From the NCBI RefSeq assembly GCF_900109665.1, contig NZ_FOAO01000015.1, positions 62,001 through 126,000 on the forward strand: a DNA stretch of 64,000 bases, written 5' to 3'. The translations under genes were made by a program, and so were the position numbers. The stretch's first letter is position 1, and each line of letters opens with the position of its first letter. Shown here one piece after another: positions 1 to 64,000 of the stretch. Source of the DNA: Blastococcus sp. DSM 46786 (GTDB lineage: Bacteria; Actinomycetota; Actinomycetes; Mycobacteriales; Geodermatophilaceae). Below the pieces are notes generated by a model. That model saw only the letters and a program-made list of their open reading frames with translations. It was not told where the DNA came from and ran no database searches.

Positions 1-1
1 G

Positions 2-463
2 GCGGTCACCGCCCGCGACCAGCGCCGGTTCTGGGTGCGCAACTGGTGGCAGGTCGTCTTCCTGGCGGTGCCGTTCCTGCGGTTCGCCCGCGCCCTGGCC
101 CTGCTGCGCGCGGCGCGCGTCGGGGGCGTCGTGTCGGCGGCGGTCCGCGGTTCGCGGTCGGCCGGGCGCCTGCTCAGCGGCCGCATCGGCTGGCTCGGCG
201 CGGTGACGGTCGTGGTGGTGCTGGCGACCAGCCAGCTGCTGTACGTGCTCGGCGCCTACGACTCCTACGGCACCGCGCTCTACGACGCCGCCCTGGCCAC
301 GATCAGCGGGCAGCCCCTCACGGCCGACGGGGGCCTGGCCCGCGTGCTCGACATCGCCCTGGCCACCTACTCGGTGGCGGTGTTCGCCACCCTGGCGGGT
401 GCGCTCGGCGCGTTCTTCCTGGAGCGGCGCACGGACGACGACCCCGCCGCGCGGGAGGCCTGA
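2..463 (+). CDS. Degenerate voltage-gated-channel-like membrane protein, 3' part only
   Basis: The reading frame is open from the first bases of the window, so the start lies outside; 153 residues to the TGA at 461-463 are visible. An S4-like helix with spaced arginines (FLRFARALALLRAARVGG) comes first. Two more hydrophobic segments follow, the last near LDIALATYSVAVFATLAG. A K+ selectivity filter (TVGYG) is absent; the equivalent stretch reads ATISGQPLTADGG. The layout is that of the ion-transport superfamily with a lost or altered pore, so conduction is doubtful. The gene at 24212-24844 has the same voltage-sensor-without-filter design. Family level is fairly secure; function is unknown. 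Confidence 0.6.
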   Translation, partial: AVTARDQRRFWVRNWWQVVFLAVPFLRFARALALLRAARVGGVVSAAVRGSRSAGRLLSGRIGWLGAVTVVVVLATSQLLYVLGAYDSYGTALYDAALATISGQPLTADGGLARVLDIALATYSVAVFATLAGALGAFFLERRTDDDPAAREA

Positions 464-480
464 CCTCCGGGGGCGGGAAC

Positions 481-518
481 GCCGAGTGCCCCGCCGGCGG
501 ACCGGCGGGGCACTCGGC
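481..518. terminator. Bidirectional hairpin terminator
   Basis: A perfect 17-bp inverted repeat (481-497 against 502-518) with a 4-base loop (CGGA) sits between two convergent stop codons, at 463 and 531. The stem GCCGAGTGCCCCGCCGG is very stable. No U tract is seen, which is usual in high-GC actinobacteria. Confidence 0.8.
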
Positions 519-530
519 GGAGCAGAGGGA

Positions 531-1124
531 TCAGACCGGCTCGGCGCAGTAGACCGTGCCGGGCTCGGCCTCGTCGGCACCCACCCAGATGGCGCCGACG
601 GCGGACGCGAAGTCGAGGCAGACGTCCTGCTCCAGGAAGTCCGCGTAGTTCAGCTCCTGCTCGTCGATCCCGACGATGCGGGCCTCCGCCTCGGCGGCCT
701 CGCACTCGACGGTCTCGACCTCCTCGCCATCGAGGTTGGCCACGCAGTCGCCGACCTCGGGCTCGCCGCCGCCGAGCATGCTGAACAGCAGGCCGACGGC
801 GACGAGGGCGACCAGGACGCCGCCCACGGCGAGCAGGACCTTCTTGGCCGGGCTGCCCTTCTCCTCCGGCTGGCCCCACGGCGTCGCGCCGCCCTGCGGC
901 GGCACCCACCCGCCGGCGGGCTGACCCGGCTGACCCGGCTGGTCGGGCTGACCGGCCTGGTCGAAGGGCTGGTACGGCTGACCCGGCTGCGCGGGCTGGC
1001 CGTACGGACCCGGCTGACCGTACTGACCCGGCTGGCCCGGCTGGCCCGGCTGGCCGAACGGGCCGGGCTGGCCCGGCTGCTGGCCGGACGGGTTCTGGTC
1101 CGGGCCGTTCCCGGGGTGGCTCAT
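531..1124 (-). CDS. LppU/SCO3897-like membrane-anchored protein with Gly-Gln-Pro repeats
   Basis: 197 residues. Residues 1-90 are a low-complexity GQPGQP-type tail, probably cytoplasmic. Residues 95-117 form one membrane helix (KKVLLAVGGVLVALVAVGLL). The rest is an extracytoplasmic domain that begins VGDCV and carries four cysteines (about 127, 141, 169, 193), enough for two disulfides. This is the arrangement of the actinobacterial LppU/SCO3897 family, whose biochemical role is not established. The ATG at 1124 is chosen because AGGAG lies 5 bases upstream; a longer reading from 1142 would bury that site. It is monocistronic and converges on the terminator at 481-518. Confidence 0.7.
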   Translation of the reverse strand: MSHPGNGPDQNPSGQQPGQPGPFGQPGQPGQPGQYGQPGPYGQPAQPGQPYQPFDQAGQPDQPGQPGQPAGGWVPPQGGATPWGQPEEKGSPAKKVLLAVGGVLVALVAVGLLFSMLGGGEPEVGDCVANLDGEEVETVECEAAEAEARIVGIDEQELNYADFLEQDVCLDFASAVGAIWVGADEAEPGTVYCAEPV

Positions 1125-1280
1125 GGGTGCTCCTGAGATCACTGGACGTGGTGCGTACCCGGGGATCCTTGCTCATGGCGTGGCACCGGTGGCCACGCGG
1201 GACGACCCTCTGCCTCGGAGGGGTCACGAGGCGCGCCGCGCACCCCACCCGCCCCAGCCGTCCCGGGCTCCGGGGCGTGC

Positions 1281-1385
1281 GCCCGCACCCGCGGGGAGCA
1301 CCTCACGGTGTGCGAGGCCGAGGTGGAACAGGAGGGCGAGGCCCTGGTGTTCGCCGTGGCGACGTTCGCCCTGTTCGAGCGCTGA
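1281..1385 (+). pseudogene. Possible remnant of a PaaI-type hotdog thioesterase C terminus
   Basis: Reading frame 3 here encodes RTRGEHLTVCEAEVEQEGEA followed by LVFAVATFALFER and a TGA at 1383-1385. This resembles the last two strands of PaaI/hotdog thioesterases (hydrophobic, acidic-turn, ATFALF end). Upstream in the same frame there is no start codon and no recognisable HGG-type helix, only low-complexity sequence up to the divergent gene at 1124. I infer a decayed 3' fragment; chance resemblance cannot be excluded. Confidence 0.35.
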
Positions 1386-1397
1386 GCCGGCGGGGTC

Positions 1398-1634
1398 TCA
1401 GCGGAAGGCGGGGACCGGCACCTCGAGGACGACGGCGGTCGCCGCGCCCTCGTTGTCGAGGATCTCCTCGTCGTCGCCGGTGCTGCCCAGGGAGATGACC
1501 AGCATGTAGGTGAAGATCCCCAGGATCACCAGCAGGATGCCCAGCGGGATCAGCACGCGACCGAGCCGCCTGCCCTTCGGGGTGCCCTCCCCCTCGCTCC
1601 GGTCGCGGTCACCCTGCGGGTGGGGCTGCGCCAT
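1398..1634 (-). CDS. Small single-pass membrane protein, unknown
   Basis: 78 residues. A charged N-terminal tail (residues 1-24, rich in R, D, E and G) precedes one membrane helix at 26-48 (VLIPLGILLVILGIFTYML) and a short acidic outer tail. ATG at 1634 is supported by GGAGGAA 5 bases upstream. It stands alone, back to back with the DUF427 gene at 1765. I do not recognise a family. The design is common among actinobacterial small membrane proteins without known function. Confidence 0.6.
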   Translation of the reverse strand: MAQPHPQGDRDRSEGEGTPKGRRLGRVLIPLGILLVILGIFTYMLVISLGSTGDDEEILDNEGAATAVVLEVPVPAFR

Positions 1635-1764
1635 CGGGTTCCTCCTGCGGTCCGGGATCGGCGGGGTGACCGGACGGCCACCCCCTCCTCCATGCCCACG
1701 CCGCCGCGCGTCACGCCCCACATCGCGACCGGCGCCGCGGCCGCGGGCGGAGGACCATCGGGGC

Positions 1765-2046
1765 ATGACCACCGCTACCTGGAACGGCGTCGTCATCGCC
1801 GAGTCCGACGACATCGTCACCGTCGAGGGCAACGCCTACTTCCCCCGCGACTCGGTCCGGGACGACGTGCTGCGCCCCTCGGAGAAGCACACCGTCTGCT
1901 CCTGGAAGGGCACCGCCTCCTACGTCACCCTCGAGGTCGACGGGCAGCAGAACCCGGACGCCGCCTGGTACTACCCGGAGCCCGAGGACGCCGCGCGGGA
2001 GATCACCGACCGGGTGGCCTTCTGGCGGGGCGTCGAGGTGCGCTGA
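1765..2046 (+). CDS. DUF427 domain protein
   Basis: 93 residues covering one complete DUF427 domain: MTTATWNGVVIAESDD at the N terminus, then GNAYFPRDSV, a CSWKGTASY core and DAAWYYPEP. These are hallmark segments of this small beta-rich family, and the length matches. The function of the family is not established. The ATG at 1765 is the natural family start; upstream in-frame sequence is low-complexity. It is monocistronic and converges with the gene ending at 2074. Confidence 0.85.
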   Translation: MTTATWNGVVIAESDDIVTVEGNAYFPRDSVRDDVLRPSEKHTVCSWKGTASYVTLEVDGQQNPDAAWYYPEPEDAAREITDRVAFWRGVEVR

Positions 2047-2073
2047 CCCCGGTGCGCCGGCAGCCGCTCCGGC

Positions 2074-2490
2074 TCAGCGGCCGGGGCGGGTGCCGGCGAG
2101 CTCGCGGGCGCGCTCGGCGGCCTCGGACTCGAGCTGCCGCTCGATCGACTCGGTGAAGGAGTCCCACGCCTGCTGCGGGGAGACGCCCAGCGCGGCGGCG
2201 ATCTGCTCCCACTCCGCCCCGCCGCGCAGCGCGGCGCGGATCCCGACCAGCTGGCTGTCGTGGGCGCGGCGCGAGACGACCTCGCCGAGGGCGAGCAGCT
2301 CCAGCGCCTCGTCGACGTCCAGCTGGGTCCCGGTGTCGCGCATGGACGCCGACCAGTCGTCGGCGTCGGCGTCGTCGCGGACGACGTTCAGCGCGGTGTC
2401 GCCGTTGTCGCGGCGGCTGAGGAAGTCCAGCCGCGTCGCGGCCGTCGTCAGCGAGAACTCCGCCTCGAGGGCCTCGGGTGTGATGCTCAT
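2074..2490 (-). CDS. Hypothetical helix-turn-helix-like protein
   Basis: 138 residues, mostly alpha-helical by composition. The C-terminal half contains a helix-turn-helix-like stretch (AEWEQIAAALGVSPQQAWDS, about residues 92-111), followed by a charged helix ending in TRPGR. The N-terminal half (SITPEALEAEFSLTTAATRL) has no match I recognise. The ATG at 2490 has a GGGGAAG stretch about 9 bases upstream. It could be a small DNA-binding protein, but that rests only on the HTH-like segment. It lies downstream of the ferritin-like gene, separated from it by a strong terminator, so it probably has its own promoter. Confidence 0.55.
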   Translation of the reverse strand: MSITPEALEAEFSLTTAATRLDFLSRRDNGDTALNVVRDDADADDWSASMRDTGTQLDVDEALELLALGEVVSRRAHDSQLVGIRAALRGGAEWEQIAAALGVSPQQAWDSFTESIERQLESEAAERARELAGTRPGR

Positions 2491-2550
2491 GGGTGCAGGC
2501 TTCCCCTTCGTCGTCGGCGTGCCAAACCCGGGCGGCACGCGATCTGGCGC

Positions 2551-2595
2551 ACGCGGAGGGCCCGCACCCCCCGTGGGGATGCGGGCCCTCCGCGT
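2551..2595 (-). terminator. Hairpin terminator of the ferritin-like gene
   Basis: ACGCGGAGGGCCCGCACCCC (2551-2570) pairs with 2575-2595 across a CCGT loop, with one bulged base. It lies directly after the stop of the minus-strand gene at 2630-3604 and before the start of the next minus-strand gene. Confidence 0.75.
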
Positions 2596-2629
2596 ACCGG
2601 GCCCCGTCCGAGGCGGACGGGGCCGCGCC

Positions 2630-3604
2630 TCACTTGCTGACGCCCACGGCCTCCTTGGCCAGGGCGGCCAGCTGGGTCTGCGCGGCGCTGGCCACGTTGG
2701 ACCGGTTCTTGTGGGTCTCCTCGTAGCGGATGACCACGTTGATGTCGTGCGGCGTCTTCAGCTGCTTGATCGCCTTGACCGCGTCCTGCACGGACATCGA
2801 GTCGTAGCCCTTGATCGGCAGCTCGTCGGCGGTGACGTCGCCGAGCTCCTCGCGGGCGGCCCGGGCCGCCTGCGCGGCGTCGTCGTTCCCCTCGCGCTGG
2901 GCGATCTGCTCGGCGCGGCGCAGCGAGGCGGCGCGGCCGACGGTCAGGGTCTCGCGGACGGCGCCGGTGAACGCGGACGCGCGGTCACCCACCGCGGAGA
3001 ACCGGTCGGAGGTCTCCTCGCCGGCGTGGCGCACCGTGTCGACGGCGTTGTTCACCGTGTTGGCCCAGAAGCGCACGGGGGCGTTGACCGCGCGGGCGAC
3101 GCCACCGGCCACCTTCTGCACCGGGGTGGGCTGGAGTGCGGCGGGGCCGCCCAGGGCTTCCTCGGCGAGGACGACGGTCAGCCACTCGACGGTCGCGCTG
3201 TGCGCCTCGACCAGCTTCTCGGCGAGGCGCCGGGTCTGCGTCTCACCGGCGGTCTCGGCGAGCACCTTGAGGTAGGTGGCGCGGTCGAGCAGCTGGTGCT
3301 CCAGCTGGAGGTCCTGCAGCAGGGCCTCCTCGACCGAGGTGGTCTGCTCGAACGTGGCCTTGAGGACGGCGGAGAGGCGGCCGACGACCGGCGTCACGAC
3401 GTCCGGGACGCCGCCGAGGGCGCGCAGCTGCTCGGTGATCTCCAGCGAGCGGGCCGCGGCGTTGTCGGCGTTCTGGGTGAGCTCGCGGCGCACGGCGTCG
3501 GTGCGGGCCTGGCTGATGCGGGTGCGCGCGATCTGCTCCTCGGTCTGCGTGAGCAGGACGAGGGCGCGCAACTGGTTGATCATCTTGGCGTTGTTGTCGG
3601 TCAT
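2630..3604 (-). CDS. Ferritin-like helical protein with C-terminal LPIxxYD-type domain
   Basis: 324 residues, almost entirely helical. Residues 1-150 look like a ferritin/DUF892-type bundle (LVLLTQTEEQIARTRISQAR; EALLQDLQLEHQLLDRATYL). A middle region resembles amphipathic lipid-surface proteins (VARAVNAPVRFWANTVNNAV). The last 65 residues (ELPIKGYDSMSVQDAVKAI, then VIRYEETHKNRSNVASA) match a small domain common at the C terminus of actinobacterial membrane- or lipid-droplet-associated proteins. ATG at 3604 is preceded by GGAG about 11 bases upstream. No complete di-iron set is obvious, so catalytic activity is not claimed. An imperfect palindrome at 3671-3699 lies in its promoter region. Confidence 0.6.
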   Translation of the reverse strand: MTDNNAKMINQLRALVLLTQTEEQIARTRISQARTDAVRRELTQNADNAAARSLEITEQLRALGGVPDVVTPVVGRLSAVLKATFEQTTSVEEALLQDLQLEHQLLDRATYLKVLAETAGETQTRRLAEKLVEAHSATVEWLTVVLAEEALGGPAALQPTPVQKVAGGVARAVNAPVRFWANTVNNAVDTVRHAGEETSDRFSAVGDRASAFTGAVRETLTVGRAASLRRAEQIAQREGNDDAAQAARAAREELGDVTADELPIKGYDSMSVQDAVKAIKQLKTPHDINVVIRYEETHKNRSNVASAAQTQLAALAKEAVGVSK

Positions 3605-3670
3605 GGTGGGACACAGCTCCAGGGTTCGGGGATGACCTGACGGTTCTGTGTGTGCCCCGGATCCCCGGCG

Positions 3671-3699
3671 TGCTAACAACTGCAAGCGGATTGCTAGCA
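3671..3699. promoter_or_regulatory. Imperfect palindrome upstream of the ferritin-like gene
   Basis: TGCTAACAA at 3671-3679 and TTGCTAGCA at 3691-3699 form a 9-bp inverted repeat with one mismatch and an 11-base spacer. It is conspicuously AT-rich compared with its surroundings and lies 67 bases upstream of the ATG at 3604. It is a candidate operator; the binding protein is unknown. Confidence 0.4.
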
Positions 3700-3792
3700 G
3701 TGAGCCTCGTCACCCGGTCGGGTGAACGACGCTCGGAAACGCATGCGGGCGCCGCCCCCCGGGAAGAGCGGCACCCGCGCGGACGGACCCGG

Positions 3793-4011
3793 TCAGCCGA
3801 CGCGGGCCTGCAGCCGCTCCCCGGCCGGCGCGCGCCGCTGCTGGACGTCGAAGCGCAGCACCGGTTGGGTCATGTCGTCGGTGACCTCGTAGGGCGGACG
3901 CGGGGCGAGGCGGACCGGGCGGGGCGGCAGCGACGACGGCGGCATCGTCCTGCCGCAGCCGACGCAGAAGCGGCCTCGCTGGTGCACGGCTCCGCAGTGC
4001 GCGCAGTTCAT
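3793..4011 (-). CDS. Zinc-ribbon protein, unknown role
   Basis: 72 residues. The N terminus has two CxxC knuckles, MNCAHCG and FCVGCGR, spaced 10 residues apart, forming a four-cysteine zinc ribbon at residues 3-19. The remainder is proline- and arginine-rich and has no recognisable fold. ATG at 4011 has a strong GAGGAG 5 bases upstream, which supports a real gene despite its size. Small zinc ribbons of this kind often mediate protein or nucleic-acid contacts, but no partner is indicated here. Confidence 0.65.
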   Translation of the reverse strand: MNCAHCGAVHQRGRFCVGCGRTMPPSSLPPRPVRLAPRPPYEVTDDMTQPVLRFDVQQRRAPAGERLQARVG

Positions 4012-4207
4012 GACGTCTCCTCGGGGTCGGTACCGGCACGGACAGGCGGACCCTCGCAGCCGGCACGCCCCGGCGTCAGCCCGATCTGACGGGTGGGACG
4101 AGCCGTTACCCGAAAGTCATGAACGGCCCGGTTCCGCAAAGTCCGGCCAGCGGCCGGCCGACCGCGCGACCGCCCCGCCCAGCTCGAGCGGCGGTTCGCC
4201 GGCTCCT

Positions 4208-4266
4208 GACGGTGTGCGCGGACGCGCAGTTCCCGGCCCAGAAATCGCGCATCCGTGCACACCGTC
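4208..4266 (-). terminator. Hairpin terminator of the enoyl-CoA hydratase gene
   Basis: GACGGTGTGCGCGGACGCGC (4208-4227) pairs with 4247-4266 at 18 of 20 positions, with a 19-base loop. It sits just past the stop codon at 4284 of the minus-strand gene. The rest of 4012-4283 holds no gene I can support. Confidence 0.6.
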
Positions 4267-4283
4267 GGCGCCCTCGCCTGCTT

Positions 4284-5075
4284 TCAGCGGCCGGTCCAGC
4301 GCGGCGCCCGCTTCTCCAGCCGGGCCGCGATGCCCTCCTTGCGGTCCTCGCTGAGGTAGGGGTTGGGCCCGACGTCGAGCCGCAGCCCCTGCCAGAGCGG
4401 CAGCTCCAGGGCCTTGACCGCGGTCTCCTTCATCCGGCGGACCGAGATCGGGGCGTTGGCGGCGATCCGGTCGGCGAGCTCCAGGGCGGTGGGCAGCACC
4501 CGGTCGGGCTCGACCAGCCGGTTGACCAGACCCCAGCGCTGCGCCTCGGTGGCGTCGATCGGGTCGCCGGTGAAGAGCATCTCCAGCGCGATCCCGACCG
4601 GGATCCGCTTGGGCAGCACCACCGAGCCGAAGTTGGCCCCCATGCCGATCGCGGCCTCCGGCAGGGCGAAGCGCACCGCCGGCGAGGCGATCCGCAGGTC
4701 GCAGGCGAGCGCCAGCTCGAAGCCACCCGCCACTGCCGGGCCGTTGAGGGCGGCGAGCACCGGCACCGGCGTCTCGGTGACGACCTCGAACAGCGACCGC
4801 ACGGGCCGGCTCATCGGCGGCCGGAACCGCTCGCCCCGCTCGTCCGCGGCGCGGATCTCCTTGAGGTCGAGACCGGCGCAGAAGGCCGGCCCCGTACCGG
4901 TGAGGACGACCGCGCGCACGCCGTCCTCGACCACCCGGAGGAGCTCCTCCACGAGGTCGGCCTGCACCTCGGTGGAGAGGGCGTTGCGCCGCTCGGGCCG
5001 GTCGAGGGTGAGCACGCGGACGTGCCCGCGCTCCTCGACCAGCAGCCCGGAGTCGTGCCGTCGCATGGCGTCCAT
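4284..5075 (-). CDS. Enoyl-CoA hydratase/isomerase family protein
   Basis: 263 residues, the usual crotonase length. Family features in order: VLTLDRPERRNALS near residue 20, the first oxyanion-hole segment FCAGLDLKEI near 66, the second oxyanion segment NGPAVAGGFELALACDLRIA near 111, and ALPEAAIGMGANFGSVVLPK near 138. The C-terminal helices SVRRMKETAVKAL and DRKEGIAARLEKRAPRW are typical. A glutamate follows in the AIGMGANFG segment's place (usually GLxPxxGG), so whether it is a hydratase or another crotonase activity is open. ATG at 5075 is preceded by GGGGGAGG at 9 bases. It probably acts on cytosolic acyl-CoA thioesters in fatty-acid or aromatic degradation. Confidence 0.85.
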   Translation of the reverse strand: MDAMRRHDSGLLVEERGHVRVLTLDRPERRNALSTEVQADLVEELLRVVEDGVRAVVLTGTGPAFCAGLDLKEIRAADERGERFRPPMSRPVRSLFEVVTETPVPVLAALNGPAVAGGFELALACDLRIASPAVRFALPEAAIGMGANFGSVVLPKRIPVGIALEMLFTGDPIDATEAQRWGLVNRLVEPDRVLPTALELADRIAANAPISVRRMKETAVKALELPLWQGLRLDVGPNPYLSEDRKEGIAARLEKRAPRWTGR

Positions 5076-5140
5076 GACGGGCAACCTCCCCCGCCGTGCC
5101 ACCACTCGGCAACCCGGGTGTCGGCACCTCTCCGTCGGCG

Positions 5141-5176
5141 CTCTGCCTCTGAGTGCAGGAACACTCAGAGGCAGAG
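5141..5176. repeat. Dispersed palindrome, copy 1
   Basis: CTCTGCCTCTGAGTG (5141-5155) and its exact reverse complement (5162-5176) flank CAGGAA. A near-identical palindrome occurs at 12059-12095. Both are intergenic. The stretch 5177-5352 holds nothing else I can name beyond the probable promoter of the helicase gene. Confidence 0.6.
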
Positions 5177-5352
5177 GATCCGCATGTCCCTGCCCACGGG
5201 CCGCGCGCCATCGGCAGGACCGCCCCGGACCGGAACCGTCGGCGGGCCCCGGATCAGTGATCCCCGGCAACGTTCGGGCTCTCCCGTCACATCCGCCCCT
5301 CCCGTCGGGGACCATGGGCGGACCAGTCCGTCCGACCCGGTAGACAGGTGAC

Positions 5353-8300
5353 ATGGAGAGCCCTGCCGACATCCAGCTCGGTGATGTCGTCGCGCCGCCG
5401 ACGGTGGTCTCCATCGAGCTGACCTCCACCCCGGTGCTCAGCTACGCGCTGGCCCACAACCGCATCCCGGTCGTGTCGCGCCTGGCGCTCACCTCCGGGC
5501 ACACGCTGCGCGGGGCGACCGTGCGGTTGGCGGTGCGCGACGCCGAGGGCCCCATCGCGCAGGCGGTGGAGCTGCTCGCCGACGTCGACGGCGGCCGCAC
5601 CACCGTGCTCACCGGCATCGGGCTGGTCATGGACCCGGCGGCGATGCTGCACGTCGAGGAGCAGCGCCCCGGCGTGGTCGACGTCGAGCTGTGGCACGAC
5701 GACGTGCTCGTCGGCGAGGCCACCGCGCCGGTGCAGGTGCTCGCCGCCAACCAGTGGCTGGCCAGCCCGCTCCCCCTGGCGCTGGAGATGCTCGCCGCCC
5801 ACGTCATGCCCAACCACCCGGCGGTCACCGGGCTGGTCGCCGAGGCCGCCGGGCTGCTCGAGGAGCGGACCGGCAGCGGCGCCCTGGTCGGCTACGCGGC
5901 CACCGCCGAGCGGGTCGACGAGGTCGTCGCGGCGCTGGCCGAGGTCCTGCGCCGCCGCGGCGTGCGCCACTCCGAGCCGCCGCTGAGCTGGGCCGACCTC
6001 GGTCAGCAGGTGCGCTCGCCCGGCGACGTCCTCACCTGGCGCGTCGCCACGCCCCTGGACGCCGTCGTCCTCCTCGCCGCCGCGCTGGAGCAGGCCGGCA
6101 TCCGGCCGCTGCTGTGGCTGGCCGAGGGCGCCGGCGGGGGCCGCGCCGGCGGGGCGCACGCCTTCCTCGGCTTCTGGCGGGAGGAGCGCAGCTCCGAGTC
6201 CGCCGCCACGACTGACGCCGCGCCGCTGGCCAACCTGGTCGACCTCGGCCTGATCGGCCTGGTCGAGACCACGCTCCTCACCGGCGGGGGCGAGCCCGTC
6301 GCCGACCTGCACACCCCGGCCCACGAGCGCTGGCTGGCCGGCGAGCTCGACCGCGTCCTCGGCGTCACCGACGTCCACCGCGCCCGGCGCGACGGCATCC
6401 TGCCGCTGCCGGCGCGCGCCCGTACGCCGGAGGGCCTGCTGCAGGTCGTCGAGTACCGGCCGGCCGAGCACGGCGCCCCCGCGCTCCCCGCCCCGCCCGC
6501 GAGCGCATCACCGCAGCGCCCCGAGGCCCCGCCCCGGGTGCAGCAGTGGAAGAACGCGCTGCTCGACCTGAGCCTGCGCAACCGGCTGATCAACTACACC
6601 GAGCGCGCCGGGCTGCCGCTGACCCTGCCCGCGACCGCGCTGCCGATCCTGGACAACTTCCTCCACGACGGCACCCCGATCACCCTCCTCCCCGGCGACC
6701 GGCTGGCCGCCGTCCAGACCGAGCGCGGTCTCACCGGCGCCGGGGAGCTGCCCGCCGAGCAGCTGACCGAGCTGCTCGTCGAGCGCCGCGAGGTGCACGC
6801 CGACGTCACCGAGGGCGGGTACCTGCCGCGGCTGCGCAACCTCGCCTACCGCGCGAAGACGGTGCAGGAGGAGACCGGCGCCAACAACCTGTACCTGGCG
6901 CTGGGCTCGCTGGTGTGGGAGCTGGACGGCCGGCCGCTGCGCTCGCCGCTGCTGCTGGTGCCCGTCGTGCTCGCGCCGGTGGGCCGCACCGGGTCCTACC
7001 GGTTGTCGCTGGACGAGTCCGGCGCGAGCACCCCGAACTACTGCCTGCTGGAGAAGCTGCGCCAGGTGCACGGCCTCGTGGTGCCCGCGCTCAGCGACAC
7101 CGCCGAGAGCACCCCCGACCTGGAGCGCGCGCTGGAGGCGGTCCGGGTGGGGCTGGTCGGCCACGGCCTGCCCTACCGGGTCGAGGCGACCGCGGACCTC
7201 GCGATCCTGCAGTTCGCCAAGTACCGGCTGTGGAAGGACCTGGACGAGCACTGGGGCGACTTCGCCGGCAACCCGCTGGTGCACCACCTCGTGCACGAGC
7301 CGACCGAGCCCTTCCTCGACCCGGCCCGCGACTCCGGCGCCCACGTCGACCTCGACGACCTGGCCGCCCGTCTGCCGGTACCCGCCGACGCCTCGCAGCT
7401 GCGCGCCGTCGCCGAGGCCTCCGCCGGCCGGACGTTCGTGCTGGAGGGCCCGCCCGGCACCGGCAAGTCGCAGACGATCACCAACCTGCTCACCCGCGCG
7501 GTCGCCGACGGCAAGCGGGTCCTCTTCGTCGCCGAGAAGCGCGCCGCGCTCGACGTCGTGGCCCGGCGGCTGGACGCCGTGGGCATGGGCATGTTCGCCC
7601 TCGACCTGCACGACAAGGGGTCCCGCGCCTCGATGGTGCGGGCGCAGATCCGGCTGGCGCTGGAGCACGCCGTCGCCGTCGACGAGCAGGGGCTGGCCGC
7701 CGACGGGGAGCGGCTGCGCTCGGCCCGCCGCCAGCTGGCCCGCTACGCCGACCGGCTGCACGCCGAGAACGCCGCCGGCCTGTCGCTCTACACGGCGCGC
7801 ACCGCTGAGCTGACCGCCGGCACCGACGTCCCGGCCCTCCCGGTGCCCAAGCCGTTCGTCGCGAACGCGCCGGCCGAGGTGCTCACCGCGGTCCGCCGGG
7901 CGCTGGCGCTGCTGCCCGACATCGCCGACCTCACCCGGCCCTCGCCGCGGCACCCGTGGGCGTTCGTCGACTCCCCGGAGATCGACCTGCCGGCGGCCCG
8001 CGAGGCGGCGGCGGAGGTGGACGCGGCCGTCCGGGAGGCCGCGGGCTTCCCCGAGCTCGGCGGCGTGCTGCGCCACGCCCGCACGCCCGAGGACCTCGAC
8101 GCGCTGGTCCACCTGCTCTCGGGCCCCCCGGTGGGCCTCGACGTGCTCGACGAGACCTTCAGCGGCCGCTGGACGACGGCGACGGGCGCGGTGCTCGGCG
8201 AGGTGGCCGCGTTCACGGCCTTCCGGCACCCCGGTCTCGACGTCGCCGAACCGGAGGTGCTCGGGCTGCCGCTGGCCGAGGTCTACGTGCGCGCGCAGAC

Positions 8301-11271
8301 GGCGGCGGCGTCGGGCTGGTGGGGCCGCCGCAAGCGGCTGATCGCCGTCCGCGAGGAGATCGCCGGCTGCCTGCGTCCCGGGGCCAAGGTGCGCCCCAAG
8401 GACGTCCCGCTGCTGGTGGAGAACCTGTGGCGGGTGCAGACGGCGGTCCAGGCGATCGCCGGCCGGGTCGACTCGGTCCCCGGGCTCTCCGTCCCCGGGG
8501 CCTGGAACCCGTTCACCGATCCGGGGCTGCTGGAGCGCGAGGTCGAGTGGCTGCGCCGGGCCGGCACCGCCGTCGACGGCTCCTCGGCCTTCCACGTGGC
8601 GCTGCGCAAGCTCATCGTCGCCGGCACGCCCGCCGCGCCGGCACCCGCCGCCGCCGTCGCCCGGCTGCGCGACGCCGTCGTCTCGCTGCTGGCCGTCTGC
8701 CGCAGCTCCTCGGACCAGCTGGCCGCCTGGGCCGGCGAGGACGGCCTGGTCCTCCGCTGGTCGATGACCCGCCCCGAGCGCGGCGTCGAGAACTCGGTGC
8801 TCATGTCGCTGCGCCGCTGGGTCTCCTTCCTCGACACCCTGGAGCCGCTGCGCTACGCCGGGCTCTTCGACGCCCGCACCATGCTGATCACCGGCGCGGT
8901 CGCCGCCGACGACGCGGTGCGCGCGCTGGACCGCGGCCTGGCGACGGCGTCGGTCGCCGAGCGGCTGGACGCCACCGGCCTGGACCTCTTCGACGTCGAC
9001 GCCCACGAGGCGGCGATCGTCCGCTTCACCGACGCCTCGCGCGCGGTGCGCGCGCACCTGACCGAGGTGCTGCCGGCGTCGGTGCTCGCCGCCCGGCCCT
9101 TCGACGCCGCGATGGGCACCGGCCAGGTCGGCGCGCTGCAGCGGGAGCTGGCCAAGCAGCGCCGCGGGCTGGGCGTGCGCCAGCTGCTCGCGCAGTACGG
9201 CGAGCTGGTCACCGCCGTCATGCCGTGCGTGCTCGTGTCGCCGGACTCGGTGGCCCGCTTCTTCCCCGCGAAGGCCGGCCAGTTCGACCTGGTGGTCTTC
9301 GACGAGGCCTCGCAGATCCGGGTGGCCGACGCCATCGGTGCGCTGGGCCGGGCGAAGGCCGCCGTCGTCGTCGGTGACTCCAAGCAGATGCCGCCGACGT
9401 CGTTCCTCGAGCCGACGACCACCGCGAGCGACGACCCGATGGAGGTCGTGGAGACCGCGGTCGAGGACGAGGAGTCCATCCTCGGCGAGTGCGTGCAGGC
9501 ACGGGTGCCGCGGCACTGGCTCTCCTGGCACTACCGCAGCCAGGACGAGTCGCTCATCGCCTTCTCCAACGCCCAGTACTACGACAGCCGGCTCTCCTCC
9601 TTCCCGGCGCCCACGCACGGGCGGGCCTCGGCCGAGGCCGACGGGCGCGGCGTCTCGCTGGTGCGGGTGCCCGGCACGTTCCACCGCTCCGGAGCGGGCC
9701 GGCTGCTGCGCACCAACCCGGTCGAGGCCAAGGCGATCGTCGCCGAGATCCGCCGCCGGTTCGACGCGGTGCCGCAGTGGGACGGCATCGACGCCGTCCC
9801 CTCGATCGGCGTGGTCACCTTCAACGCCCAGCAGCGGTCCTACATCGAGGCGCTGCTGCGCGACGCCGACGACGACCGGCTGGCCGCCGCGCTGGACCGC
9901 ACCGACGGCGAGGGGCTGTTCGTCAAGAACCTGGAGAACGTGCAGGGCGACGAGCGCGACGTCATCTTCTTCTCCACCGGCTTCTCCCCCACCGCCGACG
10001 GCACGCTGCCGCTCAACTTCGGCCCGCTGAACCGGCAGGGCGGCGAGCGGCGGCTGAACGTCGCGATCACCCGGGCCCGGCGCCAGGTCGTCGTCTTCTC
10101 CTCCTTCGACCCCGCGCAGCTGCGGGCCGAGGAGACCTCCTCGGTGGGCATCAAGCACCTGCGGGCCTACCTCGACATGGCCGAGCAGGGCACCGACGTG
10201 CTGCCCCGCTCGCCGCGGTCGGCCGCCGTCGTCGACCGGCACCGCGAGCAGATCGCGACCGCGCTGCGCCAGCGCGGGCTGGTGGTCCGCACCGACGTCG
10301 GGCTCTCGGAGTTCCGCGTCGACCTCTCGGTGAGCCGGCCCGCCGACCCCGCGACGCCGGTCATGGCCGTGCTGCTGGACGGGCCGGCCTGGGCGCGCCG
10401 CGGCACGGTCGGTGACCGGGACGGCCTGCCGCCGGAGGTGCTCGGCGACATGCTGCGCTGGCCGGTCGTGCAGCGGGTGTGGCTGCCCGCGTGGCTGGCC
10501 GACCCGGCGTCCGTCGTCGACCGGCTGGTGGCCGCGCTCGACGCGGCCCCGGTGCCGAGCCGGCCGGCCGTGACGCCGGTGCCGCTGCCCACGGCCGCCG
10601 TCGAGTCGTTCAAGGGCGTGGCGGCGCTGCGCTCCTCGGTGACCTCGATGGCGGTGCCCGCGGTGACCGCCCGTCCGGCGCCGAAGCCGGCCGCGGCCGC
10701 GAAGCCCGCGGCCGCCCCCGCTCTGGAGGGCGAGACGCCGTTCGTGCCGTGGATCCCGAAGACCGCGGGTGAGAAGTCGGTGCTCGACGAGCTGCCGGTG
10801 TCCAAGGCCGCGCGGGCGGTGCGGCGGGTGCTGGTCGCCGGCATCAAGGCCGAGGGGCCCATCCACGTCGACCGGCTGGCCAAGCTGACCGTGGGCGCGT
10901 TCGGCCTCAACCGGGCCACCGAGGCCCGCAAGCAGGTGCTGCTCTCGCTGCTGCCGCCCTCGGCCGTCGACGGCGACCACCTGTGGCCCGAGGGGGTCGA
11001 CCGGGCCACCTGGACCGGGTTCCGCCGGCAGGTGTCGAGCACCGACCGGCCGATCGAGCACGTGGCGCCGGAGGAGATCGCCAACGCGATGGCGGCGCTC
11101 TGCCGGGCCGCGGCCGGGATGCGGCGCGAGGAGCTGCTCACCGCGACCGCCACGGTGTTCGGCTACAAGCGGCGGGCCGCGTCGGTGACCCCGGTGCTGG
11201 AGAAGGCGCTGGCTGCCGCGCTGGACGCCGGCCGGCTCACCGAGTCCTCCGACGGCCTGCTCACGGGCTGA
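5353..11271 (+). CDS. Giant DUF4011 / SF1 helicase / Vsr-like / DUF3320 protein
   Basis: 1972 residues. Residues 1-390 are a beta-rich and transglutaminase-like N-terminal region. DUF4011 begins near 396 (QQWKNALLDLSLRNRLINY). An SF1 helicase core follows: Walker A GPPGTGKSQT near 698, Walker B FDEASQI near 1315, motif IV-V region VQGDERDVIFFS near 1529, motif VI LNVAITRARRQ near 1567. A Vsr/MTES_1575-type nuclease-like domain spans about 1625-1710, and DUF3320 starts near 1816. This is the architecture reported as DUF4011-helicase-Vsr (hhe) among predicted antiviral genes. In the nuclease-like domain the usual acidic ExDG and following His read LLDGPAW, so cleavage activity may be lost. It has no partner gene. 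ATG at 5353 has only AGGTGA upstream. Confidence 0.85.
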   Translation: MESPADIQLGDVVAPPTVVSIELTSTPVLSYALAHNRIPVVSRLALTSGHTLRGATVRLAVRDAEGPIAQAVELLADVDGGRTTVLTGIGLVMDPAAMLHVEEQRPGVVDVELWHDDVLVGEATAPVQVLAANQWLASPLPLALEMLAAHVMPNHPAVTGLVAEAAGLLEERTGSGALVGYAATAERVDEVVAALAEVLRRRGVRHSEPPLSWADLGQQVRSPGDVLTWRVATPLDAVVLLAAALEQAGIRPLLWLAEGAGGGRAGGAHAFLGFWREERSSESAATTDAAPLANLVDLGLIGLVETTLLTGGGEPVADLHTPAHERWLAGELDRVLGVTDVHRARRDGILPLPARARTPEGLLQVVEYRPAEHGAPALPAPPASASPQRPEAPPRVQQWKNALLDLSLRNRLINYTERAGLPLTLPATALPILDNFLHDGTPITLLPGDRLAAVQTERGLTGAGELPAEQLTELLVERREVHADVTEGGYLPRLRNLAYRAKTVQEETGANNLYLALGSLVWELDGRPLRSPLLLVPVVLAPVGRTGSYRLSLDESGASTPNYCLLEKLRQVHGLVVPALSDTAESTPDLERALEAVRVGLVGHGLPYRVEATADLAILQFAKYRLWKDLDEHWGDFAGNPLVHHLVHEPTEPFLDPARDSGAHVDLDDLAARLPVPADASQLRAVAEASAGRTFVLEGPPGTGKSQTITNLLTRAVADGKRVLFVAEKRAALDVVARRLDAVGMGMFALDLHDKGSRASMVRAQIRLALEHAVAVDEQGLAADGERLRSARRQLARYADRLHAENAAGLSLYTARTAELTAGTDVPALPVPKPFVANAPAEVLTAVRRALALLPDIADLTRPSPRHPWAFVDSPEIDLPAAREAAAEVDAAVREAAGFPELGGVLRHARTPEDLDALVHLLSGPPVGLDVLDETFSGRWTTATGAVLGEVAAFTAFRHPGLDVAEPEVLGLPLAEVYVRAQTAAASGWWGRRKRLIAVREEIAGCLRPGAKVRPKDVPLLVENLWRVQTAVQAIAGRVDSVPGLSVPGAWNPFTDPGLLEREVEWLRRAGTAVDGSSAFHVALRKLIVAGTPAAPAPAAAVARLRDAVVSLLAVCRSSSDQLAAWAGEDGLVLRWSMTRPERGVENSVLMSLRRWVSFLDTLEPLRYAGLFDARTMLITGAVAADDAVRALDRGLATASVAERLDATGLDLFDVDAHEAAIVRFTDASRAVRAHLTEVLPASVLAARPFDAAMGTGQVGALQRELAKQRRGLGVRQLLAQYGELVTAVMPCVLVSPDSVARFFPAKAGQFDLVVFDEASQIRVADAIGALGRAKAAVVVGDSKQMPPTSFLEPTTTASDDPMEVVETAVEDEESILGECVQARVPRHWLSWHYRSQDESLIAFSNAQYYDSRLSSFPAPTHGRASAEADGRGVSLVRVPGTFHRSGAGRLLRTNPVEAKAIVAEIRRRFDAVPQWDGIDAVPSIGVVTFNAQQRSYIEALLRDADDDRLAAALDRTDGEGLFVKNLENVQGDERDVIFFSTGFSPTADGTLPLNFGPLNRQGGERRLNVAITRARRQVVVFSSFDPAQLRAEETSSVGIKHLRAYLDMAEQGTDVLPRSPRSAAVVDRHREQIATALRQRGLVVRTDVGLSEFRVDLSVSRPADPATPVMAVLLDGPAWARRGTVGDRDGLPPEVLGDMLRWPVVQRVWLPAWLADPASVVDRLVAALDAAPVPSRPAVTPVPLPTAAVESFKGVAALRSSVTSMAVPAVTARPAPKPAAAAKPAAAPALEGETPFVPWIPKTAGEKSVLDELPVSKAARAVRRVLVAGIKAEGPIHVDRLAKLTVGAFGLNRATEARKQVLLSLLPPSAVDGDHLWPEGVDRATWTGFRRQVSSTDRPIEHVAPEEIANAMAALCRAAAGMRREELLTATATVFGYKRRAASVTPVLEKALAAALDAGRLTESSDGLLTG

Positions 11272-11385
11272 CCGGTCGGCGCGGTCGGGACGCCGGAGCC
11301 GGTTCACAGCCGGGTCCGCGGCGAGGACAGTGGGGGTCGCGGCGATGCCGCAGGGGCGTCGCCTGATCCGAGAGGAGTGGGTGGC

Positions 11386-12003
11386 ATGTACGCCCGGTCC
11401 ACCACGATGAGCAACGTCCGCGACATGGACGACGGGATCGCCTACGTCCGGGACACCGTCATGCCGGCGGTGCAGGGGATGAGCGGCTGCGTCGGGCTGT
11501 CGATGGTCTGCGACCGCCCGGGCGCCCGGTGCATCGTCACCACCGCGTGGGCCGACGACAGCGCCATGCACGCCAGCGCGGAGAGCATCCGGGACATGCG
11601 GAACCACGCCGCGGAGATCTTCGGCGCGGTGGCCGAGGTGGACGAGTGGGAGATCGCGCTGCTGCACCGGCGCAGCGAGGCGCCCGAGGGTGCCTGCACC
11701 CGGGTCACCTGGACCCGTGGTGACCCGGCGGACACCGACCGCTCGGTCGATGCGGTCCGGACAGGGGTGCTGCCGCGCCTGGACGAGCTGCCGGGCTTCT
11801 GCAGCGTGAGCCTCCTGGTCGACCGGCGGACCGGGCTCGGCGCGCTCGCCGCCACGTACGCCAGCCGGCACGACATGGAGGCCTCGGCCGAGACGGTGCG
11901 CGGCATGCGCGAGCAGATCACCCGGGAGCTCGGCATGGAGATCACCGGCATGGCCGAGTTCGACCTGGTCCTGGCCCACCTGCGGGTACCCGAGACGGTG
12001 TGA
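11386..12003 (+). CDS. Tandem antibiotic-biosynthesis-monooxygenase-like (ABM-fold) protein
   Basis: 205 residues made of two similar halves of about 95 residues. Each follows the ferredoxin-like ABM pattern. Half one has DGIAYVRDTVMPAVQGMSGC, VGLSMVCDRPGARC and SAESIRDMRNHAAEIFG. Half two has VDAVRTGVLPRLDELPGFCS, VSLLVDRRTGLGAL and SAETVRGMREQITRELG. Single-domain ABM proteins dimerise; a tandem copy would fold as a pseudo-dimer. No catalytic residues can be assigned. The ATG at 11386 is preferred over the GTG at 11377 because AGGAG (11373-11377) stands 8 bases before it. It stands alone between the helicase gene and a repeat-bearing gap. Confidence 0.65.
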   Translation: MYARSTTMSNVRDMDDGIAYVRDTVMPAVQGMSGCVGLSMVCDRPGARCIVTTAWADDSAMHASAESIRDMRNHAAEIFGAVAEVDEWEIALLHRRSEAPEGACTRVTWTRGDPADTDRSVDAVRTGVLPRLDELPGFCSVSLLVDRRTGLGALAATYASRHDMEASAETVRGMREQITRELGMEITGMAEFDLVLAHLRVPETV

Positions 12004-12058
12004 CCCCGGCGTCCGCTCGGTCCCGACCCGGCGGTGGGCAGCGCACCACCCCGGCATG

Positions 12059-12095
12059 CTCTCCCTCTGAGTGCACCGTGCACTCAGAGGCAGAG
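12059..12095. repeat. Dispersed palindrome, copy 2
   Basis: The arms 12059-12075 and 12079-12095 pair at 16 of 17 positions around CCG and share the CTCTGAGTGCA / CACTCAGAGGCAGAG core with 5141-5176. In the remainder of the gap 12096-12286 I see only GTGGGCAGAG-type short repeats (12223-12233) related to those at 28.5 kb. Confidence 0.6.
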
Positions 12096-12286
12096 CTTCC
12101 GCGGGAGTCCCCGATCGGGGTGGGGACCTGGCCGGGCAGCAGCCCCCTGCGCCGCCCGGGTGGGCGGAACCGGAGCAGAGCACCGAACCGCCCCGACCCC
12201 AGCAGCCCTTTGCCCCGCCCGGGTGGGCAGAGCGCTACTACCCACAGGTGGTCACCATCCCCGGCGCCGCCGCGCGCACACCGGGC

Positions 12287-13357
12287 TCAGCGCAGGGTGA
12301 CCGCGCCGGTCCGCACCGGGACCAGCTCCACCCAGGTCGTCCCGGGGGCGAGGAACACCGGGTTGCCGTCGGGGCCGGTCAGGGCCACCGGGTCCGCCGG
12401 TGAGCCCTTGGCCCAGGTGGCGGCGAGCGTCTTCCCGCCGGTCGCCACCAGCGCCTCTCCCCCGCCGACCATCACCGTCTCCGGCACCGGGTTGCCCGCC
12501 GGGTCGGTGGCGGAGGTGTTCACCACCTCCACCCGCAGCACCACGACGTTGGTGGCGCGCAGCGGCGTGCCGTCGGCCTCGACCGCGGGGGTCCCGGCCT
12601 CGGTTCGCACCCAGCGGCCCTCGGGCGGGCTCCACGTCCAGCTCGGCCGGCTGATGCCCGAGAGCTTCAGGTCCACCACGCCGGTGGGCGCCCCGGCGAG
12701 GACGGCGCTCGCCTGCGCACCGTCGGCCGCCAGCAGGAACTGGCCGGGCGGCGCGGCGAGGTGGGCGGGGTCGGCCTGCGCCAGCAGCGCGTGCGGATCG
12801 GCGTAGACGTCGTGCGGCGCCGACCGCCCGGCCAGCCGGTGGAAGCCCCCGGCGCCGCTGTCGCGGCTCACCACCTGGAGGCCTGCGGCGGCGATGGCGT
12901 CGACGTAGGGGCGTTGCCCGCCGGAGAACGCGAACACCCCGCGCAGCGGCGCGGCGATCGCCGGGTCCATCGGCCGCACCGAGCGCACCGGCCCGATCTC
13001 CGCCGGCACCGTGGAGTGGTAGACGGCGACGTAGCGGGGGATACCGCCCTCGACGACCTGCTCCCACACCATGTCGGCCGCGTTCAGGCCGGTCTGCGGG
13101 CGGGCGTCGACCGAGTTCTCGATCTTCACCGCGAGGGCGGGCCGCTCCGCGTACGCGCCGGCGCTGTCCACCCCGGTCAGCGGCCACAGCACCGGCGGGG
13201 GCGGGGGCGGCGGAGGCGGCGGGGCCGGCGTCGTCGTCGTCGGTGCGGCGGCCGGGGCCGCGGGCCCCGCGCAGGCGGTGAGCGCGACCGAGGCGAGCAG
13301 CACGGCCGCCAGCCGGCGGCCCCGGCGGCGGGGAGCACGGAAGGCGGTCGGCGGCAC
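12287..13357 (-). CDS. DUF3048 (YerB-like) lipoprotein
   Basis: 356 residues. The N terminus is a lipoprotein signal: basic RAPRRRGRRL, hydrophobic AAVLLASVAL, lipobox TACAG with the cysteine near residue 28. A Thr/Pro linker with a ten-proline run follows. The mature domain opens with WPLTGVDSAGAYAERPALAVKI (first part) and ENSVDARPQTGLNAADMVWE, the DUF3048 signature. GPVRSVRPMD and GGQRPYVDAI come next, and a C-terminal part ends VELVPVRTGAVTLR. The family is secreted and of unknown function, sometimes proposed to act on the cell wall. The start is GTG (13357) with GGGAG about 10 bases upstream. Confidence 0.85.
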   Translation of the reverse strand: MPPTAFRAPRRRGRRLAAVLLASVALTACAGPAAPAAAPTTTTPAPPPPPPPPPPVLWPLTGVDSAGAYAERPALAVKIENSVDARPQTGLNAADMVWEQVVEGGIPRYVAVYHSTVPAEIGPVRSVRPMDPAIAAPLRGVFAFSGGQRPYVDAIAAAGLQVVSRDSGAGGFHRLAGRSAPHDVYADPHALLAQADPAHLAAPPGQFLLAADGAQASAVLAGAPTGVVDLKLSGISRPSWTWSPPEGRWVRTEAGTPAVEADGTPLRATNVVVLRVEVVNTSATDPAGNPVPETVMVGGGEALVATGGKTLAATWAKGSPADPVALTGPDGNPVFLAPGTTWVELVPVRTGAVTLR

Positions 13358-13485
13358 TGGCGGCTCCCCGGTCGACGGTCCGACCGCCGGACGCCGGTCG
13401 TCCGCGAGAGGCTAGGGCGCGGGCGCCGGCTCCCCTGCCGCGCCGCACCGCCGCCGGCCGGATCGTGTCGCGGCCGTGACCCGGC

Positions 13486-15697
13486 TCAGGTGCGCGCCAG
13501 GGCCAGCAGCGTCACGTCGTCGGTGCGCGGCGGGTCCAGGGCGGTGAGCACCGCGTCGAGCAGCGCCTGCGGTGCCACCGGGCCGCCGGCGACGGCGGCG
13601 CGCAGCTCGTCCAGCCCGGTGCTCAGCCCACCGGGCCCGCGCTCGACGAGCCCGTCGCTCACCAGCAGCAGGCGGTCGTCGCCGGCCAGGGTCAGCCGCG
13701 TCTCCCGGTAACCGGCGGCGTCCAGCAGGCCGAGCGCGGGACCCCGCCCCTCGTGCAGGTACCGGCGCCGCCGCCGGTGGCGTGCAGCACCGGCAGGTGC
13801 CCGGCGTTGGCGATGACCACCTCACCGGTCGCCGGGTCGAGCTCGGCGACGACGGCGGTGGCGAGCTTCCCGGGCAGCAGCGCGCCGATGACCTGGTTGA
13901 GCCCGTCGAGCGCAGCGGCCGGGCCGGCCGCCCGCAGCAGGTGGGCGCGCAGCGCGTGCCGGAGCTGGGCGGTGATCGCCGCGGCGGCCAGCCCGTGCCC
14001 GGCGACGTCGCCCAGCACGACCGACACCCGGCCCCCGGGCAGCGGCACCAGGTCGTACCAGTCACCGCCGACGACGTCGTCCTCGCTGGGCAGGTACCGC
14101 GCGGCCAGGTCGACGCCGGGCACCTTCGGCAGCTGCTCCAGCAGGAGCGTGCGCTGCAGCGCGGTGGCCAGCCGGTTGTCCTCCGTCGCCCGGTTCGCGG
14201 CGGTCGCGGTGAGCAGGGCGGCCAGGCCGCAGGCCGCCGCCACCTCGTGGTCGAGCCACGGCTGCGACCGTTCCCGCACCGTCTCGCTCCAGGCGTCGAA
14301 CGACCGGCGCGGGCTCAGCCGCGGCCCGGCGTCGGTCTGCGCGGTCTTGGACGTGTGCGGGTTGCCGCCCCACGTGATCTCGCGCAGCGTCTCCGGCCGG
14401 AACCAGGCCAGGTAGTCACCGCGGCCACCGGCCACCTCGGCGACCAGCACGCCGCTGGCGGTGGCGGCGAGGTCGGCCGCCGCCGGGACGACCCGGCCCA
14501 CCGCGTCGGTGGCGCGGACCCCGGCCGCCAGCAGGTCGTGCACCAGCGGGCCGATCCGCTCGGCCGGGGGCGTCGTCCCGAGGAGGTGCAGCTGGCCGCC
14601 GAGCCGCACGGCGGCGCCCGCGGCAGGCAGCAGGTCCAGCGCGGTGACCTCGCCGTCGGCGAGGGCCGCGGCGAGGCCCCGCGGGGTGCGGCCGATGACC
14701 GCGGCCAGCTCGGCCTGGCGCTGCGCCACCTGCACGACGCCGCCCTGCTCGCCGGCGTCCACCTTCGTCGGCAGCAGCAGCGAGGCGGGGCGGCCGAGGA
14801 ACTCCGCGGCGGTGCGGTCGGTGTAGGAGGGCCGGTGCGGACCGGCGTAGTGGTGGCAGGCGATGAGGCCCCACAGCTTCCCCCGGTCGACCAGCGAGAC
14901 CGACATCGAGGCCCCCACCCCCATGTTGGCCAGGTACTCCAGGTGCACCGGCGAGACGCTGCGGAGCATGGCGCCGGAGAGGTCGAGGGTGCGCCCGCCG
15001 ACCGTCGGGGGCTCCAGCGGCACCGGCCGGTACGTCGCGTCGGGGATCAGCCGCATCCAGTTGGTCGCGTACAGCGCCCGCGCCTGGGCGGGGATGTCGC
15101 TGGCCGGGAACCAGAGGCCGAGCAAGGGTTCGAGGTCCGCGCGGCGGTCCTCGGCGATGACCTCGCCGTTCCACTCCGCGTCGAAGCGGTACACCATGAC
15201 CCGGTCGAAGCCGGTCAGCGCGCGCACGTCGCGGGCGAGCACGCCGGACAGCTCGTCGAGCGTGGCGCCGGCCGACAGCCGCTGCAGCACCGTGGGCAGC
15301 CGGCGGTGCCAGGCGCTGCCGGCCTCCTCCGCGCCCCGGACCGGCTCCACTCGGTGACCAGCAGGCCGTCGGCCCGGTGCACCACGAGGTCGACGTCCTC
15401 CCTGCCCACGCGCACCCGCAGCGGGTTCAGCTCGGCGAGGTCACCGGCGAGCCCCGCCCGCAGGCGCTCGGCGTCGGCCGGGTCGAGCAGCTCGTCGAGG
15501 GCGCGACCGGCGACCGGGCCGCCGAACAGGTCCGCGGCGCCGGCGGAGGCGACGACCACCGCGAGATCGGGCTCGCTGACCGCCAGCAGCGCGCCGTGCG
15601 GCTGCACCGCACCGGGGACGGCGATCGGCTCGTCGGCGCAGCGGGCCAGCGCCTCCTCGTCGCCGGTGGGCGCCTGGCCGGCCGCGGAGCTCGTCAC
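13486..15697 (-). pseudogene. Bacteriophytochrome with SpoIIE phosphatase output, two frameshifts
   Basis: Three reading frames join into one bacteriophytochrome. Frame A (GTG at 15697) holds the PAS domain, with Cys20 in RCADEPIAVPGAVQPHG, the position of the biliverdin-binding cysteine of DrBphP. Frame B (about 15349-13767) holds GAF (PASDIPAQARALY; LWGLIACHH), PHY (PHTSK; SPRRSFDAWSE, the PRxSF tongue) and the start of a PP2C/SpoIIE domain (SEDDVVGGDWYDL, VLGDVAGHGLAAAA). Frame C (to TGA 13486-13488) completes SpoIIE (YLHEGRGPALGLLDA, LLVSDGLVERG, DDVTLLALART). Adding one G at about 15349 and one at about 13766 restores a continuous protein of roughly 735 residues. Either this is an early pseudogene or the bases are sequence errors. 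Intact, it would dephosphorylate the STAS protein encoded just upstream. Confidence 0.75.
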
Positions 15698-15707
15698 CGC
15701 GGCGACG

Positions 15708-16069
15708 TCACGTGGCGTCGCGGTTGACGGCGGGGCTGGGCACCTCGCCGACGGAGTTCACGATCGGCACCACCGCGCCGAGGTCGAGCAGGTCGATCGG
15801 CAGCCGGACGGGACGGTTGCCCCGCGGGGCCACCACGTGCAGCTCCGCGCCTGCGGCGGCGGCCTTGCGGGCGATGGCGATGAGGGTGCGGGAACCCGAG
15901 GAGTCGAGGAAGACCGTCGGCGTCAGGTCCACCACGATGCCCGCGTAACCGCTGCTCAGCAGGGCCTCGGCGGCCTCCGTCAGCTGCGGGGCCGTCGCGA
16001 GGTCCAGCTCACCCGTACGGTGAGGGCCGGACGCCCGGCGACCGTCGCACGTTCCACGTCGAAGAGCAC
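15708..16069 (-). pseudogene. STAS-domain anti-sigma-factor antagonist, one frameshift
   Basis: The start is GTG 16069, placed by a GGAGGTG Shine-Dalgarno 4-6 bases upstream, giving VLFDVERATVAGRPALTVR. The frame is then lost at 16012-16014 (CCC on the plus strand). One extra G restores GELDLATAPQLTEAAEALL and the rest of a STAS domain, including VFLDSSGSRTLIAIAR with the serine expected to be phosphorylated. Corrected length is about 120 residues, normal for SpoIIAA/RsbV. A shorter uninterrupted frame from GTG 16076 replaces the first strand with nonsense. The gene precedes the phytochrome-phosphatase by 10 bases and is divergent from the RsbW-like kinase. Confidence 0.7.
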
Positions 16070-16141
16070 CGTTCACCTCCCTCAGCGCGTCGTCCCGGAC
16101 GTCCGAGGGCAGGCCACCGCGCAGGAGGAGGCTGGACGGCC

Positions 16142-16573
16142 ATGAACATCGACTTCAGCGTGCGCCTGCCGACCGACGCGCACAGCGTGCCGCTGGTGCG
16201 CGGTCTGCTGCGGCAGGCGCTGGAGCACCTGACCGTCCCGCAGGCGGTCGTCGACGAGATCGTCCTGGCGCTGACCGAGGCCTGCGCGAACGTCGTCGAC
16301 CACGCCGCCGACCACGAGGCCTACCAGGTCGACGTCGCGATCGACGACGAGACGTGCCGGATCAGCGTGGTGGACGACGGTGCCGGGTTCGACCCCGCGA
16401 CCGCCGCGGACGCCCCCACCTCCCCCCTGGACGACCGCGGGCGCGGGCTGGTGCTCATGCGGGCGCTGGTCGACCAGCTGCAGTTCGTGCGGGACGACGA
16501 CGGCCGGCACCGGGTGACCTTCGAGAAGCGGCTGGTCACCCAGCCGCACCTGCGGCTGCTCGACCCGCGCTGA
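16142..16573 (+). CDS. RsbW/SpoIIAB-like serine kinase (anti-sigma factor)
   Basis: 143 residues forming a single GHKL ATPase fold. The N box is DEIVLALTEACANVVDHA (about residues 38-55), G1 is VVDDGAGFDP (about 77), and the G2 lid is DDRGRGLVLMRALVDQL (about 98). These features define RsbW/SpoIIAB anti-sigma kinases that phosphorylate a STAS antagonist and hold a sigma factor. ATG at 16142 is preceded by AGGAGG 10 bases upstream. Its divergent partner is the STAS gene, and the phytochrome-SpoIIE phosphatase lies next to that, so the three make a complete partner-switching set. No sigma factor gene is in the window. Confidence 0.85.
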   Translation: MNIDFSVRLPTDAHSVPLVRGLLRQALEHLTVPQAVVDEIVLALTEACANVVDHAADHEAYQVDVAIDDETCRISVVDDGAGFDPATAADAPTSPLDDRGRGLVLMRALVDQLQFVRDDDGRHRVTFEKRLVTQPHLRLLDPR

Positions 16574-16577
16574 CCGG

Positions 16578-17126
16578 TCAGCCGCGGACCGGGATGCGGT
16601 GGGGGGCCACGAGCTCGGCCAGTGCCTGCCCCCACCGGCGGGCACGGTCCTCCTCGCCGTCGACCAACGGTCCGGCGACGTCGGCGACCAGGAAGTGCTC
16701 GGCGGGCGCGGCCAGGGTGGCGCCCAGCCGGCGAAGCAGCTTCTCCTCCGTCCGCGCCGCGTGGTCCAGCGCGGTGAGCAGCACCGGGTGGTCCGTGCGG
16801 GTGTCGAAGGCCGCCGCCTGGATGCCGCGCGGCAGGCGGACGGCATCCAGCCACTCGTGCAGGCCGAAGGTGATGTCGGGGACCCCCGCCGCGTGGTCCC
16901 GGACCGCGCCCTCGCGGGTGGCCGGGCGCGGCATGCCGAACGCGTGCGTCGGCACGCCGACCACGAGCAGCCGCACGTCGGCGGGCAGCAGCATCGGGGC
17001 CTCGCGCGCGCAGGCGACGTCGACCTCCAGCCGGCTGCACAACCCGTGGGCCACGGCCATCGCGACCCGTCTCGCATCGCCGAACACCGATTCGTAGACG
17101 ACCAGGGCTCCGGCCACCGACCTCAC
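16578..17126 (-). CDS. Flavodoxin-domain protein
   Basis: About 182 residues. The core begins ALVVYESVFGDARRVAMAVA, in which the YESxFG(N/D)(T/A)R loop is the FMN phosphate-binding loop of long-chain flavodoxins. RLLVVGVPTHAFGMPRP is the second FMN loop. ITFGLHEWLDAV and AAAFDTRTDHP match actinobacterial flavodoxin-like proteins. It probably carries FMN and transfers electrons, or is a flavodoxin-related regulator; partners are not evident. The start is uncertain: GTG 17126 is the minimal choice, while ATG 17192 would add 22 low-complexity residues and neither has a well-spaced Shine-Dalgarno. Its stop lies 4 bases from the stop of the RsbW-like gene. Confidence 0.7.
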   Translation of the reverse strand: MRSVAGALVVYESVFGDARRVAMAVAHGLCSRLEVDVACAREAPMLLPADVRLLVVGVPTHAFGMPRPATREGAVRDHAAGVPDITFGLHEWLDAVRLPRGIQAAAFDTRTDHPVLLTALDHAARTEEKLLRRLGATLAAPAEHFLVADVAGPLVDGEEDRARRWGQALAELVAPHRIPVRG

Positions 17127-17243
17127 CGCCTCGCGCGCCGCCTCCAAGGGGGGCGACGACCGTAGGCCCGCGCGCGACCCCGTGGGGCACATCACGCACC
17201 GAACCGTGACCTCCCGCTCCGGCTCGGGGGCGTGTCGTCGACG

Positions 17244-18530
17244 ATGGGCGGTGTGAGCGGTACTCCTCGCGACGACGCGTCGCCCGACGACTTCTCCCCC
17301 GCGGTGCGGGAGGCGGGACGCCGGCTCGCCGGGGTGGCCGCGCAGACCCCGCTGCAGCGCAACGCCCGCCTCTCGGGGCTCACCGGCGCCGACGTGTGGC
17401 TCAAGCGCGAGGACCTGCAGGTGGGCCGCTCCTACAAGATCCGCGGCGCCTACAACACCATCGCCGGGCTGGACGGCGCCGCGCGCGCGGCCGGGGTGGT
17501 GTGCGCCAGCGCCGGGAACCACGGGCAGGGGGTGGCCTACGCCTGCCGGGCCCTGCAGGTGCGCGGGCGGGTCTACGTGCCCGGGACGACGCCGCGGCAG
17601 AAGCGCGAGCGGATCGCAGCGCTGGGCGGCGACATGGTGACCCTCGTCGTCGTCGGCGACTCCTACGACGAGGCCGCCGCCGCGGCCGCGGCCGACTCCG
17701 CCACGACCGGGGCGACGCTGGTGCCGGCGTTCGACGCGCTGAGCACGGTGACCGGGCAGGCGACGGTGGCGGTGGAGGTGCTCGAGCAGCTCGGGTGCGC
17801 ACCCGACGTCGTCGTCCTGCCGGTCGGCGGGGGCGGGCTGCTGGCCGGGTGCGGCACGTGGCTGCGCCGGCACTCCCCCGGCACCCGGCTGGTCGGGGTG
17901 GAGCCGGCGGGCGCGGCGGGCATGGCGGCGGCGCTGGCCGCCGGCGAGCCGGTGGAGCTGCCGGAGATCGACACGTTCGTCGACGGCGCGGCCGTGCGGC
18001 GGGTCGGCGCGGTGACCCTCCCCCTGGTGCGCGACTCCGGCGCCGAGCTGCTGACCGTGCCCGAGGGGCAGATCTGCACCGAGATGCTCGACCTCTACCA
18101 GGCCGACGGGATCATCGCCGAGCCCGCGGGTGCGCTCTCCCCGGCGGCGGTCAGCGGCGGGCTGGTCGAGGTGGAGCCGGGGCAGACCGTCGTCTGCCTG
18201 CTCTCCGGCGGCAACAACGACGTCAGCCGGTACGCCGAGGTGATCGAGCGGTCGCTGGTGCACCGCGGGCTCAAGCACTACTTCCTGGTGGAGTTCCCGC
18301 AGGAGCCCGGCGCGCTGCGCCGCTTCCTCGACGAGGTGCTCGGCCCCGACGACGACATCGTGCTGTTCGAGTACGTGAAGCGGGACAACCGGGAGACCGG
18401 CGCGGCGCTCACCGGCATCGAGCTGGGCAGCGCCGACGGGCTGCCCGCGCTGCTGGCGCGGTGCGAGGCCAGCCCGCTGCGCATCCAGCTCGTGGCCCCG
18501 GGGACGACGGCCTACCGCTTCCTCGTCTGA
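17244..18530 (+). CDS. ilvA: Threonine ammonia-lyase (threonine deaminase)
   Basis: About 428 residues. A PLP-dependent fold-II enzyme: TPLQRNARLSG at the substrate loop, the Schiff-base lysine in GRSYKIRGAYN (about residue 65), CASAGNHGQGVAYA for the asparagine/PLP ring contact, and the phosphate-binding loop VGGGGLLAG (about 195). The C-terminal 90 residues (KHYFLVEFPQEPGALRRFLD; NRETGAALTGIELG) form one ACT-like regulatory domain, as in the shorter actinobacterial IlvA. It catalyses threonine to 2-oxobutanoate plus ammonia, the first committed step to isoleucine. The start could be GTG 17232, ATG 17244 or GTG 17253; the ATG is chosen. It is monocistronic, with a strong terminator behind it. 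Confidence 0.9.
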   Translation: MGGVSGTPRDDASPDDFSPAVREAGRRLAGVAAQTPLQRNARLSGLTGADVWLKREDLQVGRSYKIRGAYNTIAGLDGAARAAGVVCASAGNHGQGVAYACRALQVRGRVYVPGTTPRQKRERIAALGGDMVTLVVVGDSYDEAAAAAAADSATTGATLVPAFDALSTVTGQATVAVEVLEQLGCAPDVVVLPVGGGGLLAGCGTWLRRHSPGTRLVGVEPAGAAGMAAALAAGEPVELPEIDTFVDGAAVRRVGAVTLPLVRDSGAELLTVPEGQICTEMLDLYQADGIIAEPAGALSPAAVSGGLVEVEPGQTVVCLLSGGNNDVSRYAEVIERSLVHRGLKHYFLVEFPQEPGALRRFLDEVLGPDDDIVLFEYVKRDNRETGAALTGIELGSADGLPALLARCEASPLRIQLVAPGTTAYRFLV

Positions 18531-18570
18531 GCCACGGGGCCGCTGCCGACGGGCGGGTCAAGCCGGCCCG

Positions 18571-18610
18571 CCGGACGTCGAGCCGCGTCACGGCGCGGCT
18601 GGACGTCCGG
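18571..18610. terminator. Hairpin terminator between ilvA and the response regulator
   Basis: CCGGACGTCGAGCCGCG (18571-18587) pairs with 18594-18610 at 16 of 17 positions across TCACGG. It lies between convergent stop codons at 18530 and 18645, so it can serve both. Confidence 0.75.
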
Positions 18611-18644
18611 TGGAGCGGCTCGACCCCCGCGGAACGGCGTGCAC

Positions 18645-19292
18645 TCAGGCGGTCATGAAGCCGCTCTCGTAGGCGGCGATGACCGCCTGGGTGCGGTCCC
18701 GGGCGCGCAGCTTGAGCAGCACGCTGCTGACGTGGGTCTTCACCGTCTCGCGGGACAGGAACAGCTCGGTGGCGATCTCCGCGTTGGACAGCCCGCCGGC
18801 CACCAGCCGCAGGACGTCGGCCTCCCGCCCGGTCAGCTCGGGCAGCGCGGCGTCCCCCCGGGCACGGGACGGCGCGTGCGAGGCGATCAGCCGCCGGGTG
18901 AGATCGGGCAGCACCAGCGAGGTGCCGCGCGCCACCACCCGGATCGCGTCGACGAGCTCGTCGGGGTCGGCGCGCTTGAGCGCGAACCCGCTGGCCCCGG
19001 CCTGCAGCGAGCGGAACAGGTAGTCGTCGTCCTCGAAGGTCGTCAGCACCAGCACGCGCGGGCGCTGCGGATCGCGCGCGACCAGCTCGCGGGTGGCGGC
19101 GATGCCGTCCATGTCGGGCATCCGCACGTCCATGAGCACGACGTCGGGATCGGTGCGCGCCGCCACGTCCAGCGCCTCCCGCCCGGTGCCGGCGTCGCCC
19201 ACGACGGTGAGGTCGGGTTCGCTCTCGAGGATCACCCGCAGACCCGAGCGGACGAGCACGTCGTCGTCGACCAGCAGCAGCCGCAGTGTCAT
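18645..19292 (-). CDS. NarL/FixJ-type response regulator
   Basis: 215 residues. The receiver domain (1-120) has the acidic pair VDDD, the phospho-acceptor aspartate in [14 protein letters not shown], the conserved Thr in VLVLTTFED and Lys in GFALKRADP. The C-terminal LuxR-type HTH (about 148-212) reads [22 protein letters not shown] in segments, then [19 protein letters not shown]. It is phosphorylated by the kinase encoded directly upstream, whose TGA overlaps this ATG (ATGA). It would bind promoters as a dimer; the divergent ABC exporter at 20735 is the obvious candidate target, though that is inference from position. Confidence 0.92.
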
Positions 19293-20707
19293 GCCGCCCC
19301 CGCCAACGGCAGCGTGGCGCACAGCTCGAAGCCGCCGGTGGGGGTCGGCTCGGCGCGCAGCGTGCCCCCGGCCGCCGCGGCGCGCTCGCGCAGGCCGGCC
19401 AGCCCCCGGCCGCCCCCCGGCCCCGGCCGGCTGTCCAGCTGCGAGGCCCGCTCGTTGACCACCCGGACGTCGAGGGTGTCGCCGCTGCGCACCACCTGCG
19501 CGACGGTCAGCGGGCAGCCGGCGTGCCGCAGCACGTTCGTCGTCCCCTCCTGCACCACCCGGTAGGCGAGCTCCTGCACGCCCGGCGGCACGTCGTCGAC
19601 CTCGCCGTCGATCACGAGGGCCACCGGCAGGCCGCCGTCGCGCAGCCCGGCGAGCAGGTCGTCGAGGTCGGCCAGGGACGGCGCGGCGAACGCAGGGCCC
19701 TCGGACGGGCCGTCCCCGTCACGCAGCACGGTGAGCACCCGGTCGAGCTCGGCGAGCGCGGCCCGGGTGTTGGTCTCGATGTGGCCGAGCGCCTGGCGGG
19801 CGAAGTCGGGCTGCACCGGGCGGCCGTCGGCGGGGGTGAGCGTGCGGCGGGCGGCGGTGGCCTGCAGCAGGCTGGCGGTCAGCGAGTGCCCGATGGTGTC
19901 GTGCAGATCGCGGGCCAGCTTGTTGCGGTCGGCGAGGCGGCGGCTGCTCTGCTGGAGCGCGGCGATCTGCTGCTCGGCCCCGGCGCCGAGCAGGCGCGGT
20001 GCGACCGAGGCGGCCAGCCGGACGACCAGGTCCAGCACCACGAGGGTGACGACGACGTCGAGGGCGGCGAGCGCCAGCAGCGGCAGCGCGTTGACCAGGT
20101 TCCAGCCAACCTCGTCGAGGAGCCCGACGAGGACGGCGGTGCCGAAGAATGAGGTGGCGATCGTGGCCACCCCCAGGAGCACCCGCACCCCCACCCAGCC
20201 GAGCGCCCGCCAGGTACCCGCGGAGAGGACCAGCCGGCGCAGCGGGGTCAGGACGCCCGGCAGCCGGCGCACCCGCTCGCCGTCGGGGATGTCGACGGCC
20301 AGCAGCGTCCGGGCCAGTCGTCGGTCCAGGCCGGCGAACCCGCGGACGCTGGCCAGCACGAGCAGGATCAGCAGCACCCCGATGCCGTAGACCACCGCGA
20401 CCACGGCGCCCACCAGGGCGGCGTAGATCGCCAGGCACAGCGCGCCGATCGGCACGGCCGCCAGCGCGTAGAGGACCCGCCCCGGCCAACCGGGGCCGGC
20501 CGCGGTGGCGACCACCGCGCGCAGCCGGGCGGCGATCTCGGCGGCGGTGCGCGGGAAGGTCGAGGGAGGCACGGCCCGATCCTCGCCGACCGGCGCGCCC
20601 GGCGGTTCCCCCGCGCGGGCGCTCCGGTCCTCCCCCGCGCGGGGGACCCAGGTCGGCGCCGTGGGGTGATCCGCGCGGTCCCTCTCGCGGGACAGGCTGC
20701 CGGTCAT
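19289..20707 (-). CDS. Two-component sensor histidine kinase (HisKA_3 type) with putative-sensor domain
   Basis: 472 residues. After a polar N-terminal tail of about 55 residues, four hydrophobic segments (about 70-240) form a putative-sensor membrane domain ([40 protein letters not shown]). The dimerisation/phosphoacceptor segment is [20 protein letters not shown], with the histidine near 285. The ATPase domain has the N box [15 protein letters not shown] and the G box [21 protein letters not shown] at 20707 has GAAGGA 8 bases upstream; GTG 20571 is a shorter alternative. Only 27 bases separate it from the divergent ABC gene, consistent with a shared regulatory region for drug- or peptide-responsive export. 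Confidence 0.88.
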
Positions 20708-20734
20708 GACCAGATCCTTCTCCAGGAGCCCGGC

Positions 20735-21664
20735 GTGATCGAGGTGCGCGGGCTGACCAAGACCTACGGTGCCGTCCGCGCCGTCGACGACCTCACCTTC
20801 GACGTCCGCCCCGGTGCGGTGACCGGCTTCCTCGGCCCGAACGGCGCGGGCAAGTCCACCACGATGCGCATGGTCCTCGGCCTCGACCGGCCGACCTCGG
20901 GCTCGGCGCTCGTCGGCGGACGGCCGTTCCCCCGGCTCGGCGAGCCCCTGCGGGCGGCCGGCGCGCTGCTCGACGCCCAGGCGGTGCACCCGGGCCGCAG
21001 CGGCCGCGACCACCTGCGGGTGGCCGCCCGGACGCAGGGCCTCCCCCTGCGCCGGGTCGACGAGGTGATCGAGCAGGTGGGGCTCGGCCCCGCGGCCAGG
21101 CGGCGGGTGAAGGGCTACTCGCTGGGCATGCGGCAGCGGCTCGGCATCGCCGGTGCGCTGCTCGGCGACCCCGCCGTCCTGCTGTTCGACGAGCCGATGA
21201 ACGGGCTGGACCTCGACGGGGTGCGGTGGGTCCGCCGGCTGGTGCGGGACCTGGCCGGCGAGGGCCGCACCGTGCTGCTGTCGAGCCACCTGATGAGCGA
21301 GATGGAGCAGACCGCCGACCACCTGGTCATCATCGGCCGCGGGCGGTTGATCGCCGACGCCCCGATCGCCGAGGTGATGCGCGGCGGCCACGCGCGCCGC
21401 CGGGTGCGGGTGCGGACGCCCGCCACCGACGACCTGGCCGGCGCGCTGCTGCGCCGGCGGCTGGGGGTGCACCCCACCGACGACGGCGACCTGCTGGTCG
21501 AGGGGGCCACGGCCGAGACCGTCGGCGACGTCGCGCTCGAGGTGGGCGCCGCGGTGCACGGGCTGGCCGAGGAGCACTCCTCGCTCGAGCAGGTGTACCT
21601 GGACCTCACCGGTGACAGCGTCCAGTACCGCGTCGGCGACGCCCCCGAGCTGGTGCAGCGGTGA
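20735..21664 (+). CDS. ABC exporter ATP-binding protein
   Basis: 309 residues. Opens VIEVRGLTKTYGAVRAVDDL; Walker A GPNGAGKSTTMRM near 40, signature YSLGMRQRLGIAGALLGDP near 135, Walker B VLLFDEPMNGLDLDG near 155, H loop LLSSHLMSEM near 190. The C-terminal 100 residues are the extension typical of ABC-2 daunorubicin/bacitracin-type ATPases. GTG at 20735 has AGGAG 6 bases before it. It overlaps the permease gene by 4 bp (GTGA). It would power efflux of a lipid, peptide or antibiotic together with the following permease. Confidence 0.92.
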   Translation: MIEVRGLTKTYGAVRAVDDLTFDVRPGAVTGFLGPNGAGKSTTMRMVLGLDRPTSGSALVGGRPFPRLGEPLRAAGALLDAQAVHPGRSGRDHLRVAARTQGLPLRRVDEVIEQVGLGPAARRRVKGYSLGMRQRLGIAGALLGDPAVLLFDEPMNGLDLDGVRWVRRLVRDLAGEGRTVLLSSHLMSEMEQTADHLVIIGRGRLIADAPIAEVMRGGHARRRVRVRTPATDDLAGALLRRRLGVHPTDDGDLLVEGATAETVGDVALEVGAAVHGLAEEHSSLEQVYLDLTGDSVQYRVGDAPELVQR

Positions 21665-22440
21665 CCGCCACGACCGCCCGCGTCGGCGACCCCGGCACCC
21701 CGACCGTCCTCGCCCGGGCCGCGGGCGCCGAGTGGCTGCGGCTGCGCACCGTGCGGACGTCGTGGTGGTGCCTGCTCGCGGCCACCGTGACCGTCGTCGG
21801 CATCGGCGTCGTCATGGCGTTCGACGCCGAGAACGTCACCGCCACCGGCGAGCTGCCACCGGCGCCGGCGGCCGGGGAGTTCGGCATCATGCTCGGCCAG
21901 TTCGCGCTGCTCGTGCTCGTGCTGCTCGCGGTCACCCAGGAGTACGCCAGCGGGGCGATCACGCCGACGCTGCAGTGGACGCCGCGCCGCGGGGTGCTGC
22001 TGGCCGCGCGGCTCGGCGTGCCGGTCGCGGCCGCCACCGCGGCGGGCGTGCTGCTCGCGCTCGTCGCCGACATCGCCGCCTGGTTCATCGCGGATCTGCC
22101 GTTCTCGCCGGGCGAGGTGGCCGGCAGCCTCGGCCGGATCGCCGCCGTCCTCGCGGCGGGCGGGGTGCTGGCGGTCGGTGTCGGCCTGCTCCTGCGCAGC
22201 ACCGCCGGCGCCCTGGCGACGGTCTTCCTGCTGCAGCTCGTCCTGCCGTTCCTGCTGCCCGCGTTCGGCGTGGAGTGGATGGCCGACCTGGGCGAGCTGC
22301 TCCCTGGCACCGGGGCGATCTGGACGCTGCTCGGCGAGCCGGACATGACCGCGCTGCAGGCGGGTGCCCTGCTGGTCGGCTGGGCGGCCGCGGCCCTGGC
22401 CGCCGGCGGCTGGTCGCTGCTGCGCCGGGACGCCGGGTGA
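21661..22440 (+). CDS. ABC-2 type permease
   Basis: 259 residues with six hydrophobic segments, for example WWCLLAATVTVVGIGVVMAF near 37 and ATVFLLQLVLPFLLPAFGV near 188. AEWLRLRTVRTSWW and VTQEYASGAITPTLQWTPRR are characteristic of ABC-2 permeases paired with the preceding ATPase type. The start GTG overlaps the ATPase stop. With 309 + 259 residues the pair would act as a dimer of heterodimers in the membrane. The substrate is unknown. Confidence 0.88.
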   Translation: MTATTARVGDPGTPTVLARAAGAEWLRLRTVRTSWWCLLAATVTVVGIGVVMAFDAENVTATGELPPAPAAGEFGIMLGQFALLVLVLLAVTQEYASGAITPTLQWTPRRGVLLAARLGVPVAAATAAGVLLALVADIAAWFIADLPFSPGEVAGSLGRIAAVLAAGGVLAVGVGLLLRSTAGALATVFLLQLVLPFLLPAFGVEWMADLGELLPGTGAIWTLLGEPDMTALQAGALLVGWAAAALAAGGWSLLRRDAG

Positions 22441-22638
22441 CCGTCGTGAGCGCCGGGCTCGACCGGGGGCGCCCGCCGGGCCGCACGGGTGCGGACCGGC
22501 GGGCGCCCCGCCGGGCGTGGCGGCGCCGGCTGGCCACCGCTCCGCCGCTCGAGCAGGCGTACCGGGTGGGCGGCCGTGCTGGCGCTGGGCGCGGTCCTGC
22601 TGGGCCTGGCGGTCGTCGGCGTCCCCGGGTGGCTGTGA
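22437..22638 (+). pseudogene. Small tail-anchored membrane protein with apparent frameshift
   Basis: GTG 22437 overlaps the permease stop (GTGA) and opens a basic tail ending ATAPPLEQAYR (about 22560). In the shifted frame a convincing hydrophobic helix follows (WAAVLALGAVLLGLAVVGVP) and ends GWL-TGA at 22636-22638. Removing one G in the GGG at 22563-22565 fuses the two into about 66 residues as YRWAAVLAL. Without the correction the frame runs on as low-complexity sequence to 22715. I infer a small third component of the exporter operon, either damaged or mis-sequenced. No family is recognised. Confidence 0.45.
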
Positions 22639-22688
22639 CGCCGCACCGGGTGGGGTCGGCCGGCCCAGCGGCTCTCCCGGCCGGGTGC

Positions 22689-22731
22689 GACGAACTCGTG
22701 GCCCTCACCCGCTGATCGCCACGAGCTCGTC
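22689..22731. terminator. Hairpin terminator between convergent genes
   Basis: GACGAACTCGTGGC (22689-22702) and GCCACGAGCTCGTC (22718-22731) pair at 13 of 14 positions with a 15-base loop. It lies downstream of the exporter operon and just past the stop of the dehydrogenase at 22753. Confidence 0.6.
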
Positions 22732-22752
22732 ACACTCGGCGGGCGCTGCCGG

Positions 22753-23709
22753 TCATGAGGGCTCGATCACCCGGACCGGGTTCCCCGCCATCCAGGCCGC
22801 GACGTCCTCCACCGACTCGCGGTAGAAGACCTCGTAGGTGCCGCGGGTGACGTAGCCCAGGTGCGGGGTGAGCACCGCCCGGCGCAGCTCGCGGAGCGGG
22901 TGGTCCCGCGGCAGCGGCTCGGCGTCGTAGACGTCGAGGCCGGCGCCGGCGATCGCTCCGCGGCGCAGCACGTCGACCAGCGCGGCCTCGTCGACGATCG
23001 GGCCGCGGCTGGTGTTCACCAGCACCGCGGTGTGCTTCATCAGCGCGAGGTCGTCGGCGCCGATCAGCCCGCGGGTGCGCTTGGACAGCAGCAGGTGCAC
23101 GGTGACGACGTCGGAGGTCGCGAACAGCTCGTCGCGCTCGACCCGGCGCACCCCGACCTCGGCGGCGCGCTCGTCGGTGAGGTTCTGGCTCCACGCGACG
23201 ACGTCCATGCCGAACGCCTGCCCGACGCGGGCCACCTGCGCACCGATCCGGCCGAGGCCGATGACGCCCAGCCGGGCACCGTGCAGGTCGCCGCCGATCG
23301 TGGTCTGCCACCCACCGGCGCGCATCGACGCGTCCTCCTGCGGCAGGTGGCGGAGGCTCGCCAGCGCCAGCGCCCAGGTGAGTTCCACGGTCGAGGTGGC
23401 CGAGGAGGCGGTGCCGCAGACGGTGATGCCCAGGTCGGCGGCGGCGGCGACGTCGATCGACTTGTTGCGCATGCCGGTGGTGACCAGCAGCCGCAGGTCG
23501 GGCAGCCGCTCGAGCACGGCGCGGTCGAACCGGCTGCGCTCCCGCATGGCCAGGACGACGTCGAAGCCGCGCAGCCGGGCGACGAGCGCGTCCGGGCCCG
23601 CGGCGGTGTCGTGGAACTCGACGACCTCCACGGGCCCGGGCAGCAGCGACCAGTCGCAGTACTCGGCGGCGGCGGACTGGTAGTCGTCCAGGACGGCGAT
23701 GCGGTGCAC
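22753..23709 (-). CDS. D-2-hydroxyacid dehydrogenase family protein
   Basis: 318 residues, full length. The N-terminal substrate domain contains LLVTTGMRNKSIDVAAAADL. The nucleotide-binding domain has GVIGLGRIGAQVARVGQAFG (about 146-165). The catalytic triad is visible: Arg in LVNTSRGPIVDE, Glu in GLDVYDAEPLP, His in VLTPHLGYVTRG. It is a NAD(P)-dependent reductase or dehydrogenase of a 2-oxo/2-hydroxy acid; the substrate cannot be assigned. The close relative TSSATSTVELTWAL segment is typical of the group annotated simply as D-2-hydroxyacid dehydrogenases. Start ATG 23709. It is probably transcribed with the small genes upstream or alone. Confidence 0.9.
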   Translation of the reverse strand: MHRIAVLDDYQSAAAEYCDWSLLPGPVEVVEFHDTAAGPDALVARLRGFDVVLAMRERSRFDRAVLERLPDLRLLVTTGMRNKSIDVAAAADLGITVCGTASSATSTVELTWALALASLRHLPQEDASMRAGGWQTTIGGDLHGARLGVIGLGRIGAQVARVGQAFGMDVVAWSQNLTDERAAEVGVRRVERDELFATSDVVTVHLLLSKRTRGLIGADDLALMKHTAVLVNTSRGPIVDEAALVDVLRRGAIAGAGLDVYDAEPLPRDHPLRELRRAVLTPHLGYVTRGTYEVFYRESVEDVAAWMAGNPVRVIEPS

Positions 23710-23730
23710 GTCCGAAGGTCTACCGGATGC

Positions 23731-23952
23731 TCAGCCCTGCGGCCCGGTGGCGTCGGCCATGCCGCCCGGCTCGTCGCCGTCGGCCGGCCTGCGGGTGACG
23801 TCGTCGGACATCTCGCCCTGCGCCGCCCGCGGCGACTGCTCCGGCGCCGCGCCGACCTCGTCGTGCTCCGGGGTCTCCCCCGGCAGCCCCTGCTCGGCGG
23901 ACCGGTCGTTCGTGCCGCCGTAGGGGCGGCCGGTCATGGATCCCTCGGTCAT
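23731..23952 (-). CDS. Small acidic hydrophilic protein, unknown
   Basis: 73 residues, no hydrophobic segment, rich in Asp, Glu, Gly, Pro and Gln, and probably disordered. ATG at 23952 is preceded by GGAGGAGC at good spacing, which is the main evidence that it is expressed. It lies 21 bases upstream of the dehydrogenase start and could share its transcript. Nothing in it identifies a family. Confidence 0.5.
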   Translation of the reverse strand: MTEGSMTGRPYGGTNDRSAEQGLPGETPEHDEVGAAPEQSPRAAQGEMSDDVTRRPADGDEPGGMADATGPQG

Positions 23953-23983
23953 CGCTGCTCCTCCCCGGAGGCGCCCGCGCGGG

Positions 23984-24148
23984 TCAGCGCGGCGTGGTGC
24001 CGCTGGTGCCGCTGGTGCCGCTGCCCTTCCCCTTGTTGGAGAAGCTGGAGATCGCGTCCTTGATCTTCTTCTGGTTGTGCGGCTTGCGGGCCTCGTCCAC
24101 GACCTTCTTGGCCATGCCGCCCTTGGCGAGCTTGCTCAGGATTCCCAT
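23984..24148 (-). CDS. Tiny basic helical protein, paralogue of the one at 24949-25110
   Basis: 54 residues: MGILSKLAKGGMAKKVVDEA, then RKPHNQKKIKDAISSF and a Gly/Ser/Thr tail. The product of 24949-25110 aligns without gaps: MG..KL...G.A.KV..EA.KP.NQ.KIK..I..F. This alignment fixes the start at ATG 24148 rather than ATG 24181. Both are amphipathic, lysine-rich and end in a low-complexity tail. The two copies flank a channel-like membrane gene. I do not recognise the family; a membrane-surface or nucleic-acid-binding role is possible but unproven. Confidence 0.6.
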   Translation of the reverse strand: MGILSKLAKGGMAKKVVDEARKPHNQKKIKDAISSFSNKGKGSGTSGTSGTTPR

Positions 24149-24211
24149 GCGGGAGTGGGTGCCCGATCCGGTGCCGTCCATGCATCAGCGGCCGGAGCTG
24201 TCACGGCAGCC

Positions 24212-24844
24212 TCATGGGGTGCCGGGCGCGTCCTCGTCCTCGGCGTCGGCACCCGCGCCGGGGTCGCGGGCGAGCAGGTAGGTGGCCACGCCGAGGACGA
24301 CCCCGGCGACCGCGGACAGGACGACGATCGCCGGCGTGCCGATGTCGCCGAGGACGGCGGTCAGCAGGTCGCGCGAGCGGGAGGTCGGGTCGGCGAGGAC
24401 CACCCCCACGAAGACGGCGACCAGCACCCCGGACCCGGCGGCGGCGACGTGCGCGAGCCGCCCGCTGAAGCCCATCCGGTCGCTGACGCTGCGGGCCGCC
24501 TTGACGATGCGGCCGGCGCGCAGGATGCGCAGCGCGCCGACGGTGCGCACCAGCCGGAGGATCTGCACCGGGCCGAGGGCGAAGACGACGGCGACGACCA
24601 CCGCGGCGGTGAGCGCGATCAGCCCGAGGTGGCCGCGGACCCAGGCGCGCTTGTTCTCGGCGACGACGAGCAGGATGACGGTCTCGGCGACGAGGACCAG
24701 GCCGCTGACCAGGTCGACGACGTGCCCGGCGGTGCCCAGCGTGCCCTCGGCGACGGTGAGGAACATCGCCGGGATCGAGGCCAGCGCGGCCACCAGGACC
24801 GGCAGGGCGAGGCGTTCCTGCCATCGCTCCTCGCGGGTCCTCAC
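24212..24844 (-). CDS. Degenerate ion-channel-like membrane protein
   Basis: 210 residues. Hydrophobic segments near 10-30, 40-62, 75-95 and two at the end. The S4-like segment is textbook: ILRLVRTVGALRILRAGRIV, with arginine at regular third or fourth positions (about 103-122). After it comes a helix, then DPTSRSRDLLTAVLGDIGTP where a pore loop would be, with no TVGYG filter, and a final helix PAIVVLSAVAGVVLGVATYL. It therefore keeps a voltage-sensor-like module without a recognisable K+ pore. GTG 24844 is chosen because the next upstream GTG (24934) lies beyond a strong terminator. The partial gene at 2-463 has the same plan. Confidence 0.65.
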   Translation of the reverse strand: MRTREERWQERLALPVLVAALASIPAMFLTVAEGTLGTAGHVVDLVSGLVLVAETVILLVVAENKRAWVRGHLGLIALTAAVVVAVVFALGPVQILRLVRTVGALRILRAGRIVKAARSVSDRMGFSGRLAHVAAAGSGVLVAVFVGVVLADPTSRSRDLLTAVLGDIGTPAIVVLSAVAGVVLGVATYLLARDPGAGADAEDEDAPGTP

Positions 24845-24872
24845 CGGGGTCCCGTGGGCGGACCCCGCAACG

Positions 24873-24922
24873 GGAGCGACCCCCGACCGCGAGGCGGCTG
24901 CCTCGGGATCGGGGGTCGCTCC
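24873..24922 (-). terminator. Long hairpin terminator
   Basis: Arms 24873-24895 and 24900-24922 pair at 21 of 23 positions around GGCT. It lies 27 bases past the stop of the tiny gene 24949-25110 and before the start of the channel-like gene, so it separates the two transcripts. Confidence 0.8.
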
Positions 24923-24948
24923 GCGGCTCTGCACGGTGCGGGGCGGGG

Positions 24949-25110
24949 TCAGCGGACGGCGCCGCGACCCTTGCCGCCGCCGCCGCCACCGCTCTTCTTC
25001 TGGAAGTCCGCGATGAACTTCTTGATCTTCGCCTGGTTCTCCGGCTTCTTGGCCTCCTGGAAGACCTTGGCCGCCACCCCGGACGCGATCAGCTTCCGCA
25101 TCATTCCCAT
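24949..25110 (-). CDS. Tiny basic helical protein, paralogue of the one at 23984-24148
   Basis: 53 residues: MGMMRKLIASGVAAKVFQEA, then KKPENQAKIKKFIADFQKKS and a six-glycine tail ending KGRGAVR. ATG 25110 has GAGGAGGCACGAC immediately upstream, an excellent ribosome-binding site. It aligns along its whole helical part with the gene at 23984. It is followed by the strong terminator at 24873-24922, so it is transcribed as a very short message. Family and function are unknown. Confidence 0.65.
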   Translation of the reverse strand: MGMMRKLIASGVAAKVFQEAKKPENQAKIKKFIADFQKKSGGGGGGKGRGAVR

Positions 25111-25209
25111 GTCGTGCCTCCTCGTCGTCGCACCGGCTGCCGCCGGCGCGCAGTGCTCGTCGTCCTCCGTGCCCCGCCGCGCAGTTCGCCAACCACACGA
25201 CCGGGCGGT

Positions 25210-28200
25210 TCACCAGGTGTCGACGTGCGGGCGCACCCGCCCCGCCGGCCGCGGCATGGCCGCCACCTCGCGGGTCAGCGTAGCGATCCAGCGGCGCGTG
25301 TCGGCCGGGTCGATCACGTCGTCGATCTCCCAGTGCGCGGCGACGTTGAGCCCGCGGCCCTTCTCGTAGGCGGCGGTGACCGCGGCGTCGTAGGCCGCCG
25401 CCCGCTCGGCGTCGTCCTCGATGGCCGCGAGCTCCCGGCGCATGCCGAGGCGCACCGCGCCCTCCAGGCCCATCGGCCCGAATTCGCTGGTGGGCCAGCC
25501 GACGGTGAACCGCGGCACCTTGGTGCTGCCGCCGGCCATGGCCTGCGCGCCGAGCCCGTAGGCCTTGCGGACGACGACCGTGCCGATCGGCACCGACAGG
25601 TTGGCGCCGATGACGAACAGCCGGGAGAAGTGGCGCACCGTCGCCGTCTTCTCCGACTCGGGGCCGACCATGAAGCCGGGGGTGTCGCAGAGCGAGAGCA
25701 CCGGCAGGCCGTGGGCGTCGCAGAGCTGCAGGAAGCGGGCGGCCTTGTCGGCGGCGTCGGCGTCGATCGCACCGCCGAGGTGGGTGGGCACGTTGGCGAT
25801 CACGCCGAGCGGCGCGCCCTCCACCCGGGCCAGGGCGGTGACCATGCCGGCACCCCAGCCGTCGCGGAGCTCGAGCACGCTGCCCTCGTCCGCGAGCGCG
25901 TGCAGGACGGCACGCACGTCGTACACCCGCTTGCGGTTCTCCGGCACCAGGTGGCGCAGCAGCCGCTGGTCCGGTGCGGTCCAGTCGGCGACCGGTCCCT
26001 GGAAGTAGGAGAGGTACTGCCGGGCCACGGCGACGGCGGCCGCGTCGTCGGCGACCCGGATGTCGACGACCCCGTTGGCGTGCTGCACGTCGATCGGCCC
26101 GATCTCCTCGGGGGCGACGACGCCGAGCCCGCCGCCCTCGATCATCGCCGGGCCACCCATGCCGATGTTCGCGTCCTCGGTGGCGATGACGACGTCGCAG
26201 GTGCCCAGCAGGGCGGCGTTGCCGGCGAAGCAGCGGCCGCTGGCGATGCCGACGGTGGGCACCAGGCCCGAGAGCCGGCCGAAGAGGTGGAAGGCGGCGG
26301 TGTCGAGCGCGGAGACGACGGGGTGGTCGACGTCGCCGGGCCGCCCGCCCCCACCCTCGGCGAAGAGGACGACGGGCAGCCTTCTTGCCTCCGCCAGCTC
26401 GAACAGCCGGTCCTTCTTCAGGTGCCCGCGCATGCCCTGGGTGCCGGCGAGCACGGTGTAGTCGTAGGAGACGACGACGGCCGGGTCGCCGTTGATGTCG
26501 GCCAGCCCGCCGACGACGCCGTCGGCCGGGGTCCGCTCCTGCAGCTCCTCGCGGCTGCGGCGGCGCTCCTGCGCGGCGAACACCAGCGGCCCGTACTCCA
26601 GGAAGCTGCCCTCGTCGACGAGGTCGGCCAGGTTCTCCCGCGCGGTGCGCCGGCCCTGCGCGTGCCTCTTGGCGACCGCGTCGGTGCGGTGCTCGTCGAG
26701 GCCGATCTCGTGGCGGCGGCGCACCTCGGCGAGATCGGGGCGGTCGGCGTCGGGGTCGATCGCGGCGATGCCGGCCGCGGCGTCGCCTCCGGCGTGCGCG
26801 ACGTCGGCCAGCAGCTGGCCCTGCCGCACGGTCTCGCCGACCCGCACCGCGATGCGCCGCACGGTGCCGCCGGCGGGCAGCGCGACGACGTGCTCCATCT
26901 TCATCGCCTCGAGGACGACGACCGCTGCCCCGGGATCGAGCGTCGCGCCCTCCGCCGCCTCGATCGCGACGACGGTGCCGGGCACCGGTGCGCGCAGCCC
27001 CTCCCCTGCTTGCGCCGCGGGCGCCTCGCTGCCCACGAGCTCGTCGAGGTGGTCCTCGACGAAGGTGGTCGTGGCCTCGGCGACGCCGGGGTGCGCGAGC
27101 AGGGCGCGGAGGAACGCGGTGCTGGTCGGGACGCCGTCGACGCGGACCTCGCCGAGCGCCCGGTGCAGATGACGCAGGGCGTCGGCGAGCGAGCCGGCGC
27201 GCTCGTGCACGACCACCTTGGCCAGCAGCGGGTCGTAGCGGGGGCTCTGCTCGGCGCCCGGGCGGGCGGCGGTGTCGACGCGCACGCCCGGGCCGCCGGG
27301 CAGCGCGAGGGTGGTGATCGTGCCGGCCGAGGGGATGGCGCCGTCGGCGGTGACCGTCTCGGCGACGACGCGCGCCTGGACGGCGGTGCCGACCGGCCGC
27401 GGGGCACCGTCGGCCAGCTCGAGCTCGGCGAGCGTGGCCCCCGCGGCGACCCGCAGCTGCAGCCGCACGAGGTCCAGCCCGAGCGTCTCCTCTGTGACGG
27501 TGTGCTCGACCTGCAGGCGCGGGTTGCACTCGAGGAAGACGAACCGGGCGGGGTCGTCGGCGGGGACGAGGAACTCCACGGTCGCCAGGCCGCGGAAGGT
27601 GCTGCCGACGACGGCGCGCGCCGCCCCGGCCAGCGCTGCGCGGACGCTGTCGGGTAGCCGCGGTGCGGGGGCGATCTCCACGACCTTCTGCCGGTTGCGC
27701 TGCAGCGAGCAGTCGCGGTCCCCGAGCGCGACGACGCTGCCCCGGCCGTCGCCGAGCAGCTGCACCTCGATGTGGCGGGCCCGCTCGACCAGCTCCTCGG
27801 CGAGCACCTCGCCGCTGCCGAAGGCGACGTGCGCCTCGCGCTGCACCGCCTCGAGGCTCGCGGCGACGTCCTCGCCCTGGCGGAGCACACGGGTGGCCCG
27901 CCCTCCGCCGCCGAATCGGGCCTTGAGCATGACCGCGCCGACGTGGTCGAGGAGTCCCGCGACCGCGGCGGCGTCCCCGTCGGCCGCGCGCGGGACGGGC
28001 ACGCCGGCCTCGGCGGCGCGGGTGCGGGTCAGTGCCTTGTCGCCCAGGACGGCCAGGTCCTCGGCGGCCGGCCCGACGATGGCGAGGCCGGCCGCCGCGC
28101 AGGCACGGGTCAGGTCGGGGGTCTCGGAGAGGAAGCCGTAGCCGGGGTGGACGAGGTCGCAGCCGGTGGCGAGCGCGGCCTGCACGATCGCGGCGGCGTC

Positions 28201-28377
28201 GAGGTAGGCGGCCGGCCCGCTGCCGGGGAGGACGTGCGCCTCGTCGGCGGCGGCGAGGTGCGGGGCGTCGGGCTCGTCGACGGCGGTGACCGCGACCGAG
28301 GTCCAGCCCTCGGCAGCAGCGGCGCGAGCGATGCGGACGGCGATCTCGCCCCGGTTGGCGATCAGCAGACGGGCCAC
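25210..28377 (-). CDS. Single-chain biotin-dependent acyl-CoA carboxylase (BC-BCCP-CT)
   Basis: 1055 residues carrying the whole carboxylase in one chain. Residues 1-445 are biotin carboxylase (LLIANRGEIAVRIARAA; glycine-rich ATP loop KARFGGGGRATRV; catalytic FLECNPRLQVEHTVTEE). The biotin carrier lies near 470-550, with the biotinyl lysine in VLEAMKMEHVV. Residues from about 575 onward are carboxyltransferase N and C halves (RRTARENLADLVDEGSF; GGGGRPGDVD; DTPGFMVGPESEKTATVRHF; TVVVRKAYGLGAQAMAGG). Most actinobacterial acyl-CoA carboxylases split these across AccA/AccD genes; single-chain enzymes resemble the long-chain acyl-CoA carboxylase (LCC) described from mycobacteria. Acyl specificity is not readable. 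ATG or GTG at 28377; no RBS is evident. Confidence 0.92.
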   Translation of the reverse strand: MARLLIANRGEIAVRIARAAAAEGWTSVAVTAVDEPDAPHLAAADEAHVLPGSGPAAYLDAAAIVQAALATGCDLVHPGYGFLSETPDLTRACAAAGLAIVGPAAEDLAVLGDKALTRTRAAEAGVPVPRAADGDAAAVAGLLDHVGAVMLKARFGGGGRATRVLRQGEDVAASLEAVQREAHVAFGSGEVLAEELVERARHIEVQLLGDGRGSVVALGDRDCSLQRNRQKVVEIAPAPRLPDSVRAALAGAARAVVGSTFRGLATVEFLVPADDPARFVFLECNPRLQVEHTVTEETLGLDLVRLQLRVAAGATLAELELADGAPRPVGTAVQARVVAETVTADGAIPSAGTITTLALPGGPGVRVDTAARPGAEQSPRYDPLLAKVVVHERAGSLADALRHLHRALGEVRVDGVPTSTAFLRALLAHPGVAEATTTFVEDHLDELVGSEAPAAQAGEGLRAPVPGTVVAIEAAEGATLDPGAAVVVLEAMKMEHVVALPAGGTVRRIAVRVGETVRQGQLLADVAHAGGDAAAGIAAIDPDADRPDLAEVRRRHEIGLDEHRTDAVAKRHAQGRRTARENLADLVDEGSFLEYGPLVFAAQERRRSREELQERTPADGVVGGLADINGDPAVVVSYDYTVLAGTQGMRGHLKKDRLFELAEARRLPVVLFAEGGGGRPGDVDHPVVSALDTAAFHLFGRLSGLVPTVGIASGRCFAGNAALLGTCDVVIATEDANIGMGGPAMIEGGGLGVVAPEEIGPIDVQHANGVVDIRVADDAAAVAVARQYLSYFQGPVADWTAPDQRLLRHLVPENRKRVYDVRAVLHALADEGSVLELRDGWGAGMVTALARVEGAPLGVIANVPTHLGGAIDADAADKAARFLQLCDAHGLPVLSLCDTPGFMVGPESEKTATVRHFSRLFVIGANLSVPIGTVVVRKAYGLGAQAMAGGSTKVPRFTVGWPTSEFGPMGLEGAVRLGMRRELAAIEDDAERAAAYDAAVTAAYEKGRGLNVAAHWEIDDVIDPADTRRWIATLTREVAAMPRPAGRVRPHVDTW

Positions 28378-28478
28378 CCGGCGATGCTGCCATGCGCCCC
28401 GGACCGCGCTGTGGTGCCGGTCACCGCCAGGGGCGCGTCTGCTGCCGATCCCGCGCAGGCTCAGAGGTCCCCCTGGGA

Positions 28479-28749
28479 CAGTCAGCCTCTGCCCACTCCG
28501 GAACGGTCACAGAGCCGGAGCGCCGGCAGGACCCATCCCCACCGGCACGGTCAGCGCCTGCCCCGCGGGCGTGGGCAGAGGCGTAGCGCGCCGACCCCGC
28601 ACACCCCCGTCCGCAGTCACCCTCTGCCTACTCCCGAACGGGTACGGCGCCGGAGCTCCGGACGGGTACGGAGCCGGAGCACCGGCCTCCACCCCGCCGG
28701 CACGGTCACCGCCCGCCCCGCCGGTGTGGGCAGAGGCGTAGCGCGCCGA
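28479..28749. repeat. Intergenic imperfect tandem repeat with CCTCTGCCCAC motifs
   Basis: Two related units, 28479-28594 and 28614-28749. Each starts CAGTCA(G/C)CCTCTGCC and ends GTGGGCAGAGGCGTAGCGCG. The second unit has an internal duplication of GGACGGGTACGGAGC type. The 11-mer CCTCTGCCCAC recurs in alternating orientation at 28486, 28571 (reverse), 28621 (one mismatch), 28726 (reverse) and 28781 (reverse, one mismatch). The whole gap 28378-28854 shows no credible coding sequence. Related motifs occur at 12223 and 49442. Confidence 0.6.
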
Positions 28750-28854
28750 ACACCTCTCCACGCGGTCCCCCTTCCCAGGTGTGGACAGAGGGTGACTGTC
28801 CACAGAAGGGCGCATGGGCTCGTGCCGGGCCCCGTGCGCGGACAGGCTCGGCCG

Positions 28855-29130
28855 GTGACCGAGGACGGCGTACCGGCGGAGTTCGACCTGTGCGGCCTGC
28901 TGCGGCGGATCCGCCGCCGGGCCGACCTCTCCCAGCGGGAGCTGGCGGCCCGGCTCGGTGTCTCCAAGGCGACCGTGGCCGCCGTGGAGTCCGGTTCCCG
29001 CAGCATGGGCACCGGGGCGTTCGCAGCCGCCGCGGAGCTGGCCGGGCTCCGGCTCGAACTGCTCGACGACGCAGGACAGCCGGTCGCGGGGGTACCCACG
29101 GGTGCCGTCCGCTACCTCGACGAGGGCTGA
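28855..29130 (+). CDS. XRE-family helix-turn-helix regulator
   Basis: 91 residues. One HTH_3 domain: CGLLRRIRRRADLSQRELAA, then RLGVSKATVAAVESGSRSMG (about residues 10-50). The C-terminal 40 residues (AAAAELAGLRLELLDDAGQP) are a short helical or dimerisation extension. The start is uncertain among in-frame GTGs at 28822, 28834 and 28855; the last gives the most family-like N terminus, VTEDGVPAEFDL. It follows directly after the repeat block, whose palindromic motifs could be its own operators, but that is speculation. Confidence 0.75.
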   Translation: MTEDGVPAEFDLCGLLRRIRRRADLSQRELAARLGVSKATVAAVESGSRSMGTGAFAAAAELAGLRLELLDDAGQPVAGVPTGAVRYLDEG

Positions 29131-29378
29131 CCGACGGAACACCGGCGGAGCGGCGCGACGCCAGCCGGCACCCGGCTACGTCCGCGGGCGGAGTCACGCA
29201 CGCAGCGTTGAGCCACACCGCCGTCCGGAGAAGTACACGGCCGACAGCGGTCCGTCACCGGACCCCGACACAGGCATCCGGCCGTCGGCGCAACCCCGGT
29301 GGTCGGGCCGCGAGTCGCGCTCGGCGACGGCCGGTCGGCCACCACCCCCGAGCACCGGCGAGCGGCGTGTCGGCGGCT

Positions 29379-29407
29379 TTGTGACCTTTCCGTGACCGAC
29401 CTAGCGT
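29379..29407 (+). promoter_or_regulatory. Promoter of the riboswitch-NlpC/P60 transcript
   Basis: TTGTGA (29379-29384), a 17-base spacer and TAGCGT (29402-29407) fit a housekeeping actinobacterial promoter. Predicted transcription start is near 29414, immediately before the riboswitch. Bases 29131-29378 contain nothing I can identify. Confidence 0.55.
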
Positions 29408-29436
29408 CGTCGCCGGTCCGCCCGGGACCCCGCCGT

Positions 29437-29611
29437 CACCACCCCCGGTGACACCCGGACGGGCACCGCCGAACCGGGCACCGGCACCCTGCCGTCGCCC
29501 GGACCGGGGACCCACCGAAGTTCTGGGGTGAAGCGCCACCGGCCAGTCCGGGGCGCCGGGCGCGTTCCCCGCCCGAACCCGTCAGCTCACCCGGTAGGCG
29601 GTCACGGAGAA
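29437..29611 (+). promoter_or_regulatory. ydaO-yuaA type (cyclic di-AMP) riboswitch
   Basis: The 200-base leader before the NlpC/P60 gene carries conserved pieces of the ydaO motif. GGGGTGAAGCGCC lies near 29525-29537. The strongly conserved 3' segment CCGCCCGAACCCGTCAGCTC is followed by ACCCGGTAGGCGG (about 29570-29602) and then the ribosome-binding site. In actinobacteria this riboswitch class is known upstream of NlpC/P60 and Rpf cell-wall hydrolases and senses c-di-AMP, generally turning expression off when bound. Exact boundaries are approximate. A covariance-model search with the Rfam ydaO-yuaA model would settle it. Confidence 0.75.
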
Positions 29612-29629
29612 CAGGAGAAACCGTCGTCC

Positions 29630-30151
29630 ATGACGACCACTCGCACGTCCACCACCCGTCGTTCCGCCCGCGGGGCGGCGCTCGCCCTGCTCACCGGTGC
29701 GGGCATCGCCCTCACCCCGTTCGCCGCCACCGCCTCGACCGGTGACGCCGGGGGCGGCGGCACGGGGACCGTCGTCACCAGCACCGTCGTCGCCCCGAAC
29801 CACGCCGCGCAGGTCGCCGTCGACACGGCTCTGGCGCAGCAGGGCAAGCCCTACGTCTGGGGTGGCACCGGCCCGGGCGGCTACGACTGCTCCGGCCTGA
29901 CCTGGTCGGCCTACCAGGCGGCGGGCGTCGAGATCCCGAGGACCTCGCGGGCCCAGTCGACGGCCGGGGTCCACGTCGACCGCGCCAACCTGCAGCCCGG
30001 CGACCTGATCTTCTTCTACGACCCGGTCGGCCACGTCGGCATGTACATCGGCGACGGCCTGATGGTGCACTCCTCGACCTACGGCAACCCGGTCGCGGTC
30101 GTGCCCGTGGACTCGATGTGGGGCTACAACACCGCGCGTCGCGTCGCCTGA
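29630..30151 (+). CDS. Secreted NlpC/P60 peptidoglycan hydrolase
   Basis: 173 residues. A signal peptide (RRSARGAALALLTGAGIALT, likely cleaved after ATA near 36) is followed by a Gly/Thr-rich linker and an NlpC/P60 domain from about 60. Catalytic residues are visible: Cys in GGYDCSGLTWSAY, His in PVGHVGMYIGDG, and a third polar residue, His, in MVHSSTYG. It cleaves peptide bonds in cell-wall stem peptides outside the cell. ATG 29630 has AGGAGA 11 bases upstream. Expression is probably controlled by the c-di-AMP riboswitch in its leader, linking wall turnover to osmotic signalling. A strong terminator follows. Confidence 0.9.
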   Translation: MTTTRTSTTRRSARGAALALLTGAGIALTPFAATASTGDAGGGGTGTVVTSTVVAPNHAAQVAVDTALAQQGKPYVWGGTGPGGYDCSGLTWSAYQAAGVEIPRTSRAQSTAGVHVDRANLQPGDLIFFYDPVGHVGMYIGDGLMVHSSTYGNPVAVVPVDSMWGYNTARRVA

Positions 30152-30158
30152 TGCGCTC

Positions 30159-30194
30159 CGGTTCCCCGGCCGTGCGCGCACGGCCGGGGAACCG
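30159..30194. terminator. Hairpin terminator after the NlpC/P60 gene
   Basis: A perfect 18-bp palindrome: CGGTTCCCCGGCCGTGCG (30159-30176) pairs with 30177-30194. In practice the central GCGCGC forms the loop. It begins 8 bases past the stop at 30151, and the convergent gene ends at 30222, so it can act on both. Confidence 0.8.
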
Positions 30195-30221
30195 CACCGC
30201 GGCCGGGAGACCCCCGCGCGG

Positions 30222-30704
30222 CTACACGTGGCGCAGCGTCGCCCGCTTCAGCCGCACGATCAGCCGCATCCCGCCGGACTCCTCGAGCTCCCGCTTCCGG
30301 GCGCGCAACTGCTCGCCGAGCTGCTCGAGGCGCTCCTCCCCCAGGGCGTGCGACTGGGGGAACATCCGCTGCTCCTCCTCCATCGTGTGGTGGCGCACCG
30401 TCTTCTCCAGCATGCGGACCTCGGTGGTGAACTCCGGGTCGGTGACGTCCAGGCGCATCACGGTGGCGACCTGGTCGTCGATCTGCCGGTGCTCGGCGTG
30501 CGCGAGCGCCAGCAGCGGCGAGACGTCGGGGACCGCGGGGTAGAACAGCTCGTCCTCGATCTGGGCGTGGACCTCGATCTCGCGCAGGAACCGGTCGCGC
30601 AGCTCCTCGCGCCGGCCGGTCTGGTCGTCGGTGGTCTCCGCCAGCTCGCGGAGCAGCCCGCGCAGCACGTCGTGGTGTGCGATCAGGACCTCGTCGGCCT
30701 TCAC
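30222..30704 (-). CDS. Hemerythrin-domain protein
   Basis: 160 residues, a four-helix hemerythrin/HHE bundle. Metal-ligand-type motifs in order: LIAHHDVLRGLL near 8, EVHAQIEDELFYPAV near 45, LAHAEHRQIDDQV near 68, RHHTMEEEQRMFP near 105. These supply the H, HxxxE, HxxxD and HxxxE set of bacterial hemerythrins. The C-terminal helix is basic. It would bind a di-iron centre and O2 or NO. The start GTG (30704) overlaps the stop of the upstream Rieske gene by 4 bp, so the two are translationally coupled and probably work in the same redox process. Confidence 0.85.
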   Translation of the reverse strand: MKADEVLIAHHDVLRGLLRELAETTDDQTGRREELRDRFLREIEVHAQIEDELFYPAVPDVSPLLALAHAEHRQIDDQVATVMRLDVTDPEFTTEVRMLEKTVRHHTMEEEQRMFPQSHALGEERLEQLGEQLRARKRELEESGGMRLIVRLKRATLRHV

Positions 30705-31639
30705 CGGGACGCCTCCTCCACCGTGGTGATCGCCGTGGGGGTGCGCCGGCGGGCCCGCCGCCGCACCTCGACCGCTCCGTCGCGGACCCGGGTGTCGTAG
30801 CAGGGCAGCGGCGCGGTGGCCGGACCCTGCACCGGCTCCCCGGTGTCGACGTCGAACCGCGAGCCGTGCCACGGGCAGACCAGCTCGTCGCGGTGCAGCC
30901 AGCCCTCCGCCATGGGGCCGCCCAGGTGCGGGCAGCGACCGGCGAGCGCCCGCACCTCGTCGTCGCTGCGGAGCAGCACCACCGGCACCCCGTCGGCGGC
31001 GACCTCGATCGGCTCGCGGTCGGGCAGGTCGGCGAGCCGGGCCACCGGGGTGAAGACCCGCGGCGACCGGCCGGCCGCGGAGTGGTCGACGCCCAGCCGG
31101 TGGCGGTAGGAGAGCACGCCGCCCAGGTAGCCGCTGGCGAGCACGAGGGCGTACCCGGCGGCGGCGGTCGCCCGCGCCCGCCCGGCCCGCCCGCGGCCCC
31201 GGTCGGCGAACGACCAGGTGTAGAGCGCCAGCGCGACGCTGTTGAGCGCGCCGTGCACCATCCCGACCCGGCGGGCCTCGTCGTGGGCGTGCTGCCAGTC
31301 GGTCATCCCGGTCGCGGCCGAGCCGACCGCGCCGGCGATCCCCAGACCGACGACCGCGCGGGCCGCCTGCCCGGCACCCGGCCCACCGCGACCGGTCGCG
31401 TCGAGGCCGTCGAGCAGGGCGGCCGCGCTCCACGAGCCGATCGGCACCGCGACGAGGACCGGGTGCAGCGGGTGCCCGAGCCAGACGCCGTGCAGCAGGT
31501 CCTGCAGCGGGCGGGCGTACCGGCCGGCCAGCAGGAAGGTCAGCGAGACCCCGTGCTCGACCTGGTAGCCGGGCGCGTCGAGCACCTGCCACCCCTCGAC
31601 GCGGCTCACCGCGCGCTGGAGCAGGCCCCGGACGCTCAC
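30701..31639 (-). CDS. DUF2231 membrane domain fused to a Rieske [2Fe-2S] domain
   Basis: 312 residues. The N-terminal half (about 50-180) is a DUF2231-type four-helix membrane domain (GHPLHPVLVAVPIGSWSAAA; ATGMTDWQHAHDEARRVGM). The C-terminal part (from about 200) is a Rieske domain with cluster ligands in CPHLGGPMAEG and CPWHGSRFD, preceded by ADGVPVVLLR. This is a known actinobacterial fusion, thought to be a membrane-bound electron carrier. GTG 31639 starts it. It is the first gene of a two-gene unit with the hemerythrin protein, so an O2- or NO-linked redox role is plausible. Confidence 0.88.
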   Translation of the reverse strand: MSVRGLLQRAVSRVEGWQVLDAPGYQVEHGVSLTFLLAGRYARPLQDLLHGVWLGHPLHPVLVAVPIGSWSAAALLDGLDATGRGGPGAGQAARAVVGLGIAGAVGSAATGMTDWQHAHDEARRVGMVHGALNSVALALYTWSFADRGRGRAGRARATAAAGYALVLASGYLGGVLSYRHRLGVDHSAAGRSPRVFTPVARLADLPDREPIEVAADGVPVVLLRSDDEVRALAGRCPHLGGPMAEGWLHRDELVCPWHGSRFDVDTGEPVQGPATAPLPCYDTRVRDGAVEVRRRARRRTPTAITTVEEASR

Positions 31640-31726
31640 CGGTGCGCGTCTTCCGTCGCCATGGCCTCCCCCTGCCCAGGCCCGCGGAGGCGGAAACGGC
31701 AGGTGGTCGGCGGGTCCGGATGGTCG

Positions 31727-31732
31727 TAGCGT
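31727..31732 (+). promoter_or_regulatory. -10 box, likely leaderless transcript
   Basis: TAGCGT ends 8 bases before ATG 31741 and no Shine-Dalgarno is present, so transcription should start at or next to the ATG. A clear -35 hexamer is not evident. Confidence 0.45.
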
Positions 31733-31740
31733 CCGGCGGC

Positions 31741-32643
31741 ATGGCTGATCGAGCGTTCGCGACGGTGCTGGAGGGCGGTTCCTACTTCGAGGCGCCGCGG
31801 TGGCGCGACGGGCAGTGGTGGGTGTCGGACTTCTATCGGCGCACGGTCAGCCGGGTGGCGGCCGTGGGCGGCCCGGAGACCGTCGTCCTGGAGGTGGAGA
31901 ACCAGCCCTCGGGCCTGGGCTGGCTGCCCGACGGTTCGCTGCTGGTGGTCTCCATGAAGGACCAGCGGCTGCTGCGGGTCGCCGACGGCGAGGTGTCCAC
32001 CCACGCCGACCTGTCGGCGGTCTGCGGGGGGCACCTCAACGACATGGTGGTCGACGCCGCCGGCCGGGCCTACGTCGGCGACTTCGGCTTCGACCTCATG
32101 GGCGGCGGCGCCCCGGCCCCGGCGTCGCTCAAGCGGGTCGACCCCGACGGCACGGTCACCGTCGTCGCCGAGGGGCTGCGCTTCCCGAACGGCTCGGTGA
32201 TCACCCCGGACGGCGGCACGCTGCTCGTCGGCGAGACCTGGGGCAACCGCTTCTCGGCCTTCGACATCGGCGCCGACGGCTCGCTCGGCCCGCGGCGCAC
32301 GTGGGCGGAGTTCGGTCCCGAGCCGGTGGGCGGCTCGGTCGAGGAGCTGCTCGGCCAGGTCGTCGTCGCCCCGGACGGGTGCAACCTCGACGCCGAGGGG
32401 CACGTGTGGGTGGCCGACGGCTTCGGCTCGCGGGTGCTGCGGGTCGCGCCGGGCGGGCAGGTGGTCGAGGAGATCGCCGCGCCGGACGGCCTGGGCACCT
32501 ACGCCTGCGCGCTCGGTGGCGACGACGGCCGCACGCTGCTGCTGTGCTGCGCGCCGGACTTCTACGAGCACGCGCGGGCGCCGGTGCGCGAGGCGGTGCT
32601 GGTGGCCACGGAGGTCGCCGTCCCGCACGCCGGGCTGCCCTGA
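31741..32643 (+). CDS. SMP-30/gluconolactonase-like beta-propeller protein
   Basis: 300 residues. A six-bladed propeller of the SMP-30/gluconolactonase/LRE family: YFEAPRWRDGQWWVSDFYRR at the metal-binding glutamate, NQPSGLGWLPDGSLL, HLNDMVVDAAGRAYVGDFGF (the Asn-Asp pair) and FPNGSVITPDGGTLLVGETW. The second half has DGCNLDAEGHVWVADG with the catalytic-type aspartate. It probably hydrolyses a sugar lactone or related ester in the cytoplasm, with a divalent metal; no signal peptide is present. It is divergent from the Rieske/hemerythrin pair and ends at a bidirectional terminator. Confidence 0.88.
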   Translation: MADRAFATVLEGGSYFEAPRWRDGQWWVSDFYRRTVSRVAAVGGPETVVLEVENQPSGLGWLPDGSLLVVSMKDQRLLRVADGEVSTHADLSAVCGGHLNDMVVDAAGRAYVGDFGFDLMGGGAPAPASLKRVDPDGTVTVVAEGLRFPNGSVITPDGGTLLVGETWGNRFSAFDIGADGSLGPRRTWAEFGPEPVGGSVEELLGQVVVAPDGCNLDAEGHVWVADGFGSRVLRVAPGGQVVEEIAAPDGLGTYACALGGDDGRTLLLCCAPDFYEHARAPVREAVLVATEVAVPHAGLP

Positions 32644-32662
32644 ACCCGCCCCGGCGGACCAC

Positions 32663-32695
32663 GAGGGCGGCCGGGGAACGTCCCCGACCGCCCTC
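32663..32695. terminator. Bidirectional hairpin terminator
   Basis: GAGGGCGGCCGGGGA (32663-32677) pairs with TCCCCGACCGCCCTC (32681-32695) with one mismatch around ACG. It lies between the convergent stops at 32643 and 32714. Confidence 0.75.
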
Positions 32696-32713
32696 GACGG
32701 CCCTACCGGCGAA

Positions 32714-33817
32714 TCAGGGCGCCGGGGTGAAGGCGCCCGGCCCGACCTTCTGGATCTCCCCGGCCGACGGCATGCCGAGGAATGCGGCGATGCTCCACGC
32801 CGAGGCGTAGAGGTCGCGGCCCTCGAACTCCAGGCCGGTCGGCATGGTCACCTGCGCGGTGGCCCGGTCGCCGTCCCGCTCGATCCGGGTCAGCTCGCCG
32901 ACCGTCGACGGGTCGAAGTCCGCCGGCGGCGGGCCCTCGCCCATCGGCGCGCCCTCGAGCACGTTGGAGACGTAGACCGTGCCCTTGTGGTCCACCGCCA
33001 CCCCGGTGACGCCGGTCAGGCCGTCGATGACGCCGACCTGCGTGCCGTGCTGGTCGAGCACGTACACCCGCGCCGCGCCGGGCACCTCCGCGCCCAGCGT
33101 GCCGACGTAGATCTTCCCGTCCGGCCCCTCGGTGATCTCCGTGGGCACCGGGTCGCAGCCGACCGTGCCCGGGTTGTTGAACGCCTCCGCGCAGCCCTCG
33201 ACGTCGGTGATCACCGGCGGGATGAAGAAGGTGCTGATCTCCCCGGTCTTGCGGTCGATGGAGAGGACTGCGTTCGCACCTGCGTCGGAGACGAGGATCC
33301 GGTGCGGCTGGGCGAGCACCGAGAACGGGTTGGACAGCGTCTCGAACGGCTCGCCGTCGACGAACTGCTGCTGGCCGTCGGGGTTGTTCTCCAGCTCGTA
33401 GGCCAGGAGGTCCCAGGTGCGCAGGATCTCCCCGCCCGGCGTCGCCTCGACCAGCTGCTGGCTCGGCGGCACGGGCCCCTCCGCCGGGGGCGGCCCGAAG
33501 GATTCGCCGACGGCGACGTAGATCAGGCCGCGCACGTAGTCGACGCCCTGGGCGTTGCCCAGGCCGGACAGGATGGTCTGCGACCGCCCCCCGCGCGGGT
33601 CGATCCAGGTCACCTCCCCCGTGTCGGCCTCGGCGACGATCAGCCGGCGCCCCTTGTACTCGCTGAGCTGCCGTGGTCCGTCGAGCCCTCCGACGACGGT
33701 GGTGACGTCCCCACCCGGGGCGTGCCCCTTGCCGTCGTCCGCGCCGGCCGCCGCCGGTGACACGACGACCAGCGCCATGGCCGCGGCTGCACCCGCCGCC
33801 GCCTTGAAGTACCGCAT
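32714..33817 (-). CDS. Secreted ScyD/ScyE-family beta-propeller protein
   Basis: 367 residues. A cleavable signal peptide (MRYFKAAAGAAAAMALVVVS, cut near AAAGA) precedes an NHL-like propeller: TVVGGLDGPRQLSEYKGRRL, AQGVDYVRGLIYVAVGESFG, QPHRILVSDAGANAVLSIDR, TEITEGPDGKIYVGTLG, GVTGVAVDHKGTVYVSNVL and SGLEFEG-like repeats near the end. Order and spacing match proteins annotated ScyD/ScyE, named after cyanobacterial scytonemin biosynthesis, but actinobacterial members occur alone and have no proven substrate. ATG 33817 has GGGAGAA upstream. No scytonemin genes are nearby. Confidence 0.85.
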   Translation of the reverse strand: MRYFKAAAGAAAAMALVVVSPAAAGADDGKGHAPGGDVTTVVGGLDGPRQLSEYKGRRLIVAEADTGEVTWIDPRGGRSQTILSGLGNAQGVDYVRGLIYVAVGESFGPPPAEGPVPPSQQLVEATPGGEILRTWDLLAYELENNPDGQQQFVDGEPFETLSNPFSVLAQPHRILVSDAGANAVLSIDRKTGEISTFFIPPVITDVEGCAEAFNNPGTVGCDPVPTEITEGPDGKIYVGTLGAEVPGAARVYVLDQHGTQVGVIDGLTGVTGVAVDHKGTVYVSNVLEGAPMGEGPPPADFDPSTVGELTRIERDGDRATAQVTMPTGLEFEGRDLYASAWSIAAFLGMPSAGEIQKVGPGAFTPAP

Positions 33818-34004
33818 CCCTGTTCTCCCTCGATCGACTCCCCGTGGAATGCGGGCGAACCTGCCAGGGAGCCGGGTGCCGCAGGCCATGCTCTGTCTCG
33901 CCGCGATCACGACCGTGCGCGCCGTCACGGACTGCGATGCATCCGACCTGCTGGGTGACCCGGTTGGGGAACTCCCGGGTGACGGGGCGGTGACCTGCAG
34001 TTTC

Positions 34005-35018
34005 TCAGCCGCGAGGCGGCCGCACGCCGGGCAGCGCGCCGTCGGGGCGGACGGCGGGACCGGGGAAGAGCTCCGCCCGGCCGCGGCCGAGGAGCTTGGC
34101 GTCGTAGAGCGCGCGGTCGGCGCCGCGCATCAGCTGCGAGGCGCTGTCGCCGGTCGCGTGCTGGGTGACGCCGCAGGAGAGCGGGACGTCCGCGTGCAGG
34201 GCGCAGATGCGGCGGACGAGGGCGAGCGCGTCGGGGCCGCGCGTCCCGGGCAGCAGCAGCGAGAACTCGTCGCCGCCGTGCCGGGCGAGCACCGCACCGG
34301 CCGGCAGCTCGGTCTGCCAGACGTCGGCGACCCGGCACAGCACCCGGTCGCCGGCCTCGTGGCCGTAGGTGTCGTTGACCAGCTTGAAGTGGTCGACGTC
34401 GAGGAGCGCGGCCGACAGCGGCTCGCGGGTGCGGGCCGCCTCCGACAGCAGCTCGTCGAGCGCCTCGTCGAAACCACGGCGGTTGCGCAGCCCGGTCAGC
34501 GGGTCGCGGCTGGCGCCGGAGGCCCGGATGACCAGCCGGCGGATGACGACGCCGAGGCCGACCAGGACCGCGTCCAGGCCCAGCGCCGTGGCCGGCGGCA
34601 CCTGACCGGAGGCGTGCAGCGCCGCGGTGACGGCGCCGACGGCGAGCGCCAGGTGCACCCACGCCCGGCGGCCGGTGAAGAACAGGTGCGCGTCGACGAC
34701 CACGAAGGCGAAGAGCGCGGCGGACGCCAGCGCCGTGGCGGGGTCGGGGCTGACCAGCACGCCGATCGAGATGAGCACGGTCGCCGCACCCACGACGACG
34801 TCGAAGGCCGGGCGCGGCCACCGGGCACCCCAGCGCCCGACGACGACCGCCGCGGCCAGCGCGGTGAGCGCCAGGGCGAGCAGGACCGGGCGGTGCGCAC
34901 CCGGCCCGGCCCCGGCGGTGATGAGCAGCCCGGCCGCGCCGCCGAACCCGTAGAAGATGGCGAGCGTCTGCGCCATGACGCGCAGCGTCGCCACCTCGGG
35001 CGCTCGGGAACGGCTCAC
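34005..35018 (-). CDS. Membrane-bound diguanylate cyclase (GGDEF)
   Basis: About 337 residues. Residues 15-165 contain five or six hydrophobic helices (MAQTLAIFYGFGGAAGLLIT; PAFDVVVGAATVLISIGVLV). The GGDEF domain starts at DPLTGLRNRRGFDEAL (near 172), has the Mg2+ aspartate in ALLDVDHFKLVNDTYGHEAG and an intact active-site loop RHGGDEFSLLLPG. The RxxD allosteric I-site five residues before the loop is missing, so product inhibition is unlikely. It should make c-di-GMP from GTP. The start is GTG 35018 or GTG 35048; neither has a convincing RBS. The membrane part has no named sensor fold. Confidence 0.88.
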   Translation of the reverse strand: MSRSRAPEVATLRVMAQTLAIFYGFGGAAGLLITAGAGPGAHRPVLLALALTALAAAVVVGRWGARWPRPAFDVVVGAATVLISIGVLVSPDPATALASAALFAFVVVDAHLFFTGRRAWVHLALAVGAVTAALHASGQVPPATALGLDAVLVGLGVVIRRLVIRASGASRDPLTGLRNRRGFDEALDELLSEAARTREPLSAALLDVDHFKLVNDTYGHEAGDRVLCRVADVWQTELPAGAVLARHGGDEFSLLLPGTRGPDALALVRRICALHADVPLSCGVTQHATGDSASQLMRGADRALYDAKLLGRGRAELFPGPAVRPDGALPGVRPPRG

Positions 35019-35085
35019 CCGTCGTACATCGGAACCGCGTGGTCCCACCTTGAGACACCGGCCGGGGTGATCCCCCTCGCAGTGG

Positions 35086-35547
35086 TCAGCCGGCGACGTG
35101 TGCGGCCAGCCGGTCGAGGAAGGGCAGCTGGGCCTGCACGATCTTCGCCCGCGCGGTGGCGAGGTCGAACCACGCGGCCCGGTCGATCTCGGGGAACCCC
35201 TGGACGCGCCCCGACCGCGGCGGCCACTCCAGCGGGAAGGTGCCGCTGGTGATCGCCGTCGCGTCGAGGTCGCCCTCGGCCGCCCAGACGGTGAGCAGCT
35301 TGCGGCCCCGCACCTCGCCCAGCGGGTGCAGCGCCGCGGCGGGCACCGGCCGGCCGAGCTCCTCGGCGAACTCGCGGCGCGCCGCGGCCTCGCCGTCCTC
35401 GTCCGGGTCGTGCTCGCCCTTGGGGATCGACCAGGCGCCGTCGTCCTTGCGCGCCCAGAACGGGCCGCCCATGTGGCCGAGCAGCACCTCGACGCCGTTC
35501 CCGCCGCGGCGGAACAGCAGGACGCCGGAGCTGCGGACGGGCGGCAC
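35086..35547 (-). CDS. Nudix hydrolase
   Basis: 153 residues. The Nudix box is complete: G-x5-E-x7-REFAEELG within PKGEHDPDEDGEAAARREF (about residues 42-64). It begins VPPVRSSGVLLFRRG. The FWARKDDGAWSIPKGE lead-in is typical of the YfcD/DUF-type NUDIX proteins near 150 residues that are annotated only as NUDIX hydrolases. It hydrolyses an X-linked nucleoside diphosphate; the substrate is unknown. GTG 35547 is chosen over the ORF start further upstream because it gives the family N terminus. It lies divergent from the large regulator gene, 61 bases away. Confidence 0.85.
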   Translation of the reverse strand: MPPVRSSGVLLFRRGGNGVEVLLGHMGGPFWARKDDGAWSIPKGEHDPDEDGEAAARREFAEELGRPVPAAALHPLGEVRGRKLLTVWAAEGDLDATAITSGTFPLEWPPRSGRVQGFPEIDRAAWFDLATARAKIVQAQLPFLDRLAAHVAG

Positions 35548-35608
35548 GCGCCCAGACTCGCAGAAAGTGCGGGGCGCCCGGCCGCGCATCGGCTACGTTC
35601 GCCCCGCC

Positions 35609-38600
35609 ATGGCCTCGCCGCACCCCGACGCGCTCCCTGTCGAGCTGTCGTTCCTGGGCCCGCTGCGGGCGGCGGTGGCCGGCGCGCCGGCGGCGCTGGG
35701 CGGGCCGCGGCAGCGCTCGGTGCTGGCCCGGCTGGCGGTCGCCGGCGGGCACGTCGTCTCCACCGACCGGATCGTCGACGATCTGTGGGACGGCGAACCG
35801 CCGCCGAAGGCGCTGGCCTCGCTGCAGGTGCACGTCTCGCACCTGCGCCGCGCGCTGGAACCGGCCCGCCGGACCCGCGCCGAGGCGACCGTGCTGGTCA
35901 GCCGGGCCCCCGGCTACGCGCTGCACCTGCCGCGGGATGCGGTCGACGCCTGGCGCTTCGCCGACCTGGTCGCCCGGGCGCAGGGCGAGCCGGACCCCGC
36001 CGGCCGCCGGGAGCTGCTCGAGCGGGCGCTGGCCTGCTGGCGCGGGCCGGCCTACGCCGAGGTCGCCGACACCGCGTGGGCGGCGCCGGAGGTCACCTGC
36101 CTCGACGAGCTGCGGCTGACCGCGCTGGAGGCCCGCGCCGAGGCCGACCTGGACCTCGGTCGCGCCGCCGCCGTCGTCCCGGAACTCGACCGGCTGGTGC
36201 ACGACCACCCCGGCCGCGAGCGGGCCGTGCGGCTGCTCGCCCTGGCGCTCTACCGCGGCGGCCGGCAGGGCGACGCGCTCGGCGTGCTGCGCCGGGCCCG
36301 TGAGCACCTCGCCGACGAGCTGGGGGTGGATCCCGGCCGGGAGCTGCGCGAGCTGGAGGCGGCGGTGCTCGCCCAGGACCCCGTGCTGGAGGCGCCGCCC
36401 GCGGTCGTGCCCGCCGTCCCGGTCGCACCGCCCGCGGTCGGGCCCGCCGTCCCGGTCGCGCCGCCGGCCCCGGAGCCCGCTCCCCCGTCGGTCGGCCGCA
36501 CCGCCGAGCTCGGCCGGCTGCTGGCCGCGGCCGACGAAGCGCGCCGCGGGACGCGGGTGGTCTGGATCGGCGGCGAGGCCGGCGCGGGCAAGACCACCCT
36601 GGTGGAGGCGGCGGCCGGCGAGCTGCGCCGGCGGGGCTGGCGCACCGCCTGGGGCCGCTGCCCCGAGGTGGAGGGCGCGCCGCCCGCCTGGCCGTGGAGC
36701 GAGGTCGTGGGCGAGCTGGACGACGCGGCGCTGCCCGAGGACGGCAACCCGTTCTGGCTCTCCCGGTCGGTGGCCGACCAGCTGGCCGCCGCGGCCGGCG
36801 GGCAGCCGCTGCTGGTCGTCCTCGACGACGTCCACCGCGCCGACGACCTCACCCTGCAGCTGCTGCGCCAGGTGGTCGGCCGGCTCGCCGGGCAGCCGGT
36901 GCTGGTGCTGGCCACCTACCGCTCGACCGAGGACGACGAGGCGCTGGCCGCGACCCGGGCCGCGCTGGCCACCGCGACCGCGGCGCACCTGGCGCTGGGC
37001 GGGCTCGACGCGGCCGGGGTCGCCGTCCTCGCCCGCGACAACGGGCTGGAGCACCCGGGTGAGGACGTCGTCGCGCTGCTGCGCGAGCGCACCGGGGGCA
37101 ACCCGCTGTTCGTCCGGGAGCTGACCCGGCTGATCGTCTCCGAGGGGGCGGCCGCGGCGCGGGCCGGCGTGCCGGTGGGCGTGCGGGAGGTGCTGCGCCG
37201 GCGGGTGGACCGGCTGCCCGGCCCGGCGGTGACGGCGCTGCGCCAGGCGGCGGTGCTCGGCCGCGAGACCGACGTCGACCTGCTGGCGGCGGTCACCGGG
37301 CACGACCCCGACGAGCTGCTCGACGCGCTGGAGACCGCCGTGCTCGCCGGGCTGCTGGTCGAGCCCGCACCGGGGCAGGTGCGGTTCAGCCACGCGCTGG
37401 TGCGCGACACCCTGTACGAGGACCTGCCGCTCATGCGCCGCGCCCGCGTGCACGCCGCGGCGCTCGCCGCGCTCGAGGCGCGGGACGCCGACGCGACGGC
37501 GCTGGCCCACCACGCCGTCGCCGCGGCCGGGCCCTCGACCGCGGCCGCCGCCGTCCCGTACGTGGTCGCGGCCGCGCGGGAGGCCGAGCAGCTCGGTGCG
37601 CACGCCGACGCCGCGCGCCAGTGGGCGACCGCGCTGCGGCTGCTCGAGCTGGCGGGGCCGCGGCCGGGCGGCGACGAGGCGCTGCTCGCGCTGCTGCTGC
37701 CGTCGATCCCGGCGCACGCGCGGGCCGGCAACGCCGTCGTGGCCCGGGAGCAGCAGCGGCTGGCGGTGCGGGCCGCCGCCCGGCTGGACCGCCGCGACCT
37801 GCACGTCGCCGCGCTCGCCGCCTGGGATGCGCCGCTGGTGTGGACCGTCCGCGACGACGGCGCCCAGGACCCCGAGCTGCTGGACCCGCTGCGGCAGCTG
37901 CTGGAGACCCCCGCGGGCGAGGACCTCCCCGACGACGTGCGCGCCCGGCTGTTCGTCGCGCTCTTCCGCGAGGTGGAGGGCGTCGACGGCGTGCGGGCCG
38001 AGCGGGCGAGCGCCGAGGCGCTGGCGCTGGCCCGGCGGGTGCCCGACCAGCCGCGGCTGCTCTGCCTGGCGCTGAACGCGCGGGCGTACGCGGCGCTGGG
38101 CCCCGACCTCGCCGGCCGGCGGGAGGAGCTGGCCGGGGAGCTGCTCGCCGCCGCGACCGCGGCCGGCGCCCCCGACCACCAGGCGGTCGCCCACTGGCTG
38201 CTGTTCCTCGCCGCGTCGGCGCGCACCGACCTCGCGCTCGCCCGGCGGCACGGCGACCGCGCGGTGGCGCTGTCGGGCAGCGGCCAGCTGGGGCACGTGC
38301 TGGGGGCGCTGGGCGTGCACGCCGGCGCGCTGCTCGTCCTCGCGGGGCGGGTGGACGAGGGCCGGGCGCGCTATGAGCAGATCGCGACCCGGCTCGCCGA
38401 GACGGGGCAGACCAACGGCGGGCTCATGGCGCTGATCGGCCGGTTCGTGGCCGGCTTCGCCCGCGGCGACCTCACGCCGTCGGTGGCGGACATGGAGTGG
38501 CTGGACACCGCCATGCCCGGGGCGCTCGGCGACGCCGTCGTCCTCGCGTTCCTGGACGCCGGGCGCGAGGGCGACGCACGGGAGGTGTGGGCGGTCCGCC

Positions 38601-38890
38601 GCCCGGTCGCGCGCGACTACTACTGGCTGGTGACGACGACGCTGCGCGCGCACGCCGCCGTCCGGCTCGGTGACGTCGAGGTCGCCGTCGCCGCCCGCGA
38701 GGAGCTGCTGCCCTGGGCGGGCCGGGTCGCCGGGCTCGACTCGGGCACCCTCGTGCTCGGCCCGGTGGATGACGCGCTGGCCGCCGTCGCCGAGCTGGTG
38801 GGCGACGCGGCCGGCGCCGCGGCGCACCGCGCGGGGGCGGCCGAGGTGCGGCGGCGGCTCGCGGCCGAGCTCGCCGCCGTCGGCCTCTGA
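35609..38890 (+). CDS. SARP/BTAD-type regulator with AAA ATPase and TPR-like C-terminal region
   Basis: 1093 residues. Residues 8-95 are an OmpR-like winged helix (FLGPLRAAVAGAPAALGGPR; DRIVDDLWDGEPPPKALASL). Residues 100-250 are a bacterial transcriptional activation domain (DAWRFADLVARAQ; RELRELEAAVLAQDP). A Pro/Ala/Val-rich linker leads to an AAA/STAND ATPase: Walker A GGEAGAGKTTLVEAAA near 325, Walker B PLLVVLDDVHRADDLTL near 400, and GGNPLFVRELTRLI near 500. The rest is a helical TPR-like array. This is the AfsR/large-SARP design that integrates a signal before activating genes. TAnnnT (TACGTT 35594-35599) 9 bases before the ATG suggests a leaderless message. Targets are unknown. Confidence 0.88.
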   Translation: MASPHPDALPVELSFLGPLRAAVAGAPAALGGPRQRSVLARLAVAGGHVVSTDRIVDDLWDGEPPPKALASLQVHVSHLRRALEPARRTRAEATVLVSRAPGYALHLPRDAVDAWRFADLVARAQGEPDPAGRRELLERALACWRGPAYAEVADTAWAAPEVTCLDELRLTALEARAEADLDLGRAAAVVPELDRLVHDHPGRERAVRLLALALYRGGRQGDALGVLRRAREHLADELGVDPGRELRELEAAVLAQDPVLEAPPAVVPAVPVAPPAVGPAVPVAPPAPEPAPPSVGRTAELGRLLAAADEARRGTRVVWIGGEAGAGKTTLVEAAAGELRRRGWRTAWGRCPEVEGAPPAWPWSEVVGELDDAALPEDGNPFWLSRSVADQLAAAAGGQPLLVVLDDVHRADDLTLQLLRQVVGRLAGQPVLVLATYRSTEDDEALAATRAALATATAAHLALGGLDAAGVAVLARDNGLEHPGEDVVALLRERTGGNPLFVRELTRLIVSEGAAAARAGVPVGVREVLRRRVDRLPGPAVTALRQAAVLGRETDVDLLAAVTGHDPDELLDALETAVLAGLLVEPAPGQVRFSHALVRDTLYEDLPLMRRARVHAAALAALEARDADATALAHHAVAAAGPSTAAAAVPYVVAAAREAEQLGAHADAARQWATALRLLELAGPRPGGDEALLALLLPSIPAHARAGNAVVAREQQRLAVRAAARLDRRDLHVAALAAWDAPLVWTVRDDGAQDPELLDPLRQLLETPAGEDLPDDVRARLFVALFREVEGVDGVRAERASAEALALARRVPDQPRLLCLALNARAYAALGPDLAGRREELAGELLAAATAAGAPDHQAVAHWLLFLAASARTDLALARRHGDRAVALSGSGQLGHVLGALGVHAGALLVLAGRVDEGRARYEQIATRLAETGQTNGGLMALIGRFVAGFARGDLTPSVADMEWLDTAMPGALGDAVVLAFLDAGREGDAREVWAVRRPVARDYYWLVTTTLRAHAAVRLGDVEVAVAAREELLPWAGRVAGLDSGTLVLGPVDDALAAVAELVGDAAGAAAHRAGAAEVRRRLAAELAAVGL

Positions 38891-38891
38891 C

Positions 38892-39578
38892 TCACCCGCC
38901 GAACACCCGGCGCTCCCGGCGGCGGAACGGCGGCACGAGCAGCGCGAGCATCAGCCGGACGGCGAGCCCGCCCTCGGCGACCAGGGTGGCGCGCTCCTCG
39001 GGCGTGACGACGTCGACGACCCGCGGCACCTCGAAGGAGAGCTTCGCCCGCTTCCGGATGCGGGCCTCGACGGCGGCCCAGTCGCCGACCGACACGTGCT
39101 GCTCGATGGCCGGGAGCACGGAGGCCTCCTCGTCGGCGATGTGCTCCTCGAGGGTGTCGCGCAGCTCGGCGAGGTCGACGGCGAGCGCGGTGACGGCGTC
39201 CTCGTCGGCCGGGCGGGCCGCGAAGGCGGCCGCGCCGGCGCGGATGCGGTCGAGCAGCGGGTCGAGTGCTGCGTGGTCGTCGCTGAGCTCGGCGAGGTCG
39301 ACGGACGGGCCGGCGGAGGCGGCGAGGACCGGCCACAGGGCGTCGTCCTCGGCCGAGTGGTGGTGGTGCACGGAGTCGCAGTAGTCGCCGACGTAGCCGG
39401 CGATGCCGGCCGCCCGCTTCGCCTCGACGGCGGTGCGGCCGGCGGCGACCTGCTGGAGCAGGTCGGTGAGGCGGCGGACGTCGCGGAGCATCGCGCGGTG
39501 GGCCAGGCGCATGCCGAGGGTGTCGGGGCGGGGGTCGCCCTCGGTGCGCGGGGTGACGGGGACGGGCGGGGTGGTCAT
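38892..39578 (-). CDS. Hemerythrin-domain protein
   Basis: 228 residues. HHE-type four-helix bundle: MRLAHRAMLRDVRRLTDLL, then YCDSVHHHHSAEDDALWPVL, LSDDHAALDPLLDRI and TLEEHIADEEASVLPAIEQH, giving the H, HxxxE, HxxxD and HxxxE ligand pattern. The last 60 residues (SFEVPRVVDVVTPEERATL) are typical of the actinobacterial hemerythrin subgroup that senses or buffers O2/NO. ATG 39578 has GGAGG 8 bases upstream. It is divergent from the membrane gene 39748, with a striking operator-like region between them, and ends 2 bases from the stop of the SARP gene. Confidence 0.85.
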   Translation of the reverse strand: MTTPPVPVTPRTEGDPRPDTLGMRLAHRAMLRDVRRLTDLLQQVAAGRTAVEAKRAAGIAGYVGDYCDSVHHHHSAEDDALWPVLAASAGPSVDLAELSDDHAALDPLLDRIRAGAAAFAARPADEDAVTALAVDLAELRDTLEEHIADEEASVLPAIEQHVSVGDWAAVEARIRKRAKLSFEVPRVVDVVTPEERATLVAEGGLAVRLMLALLVPPFRRRERRVFGG

Positions 39579-39625
39579 GCCGGGCTCCTCCTGTGGTGGG
39601 GGTCGGCGCCGACCCTGCGCGGGTG

Positions 39626-39682
39626 CACTTGCGGGCCACTTGTCGCCGGGACGACAAGTCGGCCGTCAGCGCATGGCAAGTG
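39626..39682. promoter_or_regulatory. Cluster of CACTTG/CAAGTG palindromic half-sites in a divergent promoter
   Basis: A perfect 8-bp inverted repeat, ACTTGTCG (39638-39645) and CGACAAGT (39652-39659), is flanked by CACTTGC (39626-39632) and its complement GCAAGTG (39676-39682). A fourth CACTTG overlaps the inner arm at 39637. The block sits between divergent hemerythrin and membrane-protein genes. It is a probable operator array for an unidentified regulator. Confidence 0.5.
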
Positions 39683-39747
39683 GGGGGCGCGAACGTCGGT
39701 GCCGACCGGGTCGCCCGACCCGACGCACCCCGAGTCCGAGGACCGCC

Positions 39748-40368
39748 ATGACCACCGCACCGCCCCTGCCCGCTCCGACCTCCTCCCCCGAGCTCCGCGA
39801 CCACCGCCCGGGCGACGCGCTGAAGGCGATGAGCCTGGTCGCCGGCGGCGTGCTGTTCGCCGTCGGCAACGCGCTGCACCCGCTGACCCACGACGAGACC
39901 GCACCCGAGGCTTCGACCTGGGTGCTGTCGCACCTGACGTTCGCCGTCGGGGCCCTGTTCATCGCCGCCGGGCTCGGCGTGCTCGCCCGCCGATTCCGCG
40001 GGTCCCGGACGGCGCTCGCCGGTCTGGGTGTGACGTGGGTGGGGATGGTGCTCATGCCCGTGAGCTCGGTGGCCGAGGCGTACGTGCGACCACTGCTGGG
40101 CCACGAGGGCTACCACGCCTTCGAGGAGGCGACCGTCGGGTTCGGCATCGTCACCGCGATCGCCGCGCTGCTCGGTCCGGTGCTGGTGGCGGCCGTGGCG
40201 CTGCGCCGCCGGCTGCTGCCGCCGGTGGTGAGCACCGCACTGGCCTGCATGACGGTGGGCGCGCTGCTGGTGCCGGTGCTGCCGGCGGAGGGCTACGGCT
40301 TCATCCCGGGCTCGGTCCTGTTCGGGCTGGGCATGGCCGCCGCCGGCTGGCTGTCCCGCACCCCCTGA
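39748..40368 (+). CDS. Multi-pass membrane protein, unknown (DUF4386-like appearance)
   Basis: 206 residues with six hydrophobic segments, for example AMSLVAGGVLFAVGNALHPL near 27, WVLSHLTFAVGALFIAAGLG near 57, VTWVGMVLMPVSSVAEAYV near 91 and FGIVTAIAALLGPVLVAAVA near 131. The pattern of small residues and the NALHPL motif resembles integral membrane proteins of unknown role in actinobacteria. ATG 39748 follows GAGGA at 5 bases. It shares a divergent control region with the hemerythrin gene at 38892, suggesting co-regulation. A perfect terminator follows. Confidence 0.65.
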   Translation: MTTAPPLPAPTSSPELRDHRPGDALKAMSLVAGGVLFAVGNALHPLTHDETAPEASTWVLSHLTFAVGALFIAAGLGVLARRFRGSRTALAGLGVTWVGMVLMPVSSVAEAYVRPLLGHEGYHAFEEATVGFGIVTAIAALLGPVLVAAVALRRRLLPPVVSTALACMTVGALLVPVLPAEGYGFIPGSVLFGLGMAAAGWLSRTP

Positions 40369-40378
40369 TCCCGCTGAC

Positions 40379-40412
40379 CACCGGCGCCCGGGCCTCCGCC
40401 CGGGCGCCGGTG
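40379..40412 (+). terminator. Hairpin terminator
   Basis: Perfect 15-bp stem: CACCGGCGCCCGGGC (40379-40393) and GCCCGGGCGCCGGTG (40398-40412) around CTCC, 11 bases past the stop at 40368. Confidence 0.8.
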
Positions 40413-40538
40413 CGTCGCCGTCCCGGCGCCCCGTTCCACGAAACGGTCCCGTCCGGACCGGGACGTCCGCCCCTGTCGGCCGGGACGTCCCCGTCCCTAG
40501 CGTCGACCCCAGCTCCAGCCGACTCCCGACGAGGTGCC

Positions 40539-41279
40539 ATGACCGCCGCGGTCCTCCCCCGCCCCGAGTGCCCGACTCCCGTCCCCTCCTCTCCTCCTCC
40601 GCCCGCGCCGGGCGGCGCCGCGACCGCCTACCAGCGGGTGCTGCACCGGGCCGTGCACCGGGAGCTCCGGCTGCTGGCCGAGCTCGCGTCGTGGGGAACC
40701 ACCGTCGCCGCCGGCCGCACGACCGAGCTCACCGCGCACGCCGACCTGGTCGCGCGGGTGCTGATCGCCCACCACGCGGTCGAGCGGGAGCGGCTGTGGC
40801 CCGCGCTGCTCCGGTCGCTGCCGGCCGCGGAGGTGGACGGCGCCCGGCGGCACCTGCTCGCCTGGGCGGACCGGACCTCCCCGCTGGACTCCCGGCTCCG
40901 CGACCTCTCGACCGCGGCCCGGCAGTGGGCCGTGGCCGGCACGGGCCCCGCGCGCGACGCCTTCGTCCGCGCCTGCGGGCTCGTCGCCGACGCCCTGGCG
41001 GAGTCCACCGCGGCGGAGGAGGCCGACGTGCTGCCGCTGCTCGCCGCCCACCTGCCGGCCGGGGAGTGGGCCGCCGTGATCCGCGCGTCGGGGTCGACCC
41101 TCCCGGGCCGCGAGCAGATGCTGGTGCTGGGCCTCGTGCTCGAGGACGCCTCGGCCATCGACCGCGCCCGCGTGCTCGCCGCCCTCCCGCCCGCCGTCCG
41201 GACCGCGTGGCGCGCGGTCGGCCGCCGCAACCACCGCGCCGCCGTCGTCCGGCTGCGCGGCGCACCGCCGGCCCTCTGA
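40539..41279 (+). CDS. Hemerythrin-domain protein
   Basis: 246 residues. After a Pro-rich N-terminal 25 residues, a hemerythrin-like bundle: RAVHRELRLLAELASW, ARVLIAHHAVERERLWPALL, ADALAESTAAEEADVLPLLA and ASGSTLPGREQMLVLGLVLE. Fewer canonical histidines remain than in the two other hemerythrin genes here; the second helix keeps HHAVERE but the fourth has TAAEEAD, so iron binding is less certain. ATG 40539 has GAGG 6 bases before it, and TAGCGT at 40498-40503 is a good -10 box about 30 bases upstream of that. The C-terminal region matches the tail of the 38892 protein (SVGDWAAV / PAGEWAAV), so they may be diverged paralogues. Confidence 0.75.
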   Translation: MTAAVLPRPECPTPVPSSPPPPAPGGAATAYQRVLHRAVHRELRLLAELASWGTTVAAGRTTELTAHADLVARVLIAHHAVERERLWPALLRSLPAAEVDGARRHLLAWADRTSPLDSRLRDLSTAARQWAVAGTGPARDAFVRACGLVADALAESTAAEEADVLPLLAAHLPAGEWAAVIRASGSTLPGREQMLVLGLVLEDASAIDRARVLAALPPAVRTAWRAVGRRNHRAAVVRLRGAPPAL

Positions 41280-41330
41280 GCACCGCCGCCCGGGCCGGAA
41301 CCGTCGGTCCTCCGCCGTAGCGTGGCCGCC

Positions 41331-42392
41331 ATGGGGGACGACGGGCTGGACGCGCACTACTGGCTGAGCTACCTCAGCGAGGTGGGCACCGGCCTGCTCG
41401 TGCGCGCCCAGTGGGAGGGCATGCGGTACGCCCGCGACGCGGAGGTCGCCGGCGCGGTGGCCGACCCGCCGGCACTGCTGCCCGAGGGCGCGGAGATCCG
41501 GCTGGACCAGCAGCTGGGCGACCAGCGCACGGTCGTCGCCGCCTGGGGCGGGGTGCTCGCCCGCATCGACGGGGGCGGGCAGGTCACCGAGATCGACGTC
41601 GTCGGCCGGGAGCGCGCCGAGGTCGAGGCGGCGGTGGCGCTGCTCGCGGACGGCGCCCGGCGTGCCGCCACCCTGCCCGAGGGCTCGGTGCGCATGCGCT
41701 TCTGGGCCGAGCGGGACGGCGAGGGCTCGATGACCACCCGCCGGGTCGAGGCGCCGGCGTGGGAGGAGGTGGCGGGCAACTACACCGCCCGGACGGCGGC
41801 CGCGCTCGACGGCCTCGTGGCCCTGCGCTCGCCCGCCACCCGGGCCGGCCGGCTGCTGCTCTGGCACGGCGCGCCGGGCACCGGGAAGACGACGGCGGCC
41901 CGCGCGCTCGGGCGGGCGTGGGCGGGGTGGTGCCAGACGCACTACGTCATGGACCCGGAGCGGCTGTTCGACGGCCCGCAGTACCTGCTGGACGTGGCCG
42001 GGGCCAGCGCGGACCGGGACGACGGGAAGTGGCGCCTGGTGATCGCCGAGGACTGCGACGAGTACCTGCGCTCGGACGCGAAGCTGCGCGCCGGCGCCTC
42101 GCTGGGCCGGCTGCTCAACCTGTGCGACGGCATCCTCGGCCACGGGCTGCGGGTGCTCGTGCTGCTCACCACCAACGAGGACGTCGGCCGCCTGCACCCG
42201 GCGATCACCCGCCCGGGCCGGTGCCTGAGCCAGGTCGCGTTCGAGCCGCTGACGGCCGCCGAGGCGCGCCGGTGGCTCGGCAGCGGGGCCACCGCGCCGG
42301 AGGGGCCGATGACGCTGGCGGAGCTGTACGCCGTGCGGGAGGACCGGGCGCAGGACCCGGCGCACCGGGAGGAGCCCGGCGGCTACCTCTGA
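41331..42392 (+). CDS. DUF5925 domain AAA ATPase
   Basis: 353 residues. The N-terminal 150 residues are the DUF5925 region (HYWLSYLSEVGTGLL; MRFWAERDGEGSMTTRRVEA). The AAA domain has Walker A LLLWHGAPGTGKTTAARALG (about 176), Walker B RLVIAEDCDEYLR (about 238) and sensor/arginine finger TTNEDVGRLHPAITRPGR (about 279). The fold resembles BCS1/classical AAA unfoldases acting as hexamers. The substrate is unknown. TAGCGT (41318-41323) ends 7 bases before ATG 41331 and there is no Shine-Dalgarno, so it is probably leaderless. Confidence 0.85.
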   Translation: MGDDGLDAHYWLSYLSEVGTGLLVRAQWEGMRYARDAEVAGAVADPPALLPEGAEIRLDQQLGDQRTVVAAWGGVLARIDGGGQVTEIDVVGRERAEVEAAVALLADGARRAATLPEGSVRMRFWAERDGEGSMTTRRVEAPAWEEVAGNYTARTAAALDGLVALRSPATRAGRLLLWHGAPGTGKTTAARALGRAWAGWCQTHYVMDPERLFDGPQYLLDVAGASADRDDGKWRLVIAEDCDEYLRSDAKLRAGASLGRLLNLCDGILGHGLRVLVLLTTNEDVGRLHPAITRPGRCLSQVAFEPLTAAEARRWLGSGATAPEGPMTLAELYAVREDRAQDPAHREEPGGYL

Positions 42393-42405
42393 CCCGGCGA
42401 GCACA

Positions 42406-42466
42406 CCGGATGCGACCCGGCGTTCACACCGGATGCACAGGTGCCGTCCAGGCCGGTCGCATCCGG
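42406..42466. repeat. CCGGATGCGACC inverted repeat
   Basis: CCGGATGCGACC (42406-42417) and its exact complement GGTCGCATCCGG (42455-42466) enclose a third partial copy, CACACCGGATGCAC near 42425. The spacing is long for a terminator hairpin but possible for the gene ending at 42392; it could also be a paired operator for the gene at 42542. Confidence 0.35.
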
Positions 42467-42541
42467 CCTCGCCATCGTCGGCCGGGTGAGCCCCAGCCCC
42501 TCCGCGCAGCGGCGGTCCCCCGCGGCCGGTGCGTCGTGCTG

Positions 42542-43213
42542 ATGTCGCTCCTCAGCGCGGATCACCTGGTGATCCTGGCGGTGCTGCTGCTGCCCGCGCC
42601 GCTGGCCGCCGTCGGCCAGCGGTGGCGGGAGCAGCCGTCGCTGCGCGGCACGCTGACCCGCGCCGGGCTGCTCGTCGCCGCGTGCTTCGGGGGCTTCGCG
42701 CTCGGGGTCGTGTTGTCGGGCGGGGTGCCGGCGGCGGCGCTGGAGGTGCTGGTGGCGGCGGCGACCGTGGTGGCGGCGGTGCACGCGGTGCGGCCGCTGG
42801 CGCGGCACGGCTCCGGGTGGCTCGCCGGGCTGTTCGGGGTGCTGCAGGGCGCGGCGGTGGCGACGGATCTGCTCGGCACCGGGCTCGCCCTCCTGGCGGC
42901 GGTGGCGGTCCTCCTGCCGCTGGTCGTGCTGGTGAGCCGGTCGCGGGCCTACCCGGGGGTGCGGGTGGTCGTGGCGGTCGTCGGCGTGGTCGTGGCGGGG
43001 GCCTCCGGAGTCGCGGCGCTCACCGGGGGCGAGTCGGTGCTGCAGCCGCTGTTCGACGTGGTGGCCGGGGACCCGTGGGTGTCGCTGCTGGTGCTCGCCG
43101 CGGCGGCGTTCCTGGTGTGGGAGCTGTTCCCGCCGGTCGCGGCCGAGGAGCCACCGGTCCCGGTCGAGGAGGCACTGGTCCCGGCCGAGCGGGAGCCGGT
43201 CGGCGTTCGGTAG
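42542..43213 (+). CDS. Multi-pass membrane protein, unknown
   Basis: 223 residues with about six hydrophobic segments (LVILAVLLLPAPLAAVGQRW; LVAACFGGFALGVVLSGGVP; LGTGLALLAAVAVLLPLVVL; VVVAVVGVVVAGASGVAALT; WVSLLVLAAAAFLVWELFPP) and a Pro/Glu/Val-rich C-terminal tail. ATG 42542 and GTG 42536 are both possible and neither has a Shine-Dalgarno. Composition and topology do not point to a known transporter family. It lies in the same direction as the transglycosylase gene, 63 bases ahead of it, but the latter seems to have its own promoter. Confidence 0.55.
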   Translation: MSLLSADHLVILAVLLLPAPLAAVGQRWREQPSLRGTLTRAGLLVAACFGGFALGVVLSGGVPAAALEVLVAAATVVAAVHAVRPLARHGSGWLAGLFGVLQGAAVATDLLGTGLALLAAVAVLLPLVVLVSRSRAYPGVRVVVAVVGVVVAGASGVAALTGGESVLQPLFDVVAGDPWVSLLVLAAAAFLVWELFPPVAAEEPPVPVEEALVPAEREPVGVR

Positions 43214-43276
43214 CCGGTCCGACCGGCCGGCCGCCGTACCATCGATTCTCGACGCCGACCTGAGGAGCACCGCCTC

Positions 43277-44476
43277 GTGGCCTCCGTCCCGCCCGACTCC
43301 CGCTCCACCCGCTGGCTCCGCCGTCGGCCCACCGAGCCGCTGCCGCAGCAGGAGCCGGCCCGCCGGCCGCGGTTCGACCAGCCGCCGCCCCAGGGCAACG
43401 ACTGGTACGCCGGGCCGCCGTCCGCCGGTGGTCCGCCGCCGCCGCGCACGTGGCCCGGGGAGGCACCCCAGGCCCCGTGGCCGTCGGCGCCGCCCGGGGG
43501 CTCGTACCCGCCGCCGCAGGGGCCGTTCCCGCCACCGCAGGGCTCGTTACCGCCGCCGCGGGGCCCGTTCCCCCCGCCGCCGCGGGGGCCCTTCCCGCCG
43601 TCCGCGCGCCCGGCCCCGCCGGCCGGCCCCGAGCGCGGTCGCCGTCGTCGCCTGCGTGCGCCGCGGCGCCGGCGCGGGCTGGTCCGCCGCATCGTCCGGG
43701 TGCTCGCGGTGCTCGGCGTCGTCCAGGCGCTGGTCGTGCTCTCGCTGCGCTGGGTGGACCCGCCGACGACGGCGTTCATGGCGGCCAACCCCGAGGGCTC
43801 GATCCAGCAGTCGGTGCCGGTCGAGCACGTGTCGCGGAACTTCCTCGCCGCGGTGATCGCGCACGAGGACGCCCAGCTCCCCTACCGCGACGGCGCCTTC
43901 GAGTGGGACGCGCTGTGGGCCCGCGCAACGGCGCACCTGTCCGGCGCGGAGGACCCGTCGGGGTCGACGATCCCGCAGCAGGTGGCGAAGAACCTGTTCC
44001 TGAACCAGGAGCTCAGCGCCTGGCGCAAGGGGCTGGAGGCGGCGCTGTCGGCGGAGCTCGCGGCGTTCGTCGACGACCGGCGCATGCTCGAGTTGTACGT
44101 CAACTACGCGCAGTTCGGCCCGACGATCTACGGGGTCTGCGCGGCCGGCTGGTACTACTTCGACTCCCCGCCCGCCGAGCTGTCGGCCGAGGAGGCGGTG
44201 ATGCTGGTCGGTCTGCTGCCCTCGCCGGGGCACGTCCAGCGGGCGCCCGGTGGCGGCATGGACTTCGAGGTCGAGGACGGCATGGGCTGGCTGTCCCGCT
44301 CGCACGTGCTGAACGCGCAGGCGCGGGTCCCCCGCCACCTCGACCGGCTGGGCTTCACCCCCGTCGAGGACGCCGGCGTCGAGGGGCTGGCCTCCGAGCA
44401 GGAGCCCTCGGGCGACGACTGCTCGACGCCCCCGCAGGAGGTCACCGATCTGATCACGTCGGAGGGCACCGCCTGA
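43277..44476 (+). CDS. Biosynthetic peptidoglycan transglycosylase (GT51, monofunctional)
   Basis: 399 residues. Residues 1-115 are a cytoplasmic Pro/Gly-rich tail with PPPQGPFPPPQG-type repeats. A basic cluster and one membrane helix (RIVRVLAVLGVVQALVVLSL, about 136-155) follow. The GT51 domain has VIAHEDAQLPYRDGAFEWDA (catalytic Glu and Asp), GSTIPQQVAKNLFLNQE, ELYVNYAQFGPTIYGVC and AVMLVGLLPSPG. No transpeptidase domain is present, so it polymerises lipid II glycan strands on the outer face of the membrane without cross-linking. GTG 43277 has GAGGAG 11 bases upstream; TACCAT near 43236 is a plausible -10 box. A disordered proline tail of this size is unusual for monofunctional enzymes. Confidence 0.88.
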   Translation: MASVPPDSRSTRWLRRRPTEPLPQQEPARRPRFDQPPPQGNDWYAGPPSAGGPPPPRTWPGEAPQAPWPSAPPGGSYPPPQGPFPPPQGSLPPPRGPFPPPPRGPFPPSARPAPPAGPERGRRRRLRAPRRRRGLVRRIVRVLAVLGVVQALVVLSLRWVDPPTTAFMAANPEGSIQQSVPVEHVSRNFLAAVIAHEDAQLPYRDGAFEWDALWARATAHLSGAEDPSGSTIPQQVAKNLFLNQELSAWRKGLEAALSAELAAFVDDRRMLELYVNYAQFGPTIYGVCAAGWYYFDSPPAELSAEEAVMLVGLLPSPGHVQRAPGGGMDFEVEDGMGWLSRSHVLNAQARVPRHLDRLGFTPVEDAGVEGLASEQEPSGDDCSTPPQEVTDLITSEGTA

Positions 44477-44486
44477 GGGCATCGCA

Positions 44487-44516
44487 CGCCGGGAGCCCGC
44501 GGGTGGGCTCCCGGCG
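44487..44516. terminator. Bidirectional hairpin terminator
   Basis: Perfect 12-bp stem CGCCGGGAGCCC (44487-44498) and GGGCTCCCGGCG (44505-44516) between the convergent stops at 44476 and 44523. Confidence 0.75.
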
Positions 44517-44522
44517 TCGCGC

Positions 44523-44696
44523 TCAGCGGTCGTCGGCGTCCTTGCCGAGCTGGGGGTTGGGGACGACGGGGCGCGGTCGCTGCAGACCCGCGTCGAACCG
44601 CTGGGTGGCCTCGAGCTCGGCCGTCTCCGGAGCGGCGTGCCGCCCCAGCTGAGGCATCTTGAACTCGGCCGTCTCATCGAGCAGGTGCTTGCCCAC
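44523..44696 (-). CDS. Small 57-residue protein, unknown
   Basis: Reads VGKHLLDETAEFKMPQLGRH at the start and ends NPQLGKDADDR. It has no cysteine and no hydrophobic segment, and mixes acidic and basic residues. GTG 44696 is preceded by GGAAGGA at 5-6 bases, which is strong support for translation. The terminator at 44487-44516 closes the message. The internal echo MPQLGR / NPQLGK hints at a short repeated element. No family is recognised. Bases 44697-44964 upstream contain no further gene I can support. Confidence 0.45.
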   Translation of the reverse strand: MGKHLLDETAEFKMPQLGRHAAPETAELEATQRFDAGLQRPRPVVPNPQLGKDADDR

Positions 44697-44964
44697 ACCA
44701 TGTCCTTCCGTGGAGGGTTTGGGCGAGCGTACGAGCGAATTCCGACGGTTCGCGGGACCCCGGCCAAAGGTGCAGGTCGGCTGTGACGCGTGTGGTGTCC
44801 GGGGTGTCCCGGCCCGGCCGAGCGGCAGCGTGACCGACGGCGATGCGCTGCCGTGCCCAGTCCGGCGGGTGACCGACGCGCCCGTCCCACCCTGGCCGGG
44901 TGGCCCGCCCGGTGCCGAGGCCGCCCGAACGGTTCTTCTCGTCCCCTCGTGGTAGCTCACGCAG

Positions 44965-45600
44965 GTGGACACGCGCACCCTGCTGCTGGGCGACTGGACG
45001 CCGGTGATCCGGGACGGCATCGACGTCCTGCGGCTGGCCATCCTGGGCGGGGCTGTCGCGTACGCGGTGGCCGGCGACTGGGGTGCGGCGGCGCTGCTCG
45101 CCTTCTTCGGGGCCATCACCGTCGTCGCGCGGCTGCTGAACCTGCCGCGGCCCTACGACCTGTCGCTGACCGTGGCGATGGCGCTGCAGGGGTTCGGCGA
45201 GGTGCTCGGCCTGTACGACGAGTGGGTGCGCTTCGACGACCTCGTGCACTTCACGCTGCCGATGCTCACCGCGCCGGTGGTCTACATCGCGCTGGCGCGG
45301 GCTGAGGTGGTGCCCGACCCCCGCGACGAGACGCACCTGCCGCACTACGTGGGCATCGCCGTCGTCACCGCGGCGCTGGGCATCTCGCTCGGCGCGCTGT
45401 GGGAGGTCTACGAGTGGCGCTCCGACGCGTGGCTGGGCACGGACCTCTCGATCGACAACGACGACACCAACGGCGACCTGGTGCGCGACTCCCTGGGGTC
45501 GCTCGTCGGGGCCGCGCTACTGGTGGTGTGGGCGCGGTTCGGCTGGGGCTCGGTGCGGCGCATCCCCGGGGTGAACACCCACGAGGACGTCGACGCCTGA
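44965..45600 (+). CDS. DUF2238/YjdF-like integral membrane protein
   Basis: 211 residues with about five hydrophobic segments: VLRLAILGGAVAYAVAGDWG, ALLAFFGAITVVARLLNLP, FTLPMLTAPVVYIALARAEV and VGIAVVTAALGISLGALWEV. Two conserved-looking motifs, EWVRFDDLVHFTLPML and GALWEVYEWRSDAWLGTDLS followed by DTNGDLVRDSLGSLVGA, match the DUF2238/YjdF family (acidic and histidine residues near the membrane face). Function in the family is unknown. GTG 44965 is the start. No operon partner is obvious; the downstream gene is convergent. Confidence 0.75.
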   Translation: MDTRTLLLGDWTPVIRDGIDVLRLAILGGAVAYAVAGDWGAAALLAFFGAITVVARLLNLPRPYDLSLTVAMALQGFGEVLGLYDEWVRFDDLVHFTLPMLTAPVVYIALARAEVVPDPRDETHLPHYVGIAVVTAALGISLGALWEVYEWRSDAWLGTDLSIDNDDTNGDLVRDSLGSLVGAALLVVWARFGWGSVRRIPGVNTHEDVDA

Positions 45601-45627
45601 CCGTGACACCGCGACCAGCCGTCGGCC

Positions 45628-46596
45628 TCAGCGCCCGACCGGCGTGAGCGGCGGCTCGCCGCCCAGCACCGCGCGGACGTTGGCGACGGCGAGCCGGCCC
45701 ATCGCGTCGCGGGTGGCCCGGCCCGCGCTGGCGACGTGCGGCAGCAGGACGACGTTGTCCAGTTCCCGCAGCCCCGGGTGCACGCGGGGCTCGTGCTCGT
45801 AGACGTCGAGCCCCGCCCCGGCGATGCCCCTGGTGCGCAGCGCGTCGACCAGCGCCGCCTCGTCGACGACCGGGCCGCGGGCGGTGTTGACCAGGATGGC
45901 GGTGGGCTTCATGGCGGTCAGCTCGGCCGCGCCGATGAGGTGGTGGGTCTCCGGGGTCAGCGGGCAGTGCAGGGTGACGACGTCGCTCTCGGCCAGCAGC
46001 CGTGGCAGCTCGGCCGGCTCGACCCCGAGCGCGCGGGCCTCGTCGCCGGACGCGCGGCTGCCGGTGGCGAGGATGCGCATGCCGAACGCCGCGGCCCGCC
46101 GGGCCACAGCGGTGCCGACGCGGCCCAGGCCGACGATGCCCAGGGTCGCGCCGGCGCTCACGTCGAGGCCGACCAGCAGCTGCGGCCCCCAGACCCAGTC
46201 CGCACCGCTGCGGACCAGGCGATCGGCCTCGACCAGCCGTCGCGACGCGGCGAGGACCAGCCCGAAGGCGACGTCGGCGGTCGCCTCGTCGAGCACCCCG
46301 GGGGTGTTGGTGACGGCGACGCCCCGCGCGGCCGCCGCGCCGAGGTCGACGTTGTCGAACCCGACGGCGCAGTTGGCCACGATCCGCAGCTGCGGGCCCG
46401 CGGCGTCGAGCAGCTCGGCGTCCACCCGGTCGGTGAGCAGCGTGATCAGCGCAGCGGCGCCGCGGACGGCGTCCAGCAACTGCTCCCGGGACGGGGGCCG
46501 GTGGAGGTCGTCGTGCACGACCACGGGCAGGTCGAGTGCGCGGGCCGCCGCCATCGCACCGGGGGTCAGCTCCCGGCTCAGGTACACGTGGGCCAC
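45628..46596 (-). CDS. 2-hydroxyacid dehydrogenase (glyoxylate/hydroxypyruvate reductase-like)
   Basis: 322 residues. LRIVANCAVGFDNVDLGAAA and VTNTPGVLDEATADVAFGLV are characteristic of the glyoxylate reductase/GHRB branch. The NAD(P) site is GATLGIVGLGRVGTAVARRA (about 143). Catalytic residues: Arg in LVNTARGPVVDE, Glu in GLDVYEHEPRVHP, His in VVLLPHVASAGRA. It reduces a 2-oxoacid such as glyoxylate or hydroxypyruvate with NAD(P)H. The start GTG 46596 (or GTG 46587) has no strong RBS. It is divergent from the SDR pair and may belong to the same catabolic region. Confidence 0.9.
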   Translation of the reverse strand: MAHVYLSRELTPGAMAAARALDLPVVVHDDLHRPPSREQLLDAVRGAAALITLLTDRVDAELLDAAGPQLRIVANCAVGFDNVDLGAAAARGVAVTNTPGVLDEATADVAFGLVLAASRRLVEADRLVRSGADWVWGPQLLVGLDVSAGATLGIVGLGRVGTAVARRAAAFGMRILATGSRASGDEARALGVEPAELPRLLAESDVVTLHCPLTPETHHLIGAAELTAMKPTAILVNTARGPVVDEAALVDALRTRGIAGAGLDVYEHEPRVHPGLRELDNVVLLPHVASAGRATRDAMGRLAVANVRAVLGGEPPLTPVGR

Positions 46597-46738
46597 GGCT
46601 GCCGATCCTGCACCGCGACCACCGGGGTGGCCATCAGGGCTCACCCCGGCGGCGCCGTCGGCAGCAGAGGTGCGGTGGCCGGCGACGGACGGACGGGGCC
46701 TACCGTTCGGCGTGCCCACCCACCCGAGGAGCCGCACC

Positions 46739-47503
46739 GTGACCGCATCCGCACGCCCCTCGCAGGCGTCGCCGTCCCGCGCCGGTGCCCCGTGGAGCCC
46801 GGGTGTGGCGGGTCCCCCCGTCGCGGTGGTCACCGGGGCGGCCCGCGGGCTGGGCGCGGCGGTCGCCGAGGCGCTGCGGGCGAACGGACGGCGCGTGGCC
46901 GGCCTGGACCTGCGCACCTGCGACGGCGTCGACTTCTCGGTGGAGGTCGACGTGACCGACGCCGCGGCGGTGGCCGGCGCCGTCGCGCGCGTCGAGCGCG
47001 AGCTCGGCCCGGTGGACGAGCTGGTCACCGCGGCAGGCATCTACGAGATGGCGCCGATCGAGGAGATCGACGACGCACGCTGGGAGCGGATGCTCGGTGT
47101 CAACCTGTCCGGGACGGCGACCGTGTGCGCCGCCGTGCTCCCCGGGATGGTCGCCCGCGGCCGCGGCGGCGTGGTCACCATCTCCTCCGACCTCGGCGTC
47201 GGGGGCAGCGAGGGCGATGCGCACTACGCGGCGAGCAAGGGGGCGATCGTGGGCCTGACCCGGGCGCTGGCCACCGAGGTGGCCGGCAGCGGGGTGAGCG
47301 TGAACAGCGTGGCACCGGGCGCGGCGGACACCCCGATGCTCGAGGAGTCCTCCCCGTGGCGGGCCGCGGAGTTCCTGGGCACCCTGCCGGTGCAGCGGCT
47401 GGTCCGCCCCGACGAGATCGCGGCCGCGGCGCTGTTCCTGCTCGAGGTGGGGACGGCGGTCAGCGGGCAGGTCGTCTCGCCGAACGCCGGGGCGACGATC
47501 TGA
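46739..47503 (+). CDS. Short-chain dehydrogenase/reductase (active type)
   Basis: 254 residues. After a 25-residue Ser/Pro-rich lead, a classical SDR: cofactor loop VVTGAARGLGAAVAEALRAN, Asp in VEVDVTDAAAV, AAGIYEMAP in place of NNAG, catalytic Ser in VVTISSDLGVGG, and Tyr/Lys in AHYAASKGAIVGLTRAL. The C terminus ends VSGQVVSPNAGATI, as in FabG-like enzymes. It oxidises or reduces a hydroxyl/keto group with NAD(P). GTG 46739 has GAGGAG upstream. Its TGA overlaps the next start (TGATG), so it is translationally coupled to the inactive homologue that follows. Confidence 0.9.
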   Translation: MTASARPSQASPSRAGAPWSPGVAGPPVAVVTGAARGLGAAVAEALRANGRRVAGLDLRTCDGVDFSVEVDVTDAAAVAGAVARVERELGPVDELVTAAGIYEMAPIEEIDDARWERMLGVNLSGTATVCAAVLPGMVARGRGGVVTISSDLGVGGSEGDAHYAASKGAIVGLTRALATEVAGSGVSVNSVAPGAADTPMLEESSPWRAAEFLGTLPVQRLVRPDEIAAAALFLLEVGTAVSGQVVSPNAGATI

Positions 47504-48045
47504 TGGCCGGCCGCACCGCCCTGGTGTCCGGCGCCGACCCGGGGCTGCAGCGCGCCCTGGCCGGCCGGCTCGCCGTCGACGGCTTGGCCTTGGCCGACGA
47601 TCTCGGCGAGCGGCTGGACGCGCTCGTGCACGTCGTCGCCGTCCCGCCGCCGGCGCCGTTCGTCGGCGCGGACGCCGGCCGGTGGTCCGCCTCGGTGATG
47701 GGCGAGCTGACCCCGGCCTTCCGCGCCGTCCGGGCCGCGGCGCCGGCGCTGCGCCGGTCGCCGTCCGGGCGCCTGGTGCTCGTCGGCGCCGGCTGGTTCC
47801 CCGCCGACCGCGCGGACGGGACCGCCGCGGCCGCCGTCCACGGCGCCCTGGTGGCGCTCACCAAGACGCTGGCCCGGGACCTCGGCCCGGACGGCGTCAC
47901 GGTCAACCAGGTGGTCGTCGACCCCGCCTCCCCGGCCGACGCCTCCGGCGTCGCCGCCGCGGTGTCCTACCTGTGCAGCCCTGCGGCCGGAGCGACCACC
48001 GGGCAGCTGGTCACCGTGGGGCGTGGCGGGCCACTGCGTCCCTGA
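47503..48045 (+). CDS. Degenerate SDR-fold protein lacking catalytic residues
   Basis: 180 residues, clearly SDR-derived but shortened. The cofactor loop reads VSGADPGLQRALAGRLAVDG. The central LDALVHVVAVPPPAPFVG replaces the NAG strand. The catalytic Tyr-x3-Lys helix reads AAAVHGALVALTKTLARDLG, so Tyr and Lys are both gone. The C terminus ATTGQLVTVGRGGPLRP follows the SDR pattern. It overlaps the stop of the active SDR by one base. Inactive SDR subunits paired with active ones are known, for example in the toluene-degradation dehydrogenase BbsCD. A structural partner of the upstream protein is the most economical reading, though decay is possible. Confidence 0.75.
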   Translation: MAGRTALVSGADPGLQRALAGRLAVDGLALADDLGERLDALVHVVAVPPPAPFVGADAGRWSASVMGELTPAFRAVRAAAPALRRSPSGRLVLVGAGWFPADRADGTAAAAVHGALVALTKTLARDLGPDGVTVNQVVVDPASPADASGVAAAVSYLCSPAAGATTGQLVTVGRGGPLRP

Positions 48046-48051
48046 CCGGGG

Positions 48052-48729
48052 TCACCCGACCTCGAAGGCGACCGCCCGGACCGGCGCCCCGTCGGCGCCC
48101 ACCAGCCGCAGCGGCAGCACGCTGACCACCGGCTCGGCCGAGCGGACGGCGGCCAGGCCGCGCAGGTTCTCCACGATGACGCCGCCGGCGCCGAGGACGG
48201 CGTGGTGGGCGGCGAACCCGCCCGCCGGCTCCCCGTCGAGGACGGTCTCGTCCAGGCTCAACGCGTCCAGCCCGATCGTGCGGACGCCGGCCGCGACGAC
48301 CCGCTCGGCCGCGTCGCCGTCCAGGAACGGGTGGTCGAAGTAGGCTTCGGTGCCCCAGTGCGCGTCCCACCCGGTGTGGAGCAGGAGCATGCGGCCCGGC
48401 GCCAGCCGGTCCGCCACGGGCCGGAGGTCGGCCCAGGTGAGGGCAGCGTGCGGCGCCCTGCCGCGGACGTCGGCGATGACCGCGGGAGCCAGGAACAGCT
48501 CGAGCGGCAGCTCGTCGATGCGGGGACCGTCGGCCAGGAAGTGGTACGGGGCGTCGACGTGGGTGCCGGTCTGCGAGCCCATGCGCACGTGCAGCACGTT
48601 GTAGCCGTGCTCGTCGATGGTGGTCGCCGGGGTGAACCGGGCGACGGGGTCGCCGGGGTAGACGGGGGTGTCGTCGTCCAGCGGGTGGGAGAGGTCGACG
48701 ACGTTCCGGACGGGCGAGGGGGTGCGCAC
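48052..48729 (-). CDS. Cyclase-family (kynurenine-formamidase-like) metal hydrolase
   Basis: 225 residues. VVDLSHPLDDDTPVYPGDP at the N terminus, the metal-binding motif QTGTHVDAPYHFLADGP (Gln in place of the first His; THxDxPxH intact), and DELPLELFLAPAVIADVRG. LLLHTGWDAHWGTEAYFDHP and VRTIGLDALSLDE are also family segments. Members hydrolyse amide or lactone bonds (kynurenine formamidase, isatin hydrolase, cyclamide hydrolases). The substrate here is unknown. GTG 48729 is chosen because GGGAG lies 6 bases upstream; a longer start at 48792 would overlap the regulator gene. It is the second gene of the XRE-cupin unit, 38 bases downstream. Confidence 0.85.
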   Translation of the reverse strand: MRTPSPVRNVVDLSHPLDDDTPVYPGDPVARFTPATTIDEHGYNVLHVRMGSQTGTHVDAPYHFLADGPRIDELPLELFLAPAVIADVRGRAPHAALTWADLRPVADRLAPGRMLLLHTGWDAHWGTEAYFDHPFLDGDAAERVVAAGVRTIGLDALSLDETVLDGEPAGGFAAHHAVLGAGGVIVENLRGLAAVRSAEPVVSVLPLRLVGADGAPVRAVAFEVG

Positions 48730-48767
48730 GGTGGACTCCCGGGGATCGGTGGCGGGTCGGGGGCCGG

Positions 48768-49352
48768 TCACGGGGCCGGGGTGAGCGCCCACAGCACCTC
48801 GGCCGGGCAGGTGGCCGACGGGTTGAACCAGGTGTGCGGGGTGGCGCCGGGCATGGTGAACGCGTCACCGGCGGCGAGGTCGACCGTCTCGCCGGGCAGC
48901 GTCAGCCGCAGCTCGCCGGCGACGACGTAGACGAACTCGACGTCGCAGGCCAGGGAGTACAGCTCGGGGCCTCCGCCGCCGCCCGGGTCGACGACCGAGC
49001 GGATGACCTGCAGCTGGCGCTGGGTGCCCGCGGTCAGCAGCTGCTCGTGGAGACCGGCGCCGCCGAAGTTGATCGGCGGGGCCTCGCCGGCGCGCACCAG
49101 CGAGGTCTCCGGGGGCTCGAACAGCTGGCCGACGCCGATGCCGAGCACGCCGCAGACCGTCACGAGCGAGGCGACGGACGGCGACACCTCGTCGCGCTCG
49201 AGCCGGCTGAGGAAGCCCTTGGTGAGGCCGGCCTGCTCGGCGACCGCGGCCAGGGTCAGCCCGGCGGTCTGCCGGGCGGCGCGCAGCCGCGCTCCGATGA
49301 GCGCCGCTGCGGGCTCGTGCGGCCGAGCCGGCCGCCGGAGCTCTCCGGCCAC
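48768..49352 (-). CDS. XRE-cupin transcriptional regulator
   Basis: 194 residues. N-terminal HTH_3: IGARLRAARQTAGLTLAAVA and LTKGFLSRLERDEVSPSVAS (about 18-60). C-terminal cupin_2: DVEFVYVVAGELRLTLPGET, then VDLAAGDAFTMPGATPHTWF (about 130-180). This is the SutR/PuuR-type layout in which a small molecule bound in the cupin barrel controls DNA binding. GTG 49352 has AAGGGGGA 5-7 bases upstream. It is divergent from the NCS1 permease operon, and a palindrome overlapping the permease -35 box (49404-49419) is the likely operator. The effector is presumably the imported or hydrolysed compound. Confidence 0.9.
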   Translation of the reverse strand: MAGELRRPARPHEPAAALIGARLRAARQTAGLTLAAVAEQAGLTKGFLSRLERDEVSPSVASLVTVCGVLGIGVGQLFEPPETSLVRAGEAPPINFGGAGLHEQLLTAGTQRQLQVIRSVVDPGGGGGPELYSLACDVEFVYVVAGELRLTLPGETVDLAAGDAFTMPGATPHTWFNPSATCPAEVLWALTPAP

Positions 49353-49403
49353 GTCGTCCCCCTTCGCTCGGGCGCCGGCACAGCATGCCGTACGCGACGC
49401 TCG

Positions 49404-49444
49404 GGCAACAGATGTTGCCTGTCGGACAACTCCGCCTCTAGCCT
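49404..49444 (+). promoter_or_regulatory. Permease promoter with overlapping XRE-cupin operator
   Basis: The perfect palindrome GGCAACA-GA-TGTTGCC occupies 49404-49419. TTGCCT (49415-49420) and TAGCCT (49439-49444) with an 18-base spacer make a -35/-10 pair. The operator overlaps the -35, which fits repression. A second, related half-site GGACAAC follows at 49424-49430. Confidence 0.6.
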
Positions 49445-49490
49445 CTGCCCACCACGGTGGCGGCGGCCACCGCCCCACCCGGAGGTGCAC

Positions 49491-51065
49491 ATGAGCGGAC
49501 CCGAACTCGCCGGCCTGGCGGCCGAGCAGCGACGGCCCAGGGTCACCGAGATCGAGCAGCACGGGATCGACACGATCCCGGCGGCCGAGCGGAGCTCGGG
49601 TCCCTTCGACTTGTTCCGCATCCAGTTCGGCGGGGCGAACACGTTCGCCACCGTCATCCTCGGCACGTTCCCGGTGCTGCTCGGGCTCTCGCTGCCGCAG
49701 GCGGTCGCGGCGACCCTGCTCGGCGTCGTCGTCGGCGCGCTCATCCTGATGCCGATGGGGCTGTTCGGCCCGCGCACCGGCACGAACAACGCCGTCTCGT
49801 CGGGAGCGCACTTCGGCGTCCGCGGTCGGGTGGTCGGCTCGTTCCTCTCGCTGCTGACCGCGATCGCGTTCTACTCCATCTCGGTGTGGGTCAGCGGTGA
49901 CGCCATCGTCGGTGCCGCGACCCGGTTGTTCGGCGTCGCCGACTCCGACCTGCTGCGCGGCGTCATCTACGCCGTACTCGGCGCGCTGGTGATCGTGGTC
50001 GTGGTGTACGGCTACCAGTTCATGCTGCTGGTCAACAAGATCGTGGTCGTCGGCAACACCGTGCTGATGCTGCTCGGCATCGTGGCCTACGCGTCGCTGT
50101 TCGACTTCGGCTACGACCCGGGCCCGGACGCGTACGCGCTGGGCAGCTTCTGGCCGACCTTCATCCTGTCGGCGCTGATCGTGATGGGTAACCCGATCAG
50201 CTTCGGCGCCTTCCTCGGCGACTGGTCCCGCTACATCCCGGCCGGGACGTCGGCCCCGAAACTGCTGTCGGCGACCTTCCTCGGCCAGCTGGCGACCCTG
50301 GTGCCGTTCCTCTTCGGCGTGGGGACGGCGACGCTGGTGGCCGGCGAGGTCGACTACGTCGTCGCGCTGATCCAGGTCTCGCCCATCTGGTACGCCTGGC
50401 TGCTGGTCGTGGTGGCGTTCCTCGGCGGCATGTCCACCGGCGTCACCTCGCTCTACGGCACCGGGCTGGACTTCTCCTCGGTGTTCCCACGACTGAGCCG
50501 GGTGCAGGCCTCGCTGTTCATCGGCGCGCTGGCCTTCGTCTTCATCCTGGTGGGGCGGCTGGCGTTCGACCTGCTGGGCAGCGTGAACGCCTTCATCGGC
50601 GCGATCGTCATCTGCACCACGCCCTGGATGATCATCATGATGCTCGGCTACGTGGTGCGGCGCGGCCACTACTCGGCCGAGGACGTGCAGGTCTTCAACC
50701 AGGGCCGCACCGGTGGGCTCTACTGGTTCAGCGACGGCGTCAACTGGCGCGGCATGGTGGCCTGGATCCCGGCGGCGGTCGCCGGCCTGCTGTTCGCCAA
50801 CTACCCGCCGCTCATCGTCGGGCCGTTCAGCGCCTCCGTCGCCGGCGGCATCGACGTCAGCCTGCCGGTGTCCCTCGGCCTGGCCGCGGTCATCTACCTG
50901 GCCCTGCTGTTCGCCTTCCCGGAGCCGCGGTACGTCTTCGGCCCGCAGGGGCCGCGGTGGGTGCCGGCGCGCGACGGCGAGGTGCCGCCGGTGACCGACG
51001 ACCCGCGGGCCTCGACGCACCGGGCCGGCCGCAGGACGCCGACGTCCGCAGGAATGGAGAAGTAG
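49491..51065 (+). CDS. NCS1-family purine/cytosine/allantoin-type permease
   Basis: 524 residues with twelve predicted membrane segments. The N-terminal [20 protein letters not shown] followed by [19 protein letters not shown] is the classic NCS1 entry. [39 protein letters not shown] and [20 protein letters not shown] are also family segments. It imports a nitrogenous base or related compound with H+ or Na+. ATG 49491 is preceded by GGAGG. It heads a three-gene operon with a ureohydrolase and a SnoaL-like protein, 2 bases from the former. The substrate is therefore probably a guanidino or ureido compound, or a nucleobase degraded to one (inference from context). Confidence 0.9.
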
Positions 51066-51067
51066 TC

Positions 51068-52024
51068 GTGGAGCGCATCACCCGCAACGGCCGCGTCGGC
51101 CAGGTCGACGCGACGATCGTCCCCCGGTTCGCCGGGCCGCCGACGTTCGCCCGGCTGCCGCGGATCGACGAGGTGTCCGACGTCGACGTCGCCGTGCTCG
51201 GCGTGCCGTTCGACGCAGGCGTCAGCTACCGGCCGGGCGCCCGCTTCGGCCCGGCGCACGTGCGGGAGTCCTCGCGGCTGCTGCGGCCCTACAACCCCGC
51301 GCAGGACGTCGAGCCGTTCAACCTGCAGCAGGTGGTCGACGCCGGCGACCTCGGCGTGAACCCGTTCTCCATCGACGAGGCGATCGGCCAGATCGAGACC
51401 GGCGCCCGGGCGCTGCTGGAGCGGGCGGGGCGGCTGCTGACCGTGGGCGGTGACCACACGATCGCGCTGCCGCTGCTGCGGGCGCTGCACGCGCAGCACG
51501 GACCGATCGCCGTCGTCCACTTCGACGCCCACCTCGACACCTGGGACACCTACTTCGGTGCCGACTACACGCACGGGACGCCGTTCCGCCGAGCGTCCGA
51601 GGAGGGGCTGCTGGACCAGAGCGGCTGCCTGCACGTGGGCATCCGGGGGCCGCTGTACTCGGTGCAGGACCTCGTGGACGACGTCGAACTCGGCTTCCAG
51701 GTCGTGCACTCGCGGGAGGTCGACGACCTCGGCATCCGCGGGGTGATCGAGAAGATCCAGGCGCGGGTCGAGGACCGGCCGGTGTACGTCTCGGTGGACA
51801 TCGACGTGCTGGACCCCGCCTTCGCGCCCGGCACCGGGACGCCGGAGGCGGGCGGCCTGACCAGCCGCGAGCTGCTGGCGATCCTGCGGTCGTTCGCCGG
51901 CACGAACCTGGTCGGCGCGGACCTGGTCGAGGTCTCCCCCGCGTACGACCACGCCGAGATCACCGGCATCGCGGCCGCGCACGTGGCCTACGAGCTGATC
52001 TCGGCGATGGCGCCGCGTCCGTGA
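51068..52024 (+). CDS. Ureohydrolase (agmatinase/arginase family)
   Basis: 318 residues. Mn-binding motifs in order: [38 protein letters not shown] and [20 protein letters not shown] followed by [32 protein letters not shown] is the typical N-terminal strand of agmatinases. The fold hydrolyses a guanidino group to an amine plus urea. Agmatine, guanidinobutyrate, guanidinopropionate or guanidine itself are all possible substrates in this family, and residues that separate them cannot be judged by eye. GTG 51068 has GGAGAAG upstream. It lies 2 bases after the permease stop and overlaps the next start (GTGA). Confidence 0.9.
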
Positions 52025-52413
52025 CCTCCGCGGACGAGGTGCGGGAGGCCGCGGCCGAGCTGGTCGCGGCCTTCGGCCGCGGGGACCTGGAGGCGTACTT
52101 CGGCTGCTTCGCCGAGGACGCGACCTTCCTGTTCCACACGACCGGCCGGCTGCTGACCTCGACCGCCGAGTACCGGCGGGAGTGGGCCCGCTGGGTCGCC
52201 GAGGACGGGTTCCGGGTGCTGGATTGCGCGACCGACGACACGGCCGTGCAGGTGCTCGGCGACACCGCGGTGCTCACCCACCGGGTGCGCACCACCGTGT
52301 CGACGACGGCGGGCACCGCCGTGCTGCACGAGCGGGAGACGATCGTCTTCTCCCGCGACGGCGACCGCTGGCTGGCCGTGCACGAGCACCTCTCCCCCGC
52401 GCCCAACACCTGA
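52021..52413 (+). CDS. SnoaL-like/NTF2-superfamily protein
   Basis: 130 residues, one NTF2-like cone fold: [60 protein letters not shown] and [20 protein letters not shown], then LSPAP. The ending HEHLSPAP is common in ketosteroid-isomerase-like (DUF4440/SnoaL_3) proteins. No catalytic assignment is possible. It overlaps the ureohydrolase stop by 4 bp, so it is part of the permease operon and may bind or isomerise a product of that pathway. Confidence 0.8.
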
Positions 52414-52450
52414 GGCGGCGCTCACCGCACGAGCCACCGCTGGTGCTGCT

Positions 52451-53335
52451 CTAGGTGGTGCCGTTCCGGTCGACGTCGGGTCCCTCGAACGGTTCGACCA
52501 GCTCGGAGAGTGGGGCCGGTCCGTCGTCCCCGTCGTACACGTACTGGAGCCGCCCGTCGGTGAGCGCCGGACGGCTCATGATCGGCCGGATGCGGCGTGG
52601 CTCGGCCATCGCGGAGGCGACGTCCGGATGGGCGGTGAGGTCGCGCAGGGTCGACGCGGTGGCGTTCATCATCGTCAGCGACCCGTCGCGGAACCCGCGG
52701 AACGCCTCGGTGACCGGCAGCCAGGTCACCCGGTCGGCCTCGCCGCCGACGTCGCGGGTGCGCTGACCGGCCGGCAGCGCGGCGAGGAAGAACCGGGTGT
52801 CGAACCGGCGGGCCGACCACTCCGGCGTGATCCAGTGGGCCCAGGGGCGGAGCAGGTCGGCGCGCAGCAGCAGGGACCGCGCGGCCAGGAAGTCGCTGAG
52901 CGCGAGCGTGCCCTCGATGAGCGCCAGGCGGTCGCGCTCCCAGTCGTCGCCGGTGGTGTCGGTGACCGGCGTGCCGTCCCGGTGCGCGGCGAGCAGGACG
53001 CCGGACTCCTCGAACGTCTCGCGGACCGCCGCCGCGACCAGCGCGGTCGCCAGCCCGGGGTCGCAGGAGAAGGCCGCCGCCCACTCGGTGGGCGACGGGC
53101 CGGCCCAGTGCTCGGCTGCCTCGCGGTCGCGGAGGTCGACCGAGCCGCCCGGGTAGACGTGCATGCCGGGAGCGAAGGCCATGGTCGGACGGCGCCGGAG
53201 CAGGTAGACCTCCGGGCCGGTCGCCCCGTCGCGGAGCAGGACGACGCTGGCGGCGTCGCGGGCCGCCACGACCTCGGTCTCCCCGCGCAGGTAGCGCGCG
53301 ACGAGCTCCGTCCGGTCGGCAGCCATGGCGGTCAT
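52451..53335 (-). CDS. Large Nudix hydrolase (NUDT7/NUDT19-like)
   Basis: 294 residues. DAASVVLLRDGATGPEVYLL and RRRPTMAFAPGMHVYPGGSV, then a Nudix helix in AAVRETFEESGVLLAAHR that keeps RExxEExG. The insertion between strand and Nudix box (WAGPSPTEWAAAFSCDPGLA) is typical of the NUDT19-like bacterial group near 300 residues, some of which hydrolyse CoA derivatives. C-terminal LRPWAHWITPEWSARRFDTR is also diagnostic. ATG 53335 or ATG 53326; no clear RBS. It is convergent with the SnoaL gene and marks the left edge of the accessory region. Confidence 0.85.
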   Translation of the reverse strand: MTAMAADRTELVARYLRGETEVVAARDAASVVLLRDGATGPEVYLLRRRPTMAFAPGMHVYPGGSVDLRDREAAEHWAGPSPTEWAAAFSCDPGLATALVAAAVRETFEESGVLLAAHRDGTPVTDTTGDDWERDRLALIEGTLALSDFLAARSLLLRADLLRPWAHWITPEWSARRFDTRFFLAALPAGQRTRDVGGEADRVTWLPVTEAFRGFRDGSLTMMNATASTLRDLTAHPDVASAMAEPRRIRPIMSRPALTDGRLQYVYDGDDGPAPLSELVEPFEGPDVDRNGTT

Positions 53336-53395
53336 GCTCGCACCGGGAGGCCCGGGACGGCCCGGCGCCCAGAGCACGTGCTGTTCGGGATGAGC

Positions 53396-54145
53396 TCAGC
53401 CCAGCAGCAGGCGCCAGGTGGCGTAGCCGTCGTCGGCCGCCTCGCCGAGCCGGCGCCACTCGGCGGCGGCCGGATCGCCGAGCACCTCGTCGAGCCGCTG
53501 CAGCCGTTTGCGGTCACTGCCGGCGAAGCGGTCCCGCTCGGCGAGCGGGTCGGCGACGAGGCCGGTCAGGAAGGCGGCGTCCCCGCTGTGCCGCTCCCGG
53601 TCGCGAGCGTCGGTCGCCCAGGCGGCGGCCTTCAGCACCAGGGCGCCGAGCGGGTCAGGCACCGGGACGAGCGCCGTCCGCGCGCCCTTGATCACGTGCA
53701 CCGGCATCGCCCGGCGCAGCGCCTGGGTGCCGCCCTCGATGCGGATCGTGTCGCCACCGACCGTGCGCAGCCGCCGGCGCGGCGGGGTGTGGTCCGGGGC
53801 GAGGACGTCGGCGCGGGCCTGGTCCCGGGCCCGGACGAAGCGGTAGACCTTGCCGGCGGCGTCCGGCTGCGGCTCGAGGTCCAGCTCCCGCACCGCGCGC
53901 ACGCAGCGCGCCAGGCCCGCCTCGTCGGTGAGCAGGTCGGCGAGGACGTCGACGTCCTGGCTGGCCCGTGTCGCCGCCCGCCCGGCGAGCAGGCCGTGCA
54001 GCATCACCATCTGGCCGCCGACGAGCACCCACCCGGTGGGTGGCAGTTGATCGGCGAGGTCGAGGACGAGCTCCCAGAGGGTGTCCAGCGGGCCGGCCAG
54101 CGCCGGTAGCTCGACCCGCGGCTGCGGTGGTCCGGCACCGGTCAC
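53396..54145 (-). CDS. AbiEii-like nucleotidyltransferase (putative toxin)
   Basis: 249 residues. The nucleotidyltransferase core is GWVLVGGQMVMLHGLLAGR, then ATRASQDVDVLADLLTDEAG, with the DxD metal pair in QDVDVL (about 57-59). ADVLAPDHTPPRRRL and GALVLKAAAWATDARDRERH (about 177-196) continue the AbiEii/MenA-like pattern. AbiEii-type toxins transfer nucleotides to tRNA or other targets and stop growth. The start GTG 54145 overlaps the TGA of the HTH gene upstream (GTGA). That order, HTH protein then nucleotidyltransferase, is the AbiEi-AbiEii arrangement. Toxicity is inferred, not shown. Confidence 0.75.
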   Translation of the reverse strand: MTGAGPPQPRVELPALAGPLDTLWELVLDLADQLPPTGWVLVGGQMVMLHGLLAGRAATRASQDVDVLADLLTDEAGLARCVRAVRELDLEPQPDAAGKVYRFVRARDQARADVLAPDHTPPRRRLRTVGGDTIRIEGGTQALRRAMPVHVIKGARTALVPVPDPLGALVLKAAAWATDARDRERHSGDAAFLTGLVADPLAERDRFAGSDRKRLQRLDEVLGDPAAAEWRRLGEAADDGYATWRLLLG

Positions 54146-54819
54146 CGGGGCAGGTCGCCCAGCGCGGCCGCGAGCAGGTCGAGGCCGGCCCGACGGGTGC
54201 GCACGTCGGGTGACTCGGCGAGGTCGACGGCGACGACCGCGGCCGGCATGTGCGCGCGGCCGGGAAGGCTCAGCTCGTACCGCGGCACGCGGACGACCAG
54301 GTTGGCCTCCCCGCGCTCGGACAGGCCGAGATCGCGACGCAGCCCCGCGAGCGTGCTCTCGGCGCAGTACACCTCGGCCGCCGCCTCGGGGGTGACGATG
54401 TCGGCTCCGACGGCGGCCGCCGCGGTCAGCCCGGAGGGCACGACGCCGTCGGTGTCGAGCAGCCGCTGCCGGTAGGCGGGCAGCACCCGTAGGTCGTGTC
54501 GCTCCGCGCGGTTGCGGGCGGCGGCGACCAGACGCTCGGCGTCGTAGCCGCGCAGCCGGCTCAGCAGGCGCGAGCGGTCCGCGGGCGGCAGCCAGCCGAC
54601 GTCCTCGCCGGAGAGCTGCCACAGCGCGGCCCACACCGTCCGGGGTGCCAGGGCGCGCCCCGCGGTGATCGGCAGGCGCGCCCGGCCTTCCACGGCGTCC
54701 TCGTCGAGCACGAGCGTGCGCCCGACCCGGCGGGCGGTCAGCTTGCCGGCGCGGATCAGCCGGCGGACCTGCTCCGGCTCGACGCCGAGACGCTCGGCGG
54801 CCTGGTCCACGGTCAGCAT
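54142..54819 (-). CDS. Helix-turn-helix partner of the nucleotidyltransferase (putative AbiEi-like antitoxin)
   Basis: 225 residues. An excisionase/MerR-like HTH: MLTVDQAAERLGVEPEQVRR, then LIRAGKLTARRVGRTLVLDE (residues 1-40). It differs from the usual AbiEi winged helix but occupies the same place. The middle (LWQLSGEDVGWLPPADRSRL; RLRGYDAERLVAAARNRAER) and the C-terminal YELSLPGRAHMPAAVVAVDL, which resembles the AbiEi C-terminal domain, are helical/mixed. ATG 54819 is selected because GAGGGGGAT lies 4-5 bases upstream; a frame from GTG 54966 would overlap the orphan antitoxin. A 9-bp palindrome at 54834-54872 lies just upstream, consistent with autoregulation. Confidence 0.7.
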   Translation of the reverse strand: MLTVDQAAERLGVEPEQVRRLIRAGKLTARRVGRTLVLDEDAVEGRARLPITAGRALAPRTVWAALWQLSGEDVGWLPPADRSRLLSRLRGYDAERLVAAARNRAERHDLRVLPAYRQRLLDTDGVVPSGLTAAAAVGADIVTPEAAAEVYCAESTLAGLRRDLGLSERGEANLVVRVPRYELSLPGRAHMPAAVVAVDLAESPDVRTRRAGLDLLAAALGDLPR

Positions 54820-54833
54820 GCCGATCCCCCTCA

Positions 54834-54872
54834 TTGGCACAAACAGGCGTGTTGCACGACCTATTGTGCCAA
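54834..54872 (-). promoter_or_regulatory. Palindromic operator of the AbiE-like pair
   Basis: TTGGCACAA (54834-54842) and TTGTGCCAA (54864-54872) are perfect complements separated by 21 bases, about two helical turns between arms. They stand 14 bases upstream of ATG 54819. The interval includes GTGTTGCAC. The AT content is high for the region. Confidence 0.6.
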
Positions 54873-54962
54873 CGAGTCGGCTGCAGGTGCCCGAGGCGCG
54901 CAGGAGGGGCGACGGTTCCGCACCGGGCAGACGTGGACGGCGGACCGCAACGACCCCAACGG

Positions 54963-55199
54963 TCACCTGCGGTCGGCGTCGCGCACTTCCAGGATGGCTT
55001 CACCGGACAGCCGACTGCCGGTGATGAGCACGCGATGCTGCACGCGGTCCCACAACGAGTCCGGGCTCGGGCGCCGGGCGAGCGCCACCAGTTGCCCGCG
55101 CAGGTACTCCTGCAGCGGCTGACCGGCTCGGGCCGCGCGCGTCGCCAACTCTGCCGCGACGTCATCGGGAACGTCAGGGACGGTCATGGACACCGGCAT
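54963..55199 (-). CDS. Orphan FitA/VapB-type ribbon-helix-helix antitoxin
   Basis: 78 residues. MTVPDVPDDVAAELATRAAR then AGQPLQEYLRGQLVALARRP is the Arc/FitA-like RHH domain. The toxin-binding tail LITGSRLSGEAILEVRDADR is the standard ending of these antitoxins. Normally a PIN-domain VapC starts at an overlapping GTGA. Here GTG 54966-54964 does overlap the TGA, but it reads VTVGVVAVRRPRLPG with no PIN motif. ATG 55199 is 6 bases after a TACCTT box (55206-55211, minus strand), suggesting a leaderless message; ATG 55187 is an alternative. It may neutralise a related toxin elsewhere or be a relic. Confidence 0.75.
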   Translation of the reverse strand: MPVSMTVPDVPDDVAAELATRAARAGQPLQEYLRGQLVALARRPSPDSLWDRVQHRVLITGSRLSGEAILEVRDADRR

Positions 55200-55343
55200 G
55201 CGTGCAAGGTAACGGCGGTCGCAGCGGTACGGCAGCGGAGACAACAGGGATGCGTCCGTCTGACGCCACACCGCCCGCATCGCGGGGTGGCACCTCGCAG
55301 CGCCGCTCCGCGATGGTTCCGCCGGAGGCAGGAAGCGGCTCGA

Positions 55344-56657
55344 TCAAGCAGCCTCCGCAGGGAAGACGACGAGCGATCCGTCGCGGCTCCGCTCGATCTC
55401 GATCGCGACGTCAGCCTGGTGGAGGCCGACATCGAGACCGTCACCCAGAGCCCGGAGCCGATACGCGGTCGTGAGGAGGTGGTCCACCTCTCCCGGCGTG
55501 ACGACGACGCTGAGGAAGCCGCCGGAACGCTTCACCTCGAGAGTCGACAGCCGGTGGAGCACCGAGGTGATCCCGGACTCCAGTTCGTCGACGCGACGCT
55601 CGTCTTCCTTCAGGGAACGGATGAAGGTCTTGAAGGGATGGTTGCCGCCCTCGAGTTGGGCGTGCTCGACGGCCTGGAGGACCAGCACCCGGCGCTTGAG
55701 AGCGATCACGAGCCTCGCAAGCTCGAGGTGCGCACGGAAGGCGCCGCCGTCCTCGTCGATGCCCGGGAACGCCTTCGTGAGCGCGCCGACCTCCACCGGT
55801 CCGTCAGGGAGCTTGTCCAGCGCTTCTTGCCACTTGCCGAGCCGCCTGCGGGTCTGCTCCATCGCCTTGCCGATGGCATGCACGGCGGAGTCGAGGCCGA
55901 GGGACAGCCCGAGGCGACCCTGGTCGAGGAGGATCGAGGTGGCCTTGTCGATGGCGTCACGGCAGCCGTCGAGTTCGCTCCGCTCCGCATCGAGCTTGTC
56001 CTCGTGCAACTGCTCGAGCAGGTCGGTGATCCGCTCGATCGACTTCTGGCGCTGCTGATCGGCATGCGCACTGACGCCGACCGCGACGGCCATCAGGACC
56101 AGAGGCGCGGCCACCGTCAAAGCCCCGGCGCCCGCGGCCGCCACCCCTGCGGTCGCGGCCGACCCGCCCACCGCCCCAGCAGCCGCTGCCTTGCCCGCAA
56201 CGGGGACGAACGCGGCGTGGGAAGTGACTCCGGAGGAGTTGACCAGAGCGCTGCGAATCCCTCCCGCGACCCCCTTGGCGGCCATGGGTCGCACGAGCCC
56301 CTTGCCGACCTCTGCTGCGACCTTGGCCGGGACCACCATCCGGTACAGCACCTCACCGCTCGAGGCGGCGTTCAGCGTCGGCGAGGCTGACTTCGCCGTC
56401 TGCGTGACCAGCTGCGACAGCTGCTGCGCCAGGGGGCTCGCCGCGTGCAGCGCGATACCGCCGTTCCGGTCGCGTCGGGTGGACATCGGATGCGCTTCCA
56501 GCGTGGCGATCGGAGCCGCGGCGAGTGTCGCCAGGGCTGTCCTCAGCTCCGCCAGACGGGCGGGCGTCATGCCTTCGTCGCCCAGCACATCGGGAACGCT
56601 CACGTCCTCGGTGGCGAGCGTCCACACCGGCACGGGCGCGTTGCTATCGGCAGTCAC
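55344..56657 (-). CDS. Membrane and coiled-coil protein, unknown
   Basis: 437 residues; no family recognised. Residues 1-80 are mixed. A long Ala/Gly/Val-rich stretch (about 150-195; AGAGALTVAAPLVLMAVAVG) forms one or two membrane-type helices. The following 220 residues are charged and heptad-like (QQRQKSIERITDLLEQLHED; AMEQTRRRLGKWQEALDKL; FIRSLKEDERRVDELESGI). The C terminus is strand-rich (VVVTPGEVDHLLTTAYRLRA; VAIEIERSRDGSLVVFPAE). Codons are visibly less GC-rich than in neighbours, pointing to acquisition. GTG 56657 (GGAG 9 bases upstream) is preferred to ATG 56723. It lies downstream of, and in the same direction as, the exonuclease-helicase pair, which suggests but does not prove a joint role. 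Confidence 0.6.
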   Translation of the reverse strand: MTADSNAPVPVWTLATEDVSVPDVLGDEGMTPARLAELRTALATLAAAPIATLEAHPMSTRRDRNGGIALHAASPLAQQLSQLVTQTAKSASPTLNAASSGEVLYRMVVPAKVAAEVGKGLVRPMAAKGVAGGIRSALVNSSGVTSHAAFVPVAGKAAAAGAVGGSAATAGVAAAGAGALTVAAPLVLMAVAVGVSAHADQQRQKSIERITDLLEQLHEDKLDAERSELDGCRDAIDKATSILLDQGRLGLSLGLDSAVHAIGKAMEQTRRRLGKWQEALDKLPDGPVEVGALTKAFPGIDEDGGAFRAHLELARLVIALKRRVLVLQAVEHAQLEGGNHPFKTFIRSLKEDERRVDELESGITSVLHRLSTLEVKRSGGFLSVVVTPGEVDHLLTTAYRLRALGDGLDVGLHQADVAIEIERSRDGSLVVFPAEAA

Positions 56658-56793
56658 GTACTTCTTCTCCCCGGGTTGGTCTTCCAGCGCGCAGACGGCA
56701 TCAGCGGCAGCTGACGGCGGCATCGGTGCGCCCCATGATCGGTCCGATCGACGGGTCTCCCCGTACCTCGGCGGTTCGGCGGTTCGGCGAGGC

Positions 56794-58452
56794 TCACCGT
56801 CCTCGCCCGTCCCCCTCCTTGCTCGACAGCCGCTGCGCCACGGCCGGGCCGCCGACGCGTCGGATGAGCTCCAGGTCGCCGCAGACGACGAGCAGGTCGC
56901 GGGCGCGGGACAGCGCGACGTAGAGCATCTCCTTGGCGCGCGCCTCGTCCCGGAAGCCGTTGACGGCCAGCACGACGGCCGGCCGCTCCAGTCCCTTGAA
57001 ACCGAGCACGTGCCCGTAGAAGACGTCGTCGTCCTGCCAGTAGGTCGCCCAGTAGGCGTCCTGCCCCTCGGCCTGGCGTTCGACCTGCACCGGGTGGCGC
57101 CGGTGCGTGGTCAGCAGAGCGACCGACTCGGGCGGCCACCCGTCGTCCAGCAGTTCGTCGGCGACGTCGTCGGCCGCGCCGACGGCGTCCTCCGTCGGGC
57201 ACTGGACGAAGCGCACCGGCACACCGGACGAACCACGGATCTTCATCTGCTCGGGCGCGAGGCTGGAGAACGTGCCGGCGATCTGCTTGGTGTTGCGCAG
57301 GTTCTCGTTGAGCGGGATCGGCATCAGGTCGACGGTCGGCCGGCCCTGCCGCGCGAAGATGCGCTGCCCCTCGTCGGAGAAGACGTACAGCGAGCCCGTG
57401 CCGGGATCGCGCAGCGCCGCCAGGACGGCGTCCCACCAGCTCTGGGCGAAGTCCTGGCCCTCGTCGACGACGATCGCGTCGAACCGCTCGCCCTCGGGAA
57501 GCTCCGCCGCGAGCGACACCATCGCCGCGGGCAGGAACTCCTCCCAGTAGCCGCTGTCGTCGTCCGAGCCGGGCTCCACGCCCCAGCCGATGCCGAGGTT
57601 GTGGAAGGTGCCGACGTAGGCCGGCCGCTGCCGCTTCGGCAGCGTCTCGACGCGGCGCTTGAGGAACTCGGCCAGACCGCGCGAGTAGCACATGACCGCG
57701 ACCCGTTGACCGTCCGCGGCGAGGCGGCGGGCCTTCTCGACGGCCAGCCAGGTCTTCCCGGAGCCGGCGCCGCCCCGGATCTCCACCCGGGGAAAGTCCG
57801 CGAGCAGGTCGAGGACCTTCGCCTGGTCCCGGGTGAGCAGGTCGCAGGCGGCCTCGCGCTCGGCCAGCTGGGCGAGCAGGTGCTGCTGCGGGATGGCGGT
57901 GCCGGCCAGGCAGTCGACGAGCGCTTCGACGTCCTCGGCGGTCGGCGGGTCGGGCTCGTCGCGGACCTTCTCCAGCGCGGCCCTGATCCGGGCGGCGGCG
58001 TGCGGGACGTCGGTCGTGTCGATCGCCATCCAGCGGGCGAGGCCAGGCGCCATGAAGTCCGATGCCAGCGTGGTGGCCGGCAGCGCGACGAGGTGCGCCG
58101 TCCGGGGCCGACCGGCGGACCAGCGCGGGTGATCGGCGAGGTAGCCGCACAGCAGGTACTTGCAGGCGACGGCCTGGTCGACCGGGTGGATCACGTGGTC
58201 GGTGCCATCGCCGCCCTGCCGCCACTCCCCCCGCTGCAGCGTGACGTGCCCACCCTTGACCTCGACGACGGCGACGCCCACGCCCGGCCAGGCGACGACG
58301 ACGTCGGCCTCGCGGTCCTGCTGCCCGTCGCTCAGCCGGACGTTGCAGAAGAGGACGGCGTCGTCGGGCAGCTGGTCACGCAGCGTCCGGACGAAGAGCT
58401 CCTCGGACGCATGGGCGAACTGCGGGTCGTCGGGGAACAGGCGGGCGGTCAC
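56794..58452 (-). CDS. NERD nuclease-related domain fused to a UvrD-like SF1 helicase
   Basis: 552 residues. The NERD domain (1-130) includes READVVVAWPGVGVAVVEVK, with the D and ExK of a PD-(D/E)xK-like fold. The helicase core begins LLTRDQAKVLDLL, with Walker A IRGGAGSGKTWLAVEKARRL (about 210), Walker B DAIVVDEGQDFAQSWWDAVL (about 320), PIPLNENLRNTKQIAGTF, and a C-terminal motif VI MLYVALSRARDLLVV (about 520). NERD-helicases occur in DNA repair and in several antiviral systems. GTG 58452 overlaps the TGA of the exonuclease gene (GTGA), so both are co-translated. Action on DNA ends or RNA-DNA hybrids is plausible; nothing visible identifies the target. Confidence 0.85.
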   Translation of the reverse strand: MTARLFPDDPQFAHASEELFVRTLRDQLPDDAVLFCNVRLSDGQQDREADVVVAWPGVGVAVVEVKGGHVTLQRGEWRQGGDGTDHVIHPVDQAVACKYLLCGYLADHPRWSAGRPRTAHLVALPATTLASDFMAPGLARWMAIDTTDVPHAAARIRAALEKVRDEPDPPTAEDVEALVDCLAGTAIPQQHLLAQLAEREAACDLLTRDQAKVLDLLADFPRVEIRGGAGSGKTWLAVEKARRLAADGQRVAVMCYSRGLAEFLKRRVETLPKRQRPAYVGTFHNLGIGWGVEPGSDDDSGYWEEFLPAAMVSLAAELPEGERFDAIVVDEGQDFAQSWWDAVLAALRDPGTGSLYVFSDEGQRIFARQGRPTVDLMPIPLNENLRNTKQIAGTFSSLAPEQMKIRGSSGVPVRFVQCPTEDAVGAADDVADELLDDGWPPESVALLTTHRRHPVQVERQAEGQDAYWATYWQDDDVFYGHVLGFKGLERPAVVLAVNGFRDEARAKEMLYVALSRARDLLVVCGDLELIRRVGGPAVAQRLSSKEGDGRGR

Positions 58453-59750
58453 CTGCGAACCCCGGTGACCGAGAGCGCCTCCCAGAACACCGCCTCGCTG
58501 ATCACCCGGACGCCGAGCGCCCGCGCCTTGCTCGCCTTGCCCGACTGCGAGTGCGGGTCGGCGCACACGAGGACGCCGGTCTGCTTCGACACCGAGGACA
58601 TCGGCTGCAGGCCGGCATCCCGGGCGGCCTGCTCGAGCTCGTCGCGGGTGCGGCTCATCGCGCCGGTGAAGACGACCCGGTCGCCGGGCGAGAAGACCTC
58701 GGCCCGCCGGGGCAGCGAGACCTGCGCGCCGCTGCGGACGACGGACAGCGCCAGGTCGACGTCCTTGCTCCGCATGCCGAGCAGCAACGCCACGCGCTCG
58801 AGGTCGGTCCGCTCCCCCTCGGTGACGACGCCGTCGGCGTACGCGGCGGTGGCCAGCGCCTCCAGGTAGACGCGGTGCGCGGCCGTCACGTGGTCGGGCC
58901 CGCAGCCGAGCTCGCCGGCGAGCGAGACCAGCTGGTCGGCCTCGGCGACGCTGACCAGCCGGTCCTCCAGCACCTGGTCGAGCACGGTCAGGTACGGCGC
59001 CATGCTGGGCGGCGCGTCGTCCAGCGCCGGCAGTGCGGCCACGAGGCCGGAAAGGTAGCCGTCCCGTTCGCGGATGGCGGCGGTCGCGGCCTCGCGGGGC
59101 AGCGTCCGGCACGGCGGGCACGTGCTGCCGTCGGCGTACGCGCTCGCGGCAGTGACGAGGTCGGTCCAGCCGCCGTCGAGCGCCTCGAAGCCGCGGTAGC
59201 TGCCGTCCTCGGCGAAGTCGACGCGGACCCCGGCTCCGGCCAGCGACCCGCCGCCGAGGTCGGAGGCGAGCATGGCGAGCATGAGCTCGGCGGTGGCGCG
59301 GGCGTCGTGAAGTGCAGCGTGGCCGTGCACGAGCGGGATGTCGAGGAAGCCGCAGAGCGCCTGGAGCGACCGGGTGCCCGAGCCGAAGAACAGCGGCGCA
59401 AGGCGCATCGTGCACAGCGTCGGTGACAGGGCGGTCGGCTGGCCGGCGCGACCGAACTCGCGGGCGAGGAAACGCAGGTCGAACAGCGCGTTGTGGGCGA
59501 CGAGCACCCGCCCGGCGAGCAGTGAGCGCAGGTGCGCCGCGACGTCCGCGAAGGCCGGTGCGTCGACGACGTCGCCGGCGCTGATGCCGTGCAGCCCGGT
59601 CGGGCCGACGTCCCGCCCGGGATTGACGAGGGTCTCGAACTCGGCCTCGACCTCGCCGCGGTCGTCGAGCAGGACGACGCCGATCTCGACGACCCGGTCG
59701 GTCCGCGGGGACAGGCCGGTGGTCTCCACGTCGACGACGGCAACGGTCAC
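58449..59750 (-). CDS. DEDDh exonuclease - TerB-like - BRCT protein
   Basis: 433 residues. Residues 1-170 are a DnaQ/PolC-type 3'-5' exonuclease: VVDVETTGLSPRTDRVVEIG (DxE), LVAHNALFDLRFLAREFG and AALHDARATAELMLAML (the DEDDh His and Asp). A middle region (about 270-345) has a TerB-like helical domain, LEALATAAYADGVVTEGERT. Residues 355-430 form a BRCT domain, DRVVFTGAMSRTRDELEQAA and SKQTGVLVCADPHSQSGKAS. It would trim 3' ends while the BRCT binds DNA ends or a partner. GTG 59750 has AAGGAG 6 bases upstream. It is coupled to the NERD-helicase by a 4-bp overlap. Bases 59751-60018 upstream show no gene. Confidence 0.88.
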   Translation of the reverse strand: MTVAVVDVETTGLSPRTDRVVEIGVVLLDDRGEVEAEFETLVNPGRDVGPTGLHGISAGDVVDAPAFADVAAHLRSLLAGRVLVAHNALFDLRFLAREFGRAGQPTALSPTLCTMRLAPLFFGSGTRSLQALCGFLDIPLVHGHAALHDARATAELMLAMLASDLGGGSLAGAGVRVDFAEDGSYRGFEALDGGWTDLVTAASAYADGSTCPPCRTLPREAATAAIRERDGYLSGLVAALPALDDAPPSMAPYLTVLDQVLEDRLVSVAEADQLVSLAGELGCGPDHVTAAHRVYLEALATAAYADGVVTEGERTDLERVALLLGMRSKDVDLALSVVRSGAQVSLPRRAEVFSPGDRVVFTGAMSRTRDELEQAARDAGLQPMSSVSKQTGVLVCADPHSQSGKASKARALGVRVISEAVFWEALSVTGVRR

Positions 59751-60018
59751 GACGGCTCCTTCGTGCTCGCGGCCGGACGTCGACCGAAGGGGGCGGACGC
59801 GGCGGACCATGACACAGCGGGGCGACGGAACCGCGGGTTTCGGGCCGAAGCGGTCCGCTCGTGCCACACGTGCCTCAGAGCCACCTCCCGGCAACTCGGC
59901 GGGCAGGCGGAGCGGCACGTTGCACGCGGGCTCGCCTGCTGTCTCGCCGACGCCTCCCGGGCCCCGTCGCCGGCCGGGAGCGCCTACCGGAGGGCCGGAC
60001 GCCCGCCCGCGGGAGAAC

Positions 60019-60390
60019 TCAGCGAGGGGCGATCCGGAGTCGGTCGGCGATCGCCTCGACGTCGACGCCGCCGGCCGCCACGTCCATCACCAGCGTGAAT
60101 GCTGCATCGTCGTCCAGGTCCGGTGCGTGGCCGTTGAGGTCGAGGAAGACCACTGTGGCCAGCCAGCCCAGCCGCTTGTTGCCGTCGACCAACGCATGGT
60201 TCCGGACGACCGAGTGCAACAGAGCCGCAGCCTTCAGCGGAAGCGTCTCGTAGGCGTCCTGCCCGAACGCCTGTGCCCGAGGGCGGCCGGCGGCGGAGTC
60301 CAGGAGGCCGATGTCCCTGACCGGGCCCGCGCCCAGTACCCGGGTCAAGCCCAGCAGGTCCTCCAGGTCGAGGTACTCGACCTCGGTCAC
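60019..60390 (-). CDS. Doc/Fic-family toxin
   Basis: 123 residues, the size of phage P1 Doc. The Fic motif is HALVDGNKRLGWLATVVFLD (about 70-89), keeping H-x-x-x-D-G-N-K-R. VTEVEYLDLEDLLGLTRVLG and DIGLLDSAAGRPRAQAFGQD fill the N-terminal half, as in death-on-curing proteins. Doc phosphorylates EF-Tu; other Fic proteins AMPylate targets. The DGNKR variant, rather than DANKR, does not settle which. The start GTG overlaps the antitoxin stop (GTGA). Confidence 0.88.
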   Translation of the reverse strand: MTEVEYLDLEDLLGLTRVLGAGPVRDIGLLDSAAGRPRAQAFGQDAYETLPLKAAALLHSVVRNHALVDGNKRLGWLATVVFLDLNGHAPDLDDDAAFTLVMDVAAGGVDVEAIADRLRIAPR

Positions 60391-60593
60391 GCCGTACCGA
60401 GGCGATGCAGGACATCGCCCCACTGCTCCACCAGCCGCGCGGAGCTCTCCTGTACCCGCGCGGCGTGGCCGCTGCGCGCATGGCGCTCCAGGACGGCACG
60501 TCGGACGATCTCCTGCCGCGAGGTCCCCTCCGCCTCTGCGAGCGCTGCGAGCGCCCGTTCCAACTCGTCGTCGATGCGCAGCGTCATGGCCAT
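60387..60593 (-). CDS. Ribbon-helix-helix antitoxin partner of Doc
   Basis: 68 residues. MTLRIDDELERALAALAEAE, then GTSRQEIVRRAVLERHARSG is a CopG/Arc-type RHH domain (residues 3-40). The tail (VQESSARLVEQWGDVLHRLG) would wrap the toxin. This replaces the usual Phd fold seen with Doc; RHH-Doc pairs are frequent in actinobacteria. ATG 60593 (or ATG 60587) lies 7 bases from a TACCAT box on the minus strand (60601-60606), so the message is probably leaderless. A palindrome at 60602-60620 overlaps that box and should be its operator. Confidence 0.85.
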   Translation of the reverse strand: MAMTLRIDDELERALAALAEAEGTSRQEIVRRAVLERHARSGHAARVQESSARLVEQWGDVLHRLGTA

Positions 60594-60601
60594 GAGCGCG
60601 A

Positions 60602-60620
60602 TGGTATCGCTGTGATACCA
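60602..60620 (-). promoter_or_regulatory. Operator palindrome of the RHH-Doc pair
   Basis: TGGTATC-GCTGT-GATACCA is a perfect 7-5-7 palindrome. It overlaps the predicted -10 box (TACCAT, minus strand), so binding by the RHH antitoxin would block transcription. Confidence 0.65.
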
Positions 60621-60676
60621 ATTCCGGTAACCCGTTTCCGCTCCCCCGGCCACCGCTCGGCCATGAATGCCCCCGA

Positions 60677-61639
60677 TCAGCCCGCCGACTGGTGATAGCG
60701 ACGGAGCAGGCCGGCCGGGATCCGGCCGCGGTCGCTGACGTCGATGCCCTGCGACCGGGCCCAGGCCCGGATCTCGGCGGACGACGCGGGCCGGGCCGGC
60801 ACCGGCCGGCCGGGAGCGAACGAGCCCTCGACCGTCTCGGTCGCGCGCGCCGCGCCCAGCTCGGCGAGGCAGGCGCCGAGCCAGCGGTAGGTCCACTCCT
60901 GCGCCAGCGGCCGGGTCTCGCAGAACACGACCGGCACCGAAGGGAAGCGGGCCTGGGCCTCGGCCAGCGCCTCGGCGATCCGGGCGCCGGGCGTGTGCGG
61001 GAGCTTGAACAGCCGGCTGTAGCGGTCCTCCACCACGACGGCGGCGCGCGGCAGCGCCGTCAGCTCGGCGAGGGCGTAGGTGAGCTTCCCCGACAGCAGG
61101 CTGCCGGCGAGGTCCTCGAGGGTCTTCCGCTCGACGGCGGCGACCACGTCCCCGTCGAGCTCGACGGCGTAGTCACCGGCGGCGAGCCGCTGCCGCCGGG
61201 TGGTGGCCTGTTGACCACCGAAGGCGTAGGGGTACTTCTCGCCGCTGTCGACCAGGATTTCGAGCACCTGACCGTGAGCCCGAGCGGTGGGCAGGTGCAC
61301 ACCGGGGCGGGCCTGCTTCGCCGTCCGGGGCGACTGCCAGAAGATCACCTCCCGGCCGCGGGCCCGCGTGATGACCAGCTGCGAGCGGTTCTCCCGTGCA
61401 CGGGCGAGCACCAGGTCGACCGCGGGACCACGGCGGGAGCAGGAGCGGACGGGGTGCCGTTCCACGATCTCCGCGTCGGCCGGCCACTCCTCGGCCCGGT
61501 GGCAGTAGACCTTCGTCGCCCGCGGCCACGGCTCCTTGGCCTTGACGACGACGCCTGCCGGGCCCAGCGGGATGCGGACGAGATAGGGCAGCGTGGAGGC
61601 GGGGTCGGGGTTGCGCGCGATGAGCAGGTCGTCGACCAC
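60677..61639 (-). CDS. ERCC4-type nuclease fused to an Lsr2-like C-terminal DNA-binding tail
   Basis: 320 residues. Residues 1-120 are an N-terminal domain of unknown type. Residues 126-245 are an XPF/ERCC4 nuclease: EILVDSGEK (D131), AAGDYAVELDG (D156), the signature VERKT at 169-173, EDLAGSLLSGKLTYALAEL and AVVVEDRYSRLF. Residues 286-315 (SSAEIRAWARSQGIDVSDRG, RIPAGLLRRY) match the C-terminal domain of Lsr2, which reads the minor groove of AT-rich DNA through an RGR-type hook. In a GC-rich host this would steer the nuclease to AT-rich, often foreign, DNA. That targeting is inference. The start GTG 61639 is uncertain. It is monocistronic, next to the Doc pair. Confidence 0.8.
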   Translation of the reverse strand: MVDDLLIARNPDPASTLPYLVRIPLGPAGVVVKAKEPWPRATKVYCHRAEEWPADAEIVERHPVRSCSRRGPAVDLVLARARENRSQLVITRARGREVIFWQSPRTAKQARPGVHLPTARAHGQVLEILVDSGEKYPYAFGGQQATTRRQRLAAGDYAVELDGDVVAAVERKTLEDLAGSLLSGKLTYALAELTALPRAAVVVEDRYSRLFKLPHTPGARIAEALAEAQARFPSVPVVFCETRPLAQEWTYRWLGACLAELGAARATETVEGSFAPGRPVPARPASSAEIRAWARSQGIDVSDRGRIPAGLLRRYHQSAG

Positions 61640-61810
61640 GGCTCCAGCCTGGCACGGGGCGTCGCGCACCTGCGCGCACCCAGCCGGTGACCAGCGCGTG
61701 GGTGCGGCTGGCGAGCGCATCCACCGCGTCGACCGCCTGGCCCCGCTCATGCCGGTGACGAGCCGGCAGAGCGCCGTCGCCTCGCGGACCTGCCCATCAG
61801 GGCGGCAGGA

Positions 61811-62455
61811 CTACTCCTCCCCGTCGCCGAAGGCGGAGACGCACTGCTCGCACGAGCTCGCGGCGGCGACGAACGCCTCGGGCGCGGTGGCCCGACGGCA
61901 GGTGCGGCACCAGCGGAAGGACCGACGCCGGTGCGAGGCGATGGCCTCGGCCATCTCGGCGACGAGATACGGCTGGTGCAGGACGTCGTCGCGGGTCAAG
62001 CGCGGCCCGTCACCCATCAGCGGGCCGGCGCGGTGCTCGCCCCAGGACGTGAGCGGCCGGGCCAGGACGAACCACGGGCCCTCCACACCCACCGCGAGCT
62101 GCGCGGGCTCGCCGCTGACGAACCACCGCACACCGTCCTGGCCATCGGCTGCGCTCTCGCGCCGCCACCCGGTACCCAGGGCCCGGACGAGGTCCGCGTG
62201 CCCGACGTCGAGCAGGCCGGCCAGTTCGGCCTCGTCGGCGGTGGGGTCCGACTCGCTCCCCCGAGCGAGGTCGCAGCTGCGGCAGAGGAACGCCTCCATC
62301 TCCCCCGGCACGATGCAGCCGCCGAGCGCGACCTGCCCGCGCTCCGCTTGCTCGAAGAGGTCACCTCCCGGCAACCCGTAGACGAGCGGGATGGAGTCCT
62401 CCCGCCCACACCCGGGGCACACCCGCCCGGCCTGCACTCCCACCGACTCCGGCAT
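61811..62455 (-). CDS. Protein with two zinc-binding cysteine clusters, unknown
   Basis: 214 residues. The N-terminal cluster is CPGCGRED with FLCRSCDLARG about 38 residues later. The C-terminal cluster is RWCRTCRRATAPEAF with SSCEQCVSAFG. Each provides four cysteines as CxxC pairs, so two separate zinc knuckles are likely. The middle (GVRWFVSGEPAQLAVGVEGP) is strand-rich. ATG 62455 has GGAGG 5 bases upstream. I do not recognise a family. Location beside the nuclease gene and TA modules suggests an accessory role, with nucleic-acid binding possible. Confidence 0.6.
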   Translation of the reverse strand: MPESVGVQAGRVCPGCGREDSIPLVYGLPGGDLFEQAERGQVALGGCIVPGEMEAFLCRSCDLARGSESDPTADEAELAGLLDVGHADLVRALGTGWRRESAADGQDGVRWFVSGEPAQLAVGVEGPWFVLARPLTSWGEHRAGPLMGDGPRLTRDDVLHQPYLVAEMAEAIASHRRRSFRWCRTCRRATAPEAFVAAASSCEQCVSAFGDGEE

Positions 62456-62587
62456 CCCGCCTCCGTTCCGTTCCGTCCCACGACGGCACGGGGCGGACCA
62501 TGACAGCGCCTACTGACAGCGGCGGGCGACTCCCGGTGGTGGGACGGAGACACCACCCGAACGGGCGATGGTTCGACTGCGAGCGGG

Positions 62588-62974
62588 TCAGCCGACTTCC
62601 GGAGGCGGGTCGACGGGCGGCCCGTCCCCGCGCACCCCGTAGCTCAGCCAGGCCCGCTCCCGCGCGACGACCGGCCCCTCGTCCCCGATCTGCCGGCACC
62701 CGGGCGAGCACTCCCCCGTGCTGGCGGAGACGACGAAGCACGTGACGTTCGGCCAGCCGGCTGCGTTGCAGAACTCGCCGATGTCGGCGAGGACCCTCGA
62801 TGCCGCGAGCGCCGCCAGGCCTGGCCGCAGCTGCTCGGCGAACTCCTTGTAGGTCACCGGCCGGGCGCCGGTCGCGGCGAACTCCTGCAGGAGTCGCAGC
62901 CCGTCGACCATGCGTCCTTCCCGCCCGGCCGGCCACGCCTGGTCCTCGAGGTACCGGGACAGCACCGCGTGCAC
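62588..62974 (-). CDS. Hypothetical protein, accessory
   Basis: 128 residues. VHAVLSRYLEDQAWPAGREG, VDGLRLLQEFAATGARPVTY and KEFAEQLRPGLAALAASRVL form a helical part. NAAGWPNVTCFVVSASTGEC then SPGC looks like the small domain (glyP-LtalVV-tG-Pg pattern) seen beside endonuclease or methylase domains, but the resemblance is weak. GTG 62974 has GAGGAGG 6-8 bases upstream, fixing the start; longer frames upstream lack any ribosome-binding site. No family is assigned. It stands alone. Confidence 0.55.
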   Translation of the reverse strand: MHAVLSRYLEDQAWPAGREGRMVDGLRLLQEFAATGARPVTYKEFAEQLRPGLAALAASRVLADIGEFCNAAGWPNVTCFVVSASTGECSPGCRQIGDEGPVVARERAWLSYGVRGDGPPVDPPPEVG

Positions 62975-63143
62975 CGCGCGCCTCCTCGAACCGGTGTTGC
63001 GGCCCGCTGGACGAGCGGGGGCGCGGCCGACCTCGTCGGCGAGTATCACCCTCGGCCGATCGACCGCACACACACCGACTGTCCTGGTACGGCTCGTGCG
63101 CCGAGCCTGTCCTTCGCCGGGAGGCGGTGACGGTGGGCCCGGC

Positions 63144-63458
63144 CTACGGCTGGGTGCACGGCAGCCCATTCCGCCACTCGATGCCGCGTGGTTCGTCGGC
63201 GGCGTCCATCACGTCCGTCATCGGCACCACGGTGATGGAGAAGGGTGCGAAGGCGGTGATCAGGTACTGGAGGTCGGCAGGTTCGACGGTCTCGAGGACG
63301 GCGTACCCGGACTCGCCGACGCGGGCGACGAACTGATGGATGGTCAGGCTCGCCGGCATCTCCCACAGGGCGAGGACCTCGCGGATCCGCTTCTGCGCGG
63401 CCTCGTACTCCGCGGCCGAGCCGGTCGGCCGCTCCCGCCAGGCGACGACGTACTTCAT
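63144..63458 (-). CDS. DUF3303 domain protein
   Basis: 104 residues, one DUF3303 domain: MKYVVAWRERPTGSAAEYEA, LALWEMPASLTIHQFVARVG, ESGYAVLETVEPADLQYLIT and FSITVVPMTDVMDA. The fold resembles the dimeric alpha/beta-barrel (ABM-like) group, as in small proteins that report or bind metabolites; no activity is known. ATG 63458 has AAGGAGA 6 bases upstream. It is divergent from the thioesterase gene at the window edge; 63459-63743 otherwise shows no gene. Confidence 0.85.
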   Translation of the reverse strand: MKYVVAWRERPTGSAAEYEAAQKRIREVLALWEMPASLTIHQFVARVGESGYAVLETVEPADLQYLITAFAPFSITVVPMTDVMDAADEPRGIEWRNGLPCTQP

Positions 63459-63743
63459 CACGACTCTCCTTCGAGCCCGTGCGAGGAGGCTCGCGCAGGC
63501 AGCGTGGCGGCCGCAAGGGAGACGGCGCTGCCGCGCGGGCGGGCGGCCGACATCTCGACGAGTCGACACAGCGCGTCGTCCCACCGGAACTGCATCGACC
63601 GGAACGGGACGATGCCCACCCGCGTCGACACACCGAACGCCGAGCAGCCCGGCTGCTGCGTCGACTCCGCCGGTCAGCAGCGAATGGGCATCCTGCGGTT
63701 ACCGCCCAGCCGCCGGCCGAGCGCCTCGGCCAGACTGCCGGTC

Positions 63744-64000
63744 ATGGAGTTCGAGGCCTTCTACCTGCCGCTGGGCGACAACCGCTTCGCGCCCACCCGG
63801 GCGACCGAGAGCCCGTGGGACCACAGCGCCCAGCACGGAGGACCGCCGTCCGCGCTGCTGGCGCATCTGGCCGCCGACGCCGCCCGGGCGACCGGGACGG
63901 GCACTCGCCCGGCACGGATCAGCGTCGACTTCTTCGGCGCCATCCCCCGCCGTGACCTCGCCGTCAAGGTGTCCCCCGTCCGCCCGGGGCGGCGGATCGA
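63744..64000 (+). CDS. Thioesterase-family (TesB-like hotdog) protein, 5' part only
   Basis: The frame is open to the end of the window, giving 85 residues. MEFEAFYLPLGDNRFAPTRA, then ESPWDHSAQHGGPPSALLAH and ARISVDFFGAIPRRDLAVKV match actinobacterial thioesterase/acyl-CoA thioesterase proteins of about 260 residues. In these, HxGGPPxALLA marks the first hotdog helix. It would hydrolyse an acyl-CoA. ATG 63744 is the family-consistent start; the 3' end lies beyond the window. Confidence 0.8.
   Translation, partial: MEFEAFYLPLGDNRFAPTRATESPWDHSAQHGGPPSALLAHLAADAARATGTGTRPARISVDFFGAIPRRDLAVKVSPVRPGRRI

What the first reader, a model, noticed from the sequence alone, without database searches (positions are those of the whole stretch)
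13486..16573. Light-driven partner-switching module: bacteriophytochrome-SpoIIE, STAS and RsbW-like kinase
The photosensory half has all landmarks of a true bacteriophytochrome: the biliverdin cysteine position (RCADEPIAVPG), PASDIP, CHH and the PRxSF tongue. It is fused to a PP2C/SpoIIE phosphatase, next to its presumed substrate (STAS) and the opposing kinase (RsbW type). This is a compact route from red/far-red light to sigma-factor release. The combination is inferred from sequence; the sigma factor is not in the window.
Basis: partly seen in the sequence, partly recalled or inferred. Interest (0 to 1): 0.72.

Follow-up and report, generated by a model that had tools for sequence, protein, structure and literature searches.

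The report
Broken copy of red-light stress switch
A family of desert and rock bacteria keeps a compact three-gene switch that probably turns red or far-red light into dephosphorylation of a regulator; in the strain read here the light-sensor half looks broken, while its relatives carry intact copies.

Summary
The window is a Blastococcus-like (Geodermatophilaceae) genome. On the minus strand lie a STAS gene and a PAS-GAF-PHY bacteriophytochrome fused to a SpoIIE/PPM phosphatase (BphP1); divergent from them is an intact RsbW/SpoIIAB-fold kinase (HAT). In this assembly BphP1 and STAS are not open: three single-base frame breaks lie within 2.25 kb, and a promoter-like hexamer invariant in 29 relatives is changed only here. 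Relatives carry intact copies, so this copy is probably decaying; assembly error is not excluded.

The trio is real. Among 112 family genomes STAS is in 55 of 55 with BphP1 and 0 of 57 without; HAT in 53 of 55 and 0 of 57; 50 of those 53 HAT genes are adjacent and divergent. All 55 carry a heme oxygenase, including the 13 with no match to the second phytochrome-phosphatase (BphP2).

Best reading: a light-input partner-switching module. Light control of the phosphatase, STAS as substrate and HAT as opposing kinase are inferred. "Sigma-factor release" is unsupported by linkage; the genome's SigB/F/G-type sigma lies on another contig. The fusion is known from a survey; my searches found no description of the conserved module.

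The parts
13486..15697 (-). BphP1: PAS_2-GAF-PHY bacteriophytochrome fused to a SpoIIE/PPM phosphatase; in this assembly split over three reading frames (breaks near 15.35 kb and 13.76 kb)
   Evidence: Pfam on the pieces; three-frame translation; intact 737-aa orthologue L003 and others; window-unique single-base gaps
15708..16069 (-). STAS (SpoIIAA/RsbV-like) gene with a DSSG phosphorylation-site motif; one frame break near 16.01 kb
   Evidence: Pfam STAS/STAS_2; orthologue immediately upstream of BphP1 in 35 of 35 family loci; frame break
16106..16111 (-). -10-like hexamer of the STAS-BphP1 operon; positions 1, 2, 5 and 6 invariant in 29 relatives, position 2 changed in the window only
   Evidence: alignment of HAT-STAS intergenic regions; consensus promoter scans found nothing here, so the promoter role is inferred
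16142..16573 (+). HAT: stand-alone HATPase_c_2 kinase of RsbW/SpoIIAB fold, intact, divergent from STAS-BphP1
   Evidence: Pfam; AlphaFold model and Foldseek, best hits SpoIIAB and RsbW; invariant E46, N50, D78, G80, G82, G100, G102 in 24 aligned sequences

Best explanation
In Geodermatophilaceae this is a light-input partner-switching module. BphP1 binds biliverdin made by a heme oxygenase encoded elsewhere. Red/far-red photoconversion moves the PHY tongue and the long helix that runs straight into the PPM phosphatase. That changes the rate at which the phosphatase removes phosphate from the neighbouring STAS protein. HAT is the opposing kinase: it phosphorylates STAS, and it releases its client when dephosphorylated STAS binds it. 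The client is unknown; the best candidate sigma factor is the genome's SigB/F/G-type sigma, which lies on another contig beside its own RsbW-like gene. In the strain read here the STAS-BphP1 operon is probably inactivated by frame breaks and a promoter change, leaving HAT intact. Shown by computation: the parts, their intactness in relatives, co-inheritance and synteny, conserved residues, frame breaks in this assembly. Inferred: biliverdin binding, light control of the phosphatase, STAS as substrate, HAT as kinase, the client, loss of function.
For: Domains. Chromophore Cys, PASDIP, CHH, PRRSF and the PPM metal-site aspartates conserved in 34-35 of 35 family loci. Predicted continuous helix 483-518 from PHY towards the phosphatase, the layout that PMC12143880 (abstract and passages seen) proposes for RsbU-type phosphatases. 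Co-occurrence in 112 family genomes: STAS 55 of 55 versus 0 of 57 (compared by eye); HAT 53 of 55 versus 0 of 57, adjacent and divergent in 50 of 53. Heme oxygenase in 55 of 55 BphP1 genomes, in 84 of 90 genomes with any matching phytochrome and 1 of 22 without, and in 13 of 13 where BphP1 was the only match. HAT model closest to SpoIIAB and RsbW. Decay of the window copy: three window-unique single-base gaps inside 2.25 kb against 9 other candidate frame jumps in the remaining roughly 410 kb of this genome scanned with a coding model; invariant hexamer changed only here; STAS dN/dS on the window branch 0.76 against 0.16-0.21 on sister branches (114 codons, few events).
Against: BphP1 dN/dS on the window branch is 0.20, not raised above L003's 0.21, so any decay is very recent or the breaks are assembly errors. 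HAT is missing in 2 of 55 BphP1 genomes and 3.7-8.1 kb away in 3. Two outgroup genomes (L036, L038) keep HAT beside BphP but have no close STAS anywhere (33-41% identity, E no better than 1e-7). No sigma factor is linked. HAT scores far under the curated RsbW cut-offs and L003's STAS under the TIGR00377 cut-off. No biochemistry exists here.
Confidence: 0.6

Rival explanations
1. The module is a partner switch, but HAT's client is not a sigma factor; HAT and STAS gate another protein, and light never reaches transcription through a sigma factor.
For: No linked SigF-type sigma in loci L001-L071 or the window; SigF presence does not follow BphP1 (108 of 112 genomes) and SigF has its own RsbW-like gene beside it; the STAS operon's conserved hexamer looks like a housekeeping -10 and not a SigB/F box (motif knowledge recalled).
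Against: Sigma factors controlled in trans are common in actinobacteria (recalled); the nearest solved folds of HAT are anti-sigma factors.
Confidence: 0.35
2. The three frame breaks are assembly or sequencing errors and the module works in this strain too.
For: Purifying selection on BphP1 continues on the window branch; breaks are single-base; the genome is a 47-contig draft; 2 of the other 54 BphP1 assemblies also show a break; 9 other candidate jumps exist elsewhere in the scanned genome and were not examined one by one.
Against: Three breaks cluster in 2.25 kb of two neighbouring genes; the other non-triplet gaps in the 18-19 kb of aligned coding sequence sit within about 15 bp of others that offset them, or, at the very end of a gene; an invariant promoter-like position is also changed.
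Confidence: 0.38
3. HAT is an RsbT-like activator that binds the BphP1 linker rather than a STAS kinase or anti-sigma factor.
For: In the two outgroup loci HAT stays beside BphP while no close STAS exists; RsbT acts on the RsbU linker (PMC12143880, passages seen).
Against: Best fold hits are SpoIIAB and RsbW; inside the family STAS is kept even where HAT is missing (G021, G026).
Confidence: 0.12
4. BphP1 is no longer a light sensor; the photosensory part is a dimerisation scaffold or senses something else.
For: No heme oxygenase beside BphP1 in any of the 35 family loci.
Against: Tested chromophore-site residues conserved; heme oxygenase kept in 13 of 13 genomes where BphP1 was the only phytochrome matched.
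Confidence: 0.07

Closest known systems
Bacteriophytochromes with a SpoIIE/PPM effector, listed in a phylogeny of phytochrome effectors (PMC9587094, passages seen)
   Same: PAS-GAF-PHY module fused to a SpoIIE/PPM phosphatase
   Different: The passages seen give no STAS or kinase neighbour, no conserved module and no function for the phosphatase type
RsbU/RsbP-RsbV-RsbW general stress switch of Bacillus subtilis (PMC12143880, abstract and passages seen)
   Same: Sensor-PPM phosphatase with helical linker, STAS antagonist, RsbW-fold kinase
   Different: Phytochrome as input; kinase gene divergent; no linked sigma factor; client unknown
SpoIIE-SpoIIAA-SpoIIAB of Bacillus (recalled; fold match)
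   Same: SpoIIE-family phosphatase, STAS with DSSG, SpoIIAB-fold kinase
   Different: Soluble light-sensor input instead of a membrane division protein; no SigF in the operon
PadC phytochrome-diguanylate cyclases (PMC9587094 passages; PDB 5llw)
   Same: Phytochrome output helix driving a dimeric effector
   Different: Effector is a phosphatase, not a GGDEF cyclase
Photocobilins (PMC10979010, passages seen)
   Same: Bilin photoreceptor in an actinobacterium (Saccharothrix) with a suggested link to STAS, SpoIIE and PP2C-like phosphatases
   Different: B12-bilin protein acting through predicted protein interactions, lacking the biliverdin-linking Cys; not a phytochrome-phosphatase fusion
Second phytochrome-SpoIIE of the same genome (BphP2, C12, L002/L105)
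   Same: Same domain order; 40% identity over most of the length
   Different: Directly behind a heme oxygenase gene, no STAS or HAT hit in the 17 kb around it; wider in the family (77 of 112 genomes)

Membership tests
Bacteriophytochrome (BphP) | PAS_2, GAF and PHY domains in that order | tested here: met
   window pieces; intact orthologue L003
Bacteriophytochrome (BphP) | N-terminal biliverdin-binding Cys, PASDIP Asp, CHH His, PRxSF tongue | tested here: met
   Window has all; 34-35 of 35 family loci; residue-level match of L003 to solved phytochromes
Bacteriophytochrome (BphP) | Heme oxygenase available in the genome | tested here: met
   C12:102206-102844, just over Pfam's cut-off (24.3 against 23 bits), no NCBIfam hit; in 55 of 55 BphP1 genomes
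Bacteriophytochrome (BphP) | Biliverdin binding and Pr/Pfr photoconversion | not testable with these tools
   needs protein
SpoIIE/RsbU-type PPM phosphatase | Metal-site aspartates (GDWYD, GDxxGHG, SDG, DDVT) | tested here: met
   Window and 34-35 of 35 relatives
SpoIIE/RsbU-type PPM phosphatase | Open frame over the catalytic domain in this genome | tested here: not met
   frame break inside the SpoIIE domain; intact in relatives
RsbV/SpoIIAA STAS antagonist | STAS fold with phosphorylatable Ser in D-S-S/T/A-G | tested here: met
   LDSSG in window; Pfam STAS over cut-off; TIGR00377 45.1 bits for L003, under its cut-off of 53.45
RsbW/SpoIIAB kinase | GHKL fold with N-box E-x-x-x-N and glycine motifs | tested here: met
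RsbW/SpoIIAB kinase | Curated RsbW/SpoIIAB family score | tested here: not met
   best RsbW model 40.9 bits, cut-off 145; so RsbW-like, not filed as RsbW
Sigma-releasing partner switch | Linked or co-inherited sigma factor | tested here: not met
   no SigF-type sigma in loci L001-L071 or the window; SigF in 108 of 112 genomes regardless of BphP1
Sigma-releasing partner switch | HAT binds a sigma factor | not testable with these tools
   needs pull-down or reporter

The most novel reading that the evidence does not exclude
A dedicated phytochrome partner-switching module kept across one bacterial family: red/far-red light sets the phosphorylation of one STAS protein through a coiled-coil-coupled PPM phosphatase and so releases a client (a sigma factor or a new kind of target) from a divergently encoded kinase. 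Its loss in the window strain would be a natural knock-out of the light-sensor half only.
Probability: 0.4. Interest if true: 0.7.

Novelty: new variant of a known kind. Interest (0 to 1): 0.5.

Why it matters
[quoted passage not shown] neither 'phytochrome' (main text) nor 'bacteriophytochrome' (listing count) occurs in it. A phytochrome-PPM fusion with its likely substrate and kinase next door, in one piece in 52 of the 55 family genomes that have it, is a light-switchable way to test that idea and a candidate optogenetic phosphatase. It would also suggest how non-photosynthetic rock and soil actinobacteria couple light to a regulatory switch.

Tried and rejected
Linked sigma factor: tblastn of the own SigF-type sigma against loci L001-L071 and the window found none. 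SigF co-occurrence gave no signal because SigF is nearly universal. Consensus promoter scans of the intergenic region found nothing in L003 or the window; the hexamer came only from the alignment. A SigB/F-type box reading of the hexamer on the HAT strand was rejected because the central bases vary. Selection test on BphP1: no relaxation, which weakens an old-pseudogene reading. Coding-model scan for frame jumps: most jumps elsewhere look like gene overlaps, the model missed the STAS break, and the 9 remaining others were not examined one by one. L027's genome is not held and was not searched for HAT. BphP2 absence in 13 genomes rests on a search that scored only 9 candidates per genome; I looked beside the heme oxygenase in 8 of the 13. 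Literature: eight searches; for the broad ones only the top 15-20 rows of longer result lists were seen, and text passages were opened in three papers only (PMC9587094, PMC10979010, PMC12143880). None of what I saw describes a phytochrome-SpoIIE with STAS and RsbW neighbours; the library is partial, so this is weak evidence of absence.
Full report
What is there. The window lies on contig C7 of a 4.59 Mb, 47-contig genome. Its nearest relatives at this locus are Blastococcus sp. KM273128 and MG754426 (L003 and L004, about 92% nucleotide identity over 13 kb). On the minus strand are a STAS gene (15708-16069) and BphP1 (13486-15697); on the plus strand, 72 bp from the STAS start, is HAT (16142-16573). 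Pfam gives PAS_2, GAF, PHY, SpoIIE, STAS and HATPase_c_2, all above cut-off.

The window copy is broken. The phytochrome is spread over three reading frames and the STAS gene over two. A three-way alignment with L003 and L004 puts three window-unique single-base gaps inside these two genes, near 13.76, 15.35 and 16.01 kb. Inside HAT and the four other genes that the script checked there is none; one further window gap sits at the very end of the gene at 11377-12003 (the flavodoxin-like gene at 16578-17129 was not in that script's list but shows no non-triplet gap). Pairwise BLAST over 18-19 kb of coding sequence finds the same two BphP1 breaks; the other non-triplet gaps lie within about 15 bp of others that offset them, including a pair in BphP1 against L004. 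Relatives have intact frames: of the 55 family genomes with BphP1, 52 match in one piece and 3 are broken (G000, G011, G029). A coding-model scan of the window plus twenty other stretches of this genome (413.7 kb in all) gave 67 frame jumps. Eleven leave the old frame open more than 45 bp: two are the BphP1 breaks and nine lie elsewhere, where long gene overlaps are not excluded. The STAS break was not seen by that model.

A second sign of decay. The HAT-STAS intergenic region of 29 relatives with adjacent genes contains a hexamer with invariant positions 1, 2, 5 and 6 (T, A, C, T), about 30-38 nt before the STAS start, shaped like a -10 box on the STAS strand. The window alone departs from it, at position 2. 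Consensus promoter scans call nothing there in either genome, so the promoter reading is inference. Branch dN/dS for the window is 0.76 for STAS (114 codons, few events), 0.20 for BphP1 and 0.29 for HAT. BphP1 shows no relaxation, so decay, if real, is recent. I put inactivation at about 0.6.

The module is real in the family. Of 69 loci found by the BphP1 query, 35 are Geodermatophilaceae with BphP1; STAS is directly upstream in 35 of 35, and HAT is adjacent and divergent in 29. HAT is displaced in four (L026, L029, L030, L032); a cytochrome P450 gene was confirmed by Pfam in each gap, and a GGDEF-EAL gene in L029 and an ammonium transporter in L030 also lie there. HAT was not found in the fetched flank of two (L010, L027). 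The genome holding L010 has only a weak HATPase hit (35% identity); L027's genome was not held. Fourteen further loci are phytochrome-SpoIIE proteins from other actinobacteria: STAS adjacent in 1 (L050), HAT adjacent in 2 (L036, L038), with L037, L040, L044 and L050 on short contigs. The remaining 20 gave no SpoIIE hit with my profile; one of them, L067 (Frankia gtarii), is only a partial match, so its type is open.

Phylogenetic profiles. In 112 family genomes BphP1 (at least 69% identity) is in 55. STAS (E at most 1e-18) is in the same 55 and in none of the other 57 (lists compared by eye). HAT (E at most 1e-15) is in 53 of 55 and 0 of 57, adjacent and divergent in 50 of 53 and 3.7-8.1 kb away in 3. 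The Fisher value of 4e-30 ignores shared ancestry and is not a probability of function. Three genera (g1, g2, g3) hold genomes with and without all three genes, so loss or gain as a set seems to recur; some genomes without are incomplete. SigF is matched in 108 of 112 genomes, seven of these by weaker matches (41-57% identity), and so carries no signal.

Light sensing. The chromophore Cys, PASDIP Asp, CHH His and PRxSF residues are conserved in 34-35 of 35 family loci and in the window; residues 16-505 of the intact orthologue align with solved phytochromes (best 6bap, E 6.8e-109). One heme oxygenase gene was detected in the genome, directly upstream of a second phytochrome-SpoIIE protein, BphP2. 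Across the 112 genomes it is in 84 of 90 with any matching phytochrome and in 1 of 22 without, and in 55 of 55 with BphP1. Thirteen BphP1 genomes lack a BphP2 match (only 9 candidates per genome were scored), yet all 13 keep it. In eight of those 13 I looked beside it: six have no phytochrome hit there, one (L127) keeps a SpoIIE remnant and one (L131) a partial phytochrome match. Loss of BphP2 with retention of the enzyme suggests that BphP1 uses its biliverdin.

Switch chemistry. The PPM metal-site aspartates are conserved. The AlphaFold model of L003 BphP1 (mean pLDDT 85.8, pTM 0.63) has one helix, 483-518, running from PHY to the start of the phosphatase, matching the linker-helix layout described for RsbU (PMC12143880, abstract and passages seen). 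STAS has DSSG. HAT keeps E46 and N50 and the glycine motifs in all 24 aligned sequences, and its model (pLDDT 79.4) matches SpoIIAB (TM 0.79 by query) and RsbW best, though its NCBIfam RsbW score (40.9) is far below cut-off.

Output. The genome has five Sigma70_r3 matches. The three scanned against NCBIfam are one SigB/F/G type on C2 (TIGR02980, 297 bits, over its cut-off), one WhiG (over cut-off) and one FliA/WhiG-like (under cut-off). The C7 one looks primary-like by reading its sequence; the C40 one was not read. The C2 sigma lies beside its own RsbW-like gene and a SpoIIE-HATPase-STAS fusion. Nothing found links it to BphP1. I therefore rate "light-controlled phosphatase acting on STAS, opposed by HAT" at about 0.7 and "output is a sigma factor" at about 0.45.

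Evolution. In a maximum-likelihood tree of 65 phytochromes (first 620 residues; the window row is the read-through) the actinobacterial rows form one starred group (99/100). BphP2 joins the Frankia proteins (100/97), and BphP1 joins Quadrisphaera and a record labelled Streptomyces sp. NP160 (100/99). Those two outgroup loci have HAT divergent beside BphP but no close STAS in their genomes (33-41% identity), so the HAT-BphP pairing may be older than the STAS gene's place in the module, or STAS was lost there.

Novelty. The fusion is known from a survey (PMC9587094, passages). Eight searches of the held library, seen as top rows of the listings, showed no description of the STAS-BphP-HAT module or of a characterised phytochrome-SpoIIE protein; Geodermatophilaceae with phytochrome returned no paper. 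The library lacks most subscription journals.

Noticed in passing
G000 C12:102206-105210 (L105:7207-10211): Second phytochrome-SpoIIE protein (BphP2) directly behind the genome's only detected heme oxygenase gene; BphP2 groups with Frankia phytochromes in the tree.
   Followed up: yes
L125-L132: In genomes with BphP1 and no BphP2 match, the heme oxygenase gene survives; six of eight examined have no phytochrome hit beside it, L127 keeps a SpoIIE remnant and L131 a partial phytochrome match.
   Followed up: partly
L026:5997-9266, L029:4094-9260, L030:1565-9287, L032:5958-9255: Cytochrome P450 genes (plus a GGDEF-EAL gene in L029 and an ammonium transporter in L030) lie between HAT and STAS in one subclade; the P450 genes are on the strand of STAS-BphP1.
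   Followed up: partly
G000 C2:3138-6725 (L104): SigB/F/G-type sigma with RsbW-like gene, divergent from a SpoIIE-HATPase-STAS fusion: the genome's likely general stress switch; its sigma factor is matched in 108 of 112 family genomes.
   Followed up: partly
G011 (probably L045) and G029: Two further family assemblies with a frame break in BphP1; whether repeated decay or assembly errors is open.
   Followed up: no
L038: Record titled Streptomyces sp. NP160 carries a phytochrome locus grouping with Quadrisphaera (Kineosporiaceae); the record may be mislabelled.
   Followed up: no
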